A stretch of 64,000 nucleotides of DNA, taken from Bradyrhizobium sp. G127 (GTDB lineage: Bacteria; Pseudomonadota; Alphaproteobacteria; Rhizobiales; Xanthobacteraceae). The stretch spans positions 248,001-312,000 of the forward strand of contig NZ_JAKFGN010000001.1 in assembly GCF_021502575.1 (NCBI RefSeq), given 5' to 3'. Below, piece after piece: positions 1 to 64,000 of this stretch. The position numbers were made by a program, and so were the translations under genes. The notes below the pieces were generated by a model, which was not told the DNA's origin, did not search any database, and saw only the letters and a list, made by a program, of their open reading frames with translations. Each line of letters begins with the position of its first letter. Positions within the stretch are counted from its first letter, which is position 1.

Positions 1-629
1 CAAAATGGGAGAGCGCGGAGATGCCTTGCGTCATCAGCGGCGCGATCGGACCGCGCGGCGACGGCTACAAGGCGGGCAACATGGAGGCAGATGAGGCCGA
101 GGCCTATCATGCCCCGCAGATCGAAGCCTTCGCCGAGGCCGGCGCGGACATGACGACGGCGTTCACGCTCAACACCATCAACGAGGCCATTGGCGTCGCG
201 CGCGCGGCCCGCAACGCCGGTCTGCCCTGCGCCCTTTCGTTCACGGTGGAAACCGACGGCCGTCTCGTCAATGGCGAGAGCCTGTGCGAAGCCATCGAGA
301 CGGTGGACCGCGAGACGCAGAACGCGCCGGAATATTTCATGGTCAACTGCGCCCACCCGGTCCATTTCGAGCAGGCGTTGCAGGCGGGCGAAGCCTGGGT
401 GGCACGCGTCCATGGCGTCCGCGCCAATGCGTCGACCAAGAGCCACGCCGAACTCGACGAGTCCGAGACGCTCGATGCCGGCGATCCGCTCGATCTCGGT
501 GAGCGCTACCGCGCGCTGCGCCGCTCGTTTCCGGGGATGCGCATTCTCGGCGGCTGCTGCGGCACGGACCATCGCCATGTCGCGGCCATCTGCGAGGCCT
601 GCATTCCGCCGCGTGCGCTCAGCGCTTGA
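1..629 (+). CDS. Homocysteine S-methyltransferase family protein, 5'-truncated by the window edge
   Basis: The frame is open from base 3 with no stop, so the first ATG at 21 is probably internal and the true start lies outside the window. About 209 residues are visible; family members usually have about 300. A cysteine in a VNCAHP motif and the C-terminal GGCCGT motif are the three thiolate zinc ligands expected of Pfam homocysteine S-methyltransferases, which move a methyl group to homocysteine or a related thiol. The N-terminal part of the barrel is missing, so the methyl donor cannot be judged. The small gene at 675 follows 45 bases later on the same strand and may be cotranscribed. The family call is firm; the exact substrate is unknown. 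Confidence 0.85.
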   Translation, partial: KWESAEMPCVISGAIGPRGDGYKAGNMEADEAEAYHAPQIEAFAEAGADMTTAFTLNTINEAIGVARAARNAGLPCALSFTVETDGRLVNGESLCEAIETVDRETQNAPEYFMVNCAHPVHFEQALQAGEAWVARVHGVRANASTKSHAELDESETLDAGDPLDLGERYRALRRSFPGMRILGGCCGTDHRHVAAICEACIPPRALSA

Positions 630-674
630 GGCGGGATGCGGACCGCGTGTGAGAGAACAAAAGGAAATTGAAGA

Positions 675-941
675 ATGCGTGTGTCATTTCATGCCGGATC
701 GCCCGGCGCGATCCCGTCCGGTTACCGCATCGCTGCGGCGATCCTGCTGCGGCGGATTGGACGCGCGATCGACAACTGGGTCGCCGGAATCATCGCCCGC
801 CGCGAGCGGGAAGTCGTAAGCTCGATGCTTCATGGCTTCAGCGATACCGCTTCGCCTCCGCGCGGGCCGCTTATCGCAGTTGAACCGCTTCGCGCTTTTT
901 GCAGGTCCATGTTCGCGCTTCGGATGACATCGGGCGGCTGA
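675..941 (+). CDS. Small hypothetical protein, copy 1 of a duplicated gene
   Basis: An 88-residue frame with a purine-rich Shine-Dalgarno (aaggaaattg) before ATG 675. Residues 6 to about 55 are almost the same as the protein at 3154-3405, and the DNA of the two is about 90% identical over some 155 bases. The shared core has a glycine/proline-rich start (GSPGAIP), an amphipathic arginine-rich helix (AAAILLRRIGRAIDNWVAG) and a RREREV segment. I recognise no domain. After about residue 57 the two copies diverge. The 3' third overlaps the end of the convergent regulator gene, so the true end of this copy is doubtful and it may be a decayed duplicate. Confidence 0.5.
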   Translation: MRVSFHAGSPGAIPSGYRIAAAILLRRIGRAIDNWVAGIIARREREVVSSMLHGFSDTASPPRGPLIAVEPLRAFCRSMFALRMTSGG

Positions 942-1918
942 AGTTTGCGCCGATACTCGCCAGGACCCAGACCGGCATATCTGCGAAACAGCCGGCGGAA
1001 CGACGCCGCGTCCTCGTAGCCGACTTCGCGGCCCACGGCCTCGACAGCCATATCGCTCGTCTCCAGAATCTGTTTTGCCTCCTCGATTCTCAAAGCCTGG
1101 ATATAGGCTAGCGGCGAATAGCCGGTCGCGGCCTTGAACCGCCGGTCGAACGTGCGCTTGGGCAGCGACGACTCTTCCACGAGCTTGGTGACGATATCGG
1201 GCTTGTCGTAATTCTGAGCAATCCATTGCTGGCAGCGTTCGATGATTGCATCTCCATGGTGTGCGTTCTGAAGCATGGACGCGTAGGGCAATTGTCCGTC
1301 GCGATGCCACTGATAGAGGAACAGCTTCGATAGCCGGACGGCTTCTTTGGTCCCGCCGTGCTTGGCGACAAGAAGCAGCGCCAGGTCCTGCCATGACGAT
1401 GCTCCACCGGAGCATGCCACCCTGTGCCCCTGTCCGGTCTGAACGAGCAGCCGGTCGACATGCAGGGTCACATTGGGATACTGCTCGCGAAACAATGGCG
1501 CGTAGGTCCAGTGCGTTGTTGCCTCGCGTCCGTCCAGAATGCCGGCTTCGGCCAGCACCATCGAACCGCCGCAAGCCGCATAGATCTGCGATCCGTGCGC
1601 GTTCATCGCGCTGATCCATTCCAGCAGGTCGCGATCCAGAGCCCGCAGCGCTTCCGGCGTTTCAACAATGACGTTCGGCACGAACACGATGTCGGTCTGC
1701 TCGACATCGGCGATGCTGTCCTGGGGAATGATGCTGACGCCGGTCACCAGTTGCAGGGGACCGTGATGAGCGCCGACGATCCGCGGCTCAAACAGCGGTT
1801 CGGACGGCCCGCCTCCCATGAAACGCCCGGCGGCCCATAGCGTGTCGAACACGCCGTAAACGATCGACGGGTCGCATTCCGGAAAGACAACGATGCTGAC
1901 GTGAAAAGGCTTTTTCAT
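830..1918 (-). CDS. GlxA-type transcriptional regulator (DJ-1/PfpI domain plus AraC helix-turn-helix)
   Basis: About 362 residues. The N-terminal half is a DJ-1/PfpI-like domain with the typical nucleophile-elbow cysteine (AACGGSMVLAEAG, followed by GREATTHW). The last 100 or so residues are an AraC/XylS pair of helix-turn-helix motifs ending in FRRLFRRYAGLGPGEYRR. Such proteins are one-component activators whose PfpI-like domain binds a small ligand. I start at ATG 1918 (MKKPFHVSIVVFP) because family members begin there; ATG 1939 is also in frame. It is divergent from the methyltransferase at 2046 with about 127 bases between, so that gene is its likely target (inference). The tail runs into the small gene at 675-941 on the other strand. 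Confidence 0.88.
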   Translation of the reverse strand: MKKPFHVSIVVFPECDPSIVYGVFDTLWAAGRFMGGGPSEPLFEPRIVGAHHGPLQLVTGVSIIPQDSIADVEQTDIVFVPNVIVETPEALRALDRDLLEWISAMNAHGSQIYAACGGSMVLAEAGILDGREATTHWTYAPLFREQYPNVTLHVDRLLVQTGQGHRVACSGGASSWQDLALLLVAKHGGTKEAVRLSKLFLYQWHRDGQLPYASMLQNAHHGDAIIERCQQWIAQNYDKPDIVTKLVEESSLPKRTFDRRFKAATGYSPLAYIQALRIEEAKQILETSDMAVEAVGREVGYEDAASFRRLFRRYAGLGPGEYRRKLQPPDVIRSANMDLQKARSGSTAISGPRGGEAVSLKP

Positions 1919-2045
1919 CGCTTCAGCCGAATGGCCCAAATGGCTCTAAAGCGGCCATTCTGCCTCTCACCTTGTGGGCGGCCAAGTTCTATCTCACCCC
2001 GCGATCAAATATCGCACTCGAACCCATTTCAGAAAAGATCAGATC

Positions 2046-3092
2046 ATGACCCTCGATATGACCAGACTCGAGCCTTTGCTCGGCACCGTTGTGAATGAAA
2101 TCGGCGCTGCGTCCAATGCCGCGCTCGTGATCCTCGGCGACAAGCTCGGACTGTTCCGGGCTTTATCTGCTGGCCCCATGACGTCGGATGAACTGGCGAA
2201 AAAAACCGGCACGCATGAGCGTTACGTGCGCGAGTGGCTGTCGTCGCAGGCCGCCTCGGGATTTGTCACATACGACGCCGAGGACCACAGGTTTTCGATG
2301 TCGCCGGAGCAGACCGCGGTTTTTGCCGACGAGAACAGTCCCGTGCTGATGACCGGCGGCTTTTTTTCACTGAGTGCAATCTACGCCGATGAGCCGAAGC
2401 TTGCGGATGCGTTCACGACCGGCAAGGGACTCGGCTGGGGGGAGCATTGCAATTGCCTGTTCTGCGGTGTGGAGCGCTTCTTCAGGCCCGGCTACAGGAC
2501 GCACCTTGTCGCGGAATGGCTGCCCGCTATGGACGGCGTTGTCGCCAAGCTAGAGCGCGGCGCAACCGTCGCAGACGTCGGTTGCGGGCACGGCGTATCG
2601 ACGCTGCTGATGGCGCAGGCATTTCCGAACTCGGAGTTCGTTGGCATCGACTTTCATGATGCGTCGATCGCACATGCACGAAGCCATGGTCATGGGTTGA
2701 AGAATCTTCGTTTTCAGGTGGCGAAGGCGCAGGATTTTCCCGGCTCCGGTTTCGATCTCGTGACGATGTTCGACGCGCTGCATGACATGGGCGATCCGGT
2801 CGGCGCGGTGTCCCGGGCGAAAGATGTGCTCAAGCCCGACGGCACACTGATGCTCGTTGAGCCCATGGCGGGAGACAGCCTCGCGGAAAATCTCAATCCG
2901 GTGGGCCGCGTCTACTATGCGTCCTCCACGAACATTTGCGTTCCGACCTCGATGAATCAGGAAGTAGGCAGGGCGCTCGGCGCGCAGGCCGGCGAGAAGC
3001 GGCTTGCCGACGTCATCCGCGAGGGCGGGTTCGCCAGCGTCCGCAAGGTGGCTGCTACACCCTTCAACATGGTGCTTGAAGCGAGGCGTTAA
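2046..3092 (+). CDS. Class I SAM-dependent methyltransferase with N-terminal winged helix
   Basis: 348 residues. Residues 1-100 form a winged-helix/dimerisation region (MTSDELAKKTGTHERYVREWL) like that of Rv2258c-type and O-methyltransferase-like enzymes. The Rossmann core follows, with the SAM-binding motif VADVGCGHGVSTLLMA near residue 180, an acidic residue in VGIDFHD, and FDLVTMFDALHDM as motif III. A cysteine pair (CNCLFC) lies between the two domains. ATG 2046 is chosen because an upstream frame start at 1974 would reach into the shared promoter region. It is divergent from the GlxA-type regulator. The methyl acceptor cannot be inferred. Confidence 0.85.
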   Translation: MTLDMTRLEPLLGTVVNEIGAASNAALVILGDKLGLFRALSAGPMTSDELAKKTGTHERYVREWLSSQAASGFVTYDAEDHRFSMSPEQTAVFADENSPVLMTGGFFSLSAIYADEPKLADAFTTGKGLGWGEHCNCLFCGVERFFRPGYRTHLVAEWLPAMDGVVAKLERGATVADVGCGHGVSTLLMAQAFPNSEFVGIDFHDASIAHARSHGHGLKNLRFQVAKAQDFPGSGFDLVTMFDALHDMGDPVGAVSRAKDVLKPDGTLMLVEPMAGDSLAENLNPVGRVYYASSTNICVPTSMNQEVGRALGAQAGEKRLADVIREGGFASVRKVAATPFNMVLEARR

Positions 3093-3153
3093 GCACCTCG
3101 GGGCGGCATCTGCTGGCCGGCCACTGCGACCGACACAACCAAAGGAGCAGGCA

Positions 3154-3405
3154 ATGAGCATTGTATTTTATGCCGGATCGCCCGGCGCGATCCCGCCGGG
3201 TTACCGCATCGCTGCGGCCATCCTGTTGCGGCGGATCGGACGCGCGATCGACAACTGGGTCGCTGGCATCATCGCCCGCCGCGAGCGGGAAGTCGCAAGC
3301 GCGATGTTTCATGGTTTCACGGAAGGCGCGCCACAGGATGCCGGCGTGCCGAAAAGCGAGATCGATGCCGTCCCGGCGCAGGCCGCGGACGACATTGGGA
3401 GATGA
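3154..3405 (+). CDS. Small hypothetical protein, copy 2 of a duplicated gene
   Basis: 83 residues with a clear Shine-Dalgarno (aaaggag) 6 bases before ATG 3154. It shares the GSPGAIP start, the arginine-rich amphipathic helix and the RREREV segment with the protein at 675-941. The two copies bracket the regulator/methyltransferase pair in the same orientation. This copy keeps an acidic C-terminal tail ending in ADDIGR and stops before a strong terminator, so it looks like the intact version. No transmembrane segment or known domain is evident. The function is unknown. It could be cotranscribed with the methyltransferase 61 bases upstream. Confidence 0.65.
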   Translation: MSIVFYAGSPGAIPPGYRIAAAILLRRIGRAIDNWVAGIIARREREVASAMFHGFTEGAPQDAGVPKSEIDAVPAQAADDIGR

Positions 3406-3440
3406 GCGAGCGTCTTTTTCCGCCCGCGCGGCGTCATAAC

Positions 3441-3468
3441 AAAAGGCCGGGATTGCTCCCGGCCTTTT
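3441..3468. terminator. Bidirectional intrinsic terminator between convergent genes
   Basis: A perfect 12-bp stem (AAAAGGCCGGGA, loop TTGC, then the complement) has A and T runs at its ends, so it can serve the small gene ending at 3405 (plus) and the OmpA gene ending at 3491 (minus). Confidence 0.85.
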
Positions 3469-3490
3469 CAGGTTTCGCTGCGGTGAGGGA

Positions 3491-5371
3491 TTAACGCGGC
3501 GTGGCGTTGGCCTCGCCGCCGTTGAGCAGCGGCGTGATGTTGCGCACGGTGACGCGGCGATTGCGGCGTTCGGGTCCGTCCGTCGGCACCTTGAGATACT
3601 GCTCGCCGTAGCCTTGCGACGTCAGGTTTTCCGCCGGCACGCCGAACTGCTGGGTCAGCAGGGTTGCTGCTGATTCCGCGCGCCGGTCCGACAGCGACAG
3701 GTTGTCGACATCGTTGCCGACCGCGTCGGTGTGGCCCTCGATCAGGAACACCGTCTGCGGATTCTGCTGGATCGTGCGGTTGATGCCGTCCGCGATCACC
3801 TGCAGCCGTCCGGCCTGATCGGGCGGAATCTCCCACGATCCGGTTTCGAAGACGATGGTGTCGAGATCAATCGACGGCATGCGCTGGCGCACCGACGGGC
3901 TGTAGCGGATTTCATCGAGCGTATAGGCACGCTCGATGCGCTCCACCGGCGGCGCCATCATCGTGTCGTAGATCAGATCCGGCGGCGCATCTTCCGCCTC
4001 CACGATGTAGCGGTTCTGCGGAATGCGCAGCACCGGCGGCGGCAGCGAGACGAAGTAGCCGCCGATGGCACCGGCGACCACACCGGCCGCAAGGCCCGCG
4101 CCGAAGCCGGGTCCGCGGCGGTTGTCGATGATCACCACCTCGCGGCCATCCGGTCCGCGGCGGCTGCGGCGCAGCAGGCCGCCACGATCGTCGCTGAGGG
4201 TGATGATCTGCGTGCCGTCGGGGCGGACCACGATGGTGCGGTTGTCGTTGCCCTGACGATCGACGCGCACGTCACGCGCCCCGTAACGGAAGCGGTCGAC
4301 GTCGTTGTGACGCACGAACGATTGTCCGTTCGGATCGCGCACGATGACGCGGCCCGGTTCAGTGATGATGGTTCGGCCGCCCTCGGTGCGTTCCTGGCGC
4401 TGGCCGCGGAAGTCATCCATACGTCCGACCGGCCGCATGCCGGGCTGCTGTACCGGGATCGGTGTCGCCTGAACCGCAGGGGCGGGCGGCAGCGGCGCTG
4501 CGATGGGCGCGGTGGCCGGAGCAGTTGGCGTACCGGCGGGCATTCCCGGCGGTGGGCCAAGGCGCTGGCCGCGCCGTCCGTCCGGGGTCGGCTGCCCCGG
4601 CGCAGGCGGTTGCCCTGGTGCCGGAGAAGTTGCCCCTGGCGTTGCAGGTACTGCCGATGGCGCTGCGCCATTCGGCGCGGGCGTACGCTGCGGTGTCACG
4701 TCGCGAACGCCGGGCGCGACCGGAGGCGCGTTCAGAGGACGCGGTGCCGCAGGCGCGGTCGACGGCGCACCAGCAGGCGGTGTCGCCGTTGCAGGCGCGG
4801 GGGCTGCGCCCGGTGCGGGAGCGGGTGCAGGAGGAGGCGGAGCTGTCCGCGCGGCCGGAGGCGGTGGTGCGGTTGGAGCGGCCGTCGGCGCGGACGGTGC
4901 TTTCGGAGCCGCGGCTGGAGGCGGCGAAGGCGGAGGAGCCGCTTTCGGTGCTGCAGGAGGCGGCAGAGGCGCAGCCTTCGGTGCAGCCGGCGGTGGTGGC
5001 GGAGCGGGACGCGCTGCGGGAGGCGGCGGCGGGACAGGACGCGCAACAGGCGGCGGTGGAGGCGCTGGGCGTGCCGCAGGTGGCGGCGGCGGAGCGGGAC
5101 GTGCAGCCGGTGGCGGCGGCGGAGCAGGACGCGCTGCGGGTGGTGGAGGAGGAGCGGGACGCGCGGCCGGCGGCGGCGGCGCAGGGCGCGCGGCAGGCGG
5201 CGCGGGTGGAGCCGCTTTCGGCGGAGCCTTCGGCGCGTTCGGATCGGCCGGGGCCGGGGCGGCGGCCTGCGCGACGACGAATGGCGACGTCTCGGCATGC
5301 GCGGGCATCTGCGAGAGTTGCACCGCGGCGATTGCAGTCGTCGTCAGCAGAATGAGTCGAATGTTCTTCAT
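3491..5371 (-). CDS. OmpA family protein with long proline/alanine-rich repeat region
   Basis: 626 residues from ATG 5371 (preceded by aaggt). It begins with a Sec signal peptide (MKNIRLILLTTTAIAAV, cleaved after AHA). About 250 residues of proline/alanine-rich tandem repeats of the form RPAPPPPPAA follow, then more proline/threonine-rich linker. Next come a middle region with a glycine-zipper-like segment (GFGAGLAAGVVAGAIGGYF) and a C-terminal OmpA-like peptidoglycan-binding domain (FETGSWEIP...EGHTDAVG...LSDRRAESA...GYGEQYL). It is probably an envelope protein tethered to peptidoglycan, the proline region acting as a stiff spacer. The repeats give long GC-rich frames on the other strand, which I regard as shadows. 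Confidence 0.9.
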   Translation of the reverse strand: MKNIRLILLTTTAIAAVQLSQMPAHAETSPFVVAQAAAPAPADPNAPKAPPKAAPPAPPAARPAPPPPAARPAPPPPPAARPAPPPPPAARPAPPPPPAARPAPPPPPVARPVPPPPPAARPAPPPPPAAPKAAPLPPPAAPKAAPPPSPPPAAAPKAPSAPTAAPTAPPPPAARTAPPPPAPAPAPGAAPAPATATPPAGAPSTAPAAPRPLNAPPVAPGVRDVTPQRTPAPNGAAPSAVPATPGATSPAPGQPPAPGQPTPDGRRGQRLGPPPGMPAGTPTAPATAPIAAPLPPAPAVQATPIPVQQPGMRPVGRMDDFRGQRQERTEGGRTIITEPGRVIVRDPNGQSFVRHNDVDRFRYGARDVRVDRQGNDNRTIVVRPDGTQIITLSDDRGGLLRRSRRGPDGREVVIIDNRRGPGFGAGLAAGVVAGAIGGYFVSLPPPVLRIPQNRYIVEAEDAPPDLIYDTMMAPPVERIERAYTLDEIRYSPSVRQRMPSIDLDTIVFETGSWEIPPDQAGRLQVIADGINRTIQQNPQTVFLIEGHTDAVGNDVDNLSLSDRRAESAATLLTQQFGVPAENLTSQGYGEQYLKVPTDGPERRNRRVTVRNITPLLNGGEANATPR

Positions 5372-5560
5372 GATGACCTTATGGGTGAGAAGAAAACACA
5401 GCAGCCGGTGAGACCGCTGTCGCGCGAAAGTGTCCGTCAATCAGCCGATAGTGATTAGGCGGCAGCAATGTGGCGAAGCGCATCGATGCGCCAACTATTT
5501 TGATTCCAAACGCGAATCGGCGCGCGAGAATGAATGCACGTTAATCGAACGAGATAAAAA

Positions 5561-5794
5561 CTACATCGGTCCCGGCGGCTGTCGCGGTGCACCGGGTCCG
5601 CGCACAGGCGCTTCCTCCGGTGTGTCCGGTGGAAGCTCGCGCGGCGGGGCGGGATCGGCGGGATCGTCGATCACGGGAGGAATCTCCGGACGCGGATTGC
5701 CGGGCGGACTTTCCTGCGGCGGCTCCGTCGGCGTGCCCGGCGTCGGCGGAGGAATGTCGGGCGGATCGCCCACGCCGGGAATCTGATCCTGCAT
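5561..5794 (-). CDS. Small proline-rich hypothetical protein
   Basis: 77 residues, about a third proline, acidic, with no signal peptide or transmembrane segment (MQDQIPGVGDPPDIPPPTPG). I choose ATG 5794 because it has a good Shine-Dalgarno (aagga) 7 bases upstream; the longer frame would begin with GTG at 5812. It lies 28 bases after the PNPOx-like gene on the same strand, so it is probably the second gene of that operon. Low-complexity proteins like this are common near OmpA-type genes in this family, but no function is known. Codon use resembles its neighbours. Confidence 0.6.
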   Translation of the reverse strand: MQDQIPGVGDPPDIPPPTPGTPTEPPQESPPGNPRPEIPPVIDDPADPAPPRELPPDTPEEAPVRGPGAPRQPPGPM

Positions 5795-5822
5795 TACATC
5801 ATCCTTGCTCACCTGAGAGGCC

Positions 5823-6305
5823 TCACATGGCGACCTTGCGGTTCTCGCCGATGTCGGGACGGCTGCCGGTCGCGGCCGCCACCGCCATCTTGACCGTGCT
5901 GACGATCTTGCCGGGCGTGTCCCAGTATTCGGCCTGGGTCGGCACCACCTTCAGTACGCAGATGTTCGGGTCGTCGGGCGACTCCCACCAGGCCTTCGCC
6001 CACATCGTCCAGAGCTCCTTGATCTTCGCCCGGTCGTTCGACACCGAGGCCTCGCCGGTGATCGAGACGTATTTCTGGTCGCCCGGATCGGCGAAGGCGA
6101 GGCACACGGTGGAAAATTTCCGGATGTCGTCGTCCTTGTGATGACGCCGGTCGGCGAGAAAGTAGAACGCGTTCTCGTCGCGTGCGCAGTGCGCGCTCAT
6201 CGGCCGCGAATGCGGATTGCGGCCGTCCCAGCTCGCCAGCATGGCGATGGAGATTTTTTGCGCAAGCTCCCATACGCGGTCGGTGTCCCTGGATGTGTCC
6301 GCCAT
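5823..6305 (-). CDS. Pyridoxamine 5'-phosphate oxidase family protein (general stress protein 26 type)
   Basis: 160 residues with the split-barrel FMN-binding fold: a start typical of the family (VWELAQKISIAMLASWDGRNPHSRPMSAHC), then FYFLADRRHHKDDDIRKFSTVCLAFADP, SITGEASV and WWESPDDPNICVLKV. Members bind FMN or F420 and act as poorly defined oxidoreductases. They are not the PdxH biosynthetic enzyme, which is longer and has different active-site residues. It is likely to be the first gene of a two-gene operon with the proline-rich gene downstream. Confidence 0.85.
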   Translation of the reverse strand: MADTSRDTDRVWELAQKISIAMLASWDGRNPHSRPMSAHCARDENAFYFLADRRHHKDDDIRKFSTVCLAFADPGDQKYVSITGEASVSNDRAKIKELWTMWAKAWWESPDDPNICVLKVVPTQAEYWDTPGKIVSTVKMAVAAATGSRPDIGENRKVAM

Positions 6306-6455
6306 CGGTTATCCTTCTGTTTGTTTCGACGGGACAACGGATGCCGCACAGGGATGTTCCGGATGGACGCCGCGCGCTCTCGCCCGGTTCCGCATATTGA
6401 CAGCGCGGCGAAAAGCCCCGGAGAGTGGTGGAACAAACCTCGGGGAGATTGTCGG

Positions 6456-6833
6456 ATGCCGCTGGCTTACTGGTGCGTGCTGTTCGCGGCGCTGCTGCCT
6501 TATGCGCTGGCGAAATACGCCAAGAGCGGCGCTCCCAGCGACAACCGCTATCCGCGCGAGGACTACGACAACCTGCCGCCGAAACACCGCCGCGCCTATG
6601 CCGCTCATCAGAACGCGCTGGAGAGTTTTCCGTTCTTCGCGGCGGCGGTGCTGATCGCGGTCACAATGGGCGCGCCGCCTGCGATGGTGAACCTGCTCGC
6701 CGCGCTCTACATCCTGCTGCGCGTCGCCCACGCGCTGTTGTATGTCTTCAACAGGCCGCCGCTGCGCTCGGCGGTGTTCGCCGCGGCGATGGCGGTCAAT
6801 GTCGTGATCTTCGTGTTGCCGGCGTTCAGGTAG
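6456..6833 (+). CDS. MAPEG family integral membrane protein
   Basis: 125 residues with about four transmembrane segments (CVLFAALLPYALA; FPFFAAAVLIAVTMG; VNLLAALYILLRVAHALLYVF; SAVFAAAMAVNVVIFVLPAF). The RAYAAHQNALESFPFFAAAVL segment with its N-x-x-E pattern, and RVAHALLYVFNRPPLRS, are characteristic of MAPEG proteins (membrane-associated glutathione and eicosanoid metabolism). ATG 6456 has cggggag upstream; the longer frame from 6138 runs back over the divergent PNPOx-like gene and is rejected. Its 3' end overlaps the convergent VOC gene by 8 bases. Confidence 0.85.
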   Translation: MPLAYWCVLFAALLPYALAKYAKSGAPSDNRYPREDYDNLPPKHRRAYAAHQNALESFPFFAAAVLIAVTMGAPPAMVNLLAALYILLRVAHALLYVFNRPPLRSAVFAAAMAVNVVIFVLPAFR

Positions 6834-7215
6834 GCGTGTGGCAGACGGCCTCGATGTTGTGACCGTCGTGATCGAGCACGAACGCGCCGTAATAATTCGC
6901 ATGATAGTGCGGGCGAAGTCCCGGCGCGCCGTTGTCGCGCGCGCCCGCGTCCATCGCCGCCTTGTAGAATGCATCCACCGCCGCGCGGGTCCTGGCGACG
7001 ATCGCGATATGCAGCGGTTTGCTGAGAGCGCCTTCCCCGCCGATCCAGAAATCCGGCTTGCCGCCTTCGCCGAAGCCGGCCGCGGGGTGTCCGCCCGGAT
7101 TGATGTCGCCGGGCATTTCCATCACGATGCTGTAGCCGAGCGGCGCCAGCGCTTTCAGGTAGAACGCTTTGGCACGCTCGTAGTCGGAAACCGGAAAACC
7201 GATGTGATCGATCAT
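6826..7215 (-). CDS. VOC (glyoxalase/bleomycin-resistance) family protein
   Basis: 129 residues from ATG 7215, which has a perfect GGAGG Shine-Dalgarno in the minus-strand leader. A single vicinal-oxygen-chelate domain: MIDHIGFPVSDYERAKAFY at the start with the first metal histidine, PLHIAIVARTRAAVDAFY in the middle, and a C-terminal YYGAFVLDHDGHNIEAVCH carrying the last glutamate ligand. Such proteins are dimeric metalloenzymes (lyases, dioxygenases) or binding proteins; the substrate is not evident. It ends inside the last codons of the MAPEG gene on the other strand. Confidence 0.85.
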   Translation of the reverse strand: MIDHIGFPVSDYERAKAFYLKALAPLGYSIVMEMPGDINPGGHPAAGFGEGGKPDFWIGGEGALSKPLHIAIVARTRAAVDAFYKAAMDAGARDNGAPGLRPHYHANYYGAFVLDHDGHNIEAVCHTPT

Positions 7216-7260
7216 GCGTGCCTCCTGCATGTAGAGCATCTCACGCAATGAGTGTTGCGC

Positions 7261-8064
7261 TTATCTCCGTACCAGCAGCGTGTTGCTGCGGGTCTTGCCT
7301 GCCACCGCATAGCCGCGCGCGATCATGCCCTTGATGCAGTCTTCCTGCCACGCCTTCTGCTCGAGATGTTCGATGGCGACGGCGGCCGGCCACAGCGCCT
7401 GCGGTGCGTCGCGGAAAAACGGCGTCAGCACGCGGTCCTCGTAGCCCTCGACGTCGATCTTGAGCGCGTCGACATGGGTGATGCCGTTGTCGTTCAAAAC
7501 GGTGAGCAGTTTGTACGACGGCACCTCGACGTCGCCGGTGGCGGAGACATGACTGGCGCCGAGATTGCCGCCGTCTGTCTCGATCTTCAGCGTGCCGTCG
7601 GTGTCGCCCGCGGCGCCCTTTACCAAAGTGAGATTGCTCAGTTGCGAGGCCTGTGCGTTGAAGGCAAGCCGCGCGCCCGCGCTCGGCAGCGGCTCGATGG
7701 CGATGACGCGGCCGCCAGCGCCAACGTGCTTCGCCAGCGCCACCGCATAGGTGCCGACATTGGCGCCGACATCGATGAACACGCCGCCCTTCGGGACGTG
7801 CTCGCGCAGAAAATCCAGCTCGGGCAGATTGTAGTCGGGATTGAACAGCGCGCCGCGTTCGGTGCCGCTGGCCAGATGATGCAGCCGGAACGACGCGCCC
7901 TGATAGGTCGCATCGACCGGCCCCGGGCCGAGCAGGTGGACGAGGCGGGACAGCCACGGCCGGAACGCACCGCGCTTGAGGCCGGAGCCGTGCGCGGCGG
8001 CGATCACCGCGCGTTGCAGCGCGTTGGGGGCATAGCTGCCGAAAGGTTTTTGATCTTCGCTCAT
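7261..8064 (-). CDS. FkbM family methyltransferase
   Basis: 267 residues. The SAM-binding motif is FIDVGANVGTYAVALAKH, followed by GRVIAIEPLPSAGARLAFNA with the ribose-binding acid, a glycine-rich GAAGDTDGTLKI, and VDALKIDVEGYEDRVL, the hallmark FkbM C-terminal motif. FkbM enzymes methylate hydroxyls of sugars, polyketides or lipids, often in cell-surface glycan pathways. No glycan biosynthesis genes are near, so the acceptor is unknown. It shares strand with the cyclase gene, with 58 bases between. Confidence 0.9.
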   Translation of the reverse strand: MSEDQKPFGSYAPNALQRAVIAAAHGSGLKRGAFRPWLSRLVHLLGPGPVDATYQGASFRLHHLASGTERGALFNPDYNLPELDFLREHVPKGGVFIDVGANVGTYAVALAKHVGAGGRVIAIEPLPSAGARLAFNAQASQLSNLTLVKGAAGDTDGTLKIETDGGNLGASHVSATGDVEVPSYKLLTVLNDNGITHVDALKIDVEGYEDRVLTPFFRDAPQALWPAAVAIEHLEQKAWQEDCIKGMIARGYAVAGKTRSNTLLVRR

Positions 8065-8122
8065 GCGCCAGTCATCGCGCGGGTCAACGGAGGTTTCAAG
8101 AACTCATTCTCAACGGTCTTGC

Positions 8123-9370
8123 TCAACGGTCTTGCAGATAGCGCTCGAACGGACTGGCGGCCTGCCCTTCGGCCCTGATTGCGGGGTCGAGCGTGTACAG
8201 TTCCTGCGCCCGTCCGATGCCGCGCAGCGCGAACCGGCCGGTCGATACGAAGTGGCCGTTGCCGGAGCCCAGGCCGTCCAGAAACGCCGAGGAGACGAGA
8301 AGCTCCCGCTCGATGGAGCGGCACATCGACGCGATGCGGCTGACTTCGTTCACCGCCGGACCGACCACGGTGAAATCGAGCCGGTCCTCGCTGCCGATAT
8401 TGCCGTAGAACACTTCGCCGACATGCAGTCCCACATAGGCGGTCGTGATGGGCCTGTTCTCGGAGGCGCGCCGCGCGTTGACGGTCTGGATGTTTTTCCT
8501 GAACTGATTTTCCGCGCGCAGCGCCGCGCGCCGTGCGGCTTCCATGTCGTCGGCATTGAAGATGGCCAGCACGCCGTCGCCGATCAGCTTGAGAACATCG
8601 CCGCCCTGGTCGTGAATCGCGCCGATGGCGGCGTCGGCGTAGTCGTTGAGAAAGGGGATGAACTCGGCGGGATCCATCGCCTCGCCGATCGCGGTCGAAC
8701 CGCGCAGATCGGAAAACCACAGCACCGCGTTGATGCGGTCCGCGACGCCGCGGGAAATGCGCCCGCTCAGCACGCGCTCGGCGGCGTCCCGGCCGAGATA
8801 GACGTGGCCGAGCGTGCGCGCGACACGGGCGTGCGCCGCCGATTTCACCGCCAGTCCCAGCAGCGGCACGAGATCGCGCATGGCGCCGAGCGCATCGTCA
8901 TCGAAGCCGTTGTGACGCCGCGTGCACCAGAGCGAATAGACACAATCCATTTCGCCGATGATTCCGGCGTCCCCGAACCGGTGGATGAATGCCACGAAAT
9001 GCCTGTGGCCGTCGTTCGCGAGGTTCGAGGTTATTCTGAAGGCCTGCTCGTCGCCGATGCAAAGCTCGTTCTGGCCGTTCCGAAGCATGGCGTAGAACGG
9101 CGAGCGCTGCCAGCTTTCGGCGGCTTCGCCTTCGCGGGTCGACCCGTATTCGAAGGCGTCGGCCTCGTTCGATTCGACGTCGTTCCAGCGAAAGCCCCTG
9201 CCTTCGAAAATCGGATCGAGGGTGTCGATGAAAATGAGGCCGCGCGACAGCTCCAGTCCGGATGTCCTGCAGCGTTCGCAGAATTCGCGGACGAGATCGG
9301 CCTCCGCCACACCGGAGAGGCCGGCGCCGGTGAGCCAGTTCATGATCTCGATGCGCGAGGGCAGGTCCAT
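8123..9370 (-). CDS. Class III adenylate/guanylate cyclase
   Basis: 415 residues. The C-terminal half is a class III cyclase domain with all catalytic features visible: metal-binding aspartates D221 (WFSDLRGST) and D265 (KLIGDGVLAIF), lysine K261, and the transition-state pair N341 and R345 (VGPAVNEVSRI). The first 200 residues lack a transmembrane segment and resemble the unassigned N-terminal region common in rhizobial cyclases; the protein is probably a cytoplasmic cAMP (less likely cGMP) producer. The start is uncertain because no good Shine-Dalgarno is present; an in-frame ATG nine codons later is possible. Confidence 0.88.
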   Translation of the reverse strand: MDLPSRIEIMNWLTGAGLSGVAEADLVREFCERCRTSGLELSRGLIFIDTLDPIFEGRGFRWNDVESNEADAFEYGSTREGEAAESWQRSPFYAMLRNGQNELCIGDEQAFRITSNLANDGHRHFVAFIHRFGDAGIIGEMDCVYSLWCTRRHNGFDDDALGAMRDLVPLLGLAVKSAAHARVARTLGHVYLGRDAAERVLSGRISRGVADRINAVLWFSDLRGSTAIGEAMDPAEFIPFLNDYADAAIGAIHDQGGDVLKLIGDGVLAIFNADDMEAARRAALRAENQFRKNIQTVNARRASENRPITTAYVGLHVGEVFYGNIGSEDRLDFTVVGPAVNEVSRIASMCRSIERELLVSSAFLDGLGSGNGHFVSTGRFALRGIGRAQELYTLDPAIRAEGQAASPFERYLQDR

Positions 9371-9429
9371 CCGGATTGAGCTCGTCAGTCGAAGCAGATC
9401 GCGCGTGCCAGCCGCATATAGTAGCCGTC

Positions 9430-9511
9430 ATGGCCGGGCTTGTCCTGGCTCGATGCATCTGCCGGTTGGCGTCAAAAATGCCGATGCCCGGCGCGAAGGC
9501 CGGGCATGACA
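9430..9511. repeat. Palindromic intergenic repeat (degenerate P1-type plus second palindrome)
   Basis: GTCATGGCCGGGCTTGTCC at the left is a diverged copy of the P1 palindrome seen at 10356 and 45964. ATGCCCGGC with GCCGGGCAT forms a clean hairpin at about 9481-9508. It lies just past the end of sdhB (minus strand) and might also act as its 3' stabiliser; there is no T run. Confidence 0.7.
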
Positions 9512-9544
9512 TAAAACATTTGCAGATGACGCTGGAACCGGCGG

Positions 9545-10333
9545 TCAGACCTGCCGTTCGACCATCTTCAATTTGAGGTCGGCGATGGCTTCCGACGGGT
9601 TGAGACCCTTCGGGCAGGCCTTCGCGCAGTTCATGATGGTGTGGCAGCGATAGAGCCGGAACGGATCTTCCAGATTGTCGAGCCGTTCGCCGGTGGCCTC
9701 GTCGCGGGAATCCTTCACCCAGCGGTCAGCGGCAAGCAGAGCGGCCGGGCCGAGGAAGCGGTCCGAATTCCACCAGTAGCTCGGGCATGATGTGGAGCAG
9801 CAGGCGCACAGGATGCACTCGTAGAGACCGTCGAGCTTGGCGCGGTCTTCCGGCGACTGCCGCCATTCCTTCTGCGGGGTGGCGGTGGTGGTATGCAGCC
9901 ACGGCTCGATGGAGGCGTACTGCGCGTAGAAATTTGTGAGATCGGGCACAAGGTCCTTCACCACCGGCTGGTGCGGCAGCGGGTTGACCTTGATCGGGCC
10001 GGCTTCGACTTCGTCCATCGCGCGGGTGCAGGCCAGCGTATTCTGGCCGTCGATGTTCATGGCGCAGGAGCCGCAGACGCCTTCGCGGCAGGAGCGGCGG
10101 AAGGTCAGGGTCGGATCGACGTTGTTCTTGATCCAGATGAGGGCGTCGAGAATCATCGGGCCGCAGTCGCCGGTATCGACATGATAGGTGTCGATGGTCG
10201 GGTTCTTGCCGTCATCCGGATTCCAGCGATAGATCTTGTATTCGCGCAGCTTGTCGGGCGCCGCGCCGGCTGGCTTCGGCCATTCCTTGCCGCCGCTGAT
10301 CGTGGAATTTTTCGGCAGTGTGAACTGAACCAT
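9545..10333 (-). CDS. sdhB: Succinate dehydrogenase iron-sulfur subunit
   Basis: 262 residues. The [2Fe-2S] ferredoxin domain shows [17 protein letters not shown] and a further CT; the C-terminal domain has [16 protein letters not shown] and [17 protein letters not shown], which supply the [4Fe-4S] and [3Fe-4S] ligands. It carries electrons from the flavin of SdhA to quinone in the membrane part (complex II). It is the last gene of sdhC-sdhD-sdhA-sdhB on the minus strand, but a 139-base gap filled by palindromic repeats separates it from sdhA, which is unusual within this operon and may affect message processing. Confidence 0.97.
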
Positions 10334-10355
10334 GGTCTCGCCTCTGTCTCTGCTG

Positions 10356-10456
10356 CGTCATTGCCGGGCTTGACCCGGCAATCCATCTTCCAGTGTGATG
10401 GTGCGCGGGCATAGGCGTTTTTAGAACGCCGTTCTTCGAACGGCTATGCCCGCGCA
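10356..10456. repeat. Composite palindromic repeat inside the sdh operon (P1 + P2)
   Basis: P1 (10356-10387) is the hairpin ATTGCCGGGCTTGACCCGGC with flanking GTC and ATCCATC. P2 (10402-10456) is a longer inverted repeat with TGCGCGGGCATAG and CTATGCCCGCGCA as outer arms and an inner CGTTCTTCGAACG hairpin. The same P1+P2 composite occurs at 45882-45994 in the opposite orientation. It lies between sdhA and sdhB. Confidence 0.8.
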
Positions 10457-10472
10457 TGACAAATCAGTGCCC

Positions 10473-12296
10473 TCAGTACACGCGCGCCTTCGGCGGAATG
10501 TACTGAACGTCGTTGGTCATCGTGTAGTTGTGCACGGGGCGGTAATCGATGGTCGAGGTGCCCTTGCCGTCGATCCACGACAGCGTGTGCTTCATCCAGT
10601 TTTTGTCGTCGCGCTCGGAGAAGTCCTCGCGGGCATGGGCGCCGCGGCTTTCGGTGCGGTTGGCGGCGGAGTCCATTGTCACCACGGCCTGCACGATCAG
10701 GTTGTCGTATTCGAGGGTTTCCATCAGATCCGAATTCCACACCAGCGTGCGGTCGGCCACGGAAATGTCGCCGATGCCGCCGTGAACCTTGTGGATCAGC
10801 TCCTGGCCTTCCTTCAGCACGTCGCCGGTGCGGAACACCGCGCAGTTGTTCTGCATCACGTGCTGCATGTTGTCGCGCAGCTTCGCGGTCGGTGTGCCGC
10901 CGGACGCATGGCGGAAGTGATCGAGGCGGCCGAGCGCCAGTTCGGCGGAGTTGGCGGGCAGGTCGGGCTGCGAGCCGTTCGGCGTCAGCTTCTCGGCGCA
11001 ACGCAGCGCTGCGGCGCGGCCGAACACCACGAGGTCGATCAGCGAGTTCGAACCCAGACGGTTCGCGCCATGGACCGAGACGCAGGCCGCTTCGCCCACC
11101 GCCATCAGGCCCGGCACAACCGCGTTGTCGTCGCCGTCCTTCTTGGTGACGACTTCGCCGTGATAATTCGTCGGGATGCCGCCCATGTTGTAGTGCACGG
11201 TCGGAATCATCGGGATCGGCTCGCGGGTCACATCGACGCCGGCGAAAATGCGCGCGGATTCCGAAATGCCCGGCAGGCGCTCGTGCAGAATCTTCGGATC
11301 GAGATGGTCGAGATGAAGGAAGATGTGATCCTTCTTCTTGCCGACGCCGCGACCTTCGCGGATTTCGATGGTCATCGCGCGTGAAACGACGTCGCGCGAG
11401 GCGAGGTCCTTGGCGGAGGGCGCATAGCGCTCCATGAAGCGCTCGCCCTCGGAATTGACCAGATAGCCGCCTTCGCCGCGGGCGCCTTCAGTGACCAGAC
11501 AGCCCGAGCCGTAAATGCCGGTCGGGTGGAACTGAACGAACTCCATATCCTGCAACGGCAGGCCGGCGCGCAGCACCATGCCGCCGCCGTCGCCGGTGCA
11601 GGTGTGCGCCGAGGTGCACGACGCATAGGCGCGGCCGTAGCCGCCGGTGGCGAGGATCGTGGTCTGGCCACGGAAGCGGTGGATGGTGCCGTCGTCGAGC
11701 TTGAGCGCGATCACGCCGCGGCACACGCCCTGGTCATCCATGATGAGGTCGATGGCGAAGTATTCGATGAAGAATTCCGCCGAGTGGCGCAGCGCCTGGC
11801 CATACATGGTGTGCAGCATGGCGTGGCCGGTGCGGTCGGCGGCGGCGCAGGTGCGCTGGGCCTGGCCCTTGCCGTAGTCGAGAGTCATGCCGCCGAACGG
11901 GCGCTGGTAGATCTTGCCGTCTTCAGTGCGCGAGAACGGCACGCCCCAGTGTTCGAGTTCGTAGACGGCTTCCGGCGCGTGACGCACCATGTATTCGATG
12001 GAATCCTGATCGCCGAGCCAGTCCGACCCCTTCACGGTGTCGTACATGTGCCAGCGCCAGTCGTCCTTGTGCATGTTGCCGAGCGAGGCGGAGATGCCGC
12101 CCTGCGCGGCCACCGTATGCGAGCGGGTCGGGAAAACCTTGGTGATGCAGGCGGTGCGCAGTCCCGCCTCCGAACATCCGACCACCGCGCGCAGTCCGGC
12201 GCCGCCGGCGCCGACAACGATCACGTCAAAGGTGTGGTCTTCGATCGGGTAAGCCTGCCCGTTCGCGGCAGGCGCGCTCTGGCCGTTCGACGCCAT
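10473..12296 (-). CDS. sdhA: Succinate dehydrogenase flavoprotein subunit
   Basis: 607 residues, normal for the family. An N-terminal FAD-binding motif ([17 protein letters not shown]), the covalent-FAD histidine in [28 protein letters not shown], the catalytic arginine region [27 protein letters not shown] and [21 protein letters not shown] are all present. It oxidises succinate to fumarate on the cytoplasmic face. It begins four bases after the sdhD stop (ends 12296, sdhD stop at 12300), so translation is probably coupled. Confidence 0.98.
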
Positions 12297-12299
12297 CGA

Positions 12300-12719
12300 T
12301 TAAACTCCAGACGACAGTTTGATGATGGCGTAGATCGATGCGAGACCGACCGCGGCCGAAAAGAAATTGTTGGCGATGATCGCCGCGAGCTTGGTCTTCT
12401 CGTCGGTGACGTAATCTTCCAGCACCACCTGCATGCCGATCTTCATGTGCCAGACGCTGGCGATGATGAAGAGGATCATGATGATCGCGATCAGCGGCGA
12501 GCCGAGGATCTGCGCCGCGCCGGCCTGATTGCGGCCGAGCAGCGACAGGATGACGATGATGACCGGCACGAACAGCAGCACCATGGCGATGGCGGTGATG
12601 CGCTGGCGGAAGAAGTCCGAGGTGCCGCCCTTGGCGGAGCCGAGTCCGCGGACGCGGGCGAGCGGCGTGCGCATGGAGTGCGATTTTTTCGGATTGCCGT
12701 GGGATTCCTGCACGCTCAT
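12300..12719 (-). CDS. sdhD: Succinate dehydrogenase hydrophobic membrane anchor subunit
   Basis: 139 residues with three transmembrane helices (ITAIAMVLLFVPVIIVILSLL; PLIAIIMILFIIASVWHMKIG; AAIIANNFFSAAVGLASIYAII). WHMKIGMQVVLEDYV carries the histidine typical of the haem b/quinone region of SdhD. With SdhC it forms the quinone site. The ATG at 12719 overlaps the sdhC stop by four bases (ATGA), which sets the start; the longer open frame to 12983 lies inside sdhC in another frame. Confidence 0.95.
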   Translation of the reverse strand: MSVQESHGNPKKSHSMRTPLARVRGLGSAKGGTSDFFRQRITAIAMVLLFVPVIIVILSLLGRNQAGAAQILGSPLIAIIMILFIIASVWHMKIGMQVVLEDYVTDEKTKLAAIIANNFFSAAVGLASIYAIIKLSSGV

Positions 12720-13111
12720 CGTCCGCCTCCGACCATGTAGGCGACGATCCACACCACGATCGTCAGGGTGATGGAACCGATCAGCGCCGCGCGGGTGAGC
12801 CATTCGCGCTCGGACGGGCCGAAGCCGTAGCCGAGATCCCAGATCAGGTGGCGGATGCCGCCGAGCATGTGATGCAGCAGCGCCCATGTGTAACCGAACA
12901 CGATGACGCGGCCGATCCAGCTCGAGGTGAAACCCTGGATATTGGCGTAGGCGCCGGGGCCGGAGGCGGTGGCGATCAGCCACCAGGCCAGCAGCAGGGT
13001 GCCGACATAGAGCGCGATACCGGTGATGCGGTGAACGATGGACATCGCCATCGTCAGCGTCCAGCGGTAGGTCATGAAAGGTGAAAGCGGACGGTCGATC
13101 CTTGGAGCCAT
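12716..13111 (-). CDS. sdhC: Succinate dehydrogenase cytochrome b556 subunit
   Basis: 131 residues with three transmembrane helices. RPLSPFMTYRWTLTMAMSIVHRITGIAL is the family signature with the quinone-site serine and arginine, and ALLHHMLGGIRHLIWD holds the haem-ligand histidine. It is the first gene of sdhCDAB. The 277-base interval upstream (13112-13388), shared with the divergent exporter gene, must contain the operon promoter; I cannot place -35 and -10 boxes in it with confidence. Confidence 0.96.
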   Translation of the reverse strand: MAPRIDRPLSPFMTYRWTLTMAMSIVHRITGIALYVGTLLLAWWLIATASGPGAYANIQGFTSSWIGRVIVFGYTWALLHHMLGGIRHLIWDLGYGFGPSEREWLTRAALIGSITLTIVVWIVAYMVGGGR

Positions 13112-13388
13112 GGGCGACTTTTAATGGTTTGCGGCAGAAAAACGCTGCCGACTTCTTGTGCGGGATCGCTTGTTAGAGGGTTTCTATTTACGGAGTCGGC
13201 CGAATGAGCGCAACGCAGAACTGAATAACAAATGAACTTTCGATCACTGCTTCCATTGTCTCCTTGGGCGCTCTGGTATACTTAGGCTTTGTATGCCACG
13301 GACGCCCGGTTCCCTTTCGGCAAGTGAAACTGGATTCATCTTATGCTGCGCTTCCGGATCGGGTCCCGCATGCTAAGGGATTGGCAGC

Positions 13389-14249
13389 ATGGTCGCCGGA
13401 CTGAATCTCTCCGAACTGCTTGAATTGGCTGTGTTGCTGGTGATGACCGGCGCGCTGGCGGGCTTTCTCGCGGGGATCTTCGGCATCGGCGGCGGTGCCG
13501 TGCTGGTCCCGGTGCTGTACGAATGTTTCCGCCTCGCGGGCGTGCCGCTGGAAGTGCGGATGCCGCTGTGCATCGGCACCTCGCTGGCCATCATCATCCC
13601 GACCTCGATCCGCTCATGGCAGGCCCATCACCAGCGCGGCAGCGTCGACATGGACATCCTGAAAAAGTGGGCGCTGCCGGTGCTGATCGGCGTGATCGCG
13701 GGCAGCGTGATCGCGCGCTATGCGCCGGAAAAACTGTTCAAGGTTGTGTTCGTCGGCGTGGCCTGGTCGGCGGCGGGGCGGCTGCTGCTCGGCAAGGAGA
13801 GCTGGCGGCTCGGCGACCAAATGCCGAAGGGCCTGTTCATGAAGGCCTACGGCTTCTTCATCGGCCTGCTCTCGACCCTGATGGGCATCGGCGGCGGGCT
13901 GTTCTCCAATCTGCTGATGACCTTCTACGGCCGCCCGATTCATCAGGCGATCGGAACGTCGGCGGGCCTCGCGGTGCTGATCTCGATTCCCGGCGCGATC
14001 GGCTACATCTATGCGGGCTGGCCGGCGGCGTCGCGCTTTCCGGAAGTGGCGGCGCTGCAACTGCCTTTTGCCATCGGCTACATCTCGATCATCGGCGCGC
14101 TGCTGGTAATGCCGACCAGCCTTTTGATCGCGCCGCTCGGCGTGCGCGTCGCGCATCTCATGACCAAGCGCAAACTCGAAATCGCGTTCGGAATTTATCT
14201 GCTGGTGGTGAGTTCGCGTTTCGTCGTCAGTCTGGCGACAGGGTATTGA
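13389..14249 (+). CDS. Sulfite exporter TauE/SafE family membrane protein
   Basis: 286 residues with about eight transmembrane helices in two repeats. The family glycine motifs GFLAGIFGIGGGAVLVPVL near residue 25 and GLLSTLMGIGGGLFSNLLMTF near residue 165 mark the two halves. TauE/SafE proteins export sulfite or small sulfonates, or move other anions. The gene is divergent from sdhCDAB and no sulfonate catabolism genes are near; the substrate is not indicated. The putative sulfite-oxidase-like protein at 18477 is too far away for a clear link. Confidence 0.9.
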   Translation: MVAGLNLSELLELAVLLVMTGALAGFLAGIFGIGGGAVLVPVLYECFRLAGVPLEVRMPLCIGTSLAIIIPTSIRSWQAHHQRGSVDMDILKKWALPVLIGVIAGSVIARYAPEKLFKVVFVGVAWSAAGRLLLGKESWRLGDQMPKGLFMKAYGFFIGLLSTLMGIGGGLFSNLLMTFYGRPIHQAIGTSAGLAVLISIPGAIGYIYAGWPAASRFPEVAALQLPFAIGYISIIGALLVMPTSLLIAPLGVRVAHLMTKRKLEIAFGIYLLVVSSRFVVSLATGY

Positions 14250-14282
14250 GGCGCGCTGTTATGACGCGCGAACTCTCAACTG

Positions 14283-14308
14283 GTCGTCCCGGCGCAGGCC
14301 GGGACGAC
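14283..14308. repeat. Short palindromic intergenic repeat
   Basis: GTCGTCCCGGC and its complement around a short loop. Identical at 17600-17625; the inverse occurs at 25654-25679. It lies between the convergent ends of the exporter gene and matB, where it could also act as a 3' hairpin. Confidence 0.8.
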
Positions 14309-14337
14309 GTGGAGAGAGCGTTCGGAAATCGAAGCTC

Positions 14338-15864
14338 CTAAGCTTTGTAAATATTCTTGTAGCTGTCCCGCAGCACGTTCTTCTGCACCTTGCCCATGGT
14401 GTTGCGCGGCAGGTCGTCGACGAAGATCACGCGCTTCGGCATCTTGAATTTCGCCAGCCGGCCGTCGAGCGCACTGACAACAGTAGCCTCGTTCAATGTC
14501 GCCGCCTTGTCTTTCACCACCACGGCGGTGACGCCTTCGCCGAAGTCCGCATGCGGCACGCCGATCACCGCGCTCTCGATCACGCCGGGGATGGCGTCGA
14601 TCTCGTTCTCGACTTCCTTCGGATAGACGTTGAAGCCGCCGGAGATCACCAGATCCTTGCCGCGCCCGATAATGTGGACATAGCCGCGCGGGTCGATCTT
14701 GCCGAGATCGCCGGTGATGAAGAAGCCGTCGGCGCGAAGTTCTTCCTTGGTCTTCTCCGGCATCCGCCAGTAGCCTTTAAAGACGTTGGGGCCCTTCACC
14801 TCGATCATGCCGATGGAATCGCGCGCCAGTTCCTTGCCGGTTTCCGGATCGGTAACGCGTACCGTGACGCCCGGCAGCGGGAAGCCCACCGCGCCCGGCA
14901 CGCGATCGCCGTCGTAAGGATTTGACGTGTTCATGTTGGTTTCGGTCATGCCGTAGCGCTCCAGCACCGCATGTCCGGTGCGCGCCGACCATTCGCGATG
15001 GGTCTCGGCCAGCAGCGGCGCGGAGCCGGACACGAACAGGCGCATATGCTTCGTGGAGTCCTTGGACAGGTTCGGCGACTGCAACAGCCGCGTGTAGAAG
15101 GTCGGCACGCCCATCAGCACGGTCGCACGGCTCATGAGCTTGATGATGAGTTCAGGATCGAGCTTCGGCAGGAAGATCATCGACGCGCGCGCGAACAGCG
15201 TGACGTTGCTCGCCACGAACAGGCCATGGGTGTGATAGATCGGCAGCGCGTGGATCAGCACGTCGTCTTGCGTGAAGCGCCAGTAGTCCACCAGCGAGAG
15301 CGAGTTCGACGCCAGATTGTCGTGGGTCAGCATCGCGCCCTTGGAGCGGCCGGTGGTGCCCGACGTATAGAGAATGGCGGCGAGATCGTCGCTGGCCCGC
15401 GCCACGGTGGTGAACTCGGAATTTGCCTTCGCGGCGGCATCGGTCAGCGATCCCTTGCCGTTGGCATCGAGCGTCTCGACCTTCGCGTTCACTTTCGCCG
15501 CGAGCTTGCCGATGCCTTCGGCCTTCGACGGATCGCATACGATCAATGACGGCTCGGCGTCACCGATGAAGTATTCGAGTTCGGCCAGCGTGTAGGCGGT
15601 GTTGAGGGGCAGGTACACCGCGCCGGCGCGCACCGTCGCCAGATACAGCACCAGCGCTTCCACCGACTTTTCGGTTTGCGCTGCAACACGGTCACCCGGC
15701 TTGACGCCGCGCGCGACGAGAACATTCGCCACCCGGCCTGCCTGCGCGATCAGATCGGCATAGCTGATCCGCGCGCCGTCGGCGGTCTCGATGGCCAGCC
15801 GGCCGGTGTCGGTCAGTCCGTCGAACAGGCGGGAAAACAGGTTGGCGTTCGCGCTCGCGTTCAT
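14338..15864 (-). CDS. matB: Malonyl-CoA synthetase (malonate-CoA ligase)
   Basis: 508 residues of an ANL-superfamily adenylate-forming enzyme. Visible motifs: AILYTSGTTGRSKGAMLTHD (P-loop-like), LIHALPIYHTHGLF, RYGMTETNMNTSNPYDGDR (A5 region typical of MatB), FFITGDLGKID, GRGKDLVISGGFNVYPKE and the catalytic lysine in PRNTMGKVQK. It closely matches my recollection of the characterised R. palustris MatB, which makes malonyl-CoA from malonate, CoA and ATP. I start at ATG 15864 (MNASANANLF); ATG 15876 (MECC) is also possible. It is divergent from an SDR gene, 82 bases away. Confidence 0.93.
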   Translation of the reverse strand: MNASANANLFSRLFDGLTDTGRLAIETADGARISYADLIAQAGRVANVLVARGVKPGDRVAAQTEKSVEALVLYLATVRAGAVYLPLNTAYTLAELEYFIGDAEPSLIVCDPSKAEGIGKLAAKVNAKVETLDANGKGSLTDAAAKANSEFTTVARASDDLAAILYTSGTTGRSKGAMLTHDNLASNSLSLVDYWRFTQDDVLIHALPIYHTHGLFVASNVTLFARASMIFLPKLDPELIIKLMSRATVLMGVPTFYTRLLQSPNLSKDSTKHMRLFVSGSAPLLAETHREWSARTGHAVLERYGMTETNMNTSNPYDGDRVPGAVGFPLPGVTVRVTDPETGKELARDSIGMIEVKGPNVFKGYWRMPEKTKEELRADGFFITGDLGKIDPRGYVHIIGRGKDLVISGGFNVYPKEVENEIDAIPGVIESAVIGVPHADFGEGVTAVVVKDKAATLNEATVVSALDGRLAKFKMPKRVIFVDDLPRNTMGKVQKNVLRDSYKNIYKA

Positions 15865-15946
15865 GCAACATTCCATCGGGAGAAATCGGATTTTTCCGGT
15901 TTTGAGTACACCAAAACCATCACTCGCAGCAACGGAGACAACCGGC

Positions 15947-16699
15947 ATGAGCAATAACAAGAATCGTGTGGCCTGGATCACAGGCGGAGGAAGCGGCATC
16001 GGCCTCGCGGGCGCGCAGGCGCTGGCGAAGGAAGGCTGGACCGTGGTGATCTCGGGCCGCCGCAAGGACGTGCTCGACGAGGCCGTGGCAGGGATCGCGA
16101 AGGACGGCGGGCAGGCGGAAGCGATGGTGCTCGATGTCTCCAGCGCGGCGGACGCGGAGAAGGTGGCGAAGGCGATTGTCGCCAAACACGGCCGCATCGA
16201 TCTTCTGGTCAACAGCGCCGGCGTCAACGTGCCGAAGCGAAGCTGGGAGGACATCACCACCGAGGGCTGGGACAAGCTGGTCGACATCAATCTCAACGGC
16301 GTGATGTATTGCATGCGCGCGGTGCTGCCGACGATGCGCGCGCAGAAGGACGGCGTCATCATCAACGTCGCCTCATGGGCGGGACGTCATGTCTCGAAGA
16401 TGACGGGGCCTGCCTACACCACCACCAAGCACGCGGTGCTGGCGCTGACCCATTCGTTCAACATGGATGAATACAAGAACGGGTTACGCGCAACGTGTCT
16501 CTCTCCGGGCGAAGTCGCGACGCCGATTCTCAAGCTGCGTCCGGTGGTGCCGAGCGACGAGGAGATGGCGAAGATGCTGCAGCCGGAAGACCTCGGCCGC
16601 ACCATCGCGTTTGTTGCCTCGATGCCGCCGCGCGCCTGCATCAACGAGATCCTGATCGCGCCGACCTGGAACCGGAGTTTTATCAGCGCGACGTTGTAA
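15947..16699 (+). CDS. Short-chain dehydrogenase/reductase
   Basis: 250 residues with a classical SDR Rossmann fold: cofactor motif TGGGSGIG at residues 12-19, LVNSAG at 87-92, and catalytic S143, Y157 and K161 (YTTTK). GRRK after the second strand suggests NADP(H) preference (inference). It is divergent from matB and probably shares its regulatory region; a joint role in short acyl or malonate metabolism is only a guess from position. ATG 15947 has a Shine-Dalgarno-like acggaga upstream; the longer frame to 15791 runs into matB. Confidence 0.9.
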   Translation: MSNNKNRVAWITGGGSGIGLAGAQALAKEGWTVVISGRRKDVLDEAVAGIAKDGGQAEAMVLDVSSAADAEKVAKAIVAKHGRIDLLVNSAGVNVPKRSWEDITTEGWDKLVDINLNGVMYCMRAVLPTMRAQKDGVIINVASWAGRHVSKMTGPAYTTTKHAVLALTHSFNMDEYKNGLRATCLSPGEVATPILKLRPVVPSDEEMAKMLQPEDLGRTIAFVASMPPRACINEILIAPTWNRSFISATL

Positions 16700-16719
16700 C
16701 GGGTCTTTGCGTCGCTTCA

Positions 16720-16743
16720 CCTCTCCCCGTAAACGGGGAGAGG
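16720..16743. repeat. Short hairpin repeat after the SDR gene
   Basis: CCTCTCCCCG and CGGGGAGAGG around TAAA. A related, less perfect copy follows the fasciclin gene at 17556-17577. It sits shortly after the SDR stop and may be a dispersed palindrome used as a 3' hairpin. Confidence 0.75.
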
Positions 16744-16947
16744 GAGCGCATTGTGCTCGCATCGCCCGCACGTTCCGCTTCTGCAAAAGTTTCAAACTCC
16801 CGAAAATTTATTTTCTGAAACGCGCCGCGCGAAGCGCCGTAACTCGGCCAGCGACGGCGCGATGATCTGCAAGACGTGAGGATCGGTGCCGTCGTCCGTT
16901 CCGGCGGATGTCCGCCGGAACTTTTCAATTTCATCGGGAGACGACAC

Positions 16948-17544
16948 ATGCCCAAGATCAACTCAACCCGCTTTACCCTGTTGTCCGCCGCCGCCATCGG
17001 CGCGCTGGCGCTGACCGCTGCCGTGACTGCGCCGGTTCAGGCGCAGGACAAGATGATGAAGAGCGAAATGTCCGGCGAGAAGACCGTGATGGTCGGCGGC
17101 GCCGCGATGTTTCCCTCGAAAAACATTGTCGAGAACGCCGTCAACTCGAAGGACCACACCACGCTGGTCGCCGCGGTGAAGGCCGCGGGTCTGGTCGACA
17201 CGCTGTCGAGCAAGGGCCCGTTCACCGTGTTCGCGCCGACCAACGCCGCGTTCGGCAAGCTGCCGGCCGGCACCGTCGATACGCTGGTGAAGCCCGAGAA
17301 CAAGGCGGCGCTGACCAAGATCCTCACCTATCATGTGGTGCCGGGCAAAATGAATGCGTCGGCGCTCACCGACGGCAAGAAGCTCACCACCGTGGAAGGC
17401 GAGACGCTGACCGTGAAACTCGACGGCAAGAAAGTCTGGCTGGTCGACGCCAAGGGCGGCACCTCGGCGGTCACCATCGCCGACGTCAACCAGTCCAACG
17501 GCGTGATCCATGTCGTCGATACGGTGCTGATGCCGAAGTCGTAA
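16948..17544 (+). CDS. Secreted fasciclin (FAS1) domain protein
   Basis: 198 residues from ATG 16948, with cgggaga 7 bases upstream. Residues 1 to about 32 are a Sec signal peptide (LLSAAAIGALALTAAVTAPVQAQ). One FAS1 domain follows: NIVENAVNSKDHTTLVAAVKAAGLVDTL, GPFTVFAPTNAAFGKLP, LTYHVVPGKMNASAL and NGVIHVVDTVLMPKS at the C-terminus. FAS1 domains mediate adhesion or bind small molecules at the cell surface. Downstream on the same strand are a cytochrome b gene and a molybdopterin lipoprotein gene, possibly working with it in the periplasm. Confidence 0.9.
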   Translation: MPKINSTRFTLLSAAAIGALALTAAVTAPVQAQDKMMKSEMSGEKTVMVGGAAMFPSKNIVENAVNSKDHTTLVAAVKAAGLVDTLSSKGPFTVFAPTNAAFGKLPAGTVDTLVKPENKAALTKILTYHVVPGKMNASALTDGKKLTTVEGETLTVKLDGKKVWLVDAKGGTSAVTIADVNQSNGVIHVVDTVLMPKS

Positions 17545-17555
17545 GCGCCGCTTTA

Positions 17556-17577
17556 CCTCTCCCCGTTTACGGAGAGG
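17556..17577. repeat. Short hairpin repeat after the fasciclin gene
   Basis: CCTCTCC with GGAGAGG around a short loop; relative of the hairpin at 16720-16743, in a similar position just after a stop codon. Confidence 0.65.
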
Positions 17578-17599
17578 GTGAGATGAAATCGTATCTCTC

Positions 17600-17625
17600 G
17601 TCGTCCCGGCGCAGGCCGGGACGAC
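17600..17625. repeat. Short palindromic intergenic repeat
   Basis: Identical to the palindrome at 14283-14308 (GTCGTCCCGGC and its complement). It lies between the fasciclin and cytochrome b genes. Confidence 0.8.
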
Positions 17626-17767
17626 GAAAAGTTGCCTCTCATTTTCGTGAAGTCGCATTGCGGCGTTTCATCGCCGGTTCCCGGCGCTAATTTTAATACG
17701 GCGCATCGTAACAGGGACTAGATTAGGCGCGTATGGTGTTGATGACATCGTGAAAACGGAAACGCTC

Positions 17768-18415
17768 ATGTCCAACGTCATGTCCGGCATCTCGACCACC
17801 GATCATCCGACAGAAGCGGCGGCCGCCCGCAAGGCGATCCAGCCCGCCTGGGTCCGCATCGTGCACTGGATCAACGCGGTTGCGATCGTCCTGATGATTA
17901 TGTCCGGTTGGCAGATCTACAACGCCTCGCCGCTGTTCAGTTCTCTCACCTTCTCGCGCTCGATCACGCTGGGCGGCTGGCTCGGCGGCGCGCTGCAATG
18001 GCACTTCGCGGCGATGTGGCTCCTGATGGTCAACGGCCTGGTCTATCTGACCCTTGGCCTCGTCACCGGGCGCTTCCGCAAGAAATTGCTGCCGATCACC
18101 GCGAGCGGCGTCCTTGGCGACACCAGGGCGGCGCTGACCGGAAAGCTCTCCCACGCCGATCTCACCGTCTACAATCAGGTCCAGAAACTGCTCTATGCCG
18201 GCATCATCGTGGTCGGCATCGTGATCGTGCTGTCGGGTCTGGCGATCTGGAAGCCGGTGCAACTGCAATGGCTCACCGCCGTGTTCGGCGGTTATGACGT
18301 GGCGCGCTACGTCCACTTCTTCTGCATGGCGGCGATCGTGGGATTCCTCGTGATCCACGTCGCGCTGGCGCTGCTGGTGCCGAAAAGCCTGCGCGCCATG
18401 ATTATTGGCAAGTAG
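17768..18415 (+). CDS. Cytochrome b561-type membrane protein
   Basis: 215 residues, four to five transmembrane helices. Histidines suited to bis-histidyl haem b lie in WVRIVHWINAVAIVLMIMSG, LQWHFAAMWLLMVNG and YVHFFCMAAIVGFLVIHVALAL, as in the bacterial cytochrome b561/Ni-Fe hydrogenase cytochrome b family. It probably passes electrons between the quinone pool and the periplasmic molybdoenzyme encoded next, as YedZ/MsrQ does for YedY/MsrP, although it belongs to a different fold family. I start at ATG 17768; a GTG at 17750 is also in frame. Confidence 0.87.
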   Translation: MSNVMSGISTTDHPTEAAAARKAIQPAWVRIVHWINAVAIVLMIMSGWQIYNASPLFSSLTFSRSITLGGWLGGALQWHFAAMWLLMVNGLVYLTLGLVTGRFRKKLLPITASGVLGDTRAALTGKLSHADLTVYNQVQKLLYAGIIVVGIVIVLSGLAIWKPVQLQWLTAVFGGYDVARYVHFFCMAAIVGFLVIHVALALLVPKSLRAMIIGK

Positions 18416-18460
18416 GCATGACCCCGAAAAGTGGGCGCCGGTTTTCGGACCAGGTCATGC
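18416..18460. repeat. Palindromic intergenic repeat between cytochrome b and molybdopterin genes
   Basis: GCATGACCCCGAAAA and its imperfect complement TTTTCGGACCAGGTCATGC flank GTGGGCGCCGG. I recognise this as a dispersed rhizobial intergenic palindrome. It begins immediately after the cytochrome b stop. Confidence 0.75.
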
Positions 18461-18476
18461 CCAAGGAGAACACATC

Positions 18477-19262
18477 ATGGGACGCATGCGCAAACTCCTG
18501 ATCCCCGGCGTCGACAAGAAGCTGCTTGTGAAAGACGCCGTCAAGCTGATGCCCGATCTGTCGCGCCGCCGTTTCATCGCCGGCGGCGCCAGTCTCGGCG
18601 CGCTGACGCTTTTGACCGGCTGCGATGTCACCGACAGTTTCTCGGCGGAATCGATGCTGGTCCGGATGTCCAAGTTCAACGACGCGGTGCAGGCGAAGCT
18701 GTTCAATCCGAACACGCTGGCGCCGACCTTCCCGGAAAGCGCGATCACCAAGCCGTTTCCGTTCAACGCCTATTACTCCATCGATGACGCGCCCGACGTC
18801 GATGGTTCGGCGTGGAAGCTCGAGGTGCGCGGGCTGGTCGAGAACAAGAAGCCGTGGACGCTGGAAGAACTCTACAAATTGCCGCAGGAAAAACAGATCA
18901 CCCGCCACATCTGCGTGGAGGGCTGGAGCGCGATCGGAAGCTGGACCGGAGTGCGGCTCAGCCACTTCCTGCAACTGATCGGCGCGGACACCAAAGCAAA
19001 ATATGTCTGGTTCAACTGCGCCGACATGGACGGCTATAATTCGCCGCTCGACATGGCGACCGCGCTGCACCCGCAGACCCAGATGACGTTCAAATTCGCC
19101 GACGAGATCCTGCCGCGCGCCTACGGCTATCCGATGAAGATCCGGGTGCCGACCAAGCTCGGCTTCAAGAACCCCAAATACGTGGTCGCGATGGAAGTCA
19201 CCAACGACTACAAGGGCGGCTACTGGGAAGACCAGGGCTACAACTCGTTCAGCGGAAGCTGA
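18477..19262 (+). CDS. TAT-exported molybdopterin-dependent oxidoreductase, predicted lipoprotein
   Basis: 261 residues from ATG 18477, with Shine-Dalgarno aaggag. A twin-arginine signal SRRRFIAGGASLGALTLL leads to a lipobox LLTGC, so the mature protein is probably a lipid-anchored periplasmic enzyme. The sulfite-oxidase/YedY fold follows, with the molybdenum-ligand cysteine in HICVEGWSAIGSW. YedY-type enzymes reduce oxidised methionine or other S-oxides. The preceding cytochrome b is the likely electron partner. The substrate is undetermined. Confidence 0.9.
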   Translation: MGRMRKLLIPGVDKKLLVKDAVKLMPDLSRRRFIAGGASLGALTLLTGCDVTDSFSAESMLVRMSKFNDAVQAKLFNPNTLAPTFPESAITKPFPFNAYYSIDDAPDVDGSAWKLEVRGLVENKKPWTLEELYKLPQEKQITRHICVEGWSAIGSWTGVRLSHFLQLIGADTKAKYVWFNCADMDGYNSPLDMATALHPQTQMTFKFADEILPRAYGYPMKIRVPTKLGFKNPKYVVAMEVTNDYKGGYWEDQGYNSFSGS

Positions 19263-19402
19263 CGGCCGGGGCATCGCATCGATGCAGCGTGCTCCCGTCG
19301 CGCCATTCCGTCATGCCCGTGCGGGCGAATGCCTATGGCCGGGCGCGCTGTCGCGTCATCACCAAAACGTCAAGCCGCCACCGGCCATCGGGACTTGCGT
19401 GG

Positions 19403-19420
19403 CTACCTACTAGAAGGTAG
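19403..19420. promoter_or_regulatory. Candidate TetR operator O1
   Basis: CTACCTACTAGAAGGTAG is an 18-bp imperfect palindrome (8 of 9 half-site positions match), ending 9 bases before the TetR start codon. It matches 15 of 18 positions of the site at 20050-20067. Position and symmetry are typical of an autoregulatory TetR operator. Confidence 0.75.
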
Positions 19421-19428
19421 AAAGTCGC

Positions 19429-20007
19429 ATGGCCCAAGCCCAGACCACGTCTGACGAGATTCTGAATTGCGCGCGCTCGCTCATTCTCGAGGGCGGTTAC
19501 AACGGCTTCAGCTACGCCGACATCGCCAATGTGGTAGGCATTCGCAACGCGAGTATTCATCACCATTTCCCCAGCAAGTCCGATCTCGTCCGCACCCTGG
19601 TCGTGCAGTACCGGCGGGAGGCTGAAGCGGGTCTTGCGGAACTGGAGCGTCGGGTGTCCGATCCGCTGGCGCGGCTGCGCGCCTATGCCGGTTACTGGGA
19701 AACCTGCATCACCGATGCAACGGCTCCGTTCTGTGTCTGCGCCCTGCTCGCAACCCAGATCCCGGTTCTTCCAGAAGAGGTCGCCGTGGAGGTGCGCGGG
19801 CATTTTCGCGCGCTGTCAGCGTGGTTGGCGTCGGTTCTGGAGCGGGGCGCAAAGCAGGGCAGTCTGCGGCTGACCGGTACGGCGAAGGCCGAAGCTGAAG
19901 TGTTCATGGCTGCGGTTCACGGCGGGATGCTGTCGGCCCGCGCCTATGGCGACCCCAAGATCTTCGCGGTGGTGATCCGTCCGCTGCTGAAGCGTCTCGC
20001 CCCCTGA
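19429..20007 (+). CDS. TetR/AcrR family transcriptional regulator
   Basis: 192 residues. Residues about 8-55 form the TetR helix-turn-helix (ILNCARSLILEGGYNGFSYADIANVVGIRNASIHHHFPSKSDLV). The C-terminal part contains FCVCALLATQIPVLPEEV, typical of the regulator subgroup controlling stress or detoxification genes. Two near-identical palindromes, one before this gene and one before the membrane protein gene at 20112, make autoregulation and control of that gene likely (inference from sequence). The ligand is unknown. Confidence 0.92.
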   Translation: MAQAQTTSDEILNCARSLILEGGYNGFSYADIANVVGIRNASIHHHFPSKSDLVRTLVVQYRREAEAGLAELERRVSDPLARLRAYAGYWETCITDATAPFCVCALLATQIPVLPEEVAVEVRGHFRALSAWLASVLERGAKQGSLRLTGTAKAEAEVFMAAVHGGMLSARAYGDPKIFAVVIRPLLKRLAP

Positions 20008-20049
20008 AAACGAAGCCCGGTGAAACGCGTTCCGAAACGTCCCGAAAGC

Positions 20050-20067
20050 CTACCAACTAATAGGTAG
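20050..20067. promoter_or_regulatory. Candidate TetR operator O2
   Basis: CTACCAACTAATAGGTAG, the second copy of the palindrome at 19403-19420, lies 45 bases before the ATG of the membrane protein gene, where a bound repressor would block its promoter. Confidence 0.75.
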
Positions 20068-20111
20068 TCACACTCAATCGTAACCTCGCCCTCGACGAAA
20101 AGGATAGTCTG

Positions 20112-20588
20112 ATGTTTGGAATATCTCCGCTCGGCTGGATTCACACGCTCGGCAGTCTGCCGGCGATTCCGGTGGCCGTGTACATGTTTGCCCGCTATGG
20201 CCGGATCGTTCCGCGATCGCTTCCCGGCCTGATCTATTTCATCGCGATGCTGATCGGCGCGGTCACGGTCTTTCTCGTCGCGCATGAACCGGCCGGTTAT
20301 GTCATCGGCGCGGTCACCCTTGTGCTGCTGCTGGCGGGATATGGTGTCGGACACCTTCACGGCCTGGGGCGTGCGGCGAGATATATCGAAACGGTCTGCC
20401 TGAGCCTGACAGCATTTCTGCTGATGCTGCCGACGGTAACCGAGGTGCTGCGCCGCGTTCCGGACGGCCATCCGCTGGTGACGGACTTGAAGTCGCCACT
20501 GCTGCTTGGCTCCCAGGGCAGTCTTCTGGTCATCCTGATTATCGGCCTGACGGCTCAGATCATCTCCCTGGGCCGGCAAGCAGGATAG
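20112..20588 (+). CDS. Small integral membrane protein, probable TetR target
   Basis: 158 residues with about five transmembrane segments (FIAMLIGAVTVFLVAH; YVIGAVTLVLLLAGYGVGHL; TVCLSLTAFLLMLPTVTEVL; SLLVILIIGLTAQIISLG, and an N-terminal hydrophobic stretch). GHLHGLGRA in the middle may carry functional histidines. I do not recognise the family with certainty; the layout resembles small uncharacterised DUF membrane proteins. An operator-like palindrome in front of it and the TetR gene just upstream suggest expression is induced by the regulator's ligand. Confidence 0.75.
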   Translation: MFGISPLGWIHTLGSLPAIPVAVYMFARYGRIVPRSLPGLIYFIAMLIGAVTVFLVAHEPAGYVIGAVTLVLLLAGYGVGHLHGLGRAARYIETVCLSLTAFLLMLPTVTEVLRRVPDGHPLVTDLKSPLLLGSQGSLLVILIIGLTAQIISLGRQAG

Positions 20589-21028
20589 TCGCGCCATAAC
20601 AATTCGCGGGGCGATCAACCGCTGCGGGTGGGAAAGGAGCGGCTGAATGGGGGAGCTAAACCCCTTGCCGACATGCATTTTTAGCGGTCCTCGGCGCTGG
20701 TATTGCAACTTATGCGCGAAATGCGCGGCTACTGCTCCGATTGCTGAAAAATAAGGCATTTGCCGCAGTTGCACACTTTCGCCTCTGCGGAGGCAGATAC
20801 CTTCACCTGATCTGACGCAATTGTGAGCAATCTTAACGCAGGTTAATTCCTTATATAACAAATACTTAACAGAACCGCGACATCGGGTCACCCCGTGGGG
20901 ATGTTGCGATGCACACCGGCACGATTCATGCTGAGGACTGTCAGCAAGGATCGTGAATCGGTTACGCGAAAGCGGATTGGTCCCGGTCGTTCTGATTTTC
21001 GGCTATGCGAAAATAAGAAGGATAGACA
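20589..21028. other. Intergenic region upstream of the RND pump genes
   Basis: 440 bases without a convincing gene. Near the right end is an AT-rich stretch (20810-20875) holding the palindrome TTAACGCAGGTTAA and a TATATAAC sequence, a likely promoter area for the efflux genes. A small hairpin GCCTC-TGCG-GAGGC lies at 20781-20794. The reading frames here have no Shine-Dalgarno and atypical codon use. Confidence 0.6.
20833..20846. promoter_or_regulatory. Operator-like palindrome upstream of the RND genes
   Basis: TTAAC-GCAG-GTTAA, a perfect 5-bp inverted repeat with a 4-base spacer, about 180 bases before the membrane fusion gene and next to the AT-rich TATATAAC stretch. No dedicated regulator gene is adjacent. 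Confidence 0.35.
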
Positions 21029-22249
21029 ATGCAAGCGCGTCCCCACGCGATCACGTCACTCGCCCTCCTTTTTGGGGCAGCGGTTCTGCTTTCCGGCTGC
21101 AACGACGTCAGCGTCGCTTCGTCAGCCCCGCCGGAGCCGCCTGAAGTCAGCATCGTGACCCTGAAGGCGCAGCCCCGTTCCATCGTCAGGGAGCTTCCCG
21201 GGCGCATCGCGCCGCTGCGGGTCGCCGACGTGCGCCCCCGCGTCTCTGGAATCATTGTCGGGCGGACCTTCGAGCAGGGCCGCGAGGTCAAGGCCGGCGA
21301 ACCGCTGTATCAGATCGATCCGAGGCCGTTCGAAGTGGAACTGCAGGCGGCGGAAGCCGCGCTGGCCAAGGCCGAAGCGGCGCTGCTGCAAGCCTCCCAG
21401 CATGCCACGCGCATCGAAATCCTGGCCAGGAGCAATGCCGCCTCGCAGGCGTCGAACGAAGTCGCGGTCGCCAATCTGGCGCAGGCCAAGGCCGAGCTTG
21501 CCGCGCGCAACGCCGACCTGTCGCGCGCGCGTCTCAACCTCGACTATGCGACCATCAAGGCGCCGATCAACGGCATCATCGGCGCGGCGCTGCTCAGCGA
21601 GGGCGTGCTTGTGGTGCAGAACGAAACCCATGCGCTGGCCACCATCCAGCAGATCGATTCGGTCTATGCCGACTTCACCCAGTCGGTGAACGAACTCAAC
21701 CGCCTGCGCCGCGATTTCGATCGCGGCGATCTCGACGCGGTGGCGCCCGATGCGGCGAAGGTTAAGCTCGTGCTCGACGACGGCTCGATCTATCCGCTCG
21801 ACGGCAAGCTGCTGTTCTCCGATGCCAAGGTCGATGCCGGCACCGGACAGGTCACGCTGCGCGGCGAGTTCAAGAATCCGAAGCGCGAGCTGCTGCCCGG
21901 CATGTTCGTCCGCGTGCTGATCGAGCAGGGCCGCGATCCTGATGCCATCACCGTGCCGCCGCAGGCGGTGCAGCGCAACGGCACCGGCGCCAGCGAAGTC
22001 TATCTGGTGAAGGACGACAACCGCGTCGTATCGCAGCCGGTGCGCACCGGCGGTCTCGTCGACGGCCAGTGGCTGATCACAGAAGGCCTGCAGGCCGGCC
22101 AGCGCGTCGTGGTCGAAGGCTTCCAGAAGTTCGCCATCGGCGATGCGGTGCGCACCAGCGCCTGGACCGAGGCGGAGGCGACCGACCTGACCGGCAGCCT
22201 GCAGCGATCCGCGGCGGCAAGTTCGTCCGACCAGTCGCAGGTGCGTTGA
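21029..22249 (+). CDS. RND efflux periplasmic adaptor (membrane fusion) lipoprotein
   Basis: 406 residues. A lipoprotein signal peptide ends in LLSGC, then come the barrel-sandwich motifs GRIAPLRVADVRPRVSGIIVGRTFEQGREVKAGEPLYQIDP, a coiled-coil hairpin (about residues 105-170, AEAALAKAEAALLQASQHATR and AQAKAELAARNADLSRARL), the lipoyl half LDYATIKAPINGIIGAALLSEGVLV, and the beta-barrel and proximal domains. It links the inner-membrane pump encoded downstream to an outer-membrane channel. No channel gene is in the window, so a TolC-like partner is presumably elsewhere. AcrA/MexA type. Confidence 0.94.
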   Translation: MQARPHAITSLALLFGAAVLLSGCNDVSVASSAPPEPPEVSIVTLKAQPRSIVRELPGRIAPLRVADVRPRVSGIIVGRTFEQGREVKAGEPLYQIDPRPFEVELQAAEAALAKAEAALLQASQHATRIEILARSNAASQASNEVAVANLAQAKAELAARNADLSRARLNLDYATIKAPINGIIGAALLSEGVLVVQNETHALATIQQIDSVYADFTQSVNELNRLRRDFDRGDLDAVAPDAAKVKLVLDDGSIYPLDGKLLFSDAKVDAGTGQVTLRGEFKNPKRELLPGMFVRVLIEQGRDPDAITVPPQAVQRNGTGASEVYLVKDDNRVVSQPVRTGGLVDGQWLITEGLQAGQRVVVEGFQKFAIGDAVRTSAWTEAEATDLTGSLQRSAAASSSDQSQVR

Positions 22250-22266
22250 ATCGATCACGTGTGTCC

Positions 22267-22285
22267 GGCGCAAAAGGGTTGCGCC
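22267..22285. repeat. Hairpin between RND adaptor and pump genes
   Basis: GGCGCAA-AAGGG-TTGCGCC, a perfect 7-bp stem just after the adaptor gene; a second stem from two CCCGGG blocks lies at 22396-22423. Neither has a T run, so mRNA processing or adaptor/pump ratio control is possible but unproven. Confidence 0.45.
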
Positions 22286-22443
22286 ATCATTGCAGTGAAG
22301 CAGTCCGGCATCACGGATGCCCCCGGGCCGGATTGCTTCGCGAGATGCGTCACCGGGCGGCGCGCGCTTTTGACGCCGGTCCGATGACCGCAATGACCCC
22401 CGGGTGAGATGTTCCGCCCGGGTCTAGTCCGTTTCAGGGAGTC

Positions 22444-25400
22444 ATGATGCCGAGTTTCTTTATCGACCGCCCAATCTTCGCTTGGGTGGTGGCGCTGTTC
22501 ATTTGTTTGCTCGGCATCATCGCGATTCCGTTTCTGGCCATCGCGCAGTATCCGATCATCGCGCCGCCTTCGATCTCGATCTCGACCAGCTATCCCGGCT
22601 CCTCGCCGGAGGAGCTTTACAACTCGACCACGCGGCTGATCGAGGAGGAACTCAACGGCGCCTCGGGCATCCTGAATTTCGAATCCACCTCCGACTCGCT
22701 GGGCCAGGTGGAAATCACCGCCAACTTCGTGCCGGGCACCGATTCCAATCTCGCCTCGGTCGAGGTTCAGAACCGCATCAAGCGGGTCGAGGCGCGGCTG
22801 CCGCGTCCCGTGATCCAGCAGGGCATTCTCGTCGAGGAAGCCTCCAGCGCTGTGCTGCAGATCATCACGCTGAATTCCACCGACGGCTCGCTCGACGAAG
22901 TCGGCCTCGGCGACTTCATGATCCGCAACGTGCTCGGCGAAATCCGCCGCATCCCCGGCGTCGGCCGTGCCACGCTGTATTCCACCGAGCGCTCGCTGCG
23001 CATCTGGATCGATCCGGTCAAGCTGGTCGCCTACAACCTCACCGCCGATGACGTGACCAAGGCGATCACCGCGCAGAATGCGCAGGTCGCCTCCGGCAGC
23101 GTCGGCGCCGAGCCGAGCAAGAAGGACCAGACCATTTCCGCGCTGATCCTGGTGAAGGGACAGCTCGGCTCCGCCGACGAATTCGGCGCCATCGTGCTGC
23201 GCGCCAATCCGGACGGCTCGACGGTGCGTCTGCGCGACGTGTCGCGCATCGAGATCGGCGGCATGGGTTATCAGTTCACCACGCGGCTGAACGGCAAGCC
23301 GAGCGCCGGCCTGTCGGTGCTGTTGTCGCCGACCGGCAACGCGCTGGCGACCGCAAGCGCGGTCGAAGAGAAGATGAAGGAGCTGTCGAAATATTTCCCC
23401 GGCAACATCACCTACGACATTCCCTACAACATCACCCCGGTGGTCGAGGCCTCGATCACCAAGGTGATCCAGACGCTGGTCGAGGCCATCGCCCTCGTCT
23501 TCGTGGTGATGTTCCTGTTCCTGCAAAACTTCCGCTACACGCTGATCCCCACCATCGTGGTGCCGATCGCGCTGCTCGGCACCTGCACGGTGCTCTACAT
23601 GTTCGGCTATTCCATCAACATGCTGACCATGTTCGGCATGGTGCTGGCAATCGGCATCCTGGTCGACGATGCCATCGTGGTGGTGGAGAACGTCGAGCGC
23701 ATCATGTCGGAGGAGGGGCTGTCTCCGAAGGAAGCCACCCGCAAGGCGATGTCGCAGATCACCAGCGCCATCGTCGGCATCACGCTGGTGCTGATCGCGG
23801 TGTTCGTGCCGATGGCGTTCTTCCCCGGCTCCGTCGGCATCATCTACCGCCAGTTTTCGGTGACGATGGTGGCGGCGATCTCGTTCTCGGCACTGATGGC
23901 GCTGTCGCTGACGCCGGCGCTGTGCGCGACGCTGCTCAAGCCGGTGGAAGCGGGACACGCCCACGGCAAGACCGGCCTGTTCGGCTGGTTCAACAACCAG
24001 CTTGAATCGGTGAAGGGCCGCTATGGCCGCGTGGTCGGCTGGTCGGTGAAGCGCACCGGCCGGCTGATGCTGGTCTATGTCGCGCTGCTGACCGGCCTCG
24101 TCTTCGCCTTCACCCGGCTGCCCGGCGGCTTCCTGCCGGTGGACGATCAGGGCTTCATCACCGTCGACGTGCAGACGCCGTCGGACTCCTCGTTCAACCG
24201 CACCCAGGCCGCGGTGGAGAAGGTGGAGAAATTCCTGAAGGAGCGTTCGGGCGTCGACGAAGTGACGTTCCTCACCGGCTTCAGCTTCTTGGGCCAGGGC
24301 CAGAACACGGCGCAGGCCTTCGTCACGCTGAAGGACTGGTCGGAGCGCGGGCCGAACGATTCCGCCGCCGCCATTGTCGACGACATCAACCGCTCGCTGC
24401 GCTCGATCAAGGACGCCAAGGTGTCCGCGTTGCAGCCGCCGCCGATCGACAATCTCGGCAACTCATCGGGCTTCTCGTTCCGTCTGCAGGATCGCGGCCA
24501 GAAGGGCTACGCCGCGCTGATGAAAGCGAAGGAGGATCTGCTGGCGCTGGCGAAAAACAGCCCGGTGCTGCAGAACGTCTACGCCGAAGGCCTGCCGGAA
24601 GCGCCGCAGGTGCAGCTCATCATCGACCGCGAACAGGCGGCCGCGCAGGGCGTCACCTTCGCCGACATCAACAGCACGATCTCGACCAATCTCGGCTCGG
24701 CCTATGTCAACGACTTCCCGAACCGCGGCCGCATGCAGCGCGTGATCGTGCAGGCCGACAGCGTCGGGCGCATGAATGCGTCGGACATCCTGTCCTACAA
24801 CGTCAAGAACAGCCGCGGCGATCTGGTGCCGCTGTCGTCGTTCGCCACGATCAAGTGGGCGGTGGGACCGACGCAGATCGTCGGCTTCAACTACTATCCC
24901 TCGGTGCGCATCTCCGGCGAAGCGAAGGCGGGTTACACGTCCGGCGACGCCATCGCGGAAATGGAGCGGCTGACGGCGAAGCTGCCGCGCGGTTTCGGTT
25001 ACGAGTGGACCGGCCAGTCGTTGCAGGAAAAGCTGTCGGGCTCGCAGGCGCCGTTCCTGCTGGCGCTCTCGGCGCTGATCGTGTTCCTGTGCCTTGCCGC
25101 ACTCTATGAAAGCTGGACCATTCCGCTGGCGGTGCTGATGACGGTGCCGCTCGGCATCTGCGGCGCGGTGCTGGCGGCGATGTCGCGCGGTCTCGCCAAC
25201 GACGTCTACTTCACCGTCGCGCTGATCACGATCATCGGTCTGGCGGCGAAGGACGCGATCCTGATCATCGAGTTCGCCAAGGATCTGCGCGCGAAAGGCA
25301 CGCCGCTGCTACAGGCGACGATGGAAGCCTGTCACCTGCGCTTCCGCCCGATCCTGATGACGGGTCTGGCCTTCGTCTGCGGCGTGCTGCCGATGGCGAT

Positions 25401-25635
25401 TGCGTCCGGCGCAGGCGGCAGGAGTCAGCAGGCCTTGGGCACAAGCGTGATGGGCGGCATGATCGCGGTGGTGATTCTCGCGCTCTTGATGGTGCCGGTG
25501 TTCTTCGTCGCGGTGACGCGGTTCTTCTCGAAGGACGAACGCGACGGCGAAGTCACATCTGAAAAGGACTCCAGGTTGGCGCGCGCTATGAAGCTCTTGC
25601 GCCGCTCGCGCGCGGCGCAGACCCCGGCCTCGTAA
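22444..25635 (+). CDS. RND multidrug efflux permease (HAE1 family)
   Basis: 1063 residues, twelve transmembrane helices with two large periplasmic loops, as in AcrB/MexB. The proton-relay aspartates are seen in GILVDDAIVVVENVERIM, about residue 405, and the relay lysine in GLAAKDAILIIEFAKDL in helix 10. The start FFIDRPIFAWVVALFICLLGI is the usual HAE1 N-terminus. It exports hydrophobic drugs or solvents driven by protons. It lies 194 bases downstream of the adaptor gene on the same strand, a rather long gap for a two-gene RND operon, with two hairpins in it. ATG 22447 is an alternative start. Confidence 0.96.
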   Translation: MMPSFFIDRPIFAWVVALFICLLGIIAIPFLAIAQYPIIAPPSISISTSYPGSSPEELYNSTTRLIEEELNGASGILNFESTSDSLGQVEITANFVPGTDSNLASVEVQNRIKRVEARLPRPVIQQGILVEEASSAVLQIITLNSTDGSLDEVGLGDFMIRNVLGEIRRIPGVGRATLYSTERSLRIWIDPVKLVAYNLTADDVTKAITAQNAQVASGSVGAEPSKKDQTISALILVKGQLGSADEFGAIVLRANPDGSTVRLRDVSRIEIGGMGYQFTTRLNGKPSAGLSVLLSPTGNALATASAVEEKMKELSKYFPGNITYDIPYNITPVVEASITKVIQTLVEAIALVFVVMFLFLQNFRYTLIPTIVVPIALLGTCTVLYMFGYSINMLTMFGMVLAIGILVDDAIVVVENVERIMSEEGLSPKEATRKAMSQITSAIVGITLVLIAVFVPMAFFPGSVGIIYRQFSVTMVAAISFSALMALSLTPALCATLLKPVEAGHAHGKTGLFGWFNNQLESVKGRYGRVVGWSVKRTGRLMLVYVALLTGLVFAFTRLPGGFLPVDDQGFITVDVQTPSDSSFNRTQAAVEKVEKFLKERSGVDEVTFLTGFSFLGQGQNTAQAFVTLKDWSERGPNDSAAAIVDDINRSLRSIKDAKVSALQPPPIDNLGNSSGFSFRLQDRGQKGYAALMKAKEDLLALAKNSPVLQNVYAEGLPEAPQVQLIIDREQAAAQGVTFADINSTISTNLGSAYVNDFPNRGRMQRVIVQADSVGRMNASDILSYNVKNSRGDLVPLSSFATIKWAVGPTQIVGFNYYPSVRISGEAKAGYTSGDAIAEMERLTAKLPRGFGYEWTGQSLQEKLSGSQAPFLLALSALIVFLCLAALYESWTIPLAVLMTVPLGICGAVLAAMSRGLANDVYFTVALITIIGLAAKDAILIIEFAKDLRAKGTPLLQATMEACHLRFRPILMTGLAFVCGVLPMAIASGAGGRSQQALGTSVMGGMIAVVILALLMVPVFFVAVTRFFSKDERDGEVTSEKDSRLARAMKLLRRSRAAQTPAS

Positions 25636-25653
25636 CGCGTAATTTCTCGACAC

Positions 25654-25679
25654 GTCGTCCCGGCCTGCGCCGGGACGAC
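25654..25679. repeat. Short palindromic intergenic repeat (inverted copy)
   Basis: GTCGTCCCGGC with its complement, the inverse of the palindromes at 14283 and 17600. Located between the convergent ends of the RND pump and the Ada-AraC gene. Confidence 0.75.
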
Positions 25680-25706
25680 CATCTCTTAAATTTTGCAATG
25701 ACGGCG

Positions 25707-26282
25707 CTACACCTTCACCGGCCGTCGCCTGACCTGTGTTGGCGGTCTCCGGTAGACCTCGGCGAAGACCGCGTTGAACCGGCGCAGGCTGCGAAAGCCC
25801 GCCCGAATGGCGATGTCGGTCACGGACAGTTCGGTGGAGTCGAGCAGGCGCTTTGCGCGCTGAACGCGTGCGGTCTTCGCCACCTGAACGGGTGTTGCAT
25901 TCAGATGGCGAGCGAACAATCTCGACAATTGGCGCGCTCCGATGCCCAGCCTCGCCGCCAGGTCTTCGACACAGGCATGTTCCGCATCGAGTGCGCCCTC
26001 ATCGACGATGAGGCGCAGCGCTCTATCCACGGTCGCGCGGGTGCCTTTCCATGCCGGACTGAAAGGTGCGGTTTCCGGACGGCAACGAAGGCAAGGCCGG
26101 AAGCCGGCCAGTTCCGCCGCGGCGGCGGATGAAAAATAGCAAACGTTTGCGGATCGGGGCTGGGCCGGGCACACGGGTCGGCAATAGATTCTCGTGGTGC
26201 GGACTCCGGTGAAGAACCGTCCGTCATACTTCGGGTCGCGTGTGACGCGCGCCCTGTCGCACTCGGCAAATTGCAGCGTCAT
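25707..26282 (-). CDS. Stand-alone Ada-type metal-binding/AraC regulator lacking a methyltransferase or glycosylase domain
   Basis: 191 residues. The N-terminal Ada zinc domain (DPKYDGRFFTGVRTTRIYCRPVCPA) has cysteines C34, C38, C64 and C67, equivalent to the Zn/methyl-acceptor set of E. coli Ada. Residues about 85-185 are an AraC helix-turn-helix domain (LAARLGIGARQLSRLFARHL, IAIRAGFRSLRRFNAVF). In other proteins this pair is fused to an O6-methylguanine methyltransferase or an AlkA glycosylase; here the protein stops right after the AraC domain. It may sense DNA methyl-phosphotriesters and activate repair genes located elsewhere. Confidence 0.88.
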   Translation of the reverse strand: MTLQFAECDRARVTRDPKYDGRFFTGVRTTRIYCRPVCPAQPRSANVCYFSSAAAAELAGFRPCLRCRPETAPFSPAWKGTRATVDRALRLIVDEGALDAEHACVEDLAARLGIGARQLSRLFARHLNATPVQVAKTARVQRAKRLLDSTELSVTDIAIRAGFRSLRRFNAVFAEVYRRPPTQVRRRPVKV

Positions 26283-26416
26283 GGCACAATGGAATCTAGC
26301 AGCTTTCGTTGTCTCGGGCGAGGCGGCCCCGACGATGATGTCCGAATCCGGCGAGCGAGGTCATGGCGCGAATTTTATGGTGGCGTCCGGTACACGCTGT
26401 TCAACGGGAGAAGACG

Positions 26417-26899
26417 ATGACGGGACGAGGCGCCAGCAAGAGTTACGGGACTGTTCCCGCCGGCCGGCAGAAAGAGATGAGCGGTCTTGAGTTCGTTCAG
26501 GGTCTCGCCGAGGGGACGCTGCCGCTGAATACGATCGCGCAGACCCTGGGTTACGATGTCACGGAGGCCGAGAACGGGCGCGTTGTCGTGACGGCCGAGC
26601 CGAAAGACATCCATCTCAATCCGGCGGGTACCGTGCATGGGGGCCTCGCCGCCACTATGCTCGACAGTTGCATGGGGCTCGCGATCCAGTCGACGCTGGA
26701 CAAGGGAATCGGCTCCACGACACTTGAGTTCAAGATATCGTTCGTCCGCCCGATCACGCCGGAGACAGGCGCCATCAGGGCCGAGGGCACGGTGATCAAC
26801 CGGGGCCGCCGCATCGGCATCGCAGACGGACGCGTCACGGACAGCAAGGGCCGCTTGCTCGTGCACGGGACAACCACCTGTCTGATTTTTGAAAGTTGA
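26417..26899 (+). CDS. PaaI-type hotdog-fold thioesterase
   Basis: 160 residues from ATG 26417, with a gggaga Shine-Dalgarno. A single hotdog domain carries HLNPAGTVHGGLAATMLDSCMGLAIQS, in which HGG-A-T-LD is the thioesterase signature, then TTLEFKISFVRPITPETGAIRAEG and RRIGIADGRVTDSKGRLLVHGTTTCLIF. It hydrolyses acyl- or aromatic-CoA esters. The gene is divergent from the Ada-AraC gene with a 134-base shared region. An upstream in-frame start (26363) exists but lacks a ribosome site. Confidence 0.9.
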   Translation: MTGRGASKSYGTVPAGRQKEMSGLEFVQGLAEGTLPLNTIAQTLGYDVTEAENGRVVVTAEPKDIHLNPAGTVHGGLAATMLDSCMGLAIQSTLDKGIGSTTLEFKISFVRPITPETGAIRAEGTVINRGRRIGIADGRVTDSKGRLLVHGTTTCLIFES

Positions 26900-26960
26900 T
26901 TGTGCTGCTGCTGCTCGCGGCGCAATCGTCATCCTGATCATAGTCTCCCCACTATCTTCC

Positions 26961-27050
26961 CGTCATTGCGAGGAGCACTTGCGACGAAGCAATCCAGACT
27001 GAACGAGTATCAAGCAAGAACCGGATTGCTTCGCTTCGCTCGCAATGACG
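26961..27050. repeat. 90-bp palindromic repeat, copy A, upstream of the GIY-YIG gene
   Basis: The left arm begins CGTCATTGCGAGGAGC and the right arm ends CGCTCGCAATGACG, forming an imperfect long hairpin with GAAGCAATCC/GGATTGCTTC as inner arms. It is the same length and type as copy B at 27436-27525; the arms are conserved while the middle 20-25 bases differ. Confidence 0.9.
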
Positions 27051-27114
27051 GCGAGATGCAGATTTCTACCGACGCCGATATTGACTGCATATGAAGAGCT
27101 GACAGTCTTGCTGC

Positions 27115-27402
27115 GTGAAGCAGCCCTGCGTCTACATGATGGCGAATCAACGCAACGGAACGCTCTATACTGGCGTAACGGCAAATCCTGCGCGGCGCGT
27201 TTTTGAGCATCGCGAAGGCCAAATAGAGGGCTTCTCTCGGAAATATGGTTGCAAGATTCTGGTCTGGTACGAGATTCACGCGACCATGCAGGATGCGATC
27301 GCCCGAGAGAAGCAGATCAAGGCGGGCAGCCGGACAAAGAAGCTGCAACTCATCGAAAGTCTCAATCCGGACTGGACGGACCTTTACGATTTGCTGATCT
27401 AG
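27115..27402 (+). CDS. GIY-YIG nuclease family protein
   Basis: 95 residues, starting with GTG 27115 because a stop lies five codons upstream. The GIY-YIG core is visible: VYMMANQRNGTLYTGVT at residues 6-22 (VYM and LYTG are the variant of the GIY...YIG motif), R27 as the likely catalytic arginine, H32, and E53. Small single-domain members (UPF0213/UvrC-like) are widespread and uncharacterised. It lies between two 90-bp copies of a palindromic repeat, 64 bases after copy A and 33 bases before copy B. The ribosome site is weak. Confidence 0.88.
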   Translation: MKQPCVYMMANQRNGTLYTGVTANPARRVFEHREGQIEGFSRKYGCKILVWYEIHATMQDAIAREKQIKAGSRTKKLQLIESLNPDWTDLYDLLI

Positions 27403-27435
27403 ACGCCGCAACAGTCATCGCGCAATGCATTCTTT

Positions 27436-27525
27436 CGTCATTGCGAGGAGCGTTAGCGACGAAGCAATCCAGACTGCGCTTGCCGGGCGCGCGATCTGGA
27501 TTGCTTCGCTTCGCTCGCAATGACG
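27436..27525. repeat. 90-bp palindromic repeat, copy B, downstream of the GIY-YIG gene
   Basis: Same start (CGTCATTGCGAGGAGCG) and end (CGCTCGCAATGACG) as copy A, same 90-base length and orientation; the central segment has different sequence. It ends 9 bases before the MFS gene stop. Confidence 0.9.
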
Positions 27526-27534
27526 AGAAGGCCC

Positions 27535-28716
27535 CTACTCCTTCACCGGCCGCTGGAACGCGCACAGCACCGCGCTGAGCGCCAGTGCCGCCGTCGAGAC
27601 GGTGAGCGCGTAGGACAGCCCCATCACGTCGGTGATCGCGCCGGTGACGAACGGGCCGAGCGTCTGGCCGAGGCCGAAGGTGATGGTCAGGATGCCGATC
27701 ACTTTCGGCCACGCCTCCGGCGGATAATTGAGGCGCGCAAACACCGTGGTGGCGGCGACCACCGGAAAGAACGACAGGCCGAACACGAACGCCGATGCCA
27801 CCAGCAGCATCGGCGAGGTGCCGAGCAGCGCGATGAAAGTGCCCAGACACGTCACCGCGATCATGATCGCGATGGTGGTTCCGCTGTTGCCGCGCGCCAT
27901 CAGCCCGCGCCACAGCCACGATCCCGCGAACGACATCAAGCCGATCAGACACCAGAACGCGCTCTGCGCGGCTGCGCCGCCGCCGCCGTCGCGCACATAG
28001 GCGATCATGAAGGTCATGTAGGCGATGTAACCCGCGCCGAACAGGAAATAGCCGGCGAGATAGAAAGCGATCGGCCGCAGCGGGATGGACGCTGCCGCGG
28101 CCGATGTCTCGCTTGCGGGCACGTCGATCGGATTCAGCAGCAGCGGGATCATCATCAGGGTGGTCAGGATCGTCAGCGCAGTCCAGACGATCCACCACGA
28201 GCCGGGGCCGAAATATTGCAGCAGGAACGGCGCGGCCAGTCCCGACACGATCAGCCCGGTGCCGGGACCGGTGTAGAACAGGCTGAGCAGCAGCGCCGAT
28301 TTCGCCGGCCGCGATTGCGCGATGGTCGCCGCCAGCGTGCCGCCGCCGACGAATGTCGCCGCCGCGCCGAGTCCCGAGAGCAGGCGTCCGAAACCGAAAA
28401 TGAAAACATTGCCCGACAGCGCGCAGATCGCCAGCGACACCACACACGCGATTGCGCCGATCCACGTCGCGCGGAACAGGCCGGCGCGGCGGATGAAGGA
28501 CGCGGCGCCAAGCGCGCCGGCGAGATAGCCGATGGCGTTGATCGTGTTCATGAAGCCCGCGGTGGAATACGACCAGCCAAGGCTGTCGCGCATGTCGGGC
28601 AGCACCAGCGAATAGCCGAAGCGCCCGATGCCGAGCCCGATGGCCGGCGCCAGCGCGAGGATCAGGATCATGCGCATCGGGCGCGGAAAGCGGACGGCGG
28701 AATCGGGGAATGTCAT
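27535..28716 (-). CDS. MFS transporter, YbfB/YjiJ family
   Basis: 393 residues with twelve predicted transmembrane helices. The N-terminal region [49 protein letters not shown] is characteristic of the YbfB/YjiJ family of uncharacterised MFS transporters, with [18 protein letters not shown] after it. The start at 28716 ([10 protein letters not shown]) is chosen because the longer frame would run into the leuB leader. The substrate is unknown. It is divergent from leuB, with 191 bases between. Confidence 0.9.
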
Positions 28717-28907
28717 TGGAAGCTCAGGCTCCGGCAGGAGCGGTACATTTGGCAGTTTCCGCCGGACTTGGCCAATCGGATCGGGACAATGGTGTCTTGC
28801 CAATTGTGCAAGGGCGCTTTAGCAAGTCCGCGAAATGCGGACCGCCGGCTTATTTGCAGACAGTCAACGCGTCCGCGAAGAGTCAACAATTCCAAAGGCA
28901 TTCGATC

Positions 28908-30020
28908 ATGGCATCGCACAAGCTCCTCCTTCTCCCCGGCGACGGCATCGGCACCGAAGTGATGGCGGAGGTGAAGCGCATCATTGACTGGCTCGGCACG
29001 CGCGGCATCGCGTCGTTCGAGACCGAGACCGGCCTGGTCGGCGGCTCCAGCTATGACGCCGACAAGGTCGCGATCACCGATGCCACCATGGCGCGGGCGC
29101 AGGCCGCGGATGCGGTGATCTTCGGCGCGGTGGGCGGTCCGAAGTGGGCCGATGTTCCTTATGAAGCTCGCCCCGAGGCGGGCCTGCTGCGGCTGCGCAA
29201 GGACATGGCGCTGTTCGCCAACCTGCGTCCGGCGATCTGCTATCCGGCGCTGGCTGAGTCATCGAGCCTCAAGAAAGAGGTCGTCGAAGGCCTCGACATC
29301 ATGATCGTGCGCGAACTGACCGGCGGCGTGTATTTCGGCGAGCCGAAGACCATCACCGATCTCGGCAACGGCCAGAAGCGCGCCGTCGACACGCAGGTTT
29401 ACGACACCTACGAGATCGAGCGCATCGCGCGCGTCGCCTTCGATCTCGCGCGCAAGCGCCGCAACAAGATGACGTCGATGGAAAAACACAACGTCATGAA
29501 GAGCGGCGTGTTGTGGAAGGAAGTCGTGACGCAGGTTCATGCGCGCGAATACAAGGATGTCGAGCTTGAGCATCAGCTCGCGGATTCCGGCGGCATGCAA
29601 CTCGTGCGCTGGCCGAAGCAGTTCGACGTCATCGTCACCGACAACCTGTTCGGCGATATGTTGTCCGACATCGCCGCGATGCTGACCGGCTCGCTCGGCA
29701 TGCTGCCCTCCGCCTCATTGGGTGAGACCGATCCGAAGACCGGCAAGCGCAAGGCGCTGTATGAACCCGTGCACGGCTCGGCGCCCGACATCGCCGGCAA
29801 GGGCATGGCCAATCCCGTGGCGATGATCGCGTCATTCGTGATGTCGCTGCGCTACTCGTTCGATCTGCAGAAGGAAGCCGACCTGATCGATCAGGCCATC
29901 GCCGCAACCCTCGCCAAGGGCCTGCGCACCGCCGACCTCAAGGCGGACGGCGCGAAAATCATCTCGACGTCGCAGATGGGCGAGGCGATCGTCGCGGAAC
30001 TGGACGCGCTGACGGCCTGA
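28908..30020 (+). CDS. leuB: 3-isopropylmalate dehydrogenase
   Basis: 370 residues of an isocitrate/isopropylmalate dehydrogenase. [14 protein letters not shown] starts the nucleotide site; the substrate arginines are in [16 protein letters not shown] and [30 protein letters not shown] gives the metal-ligand aspartates, and [19 protein letters not shown] the NAD-binding loop. It oxidises 3-isopropylmalate in leucine synthesis. leuD and leuC lie 6-10 kb away on the other strand, so the pathway genes are dispersed. The upstream gap holds a GTCCGC/GCGGAC hairpin at 28826-28842 that could be a leader structure. Confidence 0.97.
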
Positions 30021-30080
30021 CACCATTTCGCCTTTTGCGGCGAAGTTCGTCACCATCCTGCCATATGCAATTCGCCATAA

Positions 30081-30108
30081 AAAATGCCCGGCGCGAGCCG
30101 GGCATTTT
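30081..30108. terminator. Bidirectional intrinsic terminator after leuB
   Basis: A perfect 12-bp stem AAAATGCCCGGC with loop GCGA and its complement, carrying A and T ends. It sits between leuB (plus) and the convergent exported-protein gene ending at 30132 (minus). Confidence 0.85.
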
Positions 30109-30131
30109 GACGTTCGGCAGGCGCCGAAAAA

Positions 30132-30506
30132 TCAGTACAGCGGGAACGGGAACGGCGTGCCGGTATCCCACTGGTCGCCGAGCGGGCGGCGGCTGGTGTA
30201 CAGGCGGTCGATCTGCTGGCCGTAGGAGTAGCCCGGCGGGAAGGCGTAATCGGTGAACTTGCGTTCGCCGGGGCGCACTTCGGTGCCGGCATCGAGCCAC
30301 GAGCGCCGGGTCACGTAAACGCGGGTGCGGCCGCGCTGATAGACGCGGTTTTCCGGCCTGCGCGGCGCGCCGTCATAGGTCGGATCGTCCTGGACCACGC
30401 GCTTGCGGGGCGCGGCATCGGCGGTCCCGAATCCGACGACCGTAACCGCAGCCGTCGCGAGCAAAATCGCCAGTGTTTTCGCGCCTAAGTGCTTCAAAGC
30501 CATCAT
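30132..30506 (-). CDS. Exported hypothetical protein
   Basis: 124 residues from ATG 30506, with a gaggat ribosome site. A Sec signal peptide (LAILLATAAVTVVGFGTADA) is followed by a basic, aromatic and proline-rich mature part (VYQRGRTRVYVTRRSWLDAGTEVRPGERKFTDYAFPPGYSYG), probably periplasmic. I know this only as a conserved exported protein of the Bradyrhizobium group; no enzyme motif is visible. The frame extends upstream to 30839, but that part lies over the next gene. The C-terminus DQWDTGTPFPFPLY is typical of the group. Confidence 0.75.
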   Translation of the reverse strand: MMALKHLGAKTLAILLATAAVTVVGFGTADAAPRKRVVQDDPTYDGAPRRPENRVYQRGRTRVYVTRRSWLDAGTEVRPGERKFTDYAFPPGYSYGQQIDRLYTSRRPLGDQWDTGTPFPFPLY

Positions 30507-30634
30507 ATCCTCGTCGAATTCCAATTCGGGCCACCATACCCGTTCCGGGGAGGCGGCCACAAGGACCAATGGGCCACACCTGGCGCGTATCGTACCGGTC
30601 TTACTGTGCGATATAGGACGCAACACGCCTCGGT

Positions 30635-31372
30635 CTAGAGCCTGCGGGGCGGTCGCGGCGGCCGGGTGTCGGTGGTTTGTGACACCGGCTCCGCGCTGCA
30701 ACGTCCGGGACGCTTCATTCGTTCCTCGAAGAAGTTTTGCGCGGCCGCGGTCGGCAGCACGCCCTTTACGGTCACGCGGTCGAGAAGGCAGGCCAGGGCG
30801 TGGAAATTCGGGCGCGCGCCGCTGGCCTCGCACAGCCACCCTTTGAGATACACGGCATCGGTATCGAAGCGGCTGAGATAGGACACGCAGAGTTTGATCT
30901 GGCCGTCGGAGTTGGCCTGAAAGCTCGCCGCGCGGACCGGGCCGAAGCGGGTTTGCAGATCGTAGTAGGTTGCCGCGCCCATGTAGGAGGTGGAGCGCAA
31001 CAGCGGCCGCAGGCTGGACATTTCCGATGAATAGTCCCGGACCACCGGCGTTCCCGGATTGGCCGGCATATTCACGACCATCGTGAAGTCGGTGTCGCGA
31101 TCATAGATCCGGCCGTATTGCAGCACTTCCTGCCATCCGCCGTTGAATTTCGCCGAACTGGTTGCGGGCGGCAAACGCGCGAGATCGGATGATGCGATCT
31201 GGAATGACGCCTTGGTGCTGACGCTGGATGGCTGGCCGAAGAAGCTGGAAACGCGCACGGCGCCGATGGCGATCAGGGCGAATGCGACGGTGCCGGCCAC
31301 GTAGAAAGAATAACGCACGGCTTTGCCTGCGTAGCCGCTGACGGTGGCGATATGGTTTTGATCGAAGGACAT
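30635..31372 (-). CDS. Membrane-anchored hypothetical protein, diverged paralogue of the upstream gene
   Basis: 245 residues: a short cytoplasmic head, one transmembrane helix at about residues 22-40 (YSFYVAGTVAFALIAIGAV), and an exported domain. The C-terminal half has a pattern shared with the preceding gene product: a GP-V or GRV core strand, KLCVSYL, LKGWLCEAS, FHALACLLDRVTV and a final RC. Two pairs of conserved cysteines might form disulfides. It ends in a proline/arginine-rich tail. It is 25 bases downstream of its paralogue and probably in one operon. Function unknown. Confidence 0.75.
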   Translation of the reverse strand: MSFDQNHIATVSGYAGKAVRYSFYVAGTVAFALIAIGAVRVSSFFGQPSSVSTKASFQIASSDLARLPPATSSAKFNGGWQEVLQYGRIYDRDTDFTMVVNMPANPGTPVVRDYSSEMSSLRPLLRSTSYMGAATYYDLQTRFGPVRAASFQANSDGQIKLCVSYLSRFDTDAVYLKGWLCEASGARPNFHALACLLDRVTVKGVLPTAAAQNFFEERMKRPGRCSAEPVSQTTDTRPPRPPRRL

Positions 31373-31397
31373 GCCGGTATTTCTCCAGTCCGGATCG

Positions 31398-32210
31398 TCA
31401 GTCTTGCGCGAGCCGTCCGCGCAGCGGCGGCGTGTCGCCCGCGGCGATCCAGTTTGTGGCTGTCGCGGTGGTCATGTTGCAGGTGTCGCGCCTGAGTTCG
31501 GCGCGCGCGAATAGCTCGGCCATTTTCGGATCGTTGCCGGCGGACAGCAGGGTCAGCCGGTTCAGCGTGCAGCCGAGAAACGTCTTCTGGGCGGCGAGCG
31601 ACCCTGCCTGGCACGACCATCCGCTCAGCGTGACGTTCGGGGCCGTAAAGGTCTTTACGAAGCCCAGGCAGGTCTGCTTGGCGGGCAGGGCAGCCCCGCT
31701 CAGGCGCAGCAGGGCGACGCGACCGAACTTGGTCTCGAGAACACCCGCGGGTTCGACCTCAGTGGCGGGCTGACCGGCCATCCGGGCTGCCAGGCCGGCG
31801 TCAGCCGCGGTAAAGGCGTCCAGTTCACCGCCGGGACGATAAATCTCGATCTCCGCAGTGGGGGCCTCGCCGGCGCTGGCGGCCCAGCGCAGGATGTCCC
31901 TGCGGCCGCCTTCCGGATGCCGAAGAATTTCGTAAGCATCTGGTCTGTCGGACAAATCCAGCTTGCTGATGGCGAAGGCCGGGTGCGGGCGGCTGGCCGG
32001 TGTCCAGCCCGGGAGGGCGGGCGTGTCCGTATTGGCGGCGACCGGCACGGCGGAGAACAGGTCCACGGCGATCACCGCCAGCACAGCGAGCCCGCAGACA
32101 TAAGCCAGGATTCGCACAGCCACGGCGCTGCATTCGTCCGCGAAATTGCGGAGCGCCGGATGGATGCCGGAGGTATTCAGGGCGGGCTGATCAAGGATGA
32201 TCGGACTCAT
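31398..32210 (-). CDS. Membrane-anchored hypothetical protein, first of a paralogous pair
   Basis: 270 residues from ATG 32210 with an aagag site. A single transmembrane helix (VAVRILAYVCGLAVLAVIAVDLF) at about residues 30-53 and an exported domain. Its C-terminal part, VALLRLSGAALPAKQTCLGFVKTF then LSGWSCQAG, FLGCTLNRLTLL and RRDTC, aligns in spacing with the next gene, so the pair probably arose by an old duplication. A longer frame to 32354 is rejected since the extra part lacks a start site. No known domain. Confidence 0.75.
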   Translation of the reverse strand: MSPIILDQPALNTSGIHPALRNFADECSAVAVRILAYVCGLAVLAVIAVDLFSAVPVAANTDTPALPGWTPASRPHPAFAISKLDLSDRPDAYEILRHPEGGRRDILRWAASAGEAPTAEIEIYRPGGELDAFTAADAGLAARMAGQPATEVEPAGVLETKFGRVALLRLSGAALPAKQTCLGFVKTFTAPNVTLSGWSCQAGSLAAQKTFLGCTLNRLTLLSAGNDPKMAELFARAELRRDTCNMTTATATNWIAAGDTPPLRGRLAQD

Positions 32211-32420
32211 GGCATACTCTTGGCGGACGTTCTGTTCCGGTCGTGAAAACGGGAACGAGCCACCGCTGCGGCCCTGGATGAAGAACTCCCGCCGCCTGAC
32301 GCCAGACCTGCCCCCGCAGTCGCTTCTGCGTTGTATTTGGGCGGTTTTTCGCATAGAAGCGCTGCCTCTTCCCTTTCCGCGAGGCGTGAGGGCGAGGCAT
32401 TTTTCTTCGGAGAGTCAACG

Positions 32421-33455
32421 ATGGGTTACAAGGTTGCGATAGTTGGAGCGACCGGCAATGTGGGCCGGGAAATGCTCAACATCCTGGACGAGCGCCGCTT
32501 CCCGGCAGACGAGGTGGTCGCACTGGCCTCCCGCCGGAGCATTGGCGTCGAAGTGTCCTACGGCGACCGGACCCTGAAATGCAAAGCACTTGAGCACTAC
32601 GATTTCAGCGATGTCGATATCTGTCTGATGTCGGCGGGCGGCGCCGTGTCGAAGGAATGGTCGCCGAAGATCGCTGCCGCGGGTGCGGTGGTAATCGACA
32701 ACTCGTCGGCCTGGCGCATGGATCCTGATGTGCCGCTGATCGTGCCCGAGGTGAACGCCGCCGCTGCCGCCGGCTTCACCAAGAAAAACATCATTGCCAA
32801 TCCGAACTGTTCGACGGCGCAACTCGTCGTTGCGCTGAAGCCGCTGCACGACAAGGCGGTGATCAAACGCGTCGTGGTCTCGACCTATCAGTCGGTGTCG
32901 GGCGCGGGCAAGGATGCGATGGACGAACTGTTCTCGCAGACCAAGGCCGTCTACACCAACAGCGAGTTGATCAACAACAAATTCCCGAAGCGTATCGCCT
33001 TCAACGTCATCCCGCAGATCGACGTCTTCATGGAGGATGGCTACACGAAGGAAGAGTGGAAGATGATGATGGAGACCAAGAAGATTCTTGATCCCAAAAT
33101 CAAAATGTCCGCGACCTGCGTGCGCGTGCCCGTGTTCGTCGGTCATTCGGAGGCGGTCAACATCGAGTTCGAGAATCCGATCTCCGCCGATGAGGCGCGC
33201 GACATCCTGCGCAATGCGCCGGGCTGCCTCGTGATCGACAAGCGCGAGCCGGGCGGTTACGTCACGCCGTATGAAGCGGCGGGCGAGGACGCCACCTACA
33301 TCAGCCGTATCCGTGAGGATGCGACGGTGGAGAACGGCCTTGTGCTGTGGTGCGTCTCGGACAATCTGCGCAAGGGCGCCGCGCTGAACGCGATTCAGAT
33401 CGCGGAGTGCCTGATCAACCGCAAGCTGTTGCAACCGAAAAAGAAGGCCGCCTGA
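32421..33455 (+). CDS. asd: Aspartate-semialdehyde dehydrogenase
   Basis: 344 residues. The NADP-binding motif VAIVGATGNVGREML is at residues 5-19, and the catalytic cysteine C130 lies in ANPNCSTAQLV. QSVSGAGKDAMDEL, the RVPVFVGHSEAVNIEF substrate region and C-terminal LRKGAALNAIQIAE are all typical. It converts aspartyl phosphate to aspartate semialdehyde, the branch point to lysine/diaminopimelate, methionine and threonine. The ATG at 32421 has a cggagag site; longer frames from 32331 lie upstream of it. Confidence 0.97.
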   Translation: MGYKVAIVGATGNVGREMLNILDERRFPADEVVALASRRSIGVEVSYGDRTLKCKALEHYDFSDVDICLMSAGGAVSKEWSPKIAAAGAVVIDNSSAWRMDPDVPLIVPEVNAAAAAGFTKKNIIANPNCSTAQLVVALKPLHDKAVIKRVVVSTYQSVSGAGKDAMDELFSQTKAVYTNSELINNKFPKRIAFNVIPQIDVFMEDGYTKEEWKMMMETKKILDPKIKMSATCVRVPVFVGHSEAVNIEFENPISADEARDILRNAPGCLVIDKREPGGYVTPYEAAGEDATYISRIREDATVENGLVLWCVSDNLRKGAALNAIQIAECLINRKLLQPKKKAA

Positions 33456-33476
33456 TCGGGCAGGGTGGGAGCGAAG

Positions 33477-34061
33477 ATGACGAGCGAGCCATCTGAGCAC
33501 CCGCCTGCCGCTTCGGACTATCGGGCCAATCCGACATTGAAGCGCGGCGAGCATCTGCTCGAAGCCGTGCTGTTCAACAGCCGCTGGCTGATGGCGCCGT
33601 TCTATCTGGGCCTCGTCGTCAGCCTCGCGGTGCTCCTCTATAAATTCGTCCTGCTGCTGATCGAGTTTGTCCTTCACGCAGCGTCGGCGAAGGAATCCGA
33701 CATCATCCTTGGCGTGCTGTCGCTGATCGATGTGTCGCTGACCGGCAATCTCATCCTGATCGTGGTGTTCTCGGGCTACGAGAACTTCGTTTCACGGATC
33801 GATCCGCGCGGCCATCCGGACTGGCCGGAATGGATGACCAAGGTCGATTTCGCCGGACTGAAGCAGAAACTGCTGGCCTCGATCGTCGCGATCTCGGCGA
33901 TCCAGGTTCTCAAAGCCTTCATGAACATCGACGCCACGTTCGACGCGCAGAAGCTCGGCTGGCTCGCCGGCATCCATCTCGTGTTCGTGGTCTCGACACT
34001 GTTGATCGTGTGGTCGGACCGGCTCGGCGATCACGGTGCAGCCGGCAAGCCGGGGCACTAG
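33477..34061 (+). CDS. UPF0114 (YqhA) family membrane protein
   Basis: 194 residues with four predicted transmembrane helices. AVLFNSRWLMAPFYLGLVVSLAVLLYKFV at the start and NLILIVVFSGYENFVSRID in the middle are UPF0114/YqhA signatures. The family has no known function. The start ATG 33477 has a gtgggag ribosome site; GTG 33465 is an alternative. It lies 21 bases after asd and may be cotranscribed. The end overlaps the convergent carbonic anhydrase gene by four bases. Confidence 0.88.
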   Translation: MTSEPSEHPPAASDYRANPTLKRGEHLLEAVLFNSRWLMAPFYLGLVVSLAVLLYKFVLLLIEFVLHAASAKESDIILGVLSLIDVSLTGNLILIVVFSGYENFVSRIDPRGHPDWPEWMTKVDFAGLKQKLLASIVAISAIQVLKAFMNIDATFDAQKLGWLAGIHLVFVVSTLLIVWSDRLGDHGAAGKPGH

Positions 34062-34711
34062 CCGGCAAGAGACGTCTGATAGACCCGGCTGAATTCCTTC
34101 GTCTTCTGGTCAACAATTGATAGCGAGCCTTCGGCCACGCCGAAATAGGCGCCGTGCAGTTGCAGCTTGCCCTCGTCGACGAGATTTTTCACGAAGGGAA
34201 ACGTCATCAGGTTTTCGAGGCTGCGCAGGACCGCTGCCTTCTCGATCCGCGTGACGAACTGCTGCATGGTTTCGTGGTCGCGCTGCTCGACCTTTTCGCC
34301 GGGCTTGATGAACATCGACATCCACCGGCCGATAAAGTCACCCGGCGACAACGGTTCGATGTTGTCGCAGAAGGCGCGAATGCCGCCGCATTGCGCATGG
34401 CCCAGCACGACGATGTGCTTCACCCGCAGCACCTGAATGGCGTATTCCAGCGCCGCCGACACGCCGTGCGCGCCGCCGTCGGGCTGATAGACCGGCACCA
34501 GATTGGCGACGTTGCGCGCCACGAACAGTTCGCCCGGTCCGGCATCGAAAATCACTTCCGGCGAGACGCGGGAATCGCAGCAGCCGACCACCATCACTTC
34601 GGGCGACTGGCCGATCTGCGACAGTTCACGGTAACGCGACTGCTCGGTGGGCAGGCGCTGGGTGACGAAGCTCTGATAGCCGGAGAGCAGGCGTTCAGGA
34701 AACGGTGACAT
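34058..34711 (-). CDS. Beta-class carbonic anhydrase
   Basis: 217 residues from ATG 34711. Zinc ligands are C44 (VVGCCDSRVSPE, with the D-S-R dyad), H105 and C108 (GHAQCGGIRA). It interconverts carbon dioxide and bicarbonate and can supply bicarbonate to carboxylases such as acetyl-CoA carboxylase. The gene stands alone, convergent with the YqhA-type gene and divergent from the CitE-like gene 115 bases away. An upstream in-frame ATG (34759) gives 16 extra atypical residues and is rejected. Confidence 0.93.
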   Translation of the reverse strand: MSPFPERLLSGYQSFVTQRLPTEQSRYRELSQIGQSPEVMVVGCCDSRVSPEVIFDAGPGELFVARNVANLVPVYQPDGGAHGVSAALEYAIQVLRVKHIVVLGHAQCGGIRAFCDNIEPLSPGDFIGRWMSMFIKPGEKVEQRDHETMQQFVTRIEKAAVLRSLENLMTFPFVKNLVDEGKLQLHGAYFGVAEGSLSIVDQKTKEFSRVYQTSLAG

Positions 34712-34825
34712 GAGCGGCCTCGTAAAGTTATTCCGGTTGGCTAACCTAGCCCGACGCACTGAACAAGCCTTTCAGGCGCGGAGCCGAAATGCTACGCAGG
34801 CTGCGCCTTATATGGGAACCCAGCC

Positions 34826-35707
34826 ATGATCCGTCCGCGCCGCAGTGTCCTGTTCATGCCCGGCTCCAATGCGCGGGCGCTGGACAAGGCGCGGAATCTT
34901 CCTTCCGACGGCGTCATTCTGGATCTCGAGGACTCCGTCGCGCCGGACGCGAAGCCGATGGCGCGCGACCAGATCGCGGCGGCGGTCGCCGCCAGGGGGT
35001 TTGGCCGGCGCGAGATCATCATCCGCGTCAACAATCTCGAGTCGCCGTGGTGGCAGGACGATCTGGCAATGGCCGCAGCCGCGCGGCCGGACGGCATTCT
35101 GGTGCCGAAAGTCTCGAACCCGGCCGACGTGAAGATGCTCGAGGAACGTCTGCGCTCGCTCAAGGCCGATCCGGCCATTGGCCTTTGGGCGATGATTGAG
35201 ACGCCGATCGCGGTGCTGTCCGCCCAGCAGATCGCGGCGACGGCGCGCGAAGGCGACAAGCGCCTCGCCGGCTTCATCATGGGGCCGAACGATATTGCGC
35301 GCGAGACGCGGATGCGGATGCTGCCGGGCCGCGCGGCGATGCTGCCGCTGTTCTCCCATTGCATCCTGGCCGCGCGCGCCTACGGCATCGAAATTCTCGA
35401 TGGCCCTTACAACGACATCAGCGACATCGCGGGCTTTGCGAAGGAATGCGCGCAGGGCCGCGACATGGGGTTCGACGGCAAGACGCTGATTCACCCGGGC
35501 CAGATCGATGCGGCCAACGCGGCCTATACGCCGCCCGCGGACGAAGTCGCCCGCGCGCGCAAGATCATGGGCGTGTTCGATCTGCCGGAAAATGTCAGCA
35601 AGGGCGTGGTGCAGCTCGACGGGCAGATGGTCGAGCGGCTGCATGTCGAGATGGCGAAACGAACGATTGCGATTGCCGATGCGATCGCGGCGCTGAAGAT
35701 GGGTTGA
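34826..35707 (+). CDS. CoA ester lyase of the HpcH/HpaI (CitE-like) family
   Basis: 293 residues with the CitE/malyl-CoA lyase TIM barrel: RSVLFMPGSNARALDKA at the N-terminus, VILDLEDSVAPDAK (phosphate/metal region), ILVPKVSNPADV, the metal-ligand glutamate in WAMIETPIAVL, the aspartate in GFIMGPNDIARE and GFDGKTLIHPGQI near the end. Members cleave malyl-, citramalyl- or methylmalyl-CoA or beta-hydroxyacyl-CoA esters. Which substrate is used here cannot be read from the sequence alone. It is a stand-alone gene followed by a palindromic repeat. Confidence 0.9.
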   Translation: MIRPRRSVLFMPGSNARALDKARNLPSDGVILDLEDSVAPDAKPMARDQIAAAVAARGFGRREIIIRVNNLESPWWQDDLAMAAAARPDGILVPKVSNPADVKMLEERLRSLKADPAIGLWAMIETPIAVLSAQQIAATAREGDKRLAGFIMGPNDIARETRMRMLPGRAAMLPLFSHCILAARAYGIEILDGPYNDISDIAGFAKECAQGRDMGFDGKTLIHPGQIDAANAAYTPPADEVARARKIMGVFDLPENVSKGVVQLDGQMVERLHVEMAKRTIAIADAIAALKMG

Positions 35708-35742
35708 GATCGGCTCTGGTGCCAGCAGTTATTTGCTGCCTC

Positions 35743-35762
35743 GTCCCCGCGAAGGCGGGGAC
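35743..35762. repeat. Short palindromic repeat after the CitE-like gene
   Basis: GTCCCCGC-GAAG-GCGGGGAC, an 8-bp perfect stem, followed by CCATACTCCC. It resembles the dispersed CCGCGAAGGCGGGGACC palindromes of Bradyrhizobiaceae. It lies between convergent genes (CitE-like and leuD) and might also act as a 3' hairpin. Confidence 0.75.
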
Positions 35763-35879
35763 CCATACTCCCTGAATCCCGCTTTATAAAATTACGTCTC
35801 GCGACCTCGTTCAAATGCAAGGCCGGGGGCAACATTCCGGATGTCATTGTTTGGCTAGATCACGATCTACACTCTGATC

Positions 35880-36485
35880 TCACAGCCACGGCCGCTCGGC
35901 TTTTTCCTTTGCCTCGAAAGCATCGATGGACTTGCCCTTTTCCATCGTGAGCCCGATGTCATCGAGGCCGTTGAAGAGGCAGTGCTTGCGGAACGGATCG
36001 ATGTCGAACTTGATCGTGCCGCCGTCGGGGCCGCGGATTTCCTGCTTTGCCAGATCGATCGTCAGCGTCGCGTTGGCGCCGCGATCGGCGTCGTCGAACA
36101 GCTTGTCGAGTTCTTCGTGGCTGACGCGGATCGGCAGGATCCCGTTCTTGAAGCAGTTGTTGTAGAAGATATCGCCGAACGAGGTCGAGATCACGCAGCG
36201 GATGCCGAAATCGGCCAGCGCCCAAGGCGCGTGCTCGCGGCTCGATCCGCAGCCGAAATTGTCGCCCGCCACGAGGATCTTGGCGTTGCGATAGGACGGC
36301 TTGTTGAGGACGAAATCCGGATTCTCGCTGCCGTCGTCCTTGTAGCGCTGTTCGGAAAACAGGCCCTTGCCGAGACCGGTGCGCTTGATCGTCTTCAGGT
36401 ACTGCTTCGGGATGATCATGTCGGTATCGACATTGATGATCTTCAAGGGGGCCGCGACGCCTTCGAGTGTCGTAAACTTGTCCAT
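35880..36485 (-). CDS. leuD: 3-isopropylmalate dehydratase small subunit
   Basis: 201 residues from ATG 36485 ([16 protein letters not shown]). [43 protein letters not shown] and [17 protein letters not shown] are the LeuD swivel-domain motifs. With LeuC it isomerises 2- to 3-isopropylmalate. It is separated from leuC (38784) by five other genes rather than adjacent as in most bacteria, which is common in this order of bacteria. A longer frame to 36551 adds an atypical N-terminus. Confidence 0.97.
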
Positions 36486-36571
36486 GATGTTCCCGTGAAC
36501 CGGATGCAATTTGAGCTGTTCTAAGTATATCATCATGGCCGTCAAGGCCATGCGCTGAGGGAGGACACATC

Positions 36572-36877
36572 ATGAACGCCATGCACGTTCGATCCCTGCG
36601 GAAAGGGCTCTTTCTGGCGGTTGGCGTCGTCCTGCTGATGCCGTCCGGCAGCGCTCACGCCGAGCTGTGGTGCCGGCGGGATGTCGGGCGCGATAATCCG
36701 ATCTGTGTGTTCAGCAGCGCACGGGACTGCGTCAGGGCCGCAGGGGTCATGGGCGGCATTTGCGAGCGGGAGCCGCTGGGACGCGCCAATGCGGCCCAGC
36801 CCTGCAAGCCGTCGCGGGACGCGGGTGCAGCCGGGAAGCGCCGCCTTGCGGATTCGACGGTCTGCGACGCGAGCTAG
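36572..36877 (+). CDS. DUF3551-like exported small protein
   Basis: 101 residues with a gggagga ribosome site before ATG 36572. A Sec signal peptide (GLFLAVGVVLLMPSGSAHA) is followed by a cysteine-containing domain (ELWCRRD, NPICVFSSARDCVRAA, GGICER) with four cysteines spaced for two disulfides, the pattern of DUF3551 proteins of Bradyrhizobium relatives. Function is unknown. It starts a stretch (36.6-38.7 kb) with three further small exported proteins. The 3' end overlaps the convergent metallopeptidase gene by four bases. Confidence 0.75.
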   Translation: MNAMHVRSLRKGLFLAVGVVLLMPSGSAHAELWCRRDVGRDNPICVFSSARDCVRAAGVMGGICEREPLGRANAAQPCKPSRDAGAAGKRRLADSTVCDAS

Positions 36878-37272
36878 CTCACGCTGGCTTCGATCGCTTC
36901 CATGTCGTCATCTGACAGACCAAAATGGTGGCCGATCTCGTGCACCAGAACGTGCGTAATGACGTGGCCGAGCGTCTCGTCGTGTTCGGCCCAGTAGTCG
37001 AGGATCGGGCGGCGATAGAGCCAGACCATGTTCGGCAGCGGCGCGATGTCGCCGCTCGATTGGAACGGCAGGCCGACACCCTGAAACAGTCCGAGCAGAT
37101 CGAACTCGCTCTCCGCCTTCATCTCTTCCAGAACTTCGTCCGAGGGGAAATCATCGACATGGATGATCAGCCCCTCGCACAGGTCGCGAAAATGTTTCGG
37201 CAGCCGCGCGAACGCGTCATGCGCGATGGATTCCATCTCGGCGAGGGTGGGGGATTTTGCGGTCGGCCACAT
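36874..37272 (-). CDS. Zincin-like small metallopeptidase family protein
   Basis: 132 residues with a compact zincin fold: HVLVHEIGHHFGLSDDDMEAI near the C-terminus carries the HExxH motif and a following glutamate, as in the minimal metalloproteases of the DUF1025 family. Conserved upstream features are CEGLIIHVDDFP and LPNMVWLYRRPILDYW. Its substrate is unknown. It is convergent with the exported DUF3551-like gene with a four-base overlap. ATG 37272 has an aggacc-like site. Confidence 0.85.
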   Translation of the reverse strand: MWPTAKSPTLAEMESIAHDAFARLPKHFRDLCEGLIIHVDDFPSDEVLEEMKAESEFDLLGLFQGVGLPFQSSGDIAPLPNMVWLYRRPILDYWAEHDETLGHVITHVLVHEIGHHFGLSDDDMEAIEASVS

Positions 37273-37408
37273 CGGTCCTGTTTAGAGGGCCCGGCGGCCG
37301 GAGCCAAGGGCGAGCGCGGACTTGGCGATTTCTTGGTGTTGACCTGCGGGCCTCAATCGGAGACGTTGCCGCCCATCGCGCAGTATCACGGGTACGGGAC
37401 GACGCAGC

Positions 37409-37711
37409 ATGATGCGGTTTTCGGCGGCTCTCATCGGCCTTTTTGCGGGTCTGATCATTCTGGCGGCACCGGGCCTGTCGCACGCTGCGCCTGCGGCTGC
37501 TGCCGTGTCCACCCACGGGCTGACCGCTGAGGAATTTTCCGCGCAAAGCCGCAGGATCATTCGCCGCGCGCCGCGGCGCGTTCCCATCTATCGCGGCTCG
37601 AACTATCCAGGTCCGAATTCTGTGCGGGTCTGCAACGCCCATTACGAGCAGGAATATCGCCCGAGCGGAACGGTGATCGTGCCGCGTATGCGCTGCTACT
37701 GGCGCGGCTGA
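37409..37711 (+). CDS. Small exported hypothetical protein
   Basis: 100 residues with a Sec signal peptide (FSAALIGLFAGLIILAAPGLSHA). The mature part is basic, with RRIIRRAPRRVPIYRGSNYPGPNSVRVCNAHYEQEYRPSGTVIVPRMRCYWRG, two cysteines possibly in a disulfide, and an aromatic/arginine C-terminus. I know no function. The protein fits the group of small exported proteins here. Two ATGs (37409, 37412) are adjacent and either could be used. Confidence 0.65.
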   Translation: MMRFSAALIGLFAGLIILAAPGLSHAAPAAAAVSTHGLTAEEFSAQSRRIIRRAPRRVPIYRGSNYPGPNSVRVCNAHYEQEYRPSGTVIVPRMRCYWRG

Positions 37712-37883
37712 ATTTCACGCTCCGGTTTCATCGCGCGCCGCTGTCGTTCGTTCATCAATGCGGCGCGAACATTCAGGACGCGTTCACGTCATTCTTCCTA
37801 GTCTGGCTTCAGCGAGATCCGCCGCTGCGTGGGAACACCATGCGCCGGCGTGGCTTTCGTTCGCTGATCAAGGGAGAGCATTC

Positions 37884-38141
37884 ATGAAGATGAACATCAG
37901 GACGATCTTCGGACTCGCAGCCGTTGCCGGGCTGCTCGCGGTTGCTGCGCCGGTTGATCGCGCGCAGGCAGTATCGCTGATCAATCCGGTGACCTCGACC
38001 TCTGCAAAGCATGCGTCGGAGAACATCGCCACGGAGGTGCATTGGCGCCGCCATCACCGCTGGCACCGTCACGGCGGATGGCATCGGCATCATGGCTGGC
38101 ACCATCGCCGCCACTGGCACCGCCGTCACCACTGGTACTGA
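37884..38141 (+). CDS. Histidine/tryptophan-rich exported small protein
   Basis: 85 residues with a clear agggag ribosome site. A Sec signal peptide (TIFGLAAVAGLLAVAAPVDRAQA) leads to a short spacer and a C-terminal block made only of H, R, W, G and Y (WRRHHRWHRHGGWHRHHGW and on). The histidines could bind metal ions; with arginines the region may also interact with lipids or polyanions. No known domain. It is close to two other small exported genes and shares no sequence similarity with them. Confidence 0.7.
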   Translation: MKMNIRTIFGLAAVAGLLAVAAPVDRAQAVSLINPVTSTSAKHASENIATEVHWRRHHRWHRHGGWHRHHGWHHRRHWHRRHHWY

Positions 38142-38350
38142 TTTACGCTTTGAGAGAGGGGTGCCTTTACCAAGAATCGGTAAAATCCGCGTGTCATGAT
38201 CTTGCTGCAAATCCGAAGTCATCTTAATCCGGATAAGCTTTGTTTGGGTTGCGCGTCGCCGATGGCTCGTCGCTTGACTGGATGAAACTGAAATCGGTGG
38301 TCGGCGTTGTCTTTTTTAATGTGTCGAGCAACGATCGAAGGAGAATTGCA

Positions 38351-38704
38351 ATGAGAAAGTTCGTGGGGGCCGCAGTGGTTGCTGCCGCTCTTTCGTTTGC
38401 CGGCTGGATGTCTCTTGCGCCTGCGAGCGCTGCGCCGCCGGTTGCCGCGACGTCGCCCGGCTATGACGCCCGTCTGGCCGAGGCGAAGCCGACCGACGTC
38501 AGCGCACGTCGCCGCCACTATCGCCGCTATTATCGGCCGTACTACTACCGTCCATATTATCGGCCGTACTACCGGCCCTATTACGGTTACGGGTATGGAT
38601 ACCGGCCTTACTATTATCGGCCTTATGGTTACGGCTATCCGTATGGCTACGGCTATCGTCCTTACGGCTTCGGACCGCGCTTTGGTTTCGGCTTCGGCTG
38701 GTAA
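38351..38704 (+). CDS. Tyrosine/proline/glycine-rich exported small protein
   Basis: 117 residues with a gaaggag ribosome site. A signal peptide (VVAAALSFAGWMSLAPASA) is followed by a mature part with a repeated RPYYYRPYYRPYYRPYY and GYGYGYRPY pattern and the end GPRFGFGFGW, an elastin/keratin-like low-complexity composition. Tandem aromatic repeats suggest self-association or surface adhesion (inference). A strong terminator (38727-38754) follows the stop, convergent with leuC. Function unknown. Confidence 0.7.
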   Translation: MRKFVGAAVVAAALSFAGWMSLAPASAAPPVAATSPGYDARLAEAKPTDVSARRRHYRRYYRPYYYRPYYRPYYRPYYGYGYGYRPYYYRPYGYGYPYGYGYRPYGFGPRFGFGFGW

Positions 38705-38726
38705 GGCCGCAGCAAGCGAACAACAA

Positions 38727-38754
38727 AAACAGGCGCTCAAAAGAGCGCCTGTTT
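38727..38754. terminator. Intrinsic terminator
   Basis: A perfect 12-bp stem, AAACAGGCGCTC, loop AAAA, and its complement, followed by TCTTTT. It serves the tyrosine-rich gene and, on the minus strand, leuC. Confidence 0.85.
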
Positions 38755-38783
38755 CTTTTGTGCTCGCGTTGATTTGACGCGGG

Positions 38784-40196
38784 TTATGCGGATCGCCACT
38801 CGCGGATGTCGACAAAGTGTCCGGCGATCGCGGCGGCTGCGGCCATCGCGGGCGACACCAAGTGGGTGCGGCCCTTGAAGCCCTGACGGCCTTCGAAGTT
38901 GCGGTTCGAGGTCGAGGCGCAGCGCTCTTCCGGCGACAGCTTGTCCGGATTCATCGCAAGGCACATCGAGCAGCCCGGCTCGCGCCACTCGAAACCAGCT
39001 TTGATGAAGATCTTGTCGAGCCCTTCGGCTTCCGCCTGTTCCTTCACGAGACCCGAACCCGGCACGATCATCGCATTGAGATTGCCGTTGACGGTGTGAC
39101 CCGCGACCACCTTCGCGGCAGCGCGCAGATCCTCGATGCGTCCGTTGGTGCAGGAGCCGATGAAGACGCGGTCGAGCTTGATGTCGGTGATCTTCGTCCC
39201 GGCCTTGAGGCCCATGTAGTCGAGCGCGCGCTGCTTCGACAAGCGCTTGGCTTCATCCGCGATCTTCGCGGGATCGGGCACGAATCCGGAAATCGACACC
39301 ACGTCTTCCGGCGAGGTGCCCCAGGTCACGATTGGCGGCAGCTTCGCTGCGTCCAGTCTGATCTCGGCATCGAAATGCGCGCCGTCGTCAGTGCGCAGCG
39401 TGTCCCAGTAACGCACCGCGGCGTCCCATTCGGCGCCCTTCGGGGCCATCGGGCGGCCTTTCAGGAATTCGTAGGCCTTCTCATCAGGCGCGATCAGGCC
39501 GGCGCGGGCGCCGCCTTCGATCGACATGTTGCAGACCGTCATGCGGCCTTCCACCGAGAGCGAACGGATCGCTTCGCCGGCGTATTCCAGCACGTAACCG
39601 GTGCCGCCCGCGGTGCCGATCTCGCCGATGATCGCAAGAATGATGTCCTTGGCGGTGACGCCGTCCGGCAACGCGCCGTCGACGGTGGCGCGCATGTTCT
39701 TTGCTTTCTTCTGGATCAGCGTCTGGGTGGCGAGCACATGCTCGACCTCCGACGTGCCGATGCCATGCGCGAGCGCGCCGAATGCGCCATGCGTCGAGGT
39801 GTGGCTGTCGCCGCAAACGATCGTCGTGCCCGGCAAGGTAAAGCCCTGCTCCGGGCCGATGACGTGGACGATGCCCTGACGCTTGTCGAACTCGTTGAAG
39901 TATTCGACGCCGAACGCGCGGGCATTTTCCGCCAGCGCCGCGATCTGTTCGGCGCTCTCCGGATCGGGATTGGGTTTGGAGCGGTCGGTGGTGGGGACGT
40001 TATGATCGACCACAGCGAGCGTCTTCTTCGGCGCGCGAACCTTGCGGCCGGTGGTGCGCAGCCCTTCGAAAGCCTGCGGCGAGGTCACCTCATGGACAAG
40101 ATGCCGGTCGATGTAGAGCAGGCAGGTGCCGTCGGGCTGCTCATCAACCAGGTGGTCGTTCCATATCTTGTCGTACAGCGTGGTCGCTTTGGCCAT
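38784..40196 (-). CDS. leuC: 3-isopropylmalate dehydratase large subunit
   Basis: 470 residues of an aconitase-superfamily protein. [4Fe-4S] cysteines appear in [14 protein letters not shown] and [15 protein letters not shown]; other motifs are [39 protein letters not shown] and RNFEGRQG. With LeuD it carries out the second step of leucine biosynthesis. ATG 40196 matches the usual family start ([17 protein letters not shown]). The gene is 2.3 kb upstream of leuD on the same strand, with other genes between. Long antisense frames over it are shadows. Confidence 0.97.
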
Positions 40197-40320
40197 TTTC
40201 GGTCGTCCGGATTGAGGTTTGCGGCCCCTGGGCCGCCGGTCACGTGGGCGGCCTTTTTACTCGCTTAAGGCGAAAGGGGAAAGTATCCTCACCACATAGT
40301 CGCTGACGCAGGATCGCACA

Positions 40321-40734
40321 ATGTCCGCACGACCGCCGGTTGCGCCCTATCTGACTGTTTCGCCGGCCGCCGGTGCCATTGCCTTCTATACCGCCGCTTT
40401 CGACGCCAAGCAGAAGGCGCTGATGCCCGCGCTGGATGGGTTGCGCATCCTGCACTGCGAACTTGAAATCAACGGCGGCGCGCTGTTCCTGTCCGACGCA
40501 TTCCCTGAATTCGGTACCGCGCGCACGCCTCTCCCCGGTGAGCCGGTCACCATGTCGGTCAGCCTGGAATTCACGACGGGCGAGAAGGTCGACGAGGTCT
40601 TCGAGCGCGCCACTAAACTGGGCGCGAAAGGCGAGGTGAGCCCGGCCTACTCGTTCTGGGGCACGCGCACCGCGATTATCCGCGATCCGTTCGGCCATCG
40701 CTGGATCATGAACGGTCCGCTGTCGCAAAAGTAA
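40321..40734 (+). CDS. VOC family (PhnB-like) protein
   Basis: 137 residues, one vicinal-oxygen-chelate domain: VAPYLTVSPAAGAIAFYTAAFDA at the start, LRILHCELEINGGALFLSDAFPEFG in the middle, and SFWGTRTAIIRDPFGHRWIMNG at the end. This is the PhnB/bleomycin-resistance-like subgroup. Its role is not evident; it is often listed as a glyoxalase-family protein. It stands alone, divergent from leuC, and convergent with the ribosomal operon terminator. Confidence 0.87.
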   Translation: MSARPPVAPYLTVSPAAGAIAFYTAAFDAKQKALMPALDGLRILHCELEINGGALFLSDAFPEFGTARTPLPGEPVTMSVSLEFTTGEKVDEVFERATKLGAKGEVSPAYSFWGTRTAIIRDPFGHRWIMNGPLSQK

Positions 40735-40773
40735 TTGCTGCAAACAGCGATAATAGAAATCGTGGCAAAAGAA

Positions 40774-40799
40774 AAAGCGCGGTGAGGACACCGCGCTTT
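40774..40799. terminator. Intrinsic terminator of the rpsP-rimM-trmD-rplS operon
   Basis: AAAGCGCGGTG with loop AGGA and its complement; read on the minus strand the stem is followed by a T-rich stretch (TTTTTCTTTT), so it terminates the ribosomal operon. Confidence 0.85.
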
Positions 40800-40828
40800 C
40801 TGAATTCAAGCACCTGAGCGCAGCGCGA

Positions 40829-41227
40829 TTACGCGCCGGAAGCTGCCTTCGGCGCTTCCTTTTCGCGATTGTCCTGCTTCTCGACGATGCGCGCCGACTT
40901 GCCGCGCAGACCGCGCAGATAATACAGCTTGGCGCGACGCACCTTGCCGCGGCGCACGAGCTTGATCGAGTCGATCATCGGCGAATAGACCGGAAACACG
41001 CGTTCCACGCCTTCGCCGTAGGAAATCTTGCGGACAGTGAAGCTCTCGTGAATGCCGCCGCCATGACGGCCGATGCAGACGCCTTCATAGGCCTGCACGC
41101 GCGAACGCTCGCCTTCGACAACCTTGACGTTGACGATCACGGTGTCGCCCGGTCCGAAATCGGGAACGGTCTTTCCGGCGGAAAGCTTTTCGAGCTGCTC
41201 TTTGTCGAGCTCTTGAATGAGGTCCAT
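40829..41227 (-). CDS. rplS: 50S ribosomal protein L19
   Basis: 132 residues with the L19 motifs [88 protein letters not shown]19 lies at the 30S-50S interface. It is the last gene of rpsP-rimM-trmD-rplS on the minus strand, 102 bases after trmD, and ends before the terminator at 40774. The C-terminal [16 protein letters not shown] extension is typical of the order. Confidence 0.98.
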
Positions 41228-41329
41228 CGCAAAACTCCATCGGCGGCGCGCCCGGAAGGGGCTGCGCGGAAATTCGTATCCAGCACGTGCACGGATTGGG
41301 CGGTCGTATACGCCATCACCGGCGGGTTG

Positions 41330-42058
41330 TCACCCTTTCGTCGTGTTTTTTGGCGGTCTGGTTGGTGCGATTTGGGCGTTTTTGGCGGCCCAGAGGTCGG
41401 GCCGGCGGGCTTTTGTCAGGGTCTCGGCCTCGGCCCGGCGCCAGGCTGCGATTCGGGCGTGGTCGCCAGACACCAGAATGTCGGGAATCGGCCGGCCCTC
41501 GAAATTCTGGGGCCGGGTGTACTGGGGGTATTCCAGCAGGCCATCGGAGAAACTCTCGTCGGTTCCAGAGCTTAGCTTCCCCATGACCCCGGGCAGAAGC
41601 CGCACGCAGGCGTCTATCAGGGCCATGGCTGCGATTTCGCCGCCCGAGAGCACATAGTCCCCCAGGGAAATTTCCTCGAGCTGGCGGGCCTCGATGACCC
41701 GCTGGTCGATGCCTTCGAACCGGCCGCAGACGATCAGCGGACCGGGGCGGGCGGCGAGTTCCACAACCCGCTGCTGGGTCAATGGCCGACCGCGAGGACT
41801 CATCAGCAGGCGGGGGCGGTTCCCCTCCACACCGGCGGCATCGATGGCCGCCGCCAGCACGTCGGCGCGCAGCACCATGCCGGGGCCGCCGCCGGCGGGA
41901 GTGTCATCGACGCTGCGATGTTTGTCGGTGGCTGAGTCGCGGATATCGCGGGCGTCAAGCGCCCAAAGACCGGATGCGAGCGCCTTGCCCGCGAGGCTGA
42001 TGCCGAGCGGGCCGGGAAACATCTCCGGAAACAGCGTGAGCACGGTGGCGCGCCACAT
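41330..42058 (-). CDS. trmD: tRNA (guanine-N1)-methyltransferase
   Basis: 242 residues of a SPOUT enzyme. The start [60 protein letters not shown] and the trefoil-knot SAM site [28 protein letters not shown] are conserved. It methylates G37 of tRNAs with a following G to prevent frameshifting. It is the third gene of the ribosomal operon, 19 bases after rimM. Confidence 0.98.
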
Positions 42059-42077
42059 GGTTCGATCCTGCTTCGGC

Positions 42078-42611
42078 TCAGATGTCGGCGTCTTGCGGCT
42101 CGTCGCCCTCGATCTCGTGCGGCATCACGATGACCACATGGCCTTCGGCCAGATCGACGGTCGGCACCACCGCATCGGTGAACGGCAGCAGTAGTGTCGG
42201 TCCCTGCGGCGGCGCGATCTCGATGATGTCGCCCGCGCCGAAATTATGAACCGCGAGGACCTTTCCGATCGCGGCGCCAACTTCGTCGATCGCGCGCAGC
42301 CCGATCAGGTCGGCGTGGTAATATTCGCCCGCCTCCGTCGGCGGCAGCCTGTCGCGCGCGATGTAGAGCTCGACGCCGTTGACGCGCTCGGCATCCTCGC
42401 GCGTCGCGATGCCCTTGAGCACCGCGACCAGATGATCCTTCGCGATCCGGGCGCGCACCACTTCAAACTGGCGCGCGCCGTCCTTACTCGACAGCGGCCC
42501 GTAATCGATGACCGCCATCGGGTCTTCGGTGAAAGGCCACAATTTTACTTCGCCGCGCACGCCATGCGCGGCGCCGATTTTCGCGACGCAAATACGCGAG
42601 TCGCGCGTCAC
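42078..42611 (-). CDS. rimM: 16S rRNA processing protein RimM
   Basis: 177 residues. The N-terminal RimM fold shows [26 protein letters not shown], and the C-terminal PRC-barrel shows [35 protein letters not shown] and [14 protein letters not shown]. It helps 30S maturation by binding S19. The start is GTG 42611, 10 bases after the rpsP stop, without a good Shine-Dalgarno, so translational coupling to rpsP is likely. Confidence 0.95.
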
Positions 42612-42621
42612 GCCAGATTAC

Positions 42622-42954
42622 TTAGGCAGCCGGCTTTGCTTCAGCGGCGGCCTTGCGCTCCTTACGCGGCACGGCCTTCTCGGGATTCTTGCGCGGTTCG
42701 CGCTTCTTGACGCCTGCCGCATCGAGGAAGCGCAGCACGCGGTCCGACGGCTGCGCGCCCTTGGCGAGCCAGGCCTTGACCTTGTCGAGGTCGAGCTTGA
42801 GGCGGGCTTCGTTGTCCTTCGGCAGCAGCGGGTTGAAGTGGCCGAGACGCTCGATGAAGCGGCCGTCGCGCGGAAAGCGCGAGTCGGCGACGACGACGTG
42901 ATAGACCGGACGCTTCTTGGTGCCGGCGCGGGCGAGACGAATGACGACTGACAT
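42622..42954 (-). CDS. rpsP: 30S ribosomal protein S16
   Basis: 110 residues: [42 protein letters not shown] and [19 protein letters not shown] are standard S16 motifs, with a lysine/alanine-rich C-terminal extension common in Alphaproteobacteria. It is the first gene of rpsP-rimM-trmD-rplS and follows ffh by 42 bases on the same strand, so ffh may read into the operon. Confidence 0.98.
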
Positions 42955-42996
42955 GATGTTCTCCGTAAGTGTTCGTATGAGTTGAATGCGGTCGGG

Positions 42997-44511
42997 TTAT
43001 TTCTTCTTGCCGATCCCCGGAAATCCACCGAGGCCCGGCAATGTCGGTTTCCCCAGGCCCGGAAGGCCCGGAAAATCTTTCGGCAGCGAAGGCGCGCCTT
43101 GCGGAATTCCGCCGGGCATCTTCGCCGCCAATTCTTTCATGGCGTCGGCCGACGGCATGCCGCCTCCGCCGAAGCCCATCGCCTGCGCCATGCCCGCCAG
43201 CGGGCCGCGCTTGCCCTGACCCATGGCCTTCATCATGTCGGCCATGTTCCGGTGCATCTTGAGCAGCTTGTTGACTTCCTCGACCTTGAGGCCTGCGCCG
43301 GCGGCGATGCGCTTCTTGCGACTGGCCTTGAGGATGTCGGGATTCTTGCGCTCCTCGCGCGTCATGGAGTCGATCACGGCCATCTGCCGCTTCACGACCT
43401 TGTCGTCGAGATTCGCCGCGGCGATCTGGTTCTTCATCTTGGCAATGCCGGGCATCATGCCCATCAGCCCGCCGAGGCCGCCCATGGTCTGCATCTGCGC
43501 GAGCTGATCGCGCAGGTCGGCAAGATCGAACTTGCCCTTGCGCATCTTCTCGGCGACGCGCGCGGCTTTCTCGGCGTCGATATGCGCGGCGGCCTTCTCG
43601 ACCAGCGAGACGACGTCGCCCATGCCGAGGATGCGGCCCGCGATACGCGAGGGATGGAAATCTTCCAGCGCATCGGTTTTTTCACCGGTGCCGATCAGCT
43701 TGATCGGCTTGCCGGTAACGGCGCGCATGGAGAGCGCCGCGCCGCCGCGGCCGTCGCCGTCGACGCGGGTCAGCACGATGCCGGTGAGGCCGACGCGCTG
43801 GTCGAAGGCGCGCGCCAGATTGACCGCGTCCTGACCGGTCAGCGAGTCGGCGACCAGCAGCACTTCATGCGGCTTGGCGGCGGTTTTCACCTCCGCCGCT
43901 TCAGTCATCATCTCTTCGTCGAGGGTGGTGCGGCCCGCGGTGTCGAGCAGCACGATGTCGTAGCCGCCGAGCTTCGCCGCCTGCAGCGCGCGCTGCGCGA
44001 TCTGCACCGGCTTCTGGCCGGCGACGATGGGCAGCGTTTCGACCGAGAGATCGCGGCCGAGCACGGCAAGCTGTTCCTGCGCGGCCGGACGATAGACGTC
44101 GAGCGACGCCATCAGCACTTTCTTCTTGTCGCGCTGGGTGAGGCGGCGTGCAAGCTTGGCGGTGGTGGTGGTTTTGCCGGAGCCCTGCAAGCCGACCATC
44201 ATGATGGCGACGGGCGCGGGCGCGTTGAGATCGATCTGCTGGCCGTCGGAGCCGAGCGTTTCCACGAGCTGGTCGTGGACGATCTTCACCACCATCTGGC
44301 CGGGGGTCACCGACTTGACGACGGTGGCGCCGATCGCCTGCTCGCGCACCTTGTCGGTGAACGAGCGCACCACGTCGAGGGCGACGTCGGCTTCGAGCAG
44401 CGCGCGGCGCACCTCGCGCATGGCGGCGTCGACGTCGGCTTCCGACAGCGCACCGCGCCGCGTCAGCCGATCGAGTATGCCTCCGAGCTTTTCCGACAGA
44501 TTGTCGAACAT
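42997..44511 (-). CDS. ffh: Signal recognition particle protein (SRP54/Ffh)
   Basis: 504 residues: N domain at the start, G domain with GLQGSGKTTTTAKLA, DTAGRTTLDEEMM, TRVDGDGRGGAALSM and GTGEKTDAL, then the methionine-rich M domain (KMRKGKFDLADLRDQLAQMQTMGGLGGLMGMMPG) and a glycine/proline-rich C-terminus. It binds signal peptides and 4.5S RNA and directs ribosomes to the membrane with FtsY. The upstream interval (44512-44789) holds the promoter and a CGAAAAG/CTTTTCG hairpin at 44634-44652, but I find no second gene there. Confidence 0.98.
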   Translation of the reverse strand: MFDNLSEKLGGILDRLTRRGALSEADVDAAMREVRRALLEADVALDVVRSFTDKVREQAIGATVVKSVTPGQMVVKIVHDQLVETLGSDGQQIDLNAPAPVAIMMVGLQGSGKTTTTAKLARRLTQRDKKKVLMASLDVYRPAAQEQLAVLGRDLSVETLPIVAGQKPVQIAQRALQAAKLGGYDIVLLDTAGRTTLDEEMMTEAAEVKTAAKPHEVLLVADSLTGQDAVNLARAFDQRVGLTGIVLTRVDGDGRGGAALSMRAVTGKPIKLIGTGEKTDALEDFHPSRIAGRILGMGDVVSLVEKAAAHIDAEKAARVAEKMRKGKFDLADLRDQLAQMQTMGGLGGLMGMMPGIAKMKNQIAAANLDDKVVKRQMAVIDSMTREERKNPDILKASRKKRIAAGAGLKVEEVNKLLKMHRNMADMMKAMGQGKRGPLAGMAQAMGFGGGGMPSADAMKELAAKMPGGIPQGAPSLPKDFPGLPGLGKPTLPGLGGFPGIGKKK

Positions 44512-44789
44512 CGCCGCAGTGTATCCCGTTGCTCATGTCCCGGTAGGGACGTGAAATTCCAAACACGTTTACGCCCGAGGGCGCACAGCGCTGTCGGGCG
44601 TTGGCCTCCGGCATCCGGTGCCGGGCGGCGGGTCGAAAAGAAGGTCTTTTCGAGAAGTGGGGCGGTTAAACCCCCGGCAGCCCGGAAAGTCAACAAAAGT
44701 CGGCAAAAACAGCGGTTATGAGGCGATTGTGAAGGACGGTTCCGGGCCTCCCTCTTGCCGAAACAGGTCGTTTCAGGCCATTCCGGGCC

Positions 44790-45854
44790 ATGAAGGTCAC
44801 TCGCCGCCGTGTTTTTGGTCTGCTCGCAGGTGCTGTCGCCGTCATTGGCCTGCCATCCGTCTGGATCTCCCGCATGAAAACCTATGCCGGCCCGAAGTCC
44901 GATCATTTCGACGGCACGACGTTTTTCGACCCTGACGGCGCGCCGCCGAAGAAGCTCTGGGAGGTGCTGCGCTGGCAGTTTGGAGGCGACCGGAAGCGGC
45001 AGGTGTGGCCCGAGCGCGCGCCGAGCCCTCACTCGGATGTGCCGCCGCCGCAGGTGAACGAAGGCAAGGTGCGGATGTCCTATGTCGGCCATGTGAGCTG
45101 GCTGATCCAGACCGCCGGGCTGAATATCCTGATCGATCCGGTGTGGTCAGAGCGCGCGTCGCCGGTGAGCTTCGCGGGGCCGAAGCGGGTCAACGATCCC
45201 GGCATTGCGTTCGAGAACCTGCCGCCGATCGACGTGGTGCTGGTCTCGCACGGCCATTACGATCATCTGGACATGCGTACCCTGTCGAAGCTCGCGGCAA
45301 AGTTCTCGCCGCGAGTCATCACGCCGCTCGGCAACGACGTCACGATCGCATCGAGCGATGCGTCCATCCGCGCCGAGGCGTTCGACTGGAACGATCGCGT
45401 CGAGATCGGCAATGGCGTTGCGGTGTCGCTGGTTGCCACAAGGCACTGGACCGCGCGCGGGCTGTTCGACCGTAACAAGGCGCTGTGGGCGAGCTTCGTG
45501 CTGGAGACGCCGGCCGGAAAAATCTACATCGTATGCGATTCCGGCTACGGCACCGGCACGCATTTTCGCCGCGTGCGCGAAGCGCATGGGCCGTTACGCG
45601 CGGCGATCCTGCCGATCGGCGCCTACGAGCCGCGCTGGTTCATGCGCGATCAGCACATGAATCCCGAGGACGCCGTGAAGGCGCTGGCCGATTGCGGGGC
45701 GGAGATGGCGCTGGCCCATCATCACGGCACGTTTCAATTGACCGACGAAGCGATCGACGCGCCGCTCAACGATCTGGCTGCGGCGCTTGATGCTGCCGGT
45801 GTCGCGCCGGAAAAATTCGTCGCGCTGAAGCCCGGTCAGGTGTGCGAGATTTGA
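44790..45854 (+). CDS. MBL-fold metallohydrolase (UlaG/NAPE-PLD-like), predicted exported
   Basis: 354 residues. The N-terminus TRRRVFGLLAGAVAVIGLPSVW looks like a twin-arginine or anchor signal, suggesting export or membrane attachment. The metal motif is VLVSHGHYDHLD, with further ligands in VATRHWTARGLF, YIVCDSGYGTGTHF and ALAHHHGTFQLTDE. The closest relatives are the lactonase-like UlaG and NAPE-PLD-like phosphodiesterases. The substrate is unknown. It stands alone; the element at 45882 follows its stop. Confidence 0.87.
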   Translation: MKVTRRRVFGLLAGAVAVIGLPSVWISRMKTYAGPKSDHFDGTTFFDPDGAPPKKLWEVLRWQFGGDRKRQVWPERAPSPHSDVPPPQVNEGKVRMSYVGHVSWLIQTAGLNILIDPVWSERASPVSFAGPKRVNDPGIAFENLPPIDVVLVSHGHYDHLDMRTLSKLAAKFSPRVITPLGNDVTIASSDASIRAEAFDWNDRVEIGNGVAVSLVATRHWTARGLFDRNKALWASFVLETPAGKIYIVCDSGYGTGTHFRRVREAHGPLRAAILPIGAYEPRWFMRDQHMNPEDAVKALADCGAEMALAHHHGTFQLTDEAIDAPLNDLAAALDAAGVAPEKFVALKPGQVCEI

Positions 45855-45881
45855 AGGCGGCGACGTAATACATTTGTCATC

Positions 45882-45994
45882 GCCGGGCATAGCCGTTCAA
45901 AGAACGGCGTCGCTTCCGCTCGCCTATGCCCGGCAATCCATCTATTAAAATAGAAATTTTTCAGATGGATGCCCGGGTCAAGCCCGGGCATGAC
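45882..45994. repeat. Composite palindromic repeat (P2 + P1, inverse of the sdh copy)
   Basis: P2 (45882-45935) carries GGGCATAGCCGTTC with GCCTATGCCCG, and P1 (45964-45994) GATGGATGCCCGGGTCAAGC with its complement. It is the 10356-10456 element in the opposite orientation: the reverse complement aligns with the same outer arms and the same CGCCGTTCTTNGAACGG core. It lies between the MBL gene and the SIMPL gene. Confidence 0.8.
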
Positions 45995-46033
45995 GATTGA
46001 GTGTGTTGAAACCGTTCGTGGTTGCGAGCTTAC

Positions 46034-46735
46034 TTACTGCGCTTTCGGCTTCAGCTCGTAGGACACGCTGACCGTCACCCGCAGCGTTTCCTCGCCTTGT
46101 GCCACCGGCGCGGACGCGGCCATGCCTGCCGCCATCTTGCGGTACGGGATCGGCCCCGGCGTGGCTTCTTCGGAAATGCTGATCGGTGCGCCGACCGTGA
46201 CATTCGCCGCCTGCGCGTAAATCTCCGCCTTGCGCCGGGCGTCGGCGATCGCCTCGGAGCGGGCCTCGTCCAGCAGCTTCGACGCTTTTGAGACCGCGAA
46301 GCTGATGCCGCTGATCTCGTTGGCGCCCGAGCCCACCAGAACGTCGATGGTGTCGGCGACCTTGGTGATGTCGCGGATGGTGACGGTGACGCGGTTGCTG
46401 GCGCGGTAGCCGACGATCTGGAACGGCGCATTGGCGTTGCGGCCCGGCGCGCTCTGCGGCGACAGCGACAGCCGCGAGGTCTGGAAATCCTTTTCCGCAA
46501 TGCCTGCGTTCTTCAGCGCCAGCAGCACGATGCCCATCGCCTTGTTGTTGGCTTCGGACGCTTCGCGGGCGGTTTTCGCTTCCGTGGTCACGCCGCTGTC
46601 GATCTGCGCGATATCCGGCGGCACCGAAATCGTCGCTTCGCCGTTTACCGAGATTGTCGGCGCCGCCGTCTGCCCGAACGCCGATGAGGCCGTGGCGGCG
46701 AGAGCGATGGCGGCGATGAGAGTGCGGAAGCGCAT
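46034..46735 (-). CDS. SIMPL domain (DUF541) exported protein
   Basis: 233 residues with a Sec signal peptide (TLIAAIALAATASSAFGQ). The SIMPL domain begins ISVNGEATISVPPDIAQIDSGVTTEAKTAREASEANNKAM and includes YRASNRVTVTIRDITKVADTIDVLV and a C-terminal VTVSVSYELKPK. Family members are periplasmic or outer-membrane proteins with a possible antioxidant-related or envelope role; the function is uncertain. It is 32 bases downstream of the GyrI-like gene on the same strand and may be cotranscribed. Confidence 0.9.
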   Translation of the reverse strand: MRFRTLIAAIALAATASSAFGQTAAPTISVNGEATISVPPDIAQIDSGVTTEAKTAREASEANNKAMGIVLLALKNAGIAEKDFQTSRLSLSPQSAPGRNANAPFQIVGYRASNRVTVTIRDITKVADTIDVLVGSGANEISGISFAVSKASKLLDEARSEAIADARRKAEIYAQAANVTVGAPISISEEATPGPIPYRKMAAGMAASAPVAQGEETLRVTVSVSYELKPKAQ

Positions 46736-46767
46736 TGGGAAAACTCCGGATTTACTTGAGCGGCAAT

Positions 46768-47583
46768 CTACTTGAGCGGAACGAACACATTGATGACGAG
46801 CTTGTCTTCGGTCGTCGTCAGCGGATCGGTAATGTATTCTTCAATGAAGGTGTCCTTCGCTTCCAGTTTCTTGTCGTCGAGATGATTGGTGATCGCCTCG
46901 TAGGTGTTGTCCATGTTGTCGTAGGAGCCGCGATGGACGAATTTCAGCGTCGCGCCTTCCGGTGATGTGCCGATGCTCATGCCCTTGGCCAGATTTTTCG
47001 GCTCCTGATCGACCGGAATCTCGGCCTGATAGGTGAAGCCGGCGTCATCGGTCGAGGTGTAGACGATCAGCGACGGACCGGCGGGCTTGATGCCTTGCTT
47101 GGCGACGAAATCAGATAGCGTCTTCAACGAAGCCACCAGCGTCTCGAATGCGGAATCCCAGTTCGCCGAGCCTTTCAGGATCACGACCTTCTTCGCGGTC
47201 AGGGTCTGCTCCTCGCCGAACGGGTCGGCGGTTTGCACGTTCGGAGCGGCTGGCGCGGCGGCCGGTGCTTCGGCGGCCGGTGGAGTGGCCGGCGTTGCAG
47301 GCGGCGTCGCCGGTGTTTGCGCGGCAGCTGGGGGCGCGGACGTCTCGCCGGCGGGTGCGGCGGGAGCCACAGGAGATGCTGTCGGCGCCGGCGGAGCCGG
47401 TGTTGCGTCGGTCGAAGGGCTCAGGGCCGGAGAGGGTGCCGCGGTGGAAGCTGGCGGCGGCGCGGTTGCGGTGGTCGGACCGGGCTGAGGCGCGACGGGT
47501 CCTTTGGAGGACATGTTCGTCCAGACCGCAGCCACGACGACCAGCGCCAGGGCGACCAGGACGGCAACACGGGTATTACTCAT
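46768..47583 (-). CDS. Membrane-anchored GyrI-like (effector-binding) domain protein
   Basis: 271 residues. An N-terminal signal anchor (VAVLVALALVVVAAVWT) leads to about 90 residues rich in proline, alanine and threonine, then a GyrI-like/AraC effector-binding domain (VILKGSANWDSAFETLVASLKTLSDF, GPSLIVYTSTDDAGFTYQAEIPV, LKFVHRGSYDNMDNTYEAITNHL, IEEYITDPLTTTEDKLVINVFVPL). Such domains bind small ligands, here presumably in the periplasm, which is unusual for the fold. No DNA-binding domain is present. It may be cotranscribed with the SIMPL gene. Confidence 0.82.
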   Translation of the reverse strand: MSNTRVAVLVALALVVVAAVWTNMSSKGPVAPQPGPTTATAPPPASTAAPSPALSPSTDATPAPPAPTASPVAPAAPAGETSAPPAAAQTPATPPATPATPPAAEAPAAAPAAPNVQTADPFGEEQTLTAKKVVILKGSANWDSAFETLVASLKTLSDFVAKQGIKPAGPSLIVYTSTDDAGFTYQAEIPVDQEPKNLAKGMSIGTSPEGATLKFVHRGSYDNMDNTYEAITNHLDDKKLEAKDTFIEEYITDPLTTTEDKLVINVFVPLK

Positions 47584-47738
47584 TCGATGGTCTCCGAAGG
47601 CGTCAGCGGGTCAATTTGTCCGGCGGCGAAGCAGAAGCAGATTATCACGAACCGCGGCGGGCTGGCATGCGTTCCAAACCGGGCAATCGCGAGGCACTCT
47701 GGTCAAGGCGCAAAGTATTCGCCATATAAGCCGTTAAC

Positions 47739-48626
47739 ATGAGTACGCTGGCCAACCATAGCTTCGCCAAGATGAACGGTATCGGCAACGAGATCGTCGT
47801 TGTCGATCTTCGCGATTCGGCGGCGGTCGTCACGCCCGATGAAGCGCGCGCCATCGCGTCGCCCGCCGGCGTGCCCTACGATCAATTGATGGTGTTGCAG
47901 CCGCCGCGCGTGCAAGGCACTGCCGCCTTCATCCGGATTTTCAACAATGACGGCTCGGAAGCCGCGGCCTGCGGCAACGGCATGCGGTGCGTGGCGCGGC
48001 AGGTGTTCGAGGAAACCGGCAAGACCGCGCTGACCTTCGAAACCCGGGCCGGGCTGCTGAACTGCTGGCAGGGACCGTCGCCCGATCTTTATACCGTCGA
48101 CATGGGCGTGCCGAAGTTCGGCTGGAAGGATATCCCGCTCGCCGAGGAGTTTCGCGACACGCGCTATATCGAATTGCAGGTCGGGCCGATCGACGCGCCG
48201 GTGCTGCATTCGCCTTCGGTGGTCAGCATGGGCAACCCGCACGCCATCTTCTGGGTCGACGACATTGAGGCCTACGATCTCGAACGCTTCGGCCCGTTGC
48301 TGGAAAACCATCCGATCTTCCCCGACCGCGCCAACATCACGCTCGCCCATATCGTGGACCGCGAGCATATCGTCATGCGCACCTGGGAGCGCGGCGCGGG
48401 GCTGACCAAGGCCTGTGGTTCGGCGGCTTGTGCCACCGCAGTGGCAGCGGCCCGGCTGAAGCGGACCGAGCGCACGGTGCATATGAAGCTGCCCGGCGGC
48501 GAACTGACCATCGAATGGCGCACACAGGACGATCACGTGCTGATGACTGGCCCAGCGGCCTTCGAGTTCGAGGGCCATTTCGATCCGGCGCTGTTCGCGA
48601 GTGTGGCGGCTGACAGGTCCGTATAA
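47739..48626 (+). CDS. dapF: Diaminopimelate epimerase
   Basis: 295 residues. [17 protein letters not shown] at the start, the active-site cysteine C78 in [13 protein letters not shown], and the second one in [18 protein letters not shown] are the catalytic pair. It converts LL- to meso-diaminopimelate for lysine and cell wall. The family usually ends soon after the [10 protein letters not shown] segment; here a tail [15 protein letters not shown] follows, and its last codons are the 5' arm of a large hairpin (48594-48676) whose arm ends at the stop codon. Confidence 0.97.
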
Positions 48627-48761
48627 TGCCTCCAGCGCTCGCGTATACGGACCTGTCAGCCGAAGCCACACTCGAAACAATAATTTCGAATGTCCTTATG
48701 AATCCAACGTTCGCACCGAAGGTGCTGCAAGATGAGGCGAACGTCGGATTCAAGGACATTC
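48594..48761 (+). repeat. Twin bulged hairpins A1 and A2 after dapF
   Basis: A1: 5' arm 48594-48624 covers the last dapF codons up to its stop; 3' arm 48645-48676; lower stem GAGTGTGG, a 3-base bulge in the 3' arm, upper stem CGGCTGACAGGTCCGTAT, 20-base loop. A2: 5' arm 48688-48714, 3' arm 48737-48761; lower stem GAATGTCCTT, a 2-base bulge in the 5' arm, upper stem GAATCCAACGTTCGC with one mismatch, 22-base loop. The hairpins are 11 bases apart and A2 ends 12 bases before mtaB. There is no T run, so an ordinary terminator is unlikely. Confidence 0.85.
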
Positions 48762-48773
48762 AGGTCGCCTGAT

Positions 48774-50036
48774 ATGACAGTCGAGGTCGTCACCTTTGGC
48801 TGCCGGCTGAATACCTTCGAGTCGGAAGTGATCCGGCGCGAGGCGGAAGGCGCCGGGCTGCACAACACCATCGTCGTCAACACCTGCGCTGTCACCAACG
48901 AGGCGGTCGCGCAGGCGCGGCAGACCATCCGCAAGCTGCGTCGCGACAAGCCCGGCGCGCGCATCGTGGTCACCGGCTGCGCGGCGCAGACCCAGACGGT
49001 GATGTTCGCTGAGATGACCGAAGTCGATCGCGTGCTCGGCAACGATGACAAGATGCGCGGCGGTGCGTGGCGCGATACGCGGGCGGCGTTCGAGACGGCC
49101 TTCGATGTGCCGCACGAAAAGCTCGCGGTCTCCGACATCATGGCCGTCACCGAGATGGCTCCGCATCTGGCCGCGGGTTTCCAGAGCGGCATGCCGCGCG
49201 TTTTCGTGCAGGTCCAGAACGGCTGCGATCATCGCTGCACCTTCTGCATCATCCCCTACGGACGCGGCAACTCGCGTTCGGTGGCGATGGGCGCGGTGGT
49301 CGACCAGGTGCGCGCGCTGACCGAGGCGGGACACGCCGAGATCGTGCTGACCGGCGTCGATCTCACCAGTTATGGCGCGGACCTGCCGGGGGCCCCGAAG
49401 CTCGGAACGCTGACGAAACAGATCCTCAAGCATGTGCCTGAGCTGAGACGGCTGCGGATTTCGTCGATCGATTCCATCGAGGCCGATCGCGATCTGCTCG
49501 ATGTCATTGCGACCGACGAGCGGCTGATGCCGCATCTCCACCTGTCATTGCAGGCCGGCGACGATCTGGTTCTCAAGCGCATGAAGCGGCGGCATACGCG
49601 CGCCGATGCCATCGACTTTTGCCGCCAGATACGGCGCTTGCGGCCGGACATGGCCTTCGGCGCCGACATCATCGCGGGCTTTCCGACTGAAACCGAGGAG
49701 ATGTTCACGCGCTCGCAGGATCTGGTTGACGAATGCGGCCTGACATTTCTGCATGTGTTTCCCTACTCGAAGCGTCCCGGCACGCCGGCCGCGCGGATGC
49801 CGCAGATCGATGGCCGTGTCATCAGGGAGAGGGCCAAACGTTTGCGCGCGTCGGGCGAAGCCGCGTTGCGCCGCCGGCTTGCGTCCGAGATCGGCGCGAC
49901 GCGCCATGTGCTGATCGAAAGTGCGACGCAGGGGCGCACGGAGCATTTTGTGCCCGTCGCGATCGCGGGTGAGGCCCAAGGCGCCGTGCGTGCGCTGAAG
50001 ATCGCCGGCCACGATGGTGAGCGATTGCTCACATAG
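48774..50036 (+). CDS. mtaB: tRNA threonylcarbamoyladenosine methylthiotransferase
   Basis: 420 residues of a MiaB/MtaB-type radical SAM enzyme. The second cluster's cysteines are C10 (VVTFGCRLN), C38 and C69 (VTGCAAQ); the radical SAM motif is C151, C155, C158 (NGCDHRCTFCIIPYGRG). The N-terminal TFGCRLNTFESE and IPYGRGNSRS identify the MtaB subgroup, which methylthiolates t6A37 of tRNA. The TRAM region is at the end. The start ATG 48774 is set by the N-terminal motif; it follows the A2 hairpin. Confidence 0.93.
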   Translation: MTVEVVTFGCRLNTFESEVIRREAEGAGLHNTIVVNTCAVTNEAVAQARQTIRKLRRDKPGARIVVTGCAAQTQTVMFAEMTEVDRVLGNDDKMRGGAWRDTRAAFETAFDVPHEKLAVSDIMAVTEMAPHLAAGFQSGMPRVFVQVQNGCDHRCTFCIIPYGRGNSRSVAMGAVVDQVRALTEAGHAEIVLTGVDLTSYGADLPGAPKLGTLTKQILKHVPELRRLRISSIDSIEADRDLLDVIATDERLMPHLHLSLQAGDDLVLKRMKRRHTRADAIDFCRQIRRLRPDMAFGADIIAGFPTETEEMFTRSQDLVDECGLTFLHVFPYSKRPGTPAARMPQIDGRVIRERAKRLRASGEAALRRRLASEIGATRHVLIESATQGRTEHFVPVAIAGEAQGAVRALKIAGHDGERLLT

Positions 50037-50199
50037 AGACGATCTGCGTCGGCGCGGCGTTGTTATCTTCAATTTGCAGCGCAATTGATGTAATGAAGTT
50101 ACCATGCATCAAGGCTGCGTTCGCAAAACCGCAAGACGCCTTTCAGGCTGGCGCCCTTCGTGGTCTTTGCAAAATATCTGACGCCCGAGGAGAGAATCC

Positions 50200-51180
50200 A
50201 TGTCGCTCGATTCCGATGTGATCGTTGACCGCCGCCGTATTCGTCGCAAGCTGACGTTCTGGCGCGTGGTCGCGGCGCTGGGTGCTATCGCCGCGGTGGT
50301 CGCCGTCGCGGTCGTGGTGTCGCCGTCAGGCCGCGGTGCGATTTCGGGATCGAATGCGATCGCGCGGGTCAAGATCGACGGACTCATCCGCAGTGACCAG
50401 ACCCGGGTCGAGGCGCTGGAGCGTCTGGAGAAGTCATCGGCCGCCGCCGTGATTGTGCACATCAATTCGCCGGGCGGCACCACCGCCGGCTCCGAACAGC
50501 TTTACGACGCGCTGATGCGCCTGAAAGCGAAGAAGCCGCTGGTCGTGGTGGTGGAAGGCCTCGCGGCATCGGGCGGATATATCGCGGCGCTGGCGTCGGA
50601 CCAGATCATCGCCCAGCAGACCTCACTGGTCGGATCGATCGGCGTCCTGTTTCAGATTCCGAATGTGTCGGATCTGCTCAAGACCGTCGGCGTCAAGGTC
50701 GAGGAAGTGAAGTCGTCGCCGTTGAAGGCTGCACCCAACGGCTACGAGCCGACAAGTCCGGAGGCGCGGGCGGCGCTGGATTCATTGGTGAAGGATTCCT
50801 ACGCCTGGTTTCGCGGTCTGGTGAAAGAGCGCCGCAACATGGATGACGCAACGTTGCAGACCGTGGCTGACGGCCGCGTGTTCACCGGCCGTCAGGCCGT
50901 GGGTCTCAAGCTGATCGATCAGCTTGGCGATGAGAAAACCGCCGTCGCGTGGCTGGTTGCGCAAAAGAAGGTCGGTTCGGATGTGCCGGTGAAAGATTTC
51001 AAACTCTCTCCGCGCTTCGGCGACATGACTTTTCTGCGGGTGACCGCGTCCATGGCGCTGGATGCCATCGGGCTGGGGGCGATCTCACGTCAACTTGAAC
51101 AGGCCGGCGTCGTGCAGGCGGTCGATCGCTTCGGCCTCGATGGCATGCTTGCGCTGTGGCAGCCGTCGCCCGCCAATTGA
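50200..51180 (+). CDS. sppA: Signal peptide peptidase SppA (short form)
   Basis: 326 residues. The membrane anchor VVAALGAIAAVVAVAVVV is near the N-terminus. The catalytic serine S124 is in VEGLAASGGYIAALA and the lysine K176 in VKSSPLKAAPN, and the substrate region VIVHINSPGGTTAGSEQLYDAL is conserved. The protein degrades cleaved signal peptides in the inner membrane. It is the 36K-type single-repeat form. It is upstream of ihfB and lapA in a common gammaproteobacterial and alphaproteobacterial order, with intergenic gaps large enough for separate promoters. Confidence 0.94.
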   Translation: MSLDSDVIVDRRRIRRKLTFWRVVAALGAIAAVVAVAVVVSPSGRGAISGSNAIARVKIDGLIRSDQTRVEALERLEKSSAAAVIVHINSPGGTTAGSEQLYDALMRLKAKKPLVVVVEGLAASGGYIAALASDQIIAQQTSLVGSIGVLFQIPNVSDLLKTVGVKVEEVKSSPLKAAPNGYEPTSPEARAALDSLVKDSYAWFRGLVKERRNMDDATLQTVADGRVFTGRQAVGLKLIDQLGDEKTAVAWLVAQKKVGSDVPVKDFKLSPRFGDMTFLRVTASMALDAIGLGAISRQLEQAGVVQAVDRFGLDGMLALWQPSPAN

Positions 51181-51360
51181 TCCGGATCAGTCGTCATGAA
51201 TCCGGCTTCAGCCGATCTTCACTGCGTTGCGGTCGGGGCCGCAACAACGAAACGCGACATTTGTCACGTGATTTAGCCGCGCTTCATTTCGAATTAGCGA
51301 CTTGACAGTCCACGGCTTTTTCACGGAAATGTCTATCCGCACGCACGGGTCCAACATTCA

Positions 51361-51669
51361 ATGATCAAATCCGAACTCGTTCAACGCATCGCCGAGCATA
51401 ACCCGCATCTGTATCAGCGGGATGTCGAGAACATCGTGAATGCCATCCTCGATGAAATCGTCGCCGCCCTGGCGCGTGGCGATCGGGTCGAGCTGCGCGG
51501 TTTTGGAGCCTTTTCGGTCAAGCATCGCCCCGCCCGCGCCGGGCGCAATCCACGCACCGGCGAGCATGTGCCGGTCGAGCAAAAGAGCGTGCCGTTCTTC
51601 AAGACCGGCAAGGAAATGCGTGAACGCCTCAACCGCGACGAAGCGTCTGATCCGGCTCCGGCGACCTGA
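51361..51669 (+). CDS. ihfB: Integration host factor subunit beta
   Basis: 102 residues: [63 protein letters not shown] and [15 protein letters not shown] are IhfB signatures, with the DNA-bending proline arm in GRNPRTG. It bends DNA together with IhfA (elsewhere). The region 51181-51360 upstream has TTGACA at 51302, a possible -35, but no convincing -10. A C-terminal [10 protein letters not shown] tail follows. Confidence 0.96.
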
Positions 51670-51746
51670 TCCGGCAGACTGCAGAATAATTCCGAGGTGC
51701 GGCCGCGCAGCTTCGCGGGTCGGATAGCCGGTTGCGAGGACGCACG

Positions 51747-52145
51747 ATGCTCCGCAAGATTTTCAACGCTCTGGTGATCCTGCCGCTCGCGATTCTGTTT
51801 GTCGTGTTCGCCGTCGCCAACCGCCATGTCGTCACGCTGTCGTTCGATCCTTTCAACTCCAGCGATCCCGGGCTCGGCGTCACGCTGCCGCTGTTCGTCG
51901 TCATCATCGCGGTCGCGATCTTCGGCGTGATGGCGGGGGGTATCGCCACATGGTTTGGCCAGCGCCATTGGCGGCGGGCCGCCCGGCAGAACGAGGCCGA
52001 GGCCCGCCACGTCCGCGCCGAACTGGCTGATTTGCGCGAGCGCGCGCTGGCGGCGTCGCGGAGCGGGGAAAATCAGGTTCCCGTGGCCGGCTCCGGTCCC
52101 GGTCTGGGCGCGCCTTATCCAGTACCCACTTTCCGAAGTTCGTGA
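51747..52145 (+). CDS. lapA: LapA (DUF1049) family inner-membrane protein
   Basis: 132 residues with two transmembrane helices (NALVILPLAILFVVFAVANR and LPLFVVIIAVAIFGVMAGGIATWF), followed by a coiled coil (RRAARQNEAEARHVRAELADLRERAL). LapA-type proteins help regulate lipopolysaccharide assembly. The normal core ends about residue 115; the last codons, PYPVPTFRSS, are encoded by the 5' arm of the B1 hairpin and the stop is the arm's end. Neighbours are ihfB (78 bases upstream) and trpF. Confidence 0.88.
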   Translation: MLRKIFNALVILPLAILFVVFAVANRHVVTLSFDPFNSSDPGLGVTLPLFVVIIAVAIFGVMAGGIATWFGQRHWRRAARQNEAEARHVRAELADLRERALAASRSGENQVPVAGSGPGLGAPYPVPTFRSS

Positions 52146-52284
52146 TCCACCTCGGCAGCGCCTTTCACGAACTTCGGAAAGTCGTGGGTACTGGCAAGTT
52201 TATGATTCCAGTACCGCTTTCTATTGGAAGTTCCTGAACGGGCCTTGCAGCTTGCGCCGCAGGAACTTCCAATAGGCGGTACTG
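52119..52284 (+). repeat. Twin bulged hairpins B1 and B2 after lapA
   Basis: B1: 5' arm 52119-52145 ends on the lapA stop; 3' arm 52165-52194; lower stem CCAGTACCCAC, a 3-base bulge in the 3' arm, upper stem TTTCCGAAGTTCGTGA, 19-base loop. B2: 5' arm 52209-52236, 3' arm 52260-52284; lower stem CAGTACCGC, a 3-base bulge in the 5' arm, upper stem CTATTGGAAGTTCCTG, 23-base loop. Spacing between them is 14 bases. The architecture matches the twin hairpins after dapF. Confidence 0.85.
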
Positions 52285-52388
52285 CCCATCGGGCGAGACA
52301 AGCACGGCGCGGCGTTGTAGAACCCGCCCCTGTTCCAATGCCCATTTCCGGCCACTTGCCTGTGGCCTAACCGTGCGCCTTAAAGACC

Positions 52389-53069
52389 ATGTCATTTGCG
52401 GTCAAAATCTGCGGACTGTCCACGCGCGAGACCCTTGAGGTCGCGCTGGATGCTGGCGCGGATATGGTGGGCTTCGTGTTCTTCGAGGCGTCGCCCCGCC
52501 ATATCGGTCTGGGCGCCGCGCGCGACCTTGGCCGCCAGGTGAAGGGCCGCGCTCTCAAGGTGGCGCTGACGGTGGACGCCGATGACGCTGCGCTGGAGAA
52601 TTGCATCGAGGCCCTGCAGCCCGGACTGTTGCAGCTCCACGGCAGCGAGAGCGTGGCGCGGGTGCGTGACATCAAACATAAATTCGGCCTGCCGGTGATG
52701 AAGGTGCTGTCCGTCGCGACGGCTGCGGATCTCGCGAGCCTTCCCGGTTATGCTGCGGTGGCCGACCGCATCCTGTTCGATGCGCGTGCGCCGAAGGATG
52801 CGACGCGCCCCGGCGGTCTCGGTGTGCCGTTCGACTGGCATCTGCTGGAGAACATCAGGTTGACGATTCCGTTCATGGTCGGCGGCGGGCTCAATGTCGG
52901 CAATGTCGCCGAAGCCGTCCGCGTCACCCATGCCAATGGCGTCGACGTGTCGTCGGGGGTGGAAAGCGCGCCCGGCGTGAAAGATCCCGACATGATCCGT
53001 GCCTTCATTCGCGCCGCGCGCGACGCGGAGCGCGCGACAACTTCATCGAAGATTGCGAGCAGCGTATGA
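52389..53069 (+). CDS. trpF: Phosphoribosylanthranilate isomerase
   Basis: 226 residues of a TIM barrel: [35 protein letters not shown] begins with the catalytic cysteine; [19 protein letters not shown] and [17 protein letters not shown] with [18 protein letters not shown] are conserved phosphate-binding motifs. It isomerises PRA to CDRP in tryptophan synthesis. It is the first gene of trpF-trpB-trpA; trpB overlaps its stop by 4 bases (ATGA). Confidence 0.97.
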
Positions 53070-54283
53070 ACTTGCCTCTCCCCAATTCCTTCCGCTCCGG
53101 TCCGGATGAGCGCGGTCATTTCGGCATTTTCGGCGGGCGCTTCGTCGCCGAGACGCTGATGCCGCTGATCCTCGATCTGGAAAAGGCCTATGCCGACGCC
53201 AAGGCCGATCCGTCGTTTCAGAAAGAGATGAACGGCTACCTGAAGGACTATGTCGGCCGGCCGTCGCCGCTGTATTTCGCGGAGCGCCTCACCGAGCATC
53301 TCGGCGGCGCGAAGATCTACTTCAAGCGCGAGGAGCTGAATCACACCGGCTCGCACAAGGTCAACAACGTGCTTGGCCAGATCATGGTCGCGCGCCGCAT
53401 GGGCAAGAAGCGGATCATCGCCGAGACCGGCGCAGGCCAGCACGGCGTTGCCACCGCGACGCTGTGCGCGCGGTTCGGCCTTGAATGCATCGTTTACATG
53501 GGCGCGGTCGACGTCGAGCGGCAGCAGCCCAACGTGATCCGCATGGAAATGCTCGGCGCCACGGTGGTGCCGGTGCAGTCGGGCGCGCGCACGCTGAAGG
53601 ACGCCATGAACGAAGCGTTGCGCGACTGGGTGACCAACGTCGGGAACACGTTCTATTGCATCGGCACGGTGGCCGGGCCGCATCCCTATCCGATGATGGT
53701 GCGCGATTTCCAGTCGATTATCGGCATCGAGACCCGCGCGCAGATGCAGGAGGCCGAAGGCCGCCTGCCGGATTCGCTGATCGCCTGCATCGGCGGCGGC
53801 TCCAATGCGATGGGCCTGTTTCATCCGTTCCTCGACGATCCGGGCGTCGAGATTTTCGGCGTCGAGGCGGCGGGGCATGGTCTTACCAATCTGCATGCGG
53901 CGTCGATCGCGGGTGGCCGTCCCGGCGTGCTGCACGGCAATCGCACCTATCTCCTGATGGACGACGACGGTCAGATCCTGGAAGGCCACTCGATCTCGGC
54001 GGGCCTCGATTATCCCGGTATCGGCCCGGAACACTCGTGGCTGTACGAAACCGGCCGCGTCACCTATCTGTCGGCGACCGACGACGAGGCGCTGGCGGCG
54101 TTTCAGATGCTGTCGCGGCTGGAAGGGATCATTCCGGCGCTGGAGCCCGCGCATGCCATCGCGAAGGTGATGGAGCTCGCGCCGAAGCGGCCGAAGGATC
54201 ATCTGATGGTGGTCAATCTCTCGGGACGCGGCGACAAGGACGTGCCGCAGGTCGGCGACATTCTGAAGGGCAAAAAGAAGTGA
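53066..54283 (+). CDS. trpB: Tryptophan synthase beta chain
   Basis: 405 residues, a fold-type II PLP enzyme. The PLP lysine lies in [17 protein letters not shown] and the phosphate-binding motif is [39 protein letters not shown] and [21 protein letters not shown] are diagnostic. It makes tryptophan from serine and indole channelled from TrpA. It starts with ATG 53066 within the trpF stop, and its end overlaps trpA's GTG start. Confidence 0.98.
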
Positions 54284-55116
54284 CCACGCGCATCGACACA
54301 CGTTTCGCCGAGTTGAAAAAGGAAGGCCGCGCGGCGTTCGTCACCTTCGTGATGTGCGGCGATCCGGATCTCGCGACCTCGCTCGAGATCATCAAGGCGC
54401 TGCCGAAGGCAGGCGCGGACATCATCGAGATCGGCATGCCGTTCACCGATCCGATGGCAGACGGTCCTGCGATCCAGGCGGCGGGCCTGCGCGCGCTGAA
54501 AGCCGGCGCCACGCTGAAGAAGACGCTGCAGGTGGTGCGCGATTTCCGCAAGGAGGATAACGTCACGCCCGTGGTGCTGATGGGTTACTATAATCCGATC
54601 TACGTCTACGGCGTCGACAAGTTTCTTCCCGATGCGAAAGCCGCCGGTGTCGACGGTCTGATCATCGTCGACCTTCCGCCGGAAGAAGATACCGAGCTTT
54701 GCATTCCGGCGATGAAGGCCGGATTGAATTTCATCCGCCTTGCGACGCCGACCACCGACGACAAGCGCCTGCCCGCGGTGCTCGCGAACACCTCCGGCTT
54801 CGTCTATTACGTCTCCATCACCGGTATCACCGGTTCGGCCAGCGCCGACACCGCGCAGGTGTCCGCTGCCGTGGCGCGCATCAAGCGCCACACGCAACTG
54901 CCGGTCTGCGTCGGCTTCGGCATCCGCACGCCGGACGCTGCACGAGGCATTGCGCAGGCGGCCAATGGCGCGGTGGTCGGCTCGGCGCTGATCGACGCCT
55001 TGCGGGCGACGCTGGATTCCGAGGATCGCGCCACGGCAAAGACAGTTCCTGCGGTGGCCGATCTCGCGGCGGCGCTGGCGCAGGGCGTGCGCGGCGCCAA
55101 GCAGGCGGCGGAATAG
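54280..55116 (+). CDS. trpA: Tryptophan synthase alpha chain
   Basis: 278 residues, usual for the family, beginning with GTG 54280 that overlaps the trpB stop (GTGA). Catalytic E and D are in [51 protein letters not shown] and [14 protein letters not shown] are TrpA motifs. It cleaves indole-3-glycerol phosphate to indole. An upstream open frame (53485) lies inside trpB and is a shadow. Confidence 0.98.
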
Positions 55117-55208
55117 AGCGTTTCCAGGAAATTATATTGGGCGAGGCCGGGTTGCCCGGCTTTGCCCGGACGTCCATATATTCAATTCCCCGACGCGGAG
55201 CCCAACGC

Positions 55209-56123
55209 ATGAACTGGTTGACCAACGTTGTCCGGCCGAAAATTCGCAGCATCCTCAAGCGCGAGACGCCGGAGAATCTCTGGATCAAGTGTCCGGATTC
55301 CGGGCAGCTCGTGTTCTACAAGGATGTCGAACAGAACCAGTTCGTCATTCCCGGCTCGAACTATCATATGCGCATGGGCGCGGTGGCGCGGCTGAAGTCG
55401 ATCTTCGACAACGAGACCTGGTATGACGTCGCGTTGCCCGAAGTGACCGCCGATCCGCTGAAGTTTCGCGACGAGCGCAAGTATGTCGACCGCATCAAGG
55501 ATGCGCGCACCAAGACCAGCCTCCACGACGCGGTGAAGGTCGGCTTCGGCAAGCTCGAAGGCAATGCCGTCGTGGTCGCGGTGCAGGATTTCGATTTCAT
55601 GGGTGGTTCGCTCGGCATGGCCGCGGGCGAAGCGGTGGTGAAGGGGCTTGAACTCGCGGTCGAGAAGAAATCGCCCTTCATCATCTTCGCGGCCTCGGGT
55701 GGCGCGCGGATGCAGGAAGGCATTCTCTCGCTGATGCAGATGCCGCGTACCACCGTGGCGATCCAGATGCTGCGCGAAGCCAGGCAGCCCTACATCGTGG
55801 TGCTGACCAATCCGACCACCGGCGGCGTCACCGCATCCTATGCGATGCTGGGAGATGTGCAGATTGCCGAACCCGGCGCGCTGATCGGCTTTGCCGGCGC
55901 GCGCGTCATCGAGCAGACCATTCGCGAAAAGCTGCCCGAAGGTTTCCAACGCGCCGAATACCTCAAGGAACACGGCATGGTGGACATGGTGGTGCACCGG
56001 CATGATCTGCGCGCGACGCTGGCGCGGCTGTGCCGTCTGCTGACCAAGGCGCCTGTCGCCGAAGGCTTCGAGTCGCAGGCTCGTCCGCCGATCGATCTGC
56101 CTGCGGTCACGTCGCCCGCGTGA
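55209..56123 (+). CDS. accD: Acetyl-CoA carboxylase carboxyltransferase subunit beta
   Basis: 304 residues of a crotonase-like carboxyltransferase: [61 protein letters not shown] and [22 protein letters not shown]. In E. coli AccD four cysteines form a zinc ribbon; here the corresponding region ([24 protein letters not shown]) keeps only C28 and has Ser, Ile/Pro and Ser elsewhere, so zinc binding is lost. With AccA it makes malonyl-CoA. It is 92 bases after trpA. Confidence 0.97.
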
Positions 56124-57466
56124 CGGTGCCCGCCGCAAAAAGGCCGCCGCCGTCCTACGACGACATTCTCGCGCGTCTCGCGTCGCTGCATCCCAAGCGC
56201 ATCGATCTCACGCTGGATCGGATGTGGCGCATTCTCGACCGTCTCGGTCATCCCGAGAAACGGATTCCGCCCGTCATCCATGTCGCCGGCACCAACGGCA
56301 AGGGATCGACCGTGGCGTTCCTGCGCGCGATTCTGGAAGCGTCCGGCCTGCGCGTGCATGTCTACACGTCGCCGCATCTGGTGCGTTTCAATGAACGCTT
56401 CCGGCTCGGCAAAGCTGGCGGCGGCGTTCTGGTCACCGACGATCAGTTGCGCGCAGCACTGGATCACTGCGAGCGCGTCAATGCCGGCGAGCCGATCACG
56501 ATTTTCGAGATCGAAACCGCGGCGGCGTTTCATCTGTTCGCAGAACACCAGGCCGATGTGGTCCTGCTGGAAGTCGGTCTCGGCGGACGGCTCGACGCCA
56601 CCAATGTGATCGATGCGCCGCTGGCGAGCGTCATCACATCCATCGGCATGGACCACATCGAATTCCTCGGCGACACGCTGGGGAAGATCGCCGCCGAGAA
56701 GGCCGGCATCATCAAGACCAGCGTTCCGGTGATCTGCGCGGAGCAGCCTCCCGAAGCGGAAACGGTGATCGAGCGGGCGGCGAAGCGCGCCCGCGCGCCG
56801 CTCCATGCCGCGACCCAGGACTGGCACGTTAATGTCGAGCACGGGCGGCTGGTGTATTCGGACGAACGCGGCTTGCTCGATCTGTCAGCGCCGCGCCTGT
56901 TCGGGCGGCATCAGTTCGACAACGCGGGTCTGGCCATCGCCACGCTGCGCGCCATCGATTCCCTCAAGATCGAATCCTCGGCCTTCGAGCAGGGCATCGC
57001 GCGCGCCGAATGGCCGGCGCGGATGCAGCGTCTCACGTCGGGCGCGCTGGTCGCAGCGGCGCCGAAGGATGCAGAAGTGTGGCTGGACGGCGGCCACAAT
57101 CCCGACGGGGGGCGCGTGATCGCAGCGGCGTTGGGCGATCTCGAGGAGCGCGTGTCGCGTCCGCTGGTGGTGATCGCGGGTATGATGGGCAATAAGGATG
57201 CGCACGGCTTTCTCGCCAACTTCGCCGGGCAGACGCGCCATATCATCGCGGTGACGATTCCCGATCAGGACAACGCGATGGCGCCTGACGTGCTGGCCGA
57301 CGCCGCACGGCAACTCGGCATGCGGGTCGAGACCGCCGCCAGCGTCGAAGCGGCGCTGCGGGCGATTGCGAAACTCGCCTATGAGGTGCCGCCGCGCATA
57401 CTCGTCACCGGTTCGCTCTATCTCGCGGGGCATGTGCTGGGCGAGAACGGCACGCTGCCGGTGTGA
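56120..57466 (+). CDS. folC: Folylpolyglutamate synthase / dihydrofolate synthase
   Basis: 448 residues. The GTG start at 56120 overlaps the accD stop (GTGA). ATP-binding [79 protein letters not shown] and [15 protein letters not shown] match the Mur-ligase-like FolC family. It adds glutamate to dihydropteroate and folates. It ends a five-gene run with trpF-trpB-trpA-accD that is common in Bradyrhizobiaceae. Confidence 0.96.
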
Positions 57467-57511
57467 CCTTAGGCTACACGATTCCATCGCAGTGCAATCG
57501 CAAGAAAACCG

Positions 57512-57818
57512 CGCCCCGGACGCAGCGCATCACGTCAGTGGTGCGCTGCCGAGCCGGGGCCGTTGCGCATCGGATCTGTAACGGTCCCGGTTCTGCGAAG
57601 CAGCGCTGCGCGCTGCATCGCGCCCGGGACACCCGCGATGCAGGTTTGAGCACTCGTCATTCCGGGATGCGTCTTCCTGGACGCTGGCCCGGATGCTTGA
57701 ACCCGTCATTCCGGGATGCGCGTTCTGCACGCGCAGGCCCGGAATCCATGACTGCGGGAATTTGGCTCGTGGCCATGGATTCCGGGTTCGCGCGAAGACG
57801 CGCGCCCCGGAATGACGG
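57512..57818. repeat. Stack of palindromic repeats downstream of folC
   Basis: (1) 57512-57561, arms with GCCCCGG...GCAGCGC and the complement. (2) 57584-57630, GTCCCGG with CCGGGAC. (3) 57655-57700, a partial CGTCATTCCGGGATGCG unit. (4) 57703-57818, a large inverted repeat with arms of about 48 bases starting CGTCATTCCGGG and each ending CCCGGAATCCATG. All four resemble dispersed Bradyrhizobiaceae elements. They fill the gap after the trp-acc-fol run. Confidence 0.75.
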
Positions 57819-58188
57819 CAATAATATCGAGCGAGCACCGAAACATTTCGTGATGGGGATACGAATTCCCGCGCTCCAGATCGGCCTTACGTTCAGCCGG
57901 TCCTGTTCGTGAGGGGCGCTTTCTAGAGGCGTCTTGAAGGCGGAGCAGGATGCGGCGCCTGCGCGATGTGGATTCGCACCCACACGTCCGGGAGGCCGGG
58001 GGTCACCGTCCGGGCCAACTACGTGGCTCTGCCTTCAATGGCTGGACGAGGACAGGATGAAGGCGGGCGAAAGCCTGCCGGATCGGAGGCGCGGTACGCG
58101 CTCGTCCTGTCCCGGAAGCACGGTCCCTCGGTAAAAAATCGCCGCCAAATAGCAGTCAAGCTTGCGCAGACGGCGTAAACTTGTCTGT

Positions 58189-58317
58189 GGAGCGCCGTAA
58201 GGCGACGCGCTTCCTTTTCGCAGAGGAAGCGAACCAACACATTTGCGCCTCGCGGCGCTCCATGCCCCTCGTTGCTGGGGGCAAAACGAAAAGCCCAACT
58301 CGCGCGACGCGCGGGAG
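58189..58317. repeat. Nested hairpins between the folC repeats and trxA
   Basis: An outer stem GGAGCGCCG (58189-58197) with CGGCGCTCC (58253-58261) encloses CGCTTCC/GGAAGCG (58208-58214, 58225-58231). Two further stems follow: GCCCC/GGGGC (58264, 58278) and CTCGCGCG with its imperfect partner. It may be a structured RNA or a decayed repeat; no gene covers it. Confidence 0.45.
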
Positions 58318-58385
58318 CGATTGCGCGTGCGTGAATGAAAGTAGCTGTTTGAAAATTGAATTGGACTCAGGGCGCCAGCAAAACA

Positions 58386-58411
58386 AAAACGGCCAGCTTG
58401 CGCCGGCCGTT
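58386..58411 (-). terminator. Intrinsic terminator of trxA
   Basis: AAACGGCC with GGCCGTTT around a short loop; on the minus strand the stem is followed by TTTTTGTTTT. It lies 28 bases after the trxA stop. Confidence 0.8.
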
Positions 58412-58438
58412 TGCAAACTCTCGAATTCGAAAAGACGA

Positions 58439-58759
58439 TCAGACCGCAGCGCTGATCCACTGCTGCAGCTTGGCCTTCGGCGCCGCGCCGACCTGGCGCG
58501 AAGCCATCTCGCCGCCCTTGAAGATCATCAGCGTCGGGATCGACATCACGCCGTACTTCGACGCCGTCTTCGGGCTTTCGTCGACGTTCAGCTTCACGAT
58601 CTTGACCTTGTCGCCCATGGCGCCGGCGATTTCATCGAGGGCAGGCGCGATCATGCGGCACGGGCCGCACCATTCCGCCCAGAAATCGACGACCACCGGG
58701 CCGTCCGCGTTGAGAACTTCCTTCTCGAAATCGGAGTCCGAAACCTTGGCAACACTCAT
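58439..58759 (-). CDS. trxA: Thioredoxin
   Basis: 106 residues, the standard length of TrxA. The redox motif WCGPC is at residues 30-34 ([17 protein letters not shown]); the cis-proline is in [16 protein letters not shown]. It reduces disulfides in the cytoplasm. It sits alone between the folC repeats and addA, with its own terminator; trxA downstream of addAB on the same strand is common in this order, and addA ends 206 bases upstream. Confidence 0.97.
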
Positions 58760-58965
58760 GTTGATCTGCCTCGTTGGATGAAAGGCGCAGGCTTTTTGGG
58801 AGAATCGCGCGCCGGAAACGTAGCTGCAACGTATGAACGCACCCCACCGGGGTCAAGGTGGGTCGCCGGGAGATGTTCCGGGGAGGGGATAACGGCAGTT
58901 AGGGGAATTCGTCCCGATTCAAGGGCTTAGCTCTGGCTTTGGAACGAATTCAGCTTAAGCGGACC

Positions 58966-61900
58966 TCACGAGATGATCGATTGCAGCTCTGCGTCCAGCG
59001 CGGAGGCTGGAATTTCCATCCACGCGGCGGTTTCGGTCCACAGCAGCGCGCAGCGCACCGGCCGTCCCGGATACAACCGCTGCAGCACATCGCGGTAGAG
59101 CGCGAGCTGCCGCACATAGGTATCCGGAGCCTCGGCGGCGGAGCGCGGCGGCGCATGGTTGGTCTTGTAGTCGACGATCAGCACTTCCTGCGCCGTCACC
59201 ACCAGCCGGTCGATCTGACCCGACACCAGCGCGGGCGGCTTGCTGCGCCGTGCCACGCGTCCTGCAATGGACACTTCGGCGCGGCTGCCCTCCGCAAACA
59301 GCGGCGCGAAGGCCGGCGTTGCGATCAGCGCCAGCACCTGCCGGGCGAGCGCATCGCGTTCGTCATCGGTAAACCAGTCCTCCCCATTGCGCCGAAGATA
59401 ATCGCGTGCGGCACTCTCGCGCCGCTCCGACGCAACATCCGGCAACGATTGCAGCAGACGATGGGTGAGTGTGCCGCGCTTCAAAGCGCGTTCGCGCGCG
59501 ATGCGCGATTCGTCGCTGATTACGGCGCGGCCGTCGTTTTCGTTCTCCGCCGGATCGGACGGGCGCAGCAAGGTGTCCGCAGGCTGTTCCGGCGGCGCGG
59601 CCGTTCTCAGCCATGCGGGCAAATCTGTTGTGACCGAATCCGGTGTTGTGACGGCGGCTGGCGTCGGAGGCTCGACATCCCCGGCGCGCGAATAGCGCTT
59701 TACGGGACCGTGCAAAGTCACAAGCTCGTTCAGTTGCAGGTCCGATGCGTCGAGACCTTTCCGGATCAGATCGTACCACGACAGGTCGCGCACCGCGTTG
59801 CGGTTGCCGGGCAGCACGCCGCCGACAATCAGGCGATCCGCCGCGCGCGTCATCGCCACATAGAGCAGCCGGCGATATTCGTCCTCGGTCTCTTCCTTCA
59901 TGGTGGCGCGGGCCGCCGCCACCGGCGCGAGGTCGTCGGCCTTCCGTCCGGCCCACAGCACCACGCCCGGTGCGTCGGGCGCTGAATTACCTTGCGGCAT
60001 GCGGATCAGATTGACGCGCTGGCTATCGGATGGCGAAGTTGTGGTGTCGACGAGGAATACAACGGAGGCTTCAAGCCCCTTCGCGCCGTGTACGGTCATG
60101 ACGCGAACCTCGTCGCGTTGAATCTCCATGTCGCGCTTCACTTCGGTGTCGGCGGCGCGCAGCCACGCCATGAAGCCCTGCAACGAGGCAGGCGCTTTCT
60201 GCTCATAGGTCAGCGCCAGTTCGAGGAATTCGTCGAGTGCGTCGTTGGCTTCGAGGCCGAGCCGCGCGAGGATACGCGCGCGTCCGCCATCGCCGCCGAG
60301 CAGCCACGCATAGAAAGTAAAAGGCGTGACGCTGGCGAATTTGTCTTCGCAGCTCGTGAGGCGATCGAGGGCGGCCTTGAGTTTATCGTTCGTCGCGGCA
60401 TGTTCCGCCAGCGCCTCACGCAGTGTGCCTGTGCGGTTCGGGGCCAGCACCAGCAGGTCGTCGTCATCGAGGCCGAACAGCGGGCTTTTCAGCGCAACCG
60501 CAAGCGCCAGATCGTCACGCGGCAGCAGCAGCGCGTCGGCGAGATTCATCAGGTCGATGACCGCGATGTGCTCGGTCAGCTTCAGCCGGTCCGCGCCGGC
60601 GACGGGGATGCCGGCATGCTTCAGCGATTGAATGATCGCATCGAACGCCTTGCCGCGCCGCCGCACCAGAATGAGAACGTCGCCGTAGCTCATCGGCTTC
60701 CGGTTGCCGATGGGGCCGGTCATGGTTCGCGCGGCGATCAGCGATGTGATTTCGTCGCGCACCCGCTGCGCCAATCGCACCTCGGGATCGGTTTCGGCCA
60801 CCGCGTCGAGCGCGGCGGTCCATGCCTTGATGTCTTTCTTCTCGGCCGGCGTTTCCAGGTCCCACAGATCGACCAGCGCCGGCGCGGCGTCGCTCAGCGC
60901 GTCGTGAACGGGATAGTCGTTTTCGACGGCGTGGATGCTCTTGTAGATGCCGGCGTCGCGGAACACGTAATCGACCGATTTCAGAATAGTCCAGCCGGAG
61001 CGGAACGAGTGCTTGAATTCGACCGACTCGAAATCGAGTTTTGCATTCTTGTGCCGCGTTTCAATCTCGCGGCGGCGGCGGTGAAATTCGCGCGGCGCTG
61101 CGCCTTGAAACGAGAAGATCGACTGTTTCTCGTCGCCCACCGCGAAGATGCTGCGCTTGACGCCGTCACGCGCGCCCGCGCCCGAGGTGAACTCCGAGGT
61201 CAGCCGCTCGATGATGTCCCACTGCCGGGGGCTGGTGTCCTGCGCCTCGTCGATCAGCACATGGTCGATGCCGCGGTCGAGCTTGAAATGCACCCAGCCC
61301 GCCGAGACGTTGTTGAGCAGGTCATAGGTTCTGGCGATCAGGTCGTCGTAATCCAGAAGTCCGCGTTCCTGCTTCTCGCGGCGATAGTTAGCGGCCACCG
61401 CACTCGCGATCACCAGCAGCGCCTCGGTGCGGTCGCGATGGAGAACGGCACGGCGTTTCACGTCCAGTTGAGCAACGCGCGCCTGTTCGGCATCGAGCCG
61501 CGCCGCAAGCGCGGGATGAAGTTTGGCGAGCGGCTTGGTCATCAGGGTCTTGCGCAGGCCGATCACGCCTTTCGACTCGGTGAGGAAAATATCGAGATAG
61601 GCATCCACCTGAGCGCCGCCGGTCAGCATTGCGGCGGTGCGGAAGCGTTCCGCCTGGCCGGTGTCCGCCGGACTGCCGCCGTCGAGGGCGGCCGCTACGG
61701 CCTGCCACTCGCTGCGCGGCAGGTTGGGACCCTCGACGATCTCGCGCTCCACGTTTTCGATGCGTTCATCAAGGCCGATGCCCAGCGTAAGCGCCACCTG
61801 CGTCATGGCCGCGTCGATGCTGCCCGCGCCATCGGACCACGCCATGAAATGGTCGCGGCTGAGACACGCCTCGCGCACCACGTCCTTGAAGGTCATGTCG

Positions 61901-62475
61901 GCAGCCGTCGCCATTGCGATTTCGAGCGCGCGCCCGGCGCGGCTTGCGGGATTGGCAGAGGCTTCGAGCAGCACCGCGAGATTGGCACGCTCCATCATCT
62001 CGTTCTGGTCGCGGTCATCCAGCACGGAGAACCGCGCCGGCACGTTGGCCTCGAACGGAAACTGCTGAAGCAGCCGCGTGCAGAGCGCGTGAATGGTCTG
62101 CACCTTCAGTCCGCCCGGCGTTTCCAGTGCGGCGGCGAACAGCTTTCGCGCCCGCATGCGGGTTTCGGCGTTGGGCTTCGGCGCGCCGATCCGTTGAATC
62201 GCGTCGTCCAGTTCGCCGTCAGGCATCCGCACCCAGCGGCCGAGCGTCGCGAATACCCGCTGTGCCATGTTGGCCGCCGCCGCCTTGGTGAAGGTGATGC
62301 AGAGAATCTTTTCCGGCTTCACGTCATTGAGCAGCAGCCGGATGACACGGCTGACCAGCACATGGGTCTTGCCCGAACCGGCATTGGCGGCGACGAAGGC
62401 CGAGACCTCCGGATTCGAGGCGCGGGCCTGCAGCGCGGTGACAGCCGCGGGAATGTCCTTGCGCGGGGCGCTCAT
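58966..62475 (-). CDS. addA: Double-strand break repair helicase-nuclease AddA
   Basis: 1169 residues. The UvrD-type helicase has Walker A in AANAGSGKTHVLVSRVIRLLL, the DEAQD motif in HVLIDEAQDTSPRQW, later VRVMTVHGAKGLEASVVFLVD and RRLLYVAMTRAADRLI, and a C-terminal PD-(D/E)XK nuclease with VLIVDYKTNHAPP. With AddB it resects DNA double-strand ends (alphaproteobacterial AddAB in place of RecBCD). I start at ATG 62475 (MSAPRKD), which overlaps the addB stop by four bases; the longer frame to 62508 adds an arginine-rich stretch. The antisense 847-codon frame is a shadow. Confidence 0.94.
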   Translation of the reverse strand: MSAPRKDIPAAVTALQARASNPEVSAFVAANAGSGKTHVLVSRVIRLLLNDVKPEKILCITFTKAAAANMAQRVFATLGRWVRMPDGELDDAIQRIGAPKPNAETRMRARKLFAAALETPGGLKVQTIHALCTRLLQQFPFEANVPARFSVLDDRDQNEMMERANLAVLLEASANPASRAGRALEIAMATAADMTFKDVVREACLSRDHFMAWSDGAGSIDAAMTQVALTLGIGLDERIENVEREIVEGPNLPRSEWQAVAAALDGGSPADTGQAERFRTAAMLTGGAQVDAYLDIFLTESKGVIGLRKTLMTKPLAKLHPALAARLDAEQARVAQLDVKRRAVLHRDRTEALLVIASAVAANYRREKQERGLLDYDDLIARTYDLLNNVSAGWVHFKLDRGIDHVLIDEAQDTSPRQWDIIERLTSEFTSGAGARDGVKRSIFAVGDEKQSIFSFQGAAPREFHRRRREIETRHKNAKLDFESVEFKHSFRSGWTILKSVDYVFRDAGIYKSIHAVENDYPVHDALSDAAPALVDLWDLETPAEKKDIKAWTAALDAVAETDPEVRLAQRVRDEITSLIAARTMTGPIGNRKPMSYGDVLILVRRRGKAFDAIIQSLKHAGIPVAGADRLKLTEHIAVIDLMNLADALLLPRDDLALAVALKSPLFGLDDDDLLVLAPNRTGTLREALAEHAATNDKLKAALDRLTSCEDKFASVTPFTFYAWLLGGDGGRARILARLGLEANDALDEFLELALTYEQKAPASLQGFMAWLRAADTEVKRDMEIQRDEVRVMTVHGAKGLEASVVFLVDTTTSPSDSQRVNLIRMPQGNSAPDAPGVVLWAGRKADDLAPVAAARATMKEETEDEYRRLLYVAMTRAADRLIVGGVLPGNRNAVRDLSWYDLIRKGLDASDLQLNELVTLHGPVKRYSRAGDVEPPTPAAVTTPDSVTTDLPAWLRTAAPPEQPADTLLRPSDPAENENDGRAVISDESRIARERALKRGTLTHRLLQSLPDVASERRESAARDYLRRNGEDWFTDDERDALARQVLALIATPAFAPLFAEGSRAEVSIAGRVARRSKPPALVSGQIDRLVVTAQEVLIVDYKTNHAPPRSAAEAPDTYVRQLALYRDVLQRLYPGRPVRCALLWTETAAWMEIPASALDAELQSIIS

Positions 62476-64000
62476 TCGTCGCCTCCGCCGATGCCCGCGG
62501 CGGACCACTCCTTGACGCGGGCGAGATCGTCATAGGTACCGTAGCGGTTGGCCCACATGGTCAGGACGACGGAGCGATAGGCCTGATCCTGGTTTTCGTA
62601 GCGGCGAACCAGAGCGGTGAGTTCGCGCAGCGCGTCGTCGGCGGCATCGTCAGGAAACTGCGCCTCGTCGCCGCGATTGGCCTTGAGCTCCAGCACGCGT
62701 TCGTCGCCGGCCGGGTTGTTGCCGCTGAGCTTGACATAGGTGAGTTCGCTGACCGACGCGCCGGCCGGAATATCGCCGAAGCCGCCGCCGCGCAGGATCG
62801 CGGCTTCCAGCGTGAGCTGCGGAGAGAGGCCGAGATAGACCTGCTTGCTGCTCGGCGGATTGCCGGTCTTGTAGTCGAGCAGCGCGAACGTGCGGTCGCT
62901 GCGGTGCTCGATGCGGTCGGCGCGCGCGGTGAGTCTAAACTTGCGCCCGTTGTCGAGGGGAATGTCGATCTTGCCGGAAATCTCCGCTTCGATACGCGCG
63001 ATATTTAAGCGCCGGTCCTGTTCCCACCCCGAAAACCACGATGCGATGCGCAGGAAACGCGGCCACCACAGCGCGCGCGCTTCGGGGCGATCCATCAGCG
63101 GCGCGAAATGCGCCTCGCCAATCCGGCGCAGTGCTTGCGCGGGGTCATCCGGCAGGGTGGTTGAAAATGTGGTGGTGAATTCGCCCAGCGCCTCGTGGAT
63201 GGCCGAGCCGCGATCCGCGGCGGTCAGCGGCATGTCCACCGGATCAAGCGGGGTCAGTTTCAGAATGCGCTTGGCATAGATCGTATAGGGATCGCGCAGC
63301 CAGTCCTCGATCTCGGTGACCGACATGCGCATCGGCCGCAGGGCGACGGCGGGCTTCGGCATCGGCTGCGGCGCGGGCGCGACGACGGCAGGCCGGTCGA
63401 GTGCGTCGGCCCAGTGCGTATAATTTTCGCCGCGCTGTCTTGCTTGCTTCCAGAGTTTCTCCCCGGCCACGGCTTCGAGCCGGTGCAGGAAGCGCGAGGC
63501 GACCGCGGGTGCGCCCCCGACTTTCGCCGCGCGCGACAGGATGACGTCTTTCGCGCCGAGCAATTGCGCGAAGTCATGCGCCGACAGGCCGATGCGCCGC
63601 TCGGGCAGGTCGAGGCCGAGCTGATGCCGCATCGGGCGGCTCAGCCAGGGGTCGACGCGCGGCGCGGGCGGCCACACGCCCTCGACAAGTCCGCCGAGAA
63701 TGACGCGGTTGCTTTCGGTAAGGCGCGCTTCGAGCGGACCGTAGATGCGAAGCTGCGGCGCGCCGTTTGGCGGTCGCCGCACGATTCGGTCGGCGAACGC
63801 GGTCTGGAACACATCCGGATAATCGGCGAGTTGAACCGTTAAGCCGGTCGGAGAAGGTATGTATGGCTTCTCCGAAACACGTTTCTCATCGTGGGCCTTC
63901 GTACCAAAAAGATCATCGAAGCTCTTCGCCAACTCCTTGCCGTCTGCTTCCTGGAATAACGGGAGCATCTTTCGATCATCGGTCGATAGCGCCTCAAGCA
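62472..64000 (-). CDS. addB: Double-strand break repair protein AddB, 5' part cut by the window edge
   Basis: About 508 C-terminal residues are present; AddB is usually about 1000. The frame has no stop up to base 64000, so the ATG at 63968 is internal. Visible: the inactive-helicase-like region NRVILGGLVEGVWPPAPRVDPWLSRPMRHQLGL, then a C-terminal nuclease-like domain (MSVTEIEDWLRDPYTIYAKRILKL, FALLDYKTGNPPSSKQVYLGLSPQL) with the PD-(D/E)XK lysine. It shares an operon with addA, whose start overlaps the addB stop. Confidence 0.92.
   Translation of the reverse strand, partial: LEALSTDDRKMLPLFQEADGKELAKSFDDLFGTKAHDEKRVSEKPYIPSPTGLTVQLADYPDVFQTAFADRIVRRPPNGAPQLRIYGPLEARLTESNRVILGGLVEGVWPPAPRVDPWLSRPMRHQLGLDLPERRIGLSAHDFAQLLGAKDVILSRAAKVGGAPAVASRFLHRLEAVAGEKLWKQARQRGENYTHWADALDRPAVVAPAPQPMPKPAVALRPMRMSVTEIEDWLRDPYTIYAKRILKLTPLDPVDMPLTAADRGSAIHEALGEFTTTFSTTLPDDPAQALRRIGEAHFAPLMDRPEARALWWPRFLRIASWFSGWEQDRRLNIARIEAEISGKIDIPLDNGRKFRLTARADRIEHRSDRTFALLDYKTGNPPSSKQVYLGLSPQLTLEAAILRGGGFGDIPAGASVSELTYVKLSGNNPAGDERVLELKANRGDEAQFPDDAADDALRELTALVRRYENQDQAYRSVVLTMWANRYGTYDDLARVKEWSAAGIGGGDE

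Follow-up and report, generated by a model that had tools for sequence, protein, structure and literature searches.

Twin bulged hairpins after dapF and lapA are very probably copies of a non-autonomous IS630-type MITE

The 64,000-nucleotide stretch of DNA analysed here (the window) carries on its plus strand dapF (47739..48626), followed by an MtaB-like radical SAM gene (48774..50036), and further on lapA (51732..52145), followed by trpF (52389..53069). At the junction within each pair lie two long hairpins in series, element A (48598-48761) ahead of the radical SAM gene and element B (52119-52284) ahead of trpF. Read on the plus strand, element A consists of hairpin A1 (48598..48674), an A/T-rich spacer (48675..48687), and hairpin A2 (48688..48761). 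The outer 5′ arm of A1 is of the GTGTGG kind and its inner 3′ arm is an inverted copy with extra bases (GAA), so that the hairpin is made up of 10 bp, a bulge of 2-3 nt in the 3′ arm, about 18 bp, and a loop of 18. In A2 it is the inner 5′ arm that holds the extra bases and the bulge, and the outer 3′ arm is of the GTGTCC kind, one base longer in the window copy than in the family consensus. Element B is built from hairpin B1 (52119..52194), a spacer (52195..52208), and hairpin B2 (52209..52284), likewise on the plus strand, with the bulge in the 3′ (inner) arm of B1 and in the 5′ (inner) arm of B2. The initial annotation had described this mirror-symmetric pair of serial bulged hairpins at each locus, without a T run behind them, and all of these features were recovered; its hairpin coordinates at locus A also held, apart from the start, which lies four bases later than it had given.

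The four window hairpins are real. Fold z scores were -9.76 for A and -8.25 for B, with none of 200 dinucleotide shuffles equally stable, and the hairpin scores of A1, A2, B1, and B2 ranged from 21 to 26, while no hairpin reached a score of 17 when 704 kb of DNA from the same genome was block-shuffled three times. The two window copies could not be aligned with each other (z = 0.7 and 0.5), as had been claimed, but this did not extend to their families: the A consensus aligned with the reversed B consensus at z = 10.9 (z = 4.4 for B in forward orientation). A and B represent a single kind of mobile element, about 160 bp long, that has split into two divergent families. The earlier observation that structure was kept while sequence changed is true, and its cause is the divergence of related families.

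Further copies, which the initial annotation had expected in this genome and its relatives, proved to be numerous. A-type matches were present in all 29 genomes of the genus (Afipia), in 108 of 296 genomes of the family, and in 8 of 385 genomes of the class, own genome counted in; B-type matches were present in 81 of the 296 family genomes. A search of plasmids returned A in 8 Roseibium/Labrenzia records and no B, and viral contigs searched with one A2 arm pattern held no exact match. The copies are short (about 160 bp), dispersed, and lack a transposase gene, measuring 162-169 bp from CTAG to CTAG. Hairpins that at first seemed 'solo' were seen, when read, to belong to twins whose other hairpin had decayed.

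At the junctions occupied in the window, relatives lacked the elements: A was found at none of 23 readable junctions (26 read) and B at none of 31. Empty partner sites were recovered for 9 of 13 queried sites. The best-match gap at these nine was 1-3 nt, which fits a 2-bp duplication, although a literal TA was seen in only 2 of the 9; poorer matches gave gaps of -6 to 4, and erosion has blurred the target duplication at most sites. The element ends are mostly CTAG, as in IS630/Tc1-mariner elements. Element A is bordered today by GA (48599-48600) and TC (48760-48761), which would derive from TA, and element B by CA (52120-52121) and TG (52283-52284), where relatives have a single dinucleotide; a TA target-site duplication is thereby suggested for both window copies. 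With the target dinucleotides excluded, the whole elements would span 48601..48759 for A, from alignment to the family ends and the empty junctions, and 52122..52282 for B, from the junctions in relatives and alignment to the family. Insertion has altered both upstream genes: the final residues and stop codon of dapF are now supplied by element A, and the C-terminus of lapA (AIGRDKHGAAL or similar in relatives) is replaced by residues read from B1. These many copies, empty sites, and IS630-like ends bear out the part of the initial annotation that proposed a mobile palindromic element.

Site contexts were determined with a simple gene finder made for this analysis and trained on the own genome. 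No predicted gene spanned any of 51 element sites, and at 10 of the 51 the stop TAG of the neighbouring gene, placed at exact distance by the same gene finder, was the TAG of the element itself. In 684 kb, CTAG occurred 143 times between genes, 34 times at stops, and 67 times inside genes. Because genes contain few CTAG sites, whereas intergenic DNA and TAG stops have many, insertions would be mostly harmless. The idea that in-frame TAG is generally over-represented at the edges of elements was rejected: of 74 edges, 20 had it in frame, but another 20 had it in a second frame and 5 in the third.

The outer arms point to a source for the mobility. An insertion sequence of related genera, whose transposase is assigned to IS630 by both Pfam and NCBIfam, has plain ends that match the outer arm of the A2 consensus at 23 of 25 bases, and none of 300 shuffles matched the best such end as well; no insertion sequence with ends so close was found within the genus. 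Among 30 IS630 loci, 14 had CTAGTG at both ends, and these agreed with the outer arm of the A2 consensus in 19-22 of 24 positions. One locus (L267) combines a GTGTCC end with a GTGTGG end, and 23 of 25 bases of the latter agree with an A1 arm of a minority type. The likeness of the main A1 arm to IS ends was weak (z = 3.3, equalled by up to 3 of 300 shuffles), B1 gave z = 2.8-3.6, and B2 showed no significant likeness (19 of 300 shuffles as good); a search for an IS partner for B found none. The two insertion sequences that were folded had no end hairpins, and IS and A-type elements co-occur in two genomes (G083 and G044). A search of the own genome found no IS630 transposase, and transposase relatives of the preferred type (L246) at E = 1e-30 or better were present in only 3 genus genomes, the best-scoring at 40% identity, so the mover was lost or is foreign. 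Another IS630 type (L113) was rejected as mover because its ends, CTAGTGGTTCATCACAG, match poorly. The only tie between element and transposase is a resemblance of 25 bp.

We conclude that A and B are, very probably, copies of a MITE of the IS630/Tc1-mariner type, a non-autonomous element about 160 bp long in which two palindromes stand inverted to each other. The predicted IS630 transposase would bind both outer arms and excise the element, which would then insert at TA, with CTAG preferred. The outer arms retain the spacing of the IS ends and the inner arms carry the few extra bases seen as the bulge, in 47 of 49 first hairpins, in every one of the 49 second hairpins, and in all 13 further twins. 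An inner arm may be an IS630 end repeat whose halves are separated by an insertion of 2-4 bases, which would spoil the spacing needed by the paired helix-turn-helix domains of the transposase, leave only the outer ends in use, and make the twin move as one unit. Such silencing of the inner ends, to which we give somewhat less than even weight, would account for the mirror symmetry of the bulges.

The complementarity of the arms needs its own explanation. As the initial annotation had anticipated, the arms covary (31 of 52 and 19 of 52 pairs). Under the MITE reading this would be a property of the DNA, reflecting either binding sites or arm-to-arm copying, with no dedicated RNA. It could arise by mutation alone, without selection, if a replication hairpin lets one arm serve as template for the other, in an element that would still be a MITE. 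Such copying is a serious contender that we nevertheless do not favour: in A, the 102 cells with changes on both sides exceed the sum of the 28 one-sided standard pairs and the 45 unpaired cells, and G-T intermediates are not in excess, but the bulge stays uncorrected, and selection on transposase sites could look identical.

Membership of the Caulobacter CIR class, with retention for CcrM (GANTC) methylation, is unlikely. Two arms, a linker, TA termini, and intergenic positions fit the available description of CIRs (PMC2229807), and GANTC is enriched in A (2.1 per copy against 0.63 in shuffles). However, the elements are ~163-168 bp and not ~110 bp long, the GANTC of A is in the stem (33 of 36 and 32 of 36 at two columns) and not in the loop, and B is hardly enriched (0.85 per copy against 0.66), with GANTC in the spacer in 15 of 26. 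As A is enriched and B hardly so, the link to CcrM was dropped.

A structured RNA, whether regulatory, stabilising, or terminating, selected in the dapF-mtaB and lapA-trpF transcripts would agree with the very stable folds, the strong covariation, and the intergenic, often tandem placement of the copies, yet we consider it very improbable. G-T mismatches were no commoner than A-C mismatches (21 vs. 31, p = 0.21), which points to DNA and away from a strand-specific RNA, although this comparison is blind if either strand can be RNA. Flanking genes were convergent at only 2 of the 51 sites and divergent at 13, and Rfam returned no match above the gathering score at the hairpin coordinates. The same junctions exist in relatives without the element and with normal gene ends, an outcome that the initial annotation had itself named as counting against its proposal; its regulatory RNA under structural selection is not supported. 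Local effects of the elements on mRNA are possible. The BIME-like unit it had also suggested, a REP/REPIN moved by a RAYT (Y1) transposase, can be practically dismissed: REPINs are inverted dimers of palindromes like the twins here, and bulges and a conserved end tetranucleotide are shared, but a Y1 transposase was found in only 3 of 29 genus genomes and not in the own genome, the sites fit TA duplication, the A2 arm matches IS630 ends, and the units are of about 75 nt with CTAG ends, not 20-40 bp with a GTAG or CGTC tag.

If the MITE reading is right, it supplies a probable mover and a rule for target choice for a repeat superfamily that is abundant in Afipia and related bacteria, and an insertion into a spacer that disables the inner ends would offer a simple mechanism for the odd twin-hairpin shape. 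It also carries a warning for annotation, as strong covariation at such loci need not imply RNA. More speculatively, there may be an alphaproteobacterial MITE superfamily with four IS630 terminal repeats, the inner two silenced by a 2-4 bp insertion, in which the twin transposes as a unit, arm-to-arm copying keeps the arms complementary, and the CIRs of Caulobacter and Brucella are included; it may then also account for these two-armed repeats, whose mobility the available text of PMC2229807 describes as unexplained. A literature search among open-licence papers found no earlier description of this repeat superfamily.

Several known systems resemble the elements in part. The available sections of a review of prokaryotic MITEs mention neither IS630 nor rhizobia (PMC10969869), and MITEPye1 of Paracoccus is, in the text available, linked to IS1182 (PMC11578231). 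As described in PMC3733652, the GTAG/CGTC REPs are also inverted dimers of palindromes but have units of 20-40 bp and stems of 5-13 bp, the GTAG type being tied to RAYT. Br-REP1 and Br-REP2 of Bradyrhizobium are intergenic palindromic repeats of related bacteria, but their consensuses (20 and ~40 nt) are by eye unlike the arms here; Br-REP2 is described as belonging to a larger repeat that also occurs in Afipia, with data not shown there (available text of PMC5082802). The Correia/NEMIS repeats of Neisseria, as outlined in PMC2229807, are palindromic, mobile, TA-ended, and of similar size (107 and 155 bp), but form a single stem from both ends in place of two serial hairpins. RUP of Streptococcus pneumoniae, paired with IS630-Spn1, is likewise short, non-autonomous, and intergenic, with IS630-like ends and a TA target, but at 107 bp with a 9-bp TIR it is listed with the single end-to-end stem repeats (PMC2229807, available text); unlike RUP, the elements here have two palindromes, an inner-end insertion, and divergent families. 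By description, the closest look-alike is the CIR repeats of Caulobacter and Brucella, two long inverted repeats with a linker, alphaproteobacterial, intergenic, with TA at their termini and of several sequence types; CIRs are given there as ~110 bp against 162-169 bp here, with GANTC at the terminal loop, and lack both a terminal inverted repeat and a known mover (PMC2229807, available text).

Two pairs of long hairpins were found in the window, as the initial annotation had claimed, at the junctions of dapF with an mtaB-like gene (element A, 48598-48761, hairpins A1 and A2) and of lapA with trpF (element B, 52119-52284, hairpins B1 and B2); domains in these four genes were assigned with Pfam. 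In each hairpin 8-11 bp form the lower stem and about 15-18 bp the upper one, with a bulge of 2-3 nt on the arm facing the spacer. Elsewhere in the window, Rfam matched the ffh sRNA family at 44564-44615 (minus strand). Long palindromes lie at 57703-57818 and in the fetched loci L129, L131, L135, and L155; several are of a CGTCAT... kind and by their look are perhaps CGTC-type alphaproteobacterial repeats.

The elements belong to a repeat family, of which BLAST and genome searches returned further copies in the same genome and in relatives. BLAST placed A at eight further sites in the genome of Bradyrhizobium sp. G127 (E 1e-4 or better), whereas for B the only hits were the element itself plus a single weak one (E 0.0015). 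The A query matched 29 of 29 Afipia genomes with 1 to 45 matches each, figures that are not copy numbers since at most 28 candidates were scored per genome and palindromes match on both strands. With two candidates scored per genome, A-type elements occurred in 108 of 296 family genomes (29 of 47 genera) and B-type elements in 81 of 296 (23 of 47 genera). A-type elements were also present in 8 of 385 class genomes, G127 included, and on 8 Roseibium/Labrenzia plasmids. A structural scan covered 704 kb of G127 sequence, made up of the window plus 32 contiguous stretches and known beforehand to contain four matches; it recovered A and B along with three further complete twins (two hairpins in series). 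When their sequence was read, two apparently single hairpins turned out to be decayed twins, and the known copy C3:410677 (within L158) fell below the scan threshold. Palindromes unlike the A/B hairpins were picked up too; three block shuffles of the sample yielded no hairpin with a score of at least 17. Among 20 short stretches from other genomes, 13 carried both hairpins, each inner arm bearing the extra bases; one hairpin was seen in six, and none at threshold in one. Six of the 20 stretches came from beyond the bacterial family, and five of these were complete twins. At L161:17700-17850 a hairpin of like layout with different arms (CTAGTGGTCC ATC AATTCTCACATTCGC) adjoins a decayed partner and is perhaps a third family. 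At L330 (G101:C19) element matches lie back to back, as though one had entered the other's CTAG end.

Covariation, proposed as a check in the initial annotation, was seen in both families. For A, 36 of 40 copies were aligned (omitting L051, L055, and the near or exact duplicates L044 and L006); 97.6% of cells were paired, and 31 of 52 pairs had two-sided changes, against 9.8 in shuffles and at most 8 in slid structures. For B (26 of 30 copies, leaving out L172, L175, L187, and L196) the corresponding values were 94.1% and 19 of 52, against 8.4 and at most 2. Further pair types in B did not exceed shuffles (29 vs. 29.1), and one bulge pair peculiar to the window copy failed in 22 of 26 copies. 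The suggestion of an RNA under structural selection was not supported: selection on RNA of this strand should raise G-T above A-C mismatches, and no such excess was found (21 vs. 31, p = 0.21, leaving aside six edge pairs), in a test that is blind should either strand be the RNA. The arm complementarity thus looks like a property of the DNA. Hairpin loops are partly conserved in the A1 and A2 alignments (e.g. GCTGCAAaATGA in A2), which pairing does not explain.

The initial annotation also held that the A and B sequences do not align. This is true of the window copies (z 0.7 and 0.5), but the family consensuses align: consensus A against reversed consensus B scored 43 (z 10.9; best of 300 shuffles 35), and against forward consensus B z was 4.4. 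The alignment sets A2 opposite B1, and these hairpins alone scored 29, barely above the shuffle maximum of 28. Judged by the consensuses, the A and B families are related.

Neither element was present at its junction in the loci compared: A in 0 of 23 readable same-genus loci (26 read; the junction was not located by script in three) and B in 0 of 31. At the dapF-mtaB junction in L010 (G019) and L018 (G027), two of the 23, another palindromic insert of about 130 bp (CCCCTCACCC...GGGTGAGGGGC) sits where A does. Both window insertions changed a C-terminus, A that of dapF and B that of lapA. Searches with the joined flanks of 13 sites, for which 30 loci were fetched, gave empty partners for nine. 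Duplication of a dinucleotide on insertion predicts 2 nt between the flanks; the best partners had 3, 1, 3, 2, 3, 2, 2, 1, and 1 nt, and the empty site was literally TA in two (L162 vs. L200, L150 vs. L214). In other partners the gap ranged from -6 to 4 nt, and one of 39 nt was a shrunken element copy. L215 (G022) holds a shrunken copy of scarcely more than two outer arms where the matching site of G007 has a full element. The dinucleotides around A (GA/TC) and B (CA/TG) in the window are taken as decayed TA.

IS630 prefers CTAG. Because of the TA and CTAG, IS630 transposases were searched for. Of the 29 genus genomes, 8 had Pfam DDE_3; it was not found in the genome of G127. The lineage of L246, an IS630 locus by NCBIfam, had matches at E 1e-30 or better in 90 of 391 wider-family genomes, and within the genus in G027 (40% identity), G019, and G022 only; it occurs together with A-type elements in G083 and G044. 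Of 30 fetched IS loci, 14 carried CTAGTG at each end, and their terminal repeats agreed with the outer arm of the A2 consensus at 19-22 of 24 positions. Another four, with ends resembling CTAGTCA (or, on one side, CTATTCA), agreed at 16-19 of 24; one had CTAGTG on one side only, and the rest had other or no credible ends. The best IS end matched A2 at 23 of 25, above all 300 shuffles. The IS630 locus L267 has one GTGTCC-kind and one GTGTGG-kind end, the kinds matching A2 and A1 respectively, and its GTGTGG-kind end matched at 23 of 25 the A1 variant GGTTCAGAAGTTCGC, which is exact in 4 of 36 aligned copies. The main A1 arm (z 3.3) and B1 (z 2.8-3.6) resembled IS ends weakly and B2 not above chance, so that the end match appears limited to A2 and the minority A1 arm. 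Hairpins like those of the elements were absent at the ends of both IS folded (L246, L248).

Against the IS repeat, the A2 consensus outer arm is gap-free and the inner arm three bases longer; the window A2 outer arm is one base longer than the consensus. Extra bases occurred on the 3' arm of the first hairpin in 47 of 49 distinct twins (2-4 nt) and on the 5' arm of the second in all 49 (2-4 nt, one 7), the exceptions being L160:13493 (junction +3, other irregularity in the loop) and L184; a decayed copy, L157:6202, has no bulge. Tc1/mariner-type transposases, according to PMC2170065, bind their ends through two helix-turn-helix motifs, and helix-turn-helix families were also found in the L246 protein. 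A shift in the distance between two half-sites would plausibly make the inner ends non-functional. In most A copies each of the two arms holds a GANTC (CcrM-type) site (columns 111 and 160 of alignment A1), and GAGTC is present in one IS end; such sites could link transposition with replication.

For gene context 74 places were examined, mostly each genome's best match; 53 had both hairpins, and 51 remained after removal of two duplicates. These lay between tandem (35), divergent (13), or convergent (2) genes, with one side unknown in one. None of the 51 was inside a predicted gene, though some predicted genes overlapped the element by as much as 65 nt, and in 10 sites the TAG stop codon of the neighbour and the TAG within the element's CTAG end were one and the same. 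On the Roseibium aggregatum plasmid NZ_CP045623.1 (L198) the element starts in the TAG stop codon of a gene for an SDR oxidoreductase; the upper stem of A1 in this copy has a quite different sequence, with pairing kept. CTAG is rare in genes: in 684 kb, about 80% of it covered by genes, 143 of 244 occurrences were intergenic (some belonging to elements themselves), 67 lay within genes, and 34 coincided with stop codons. The window has 14, against 58 expected.

Among known systems, RUP is described in PMC2229807 as an IS630-linked MITE, and CIRs as two arms and a linker whose mobility is termed unexplained. Br-REPs, as presented in PMC5082802, and GTAG/CGTC REPs, as presented in PMC3733652, are unlike the A/B elements. 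The A/B element is therefore classed as a variant IS630-type MITE.
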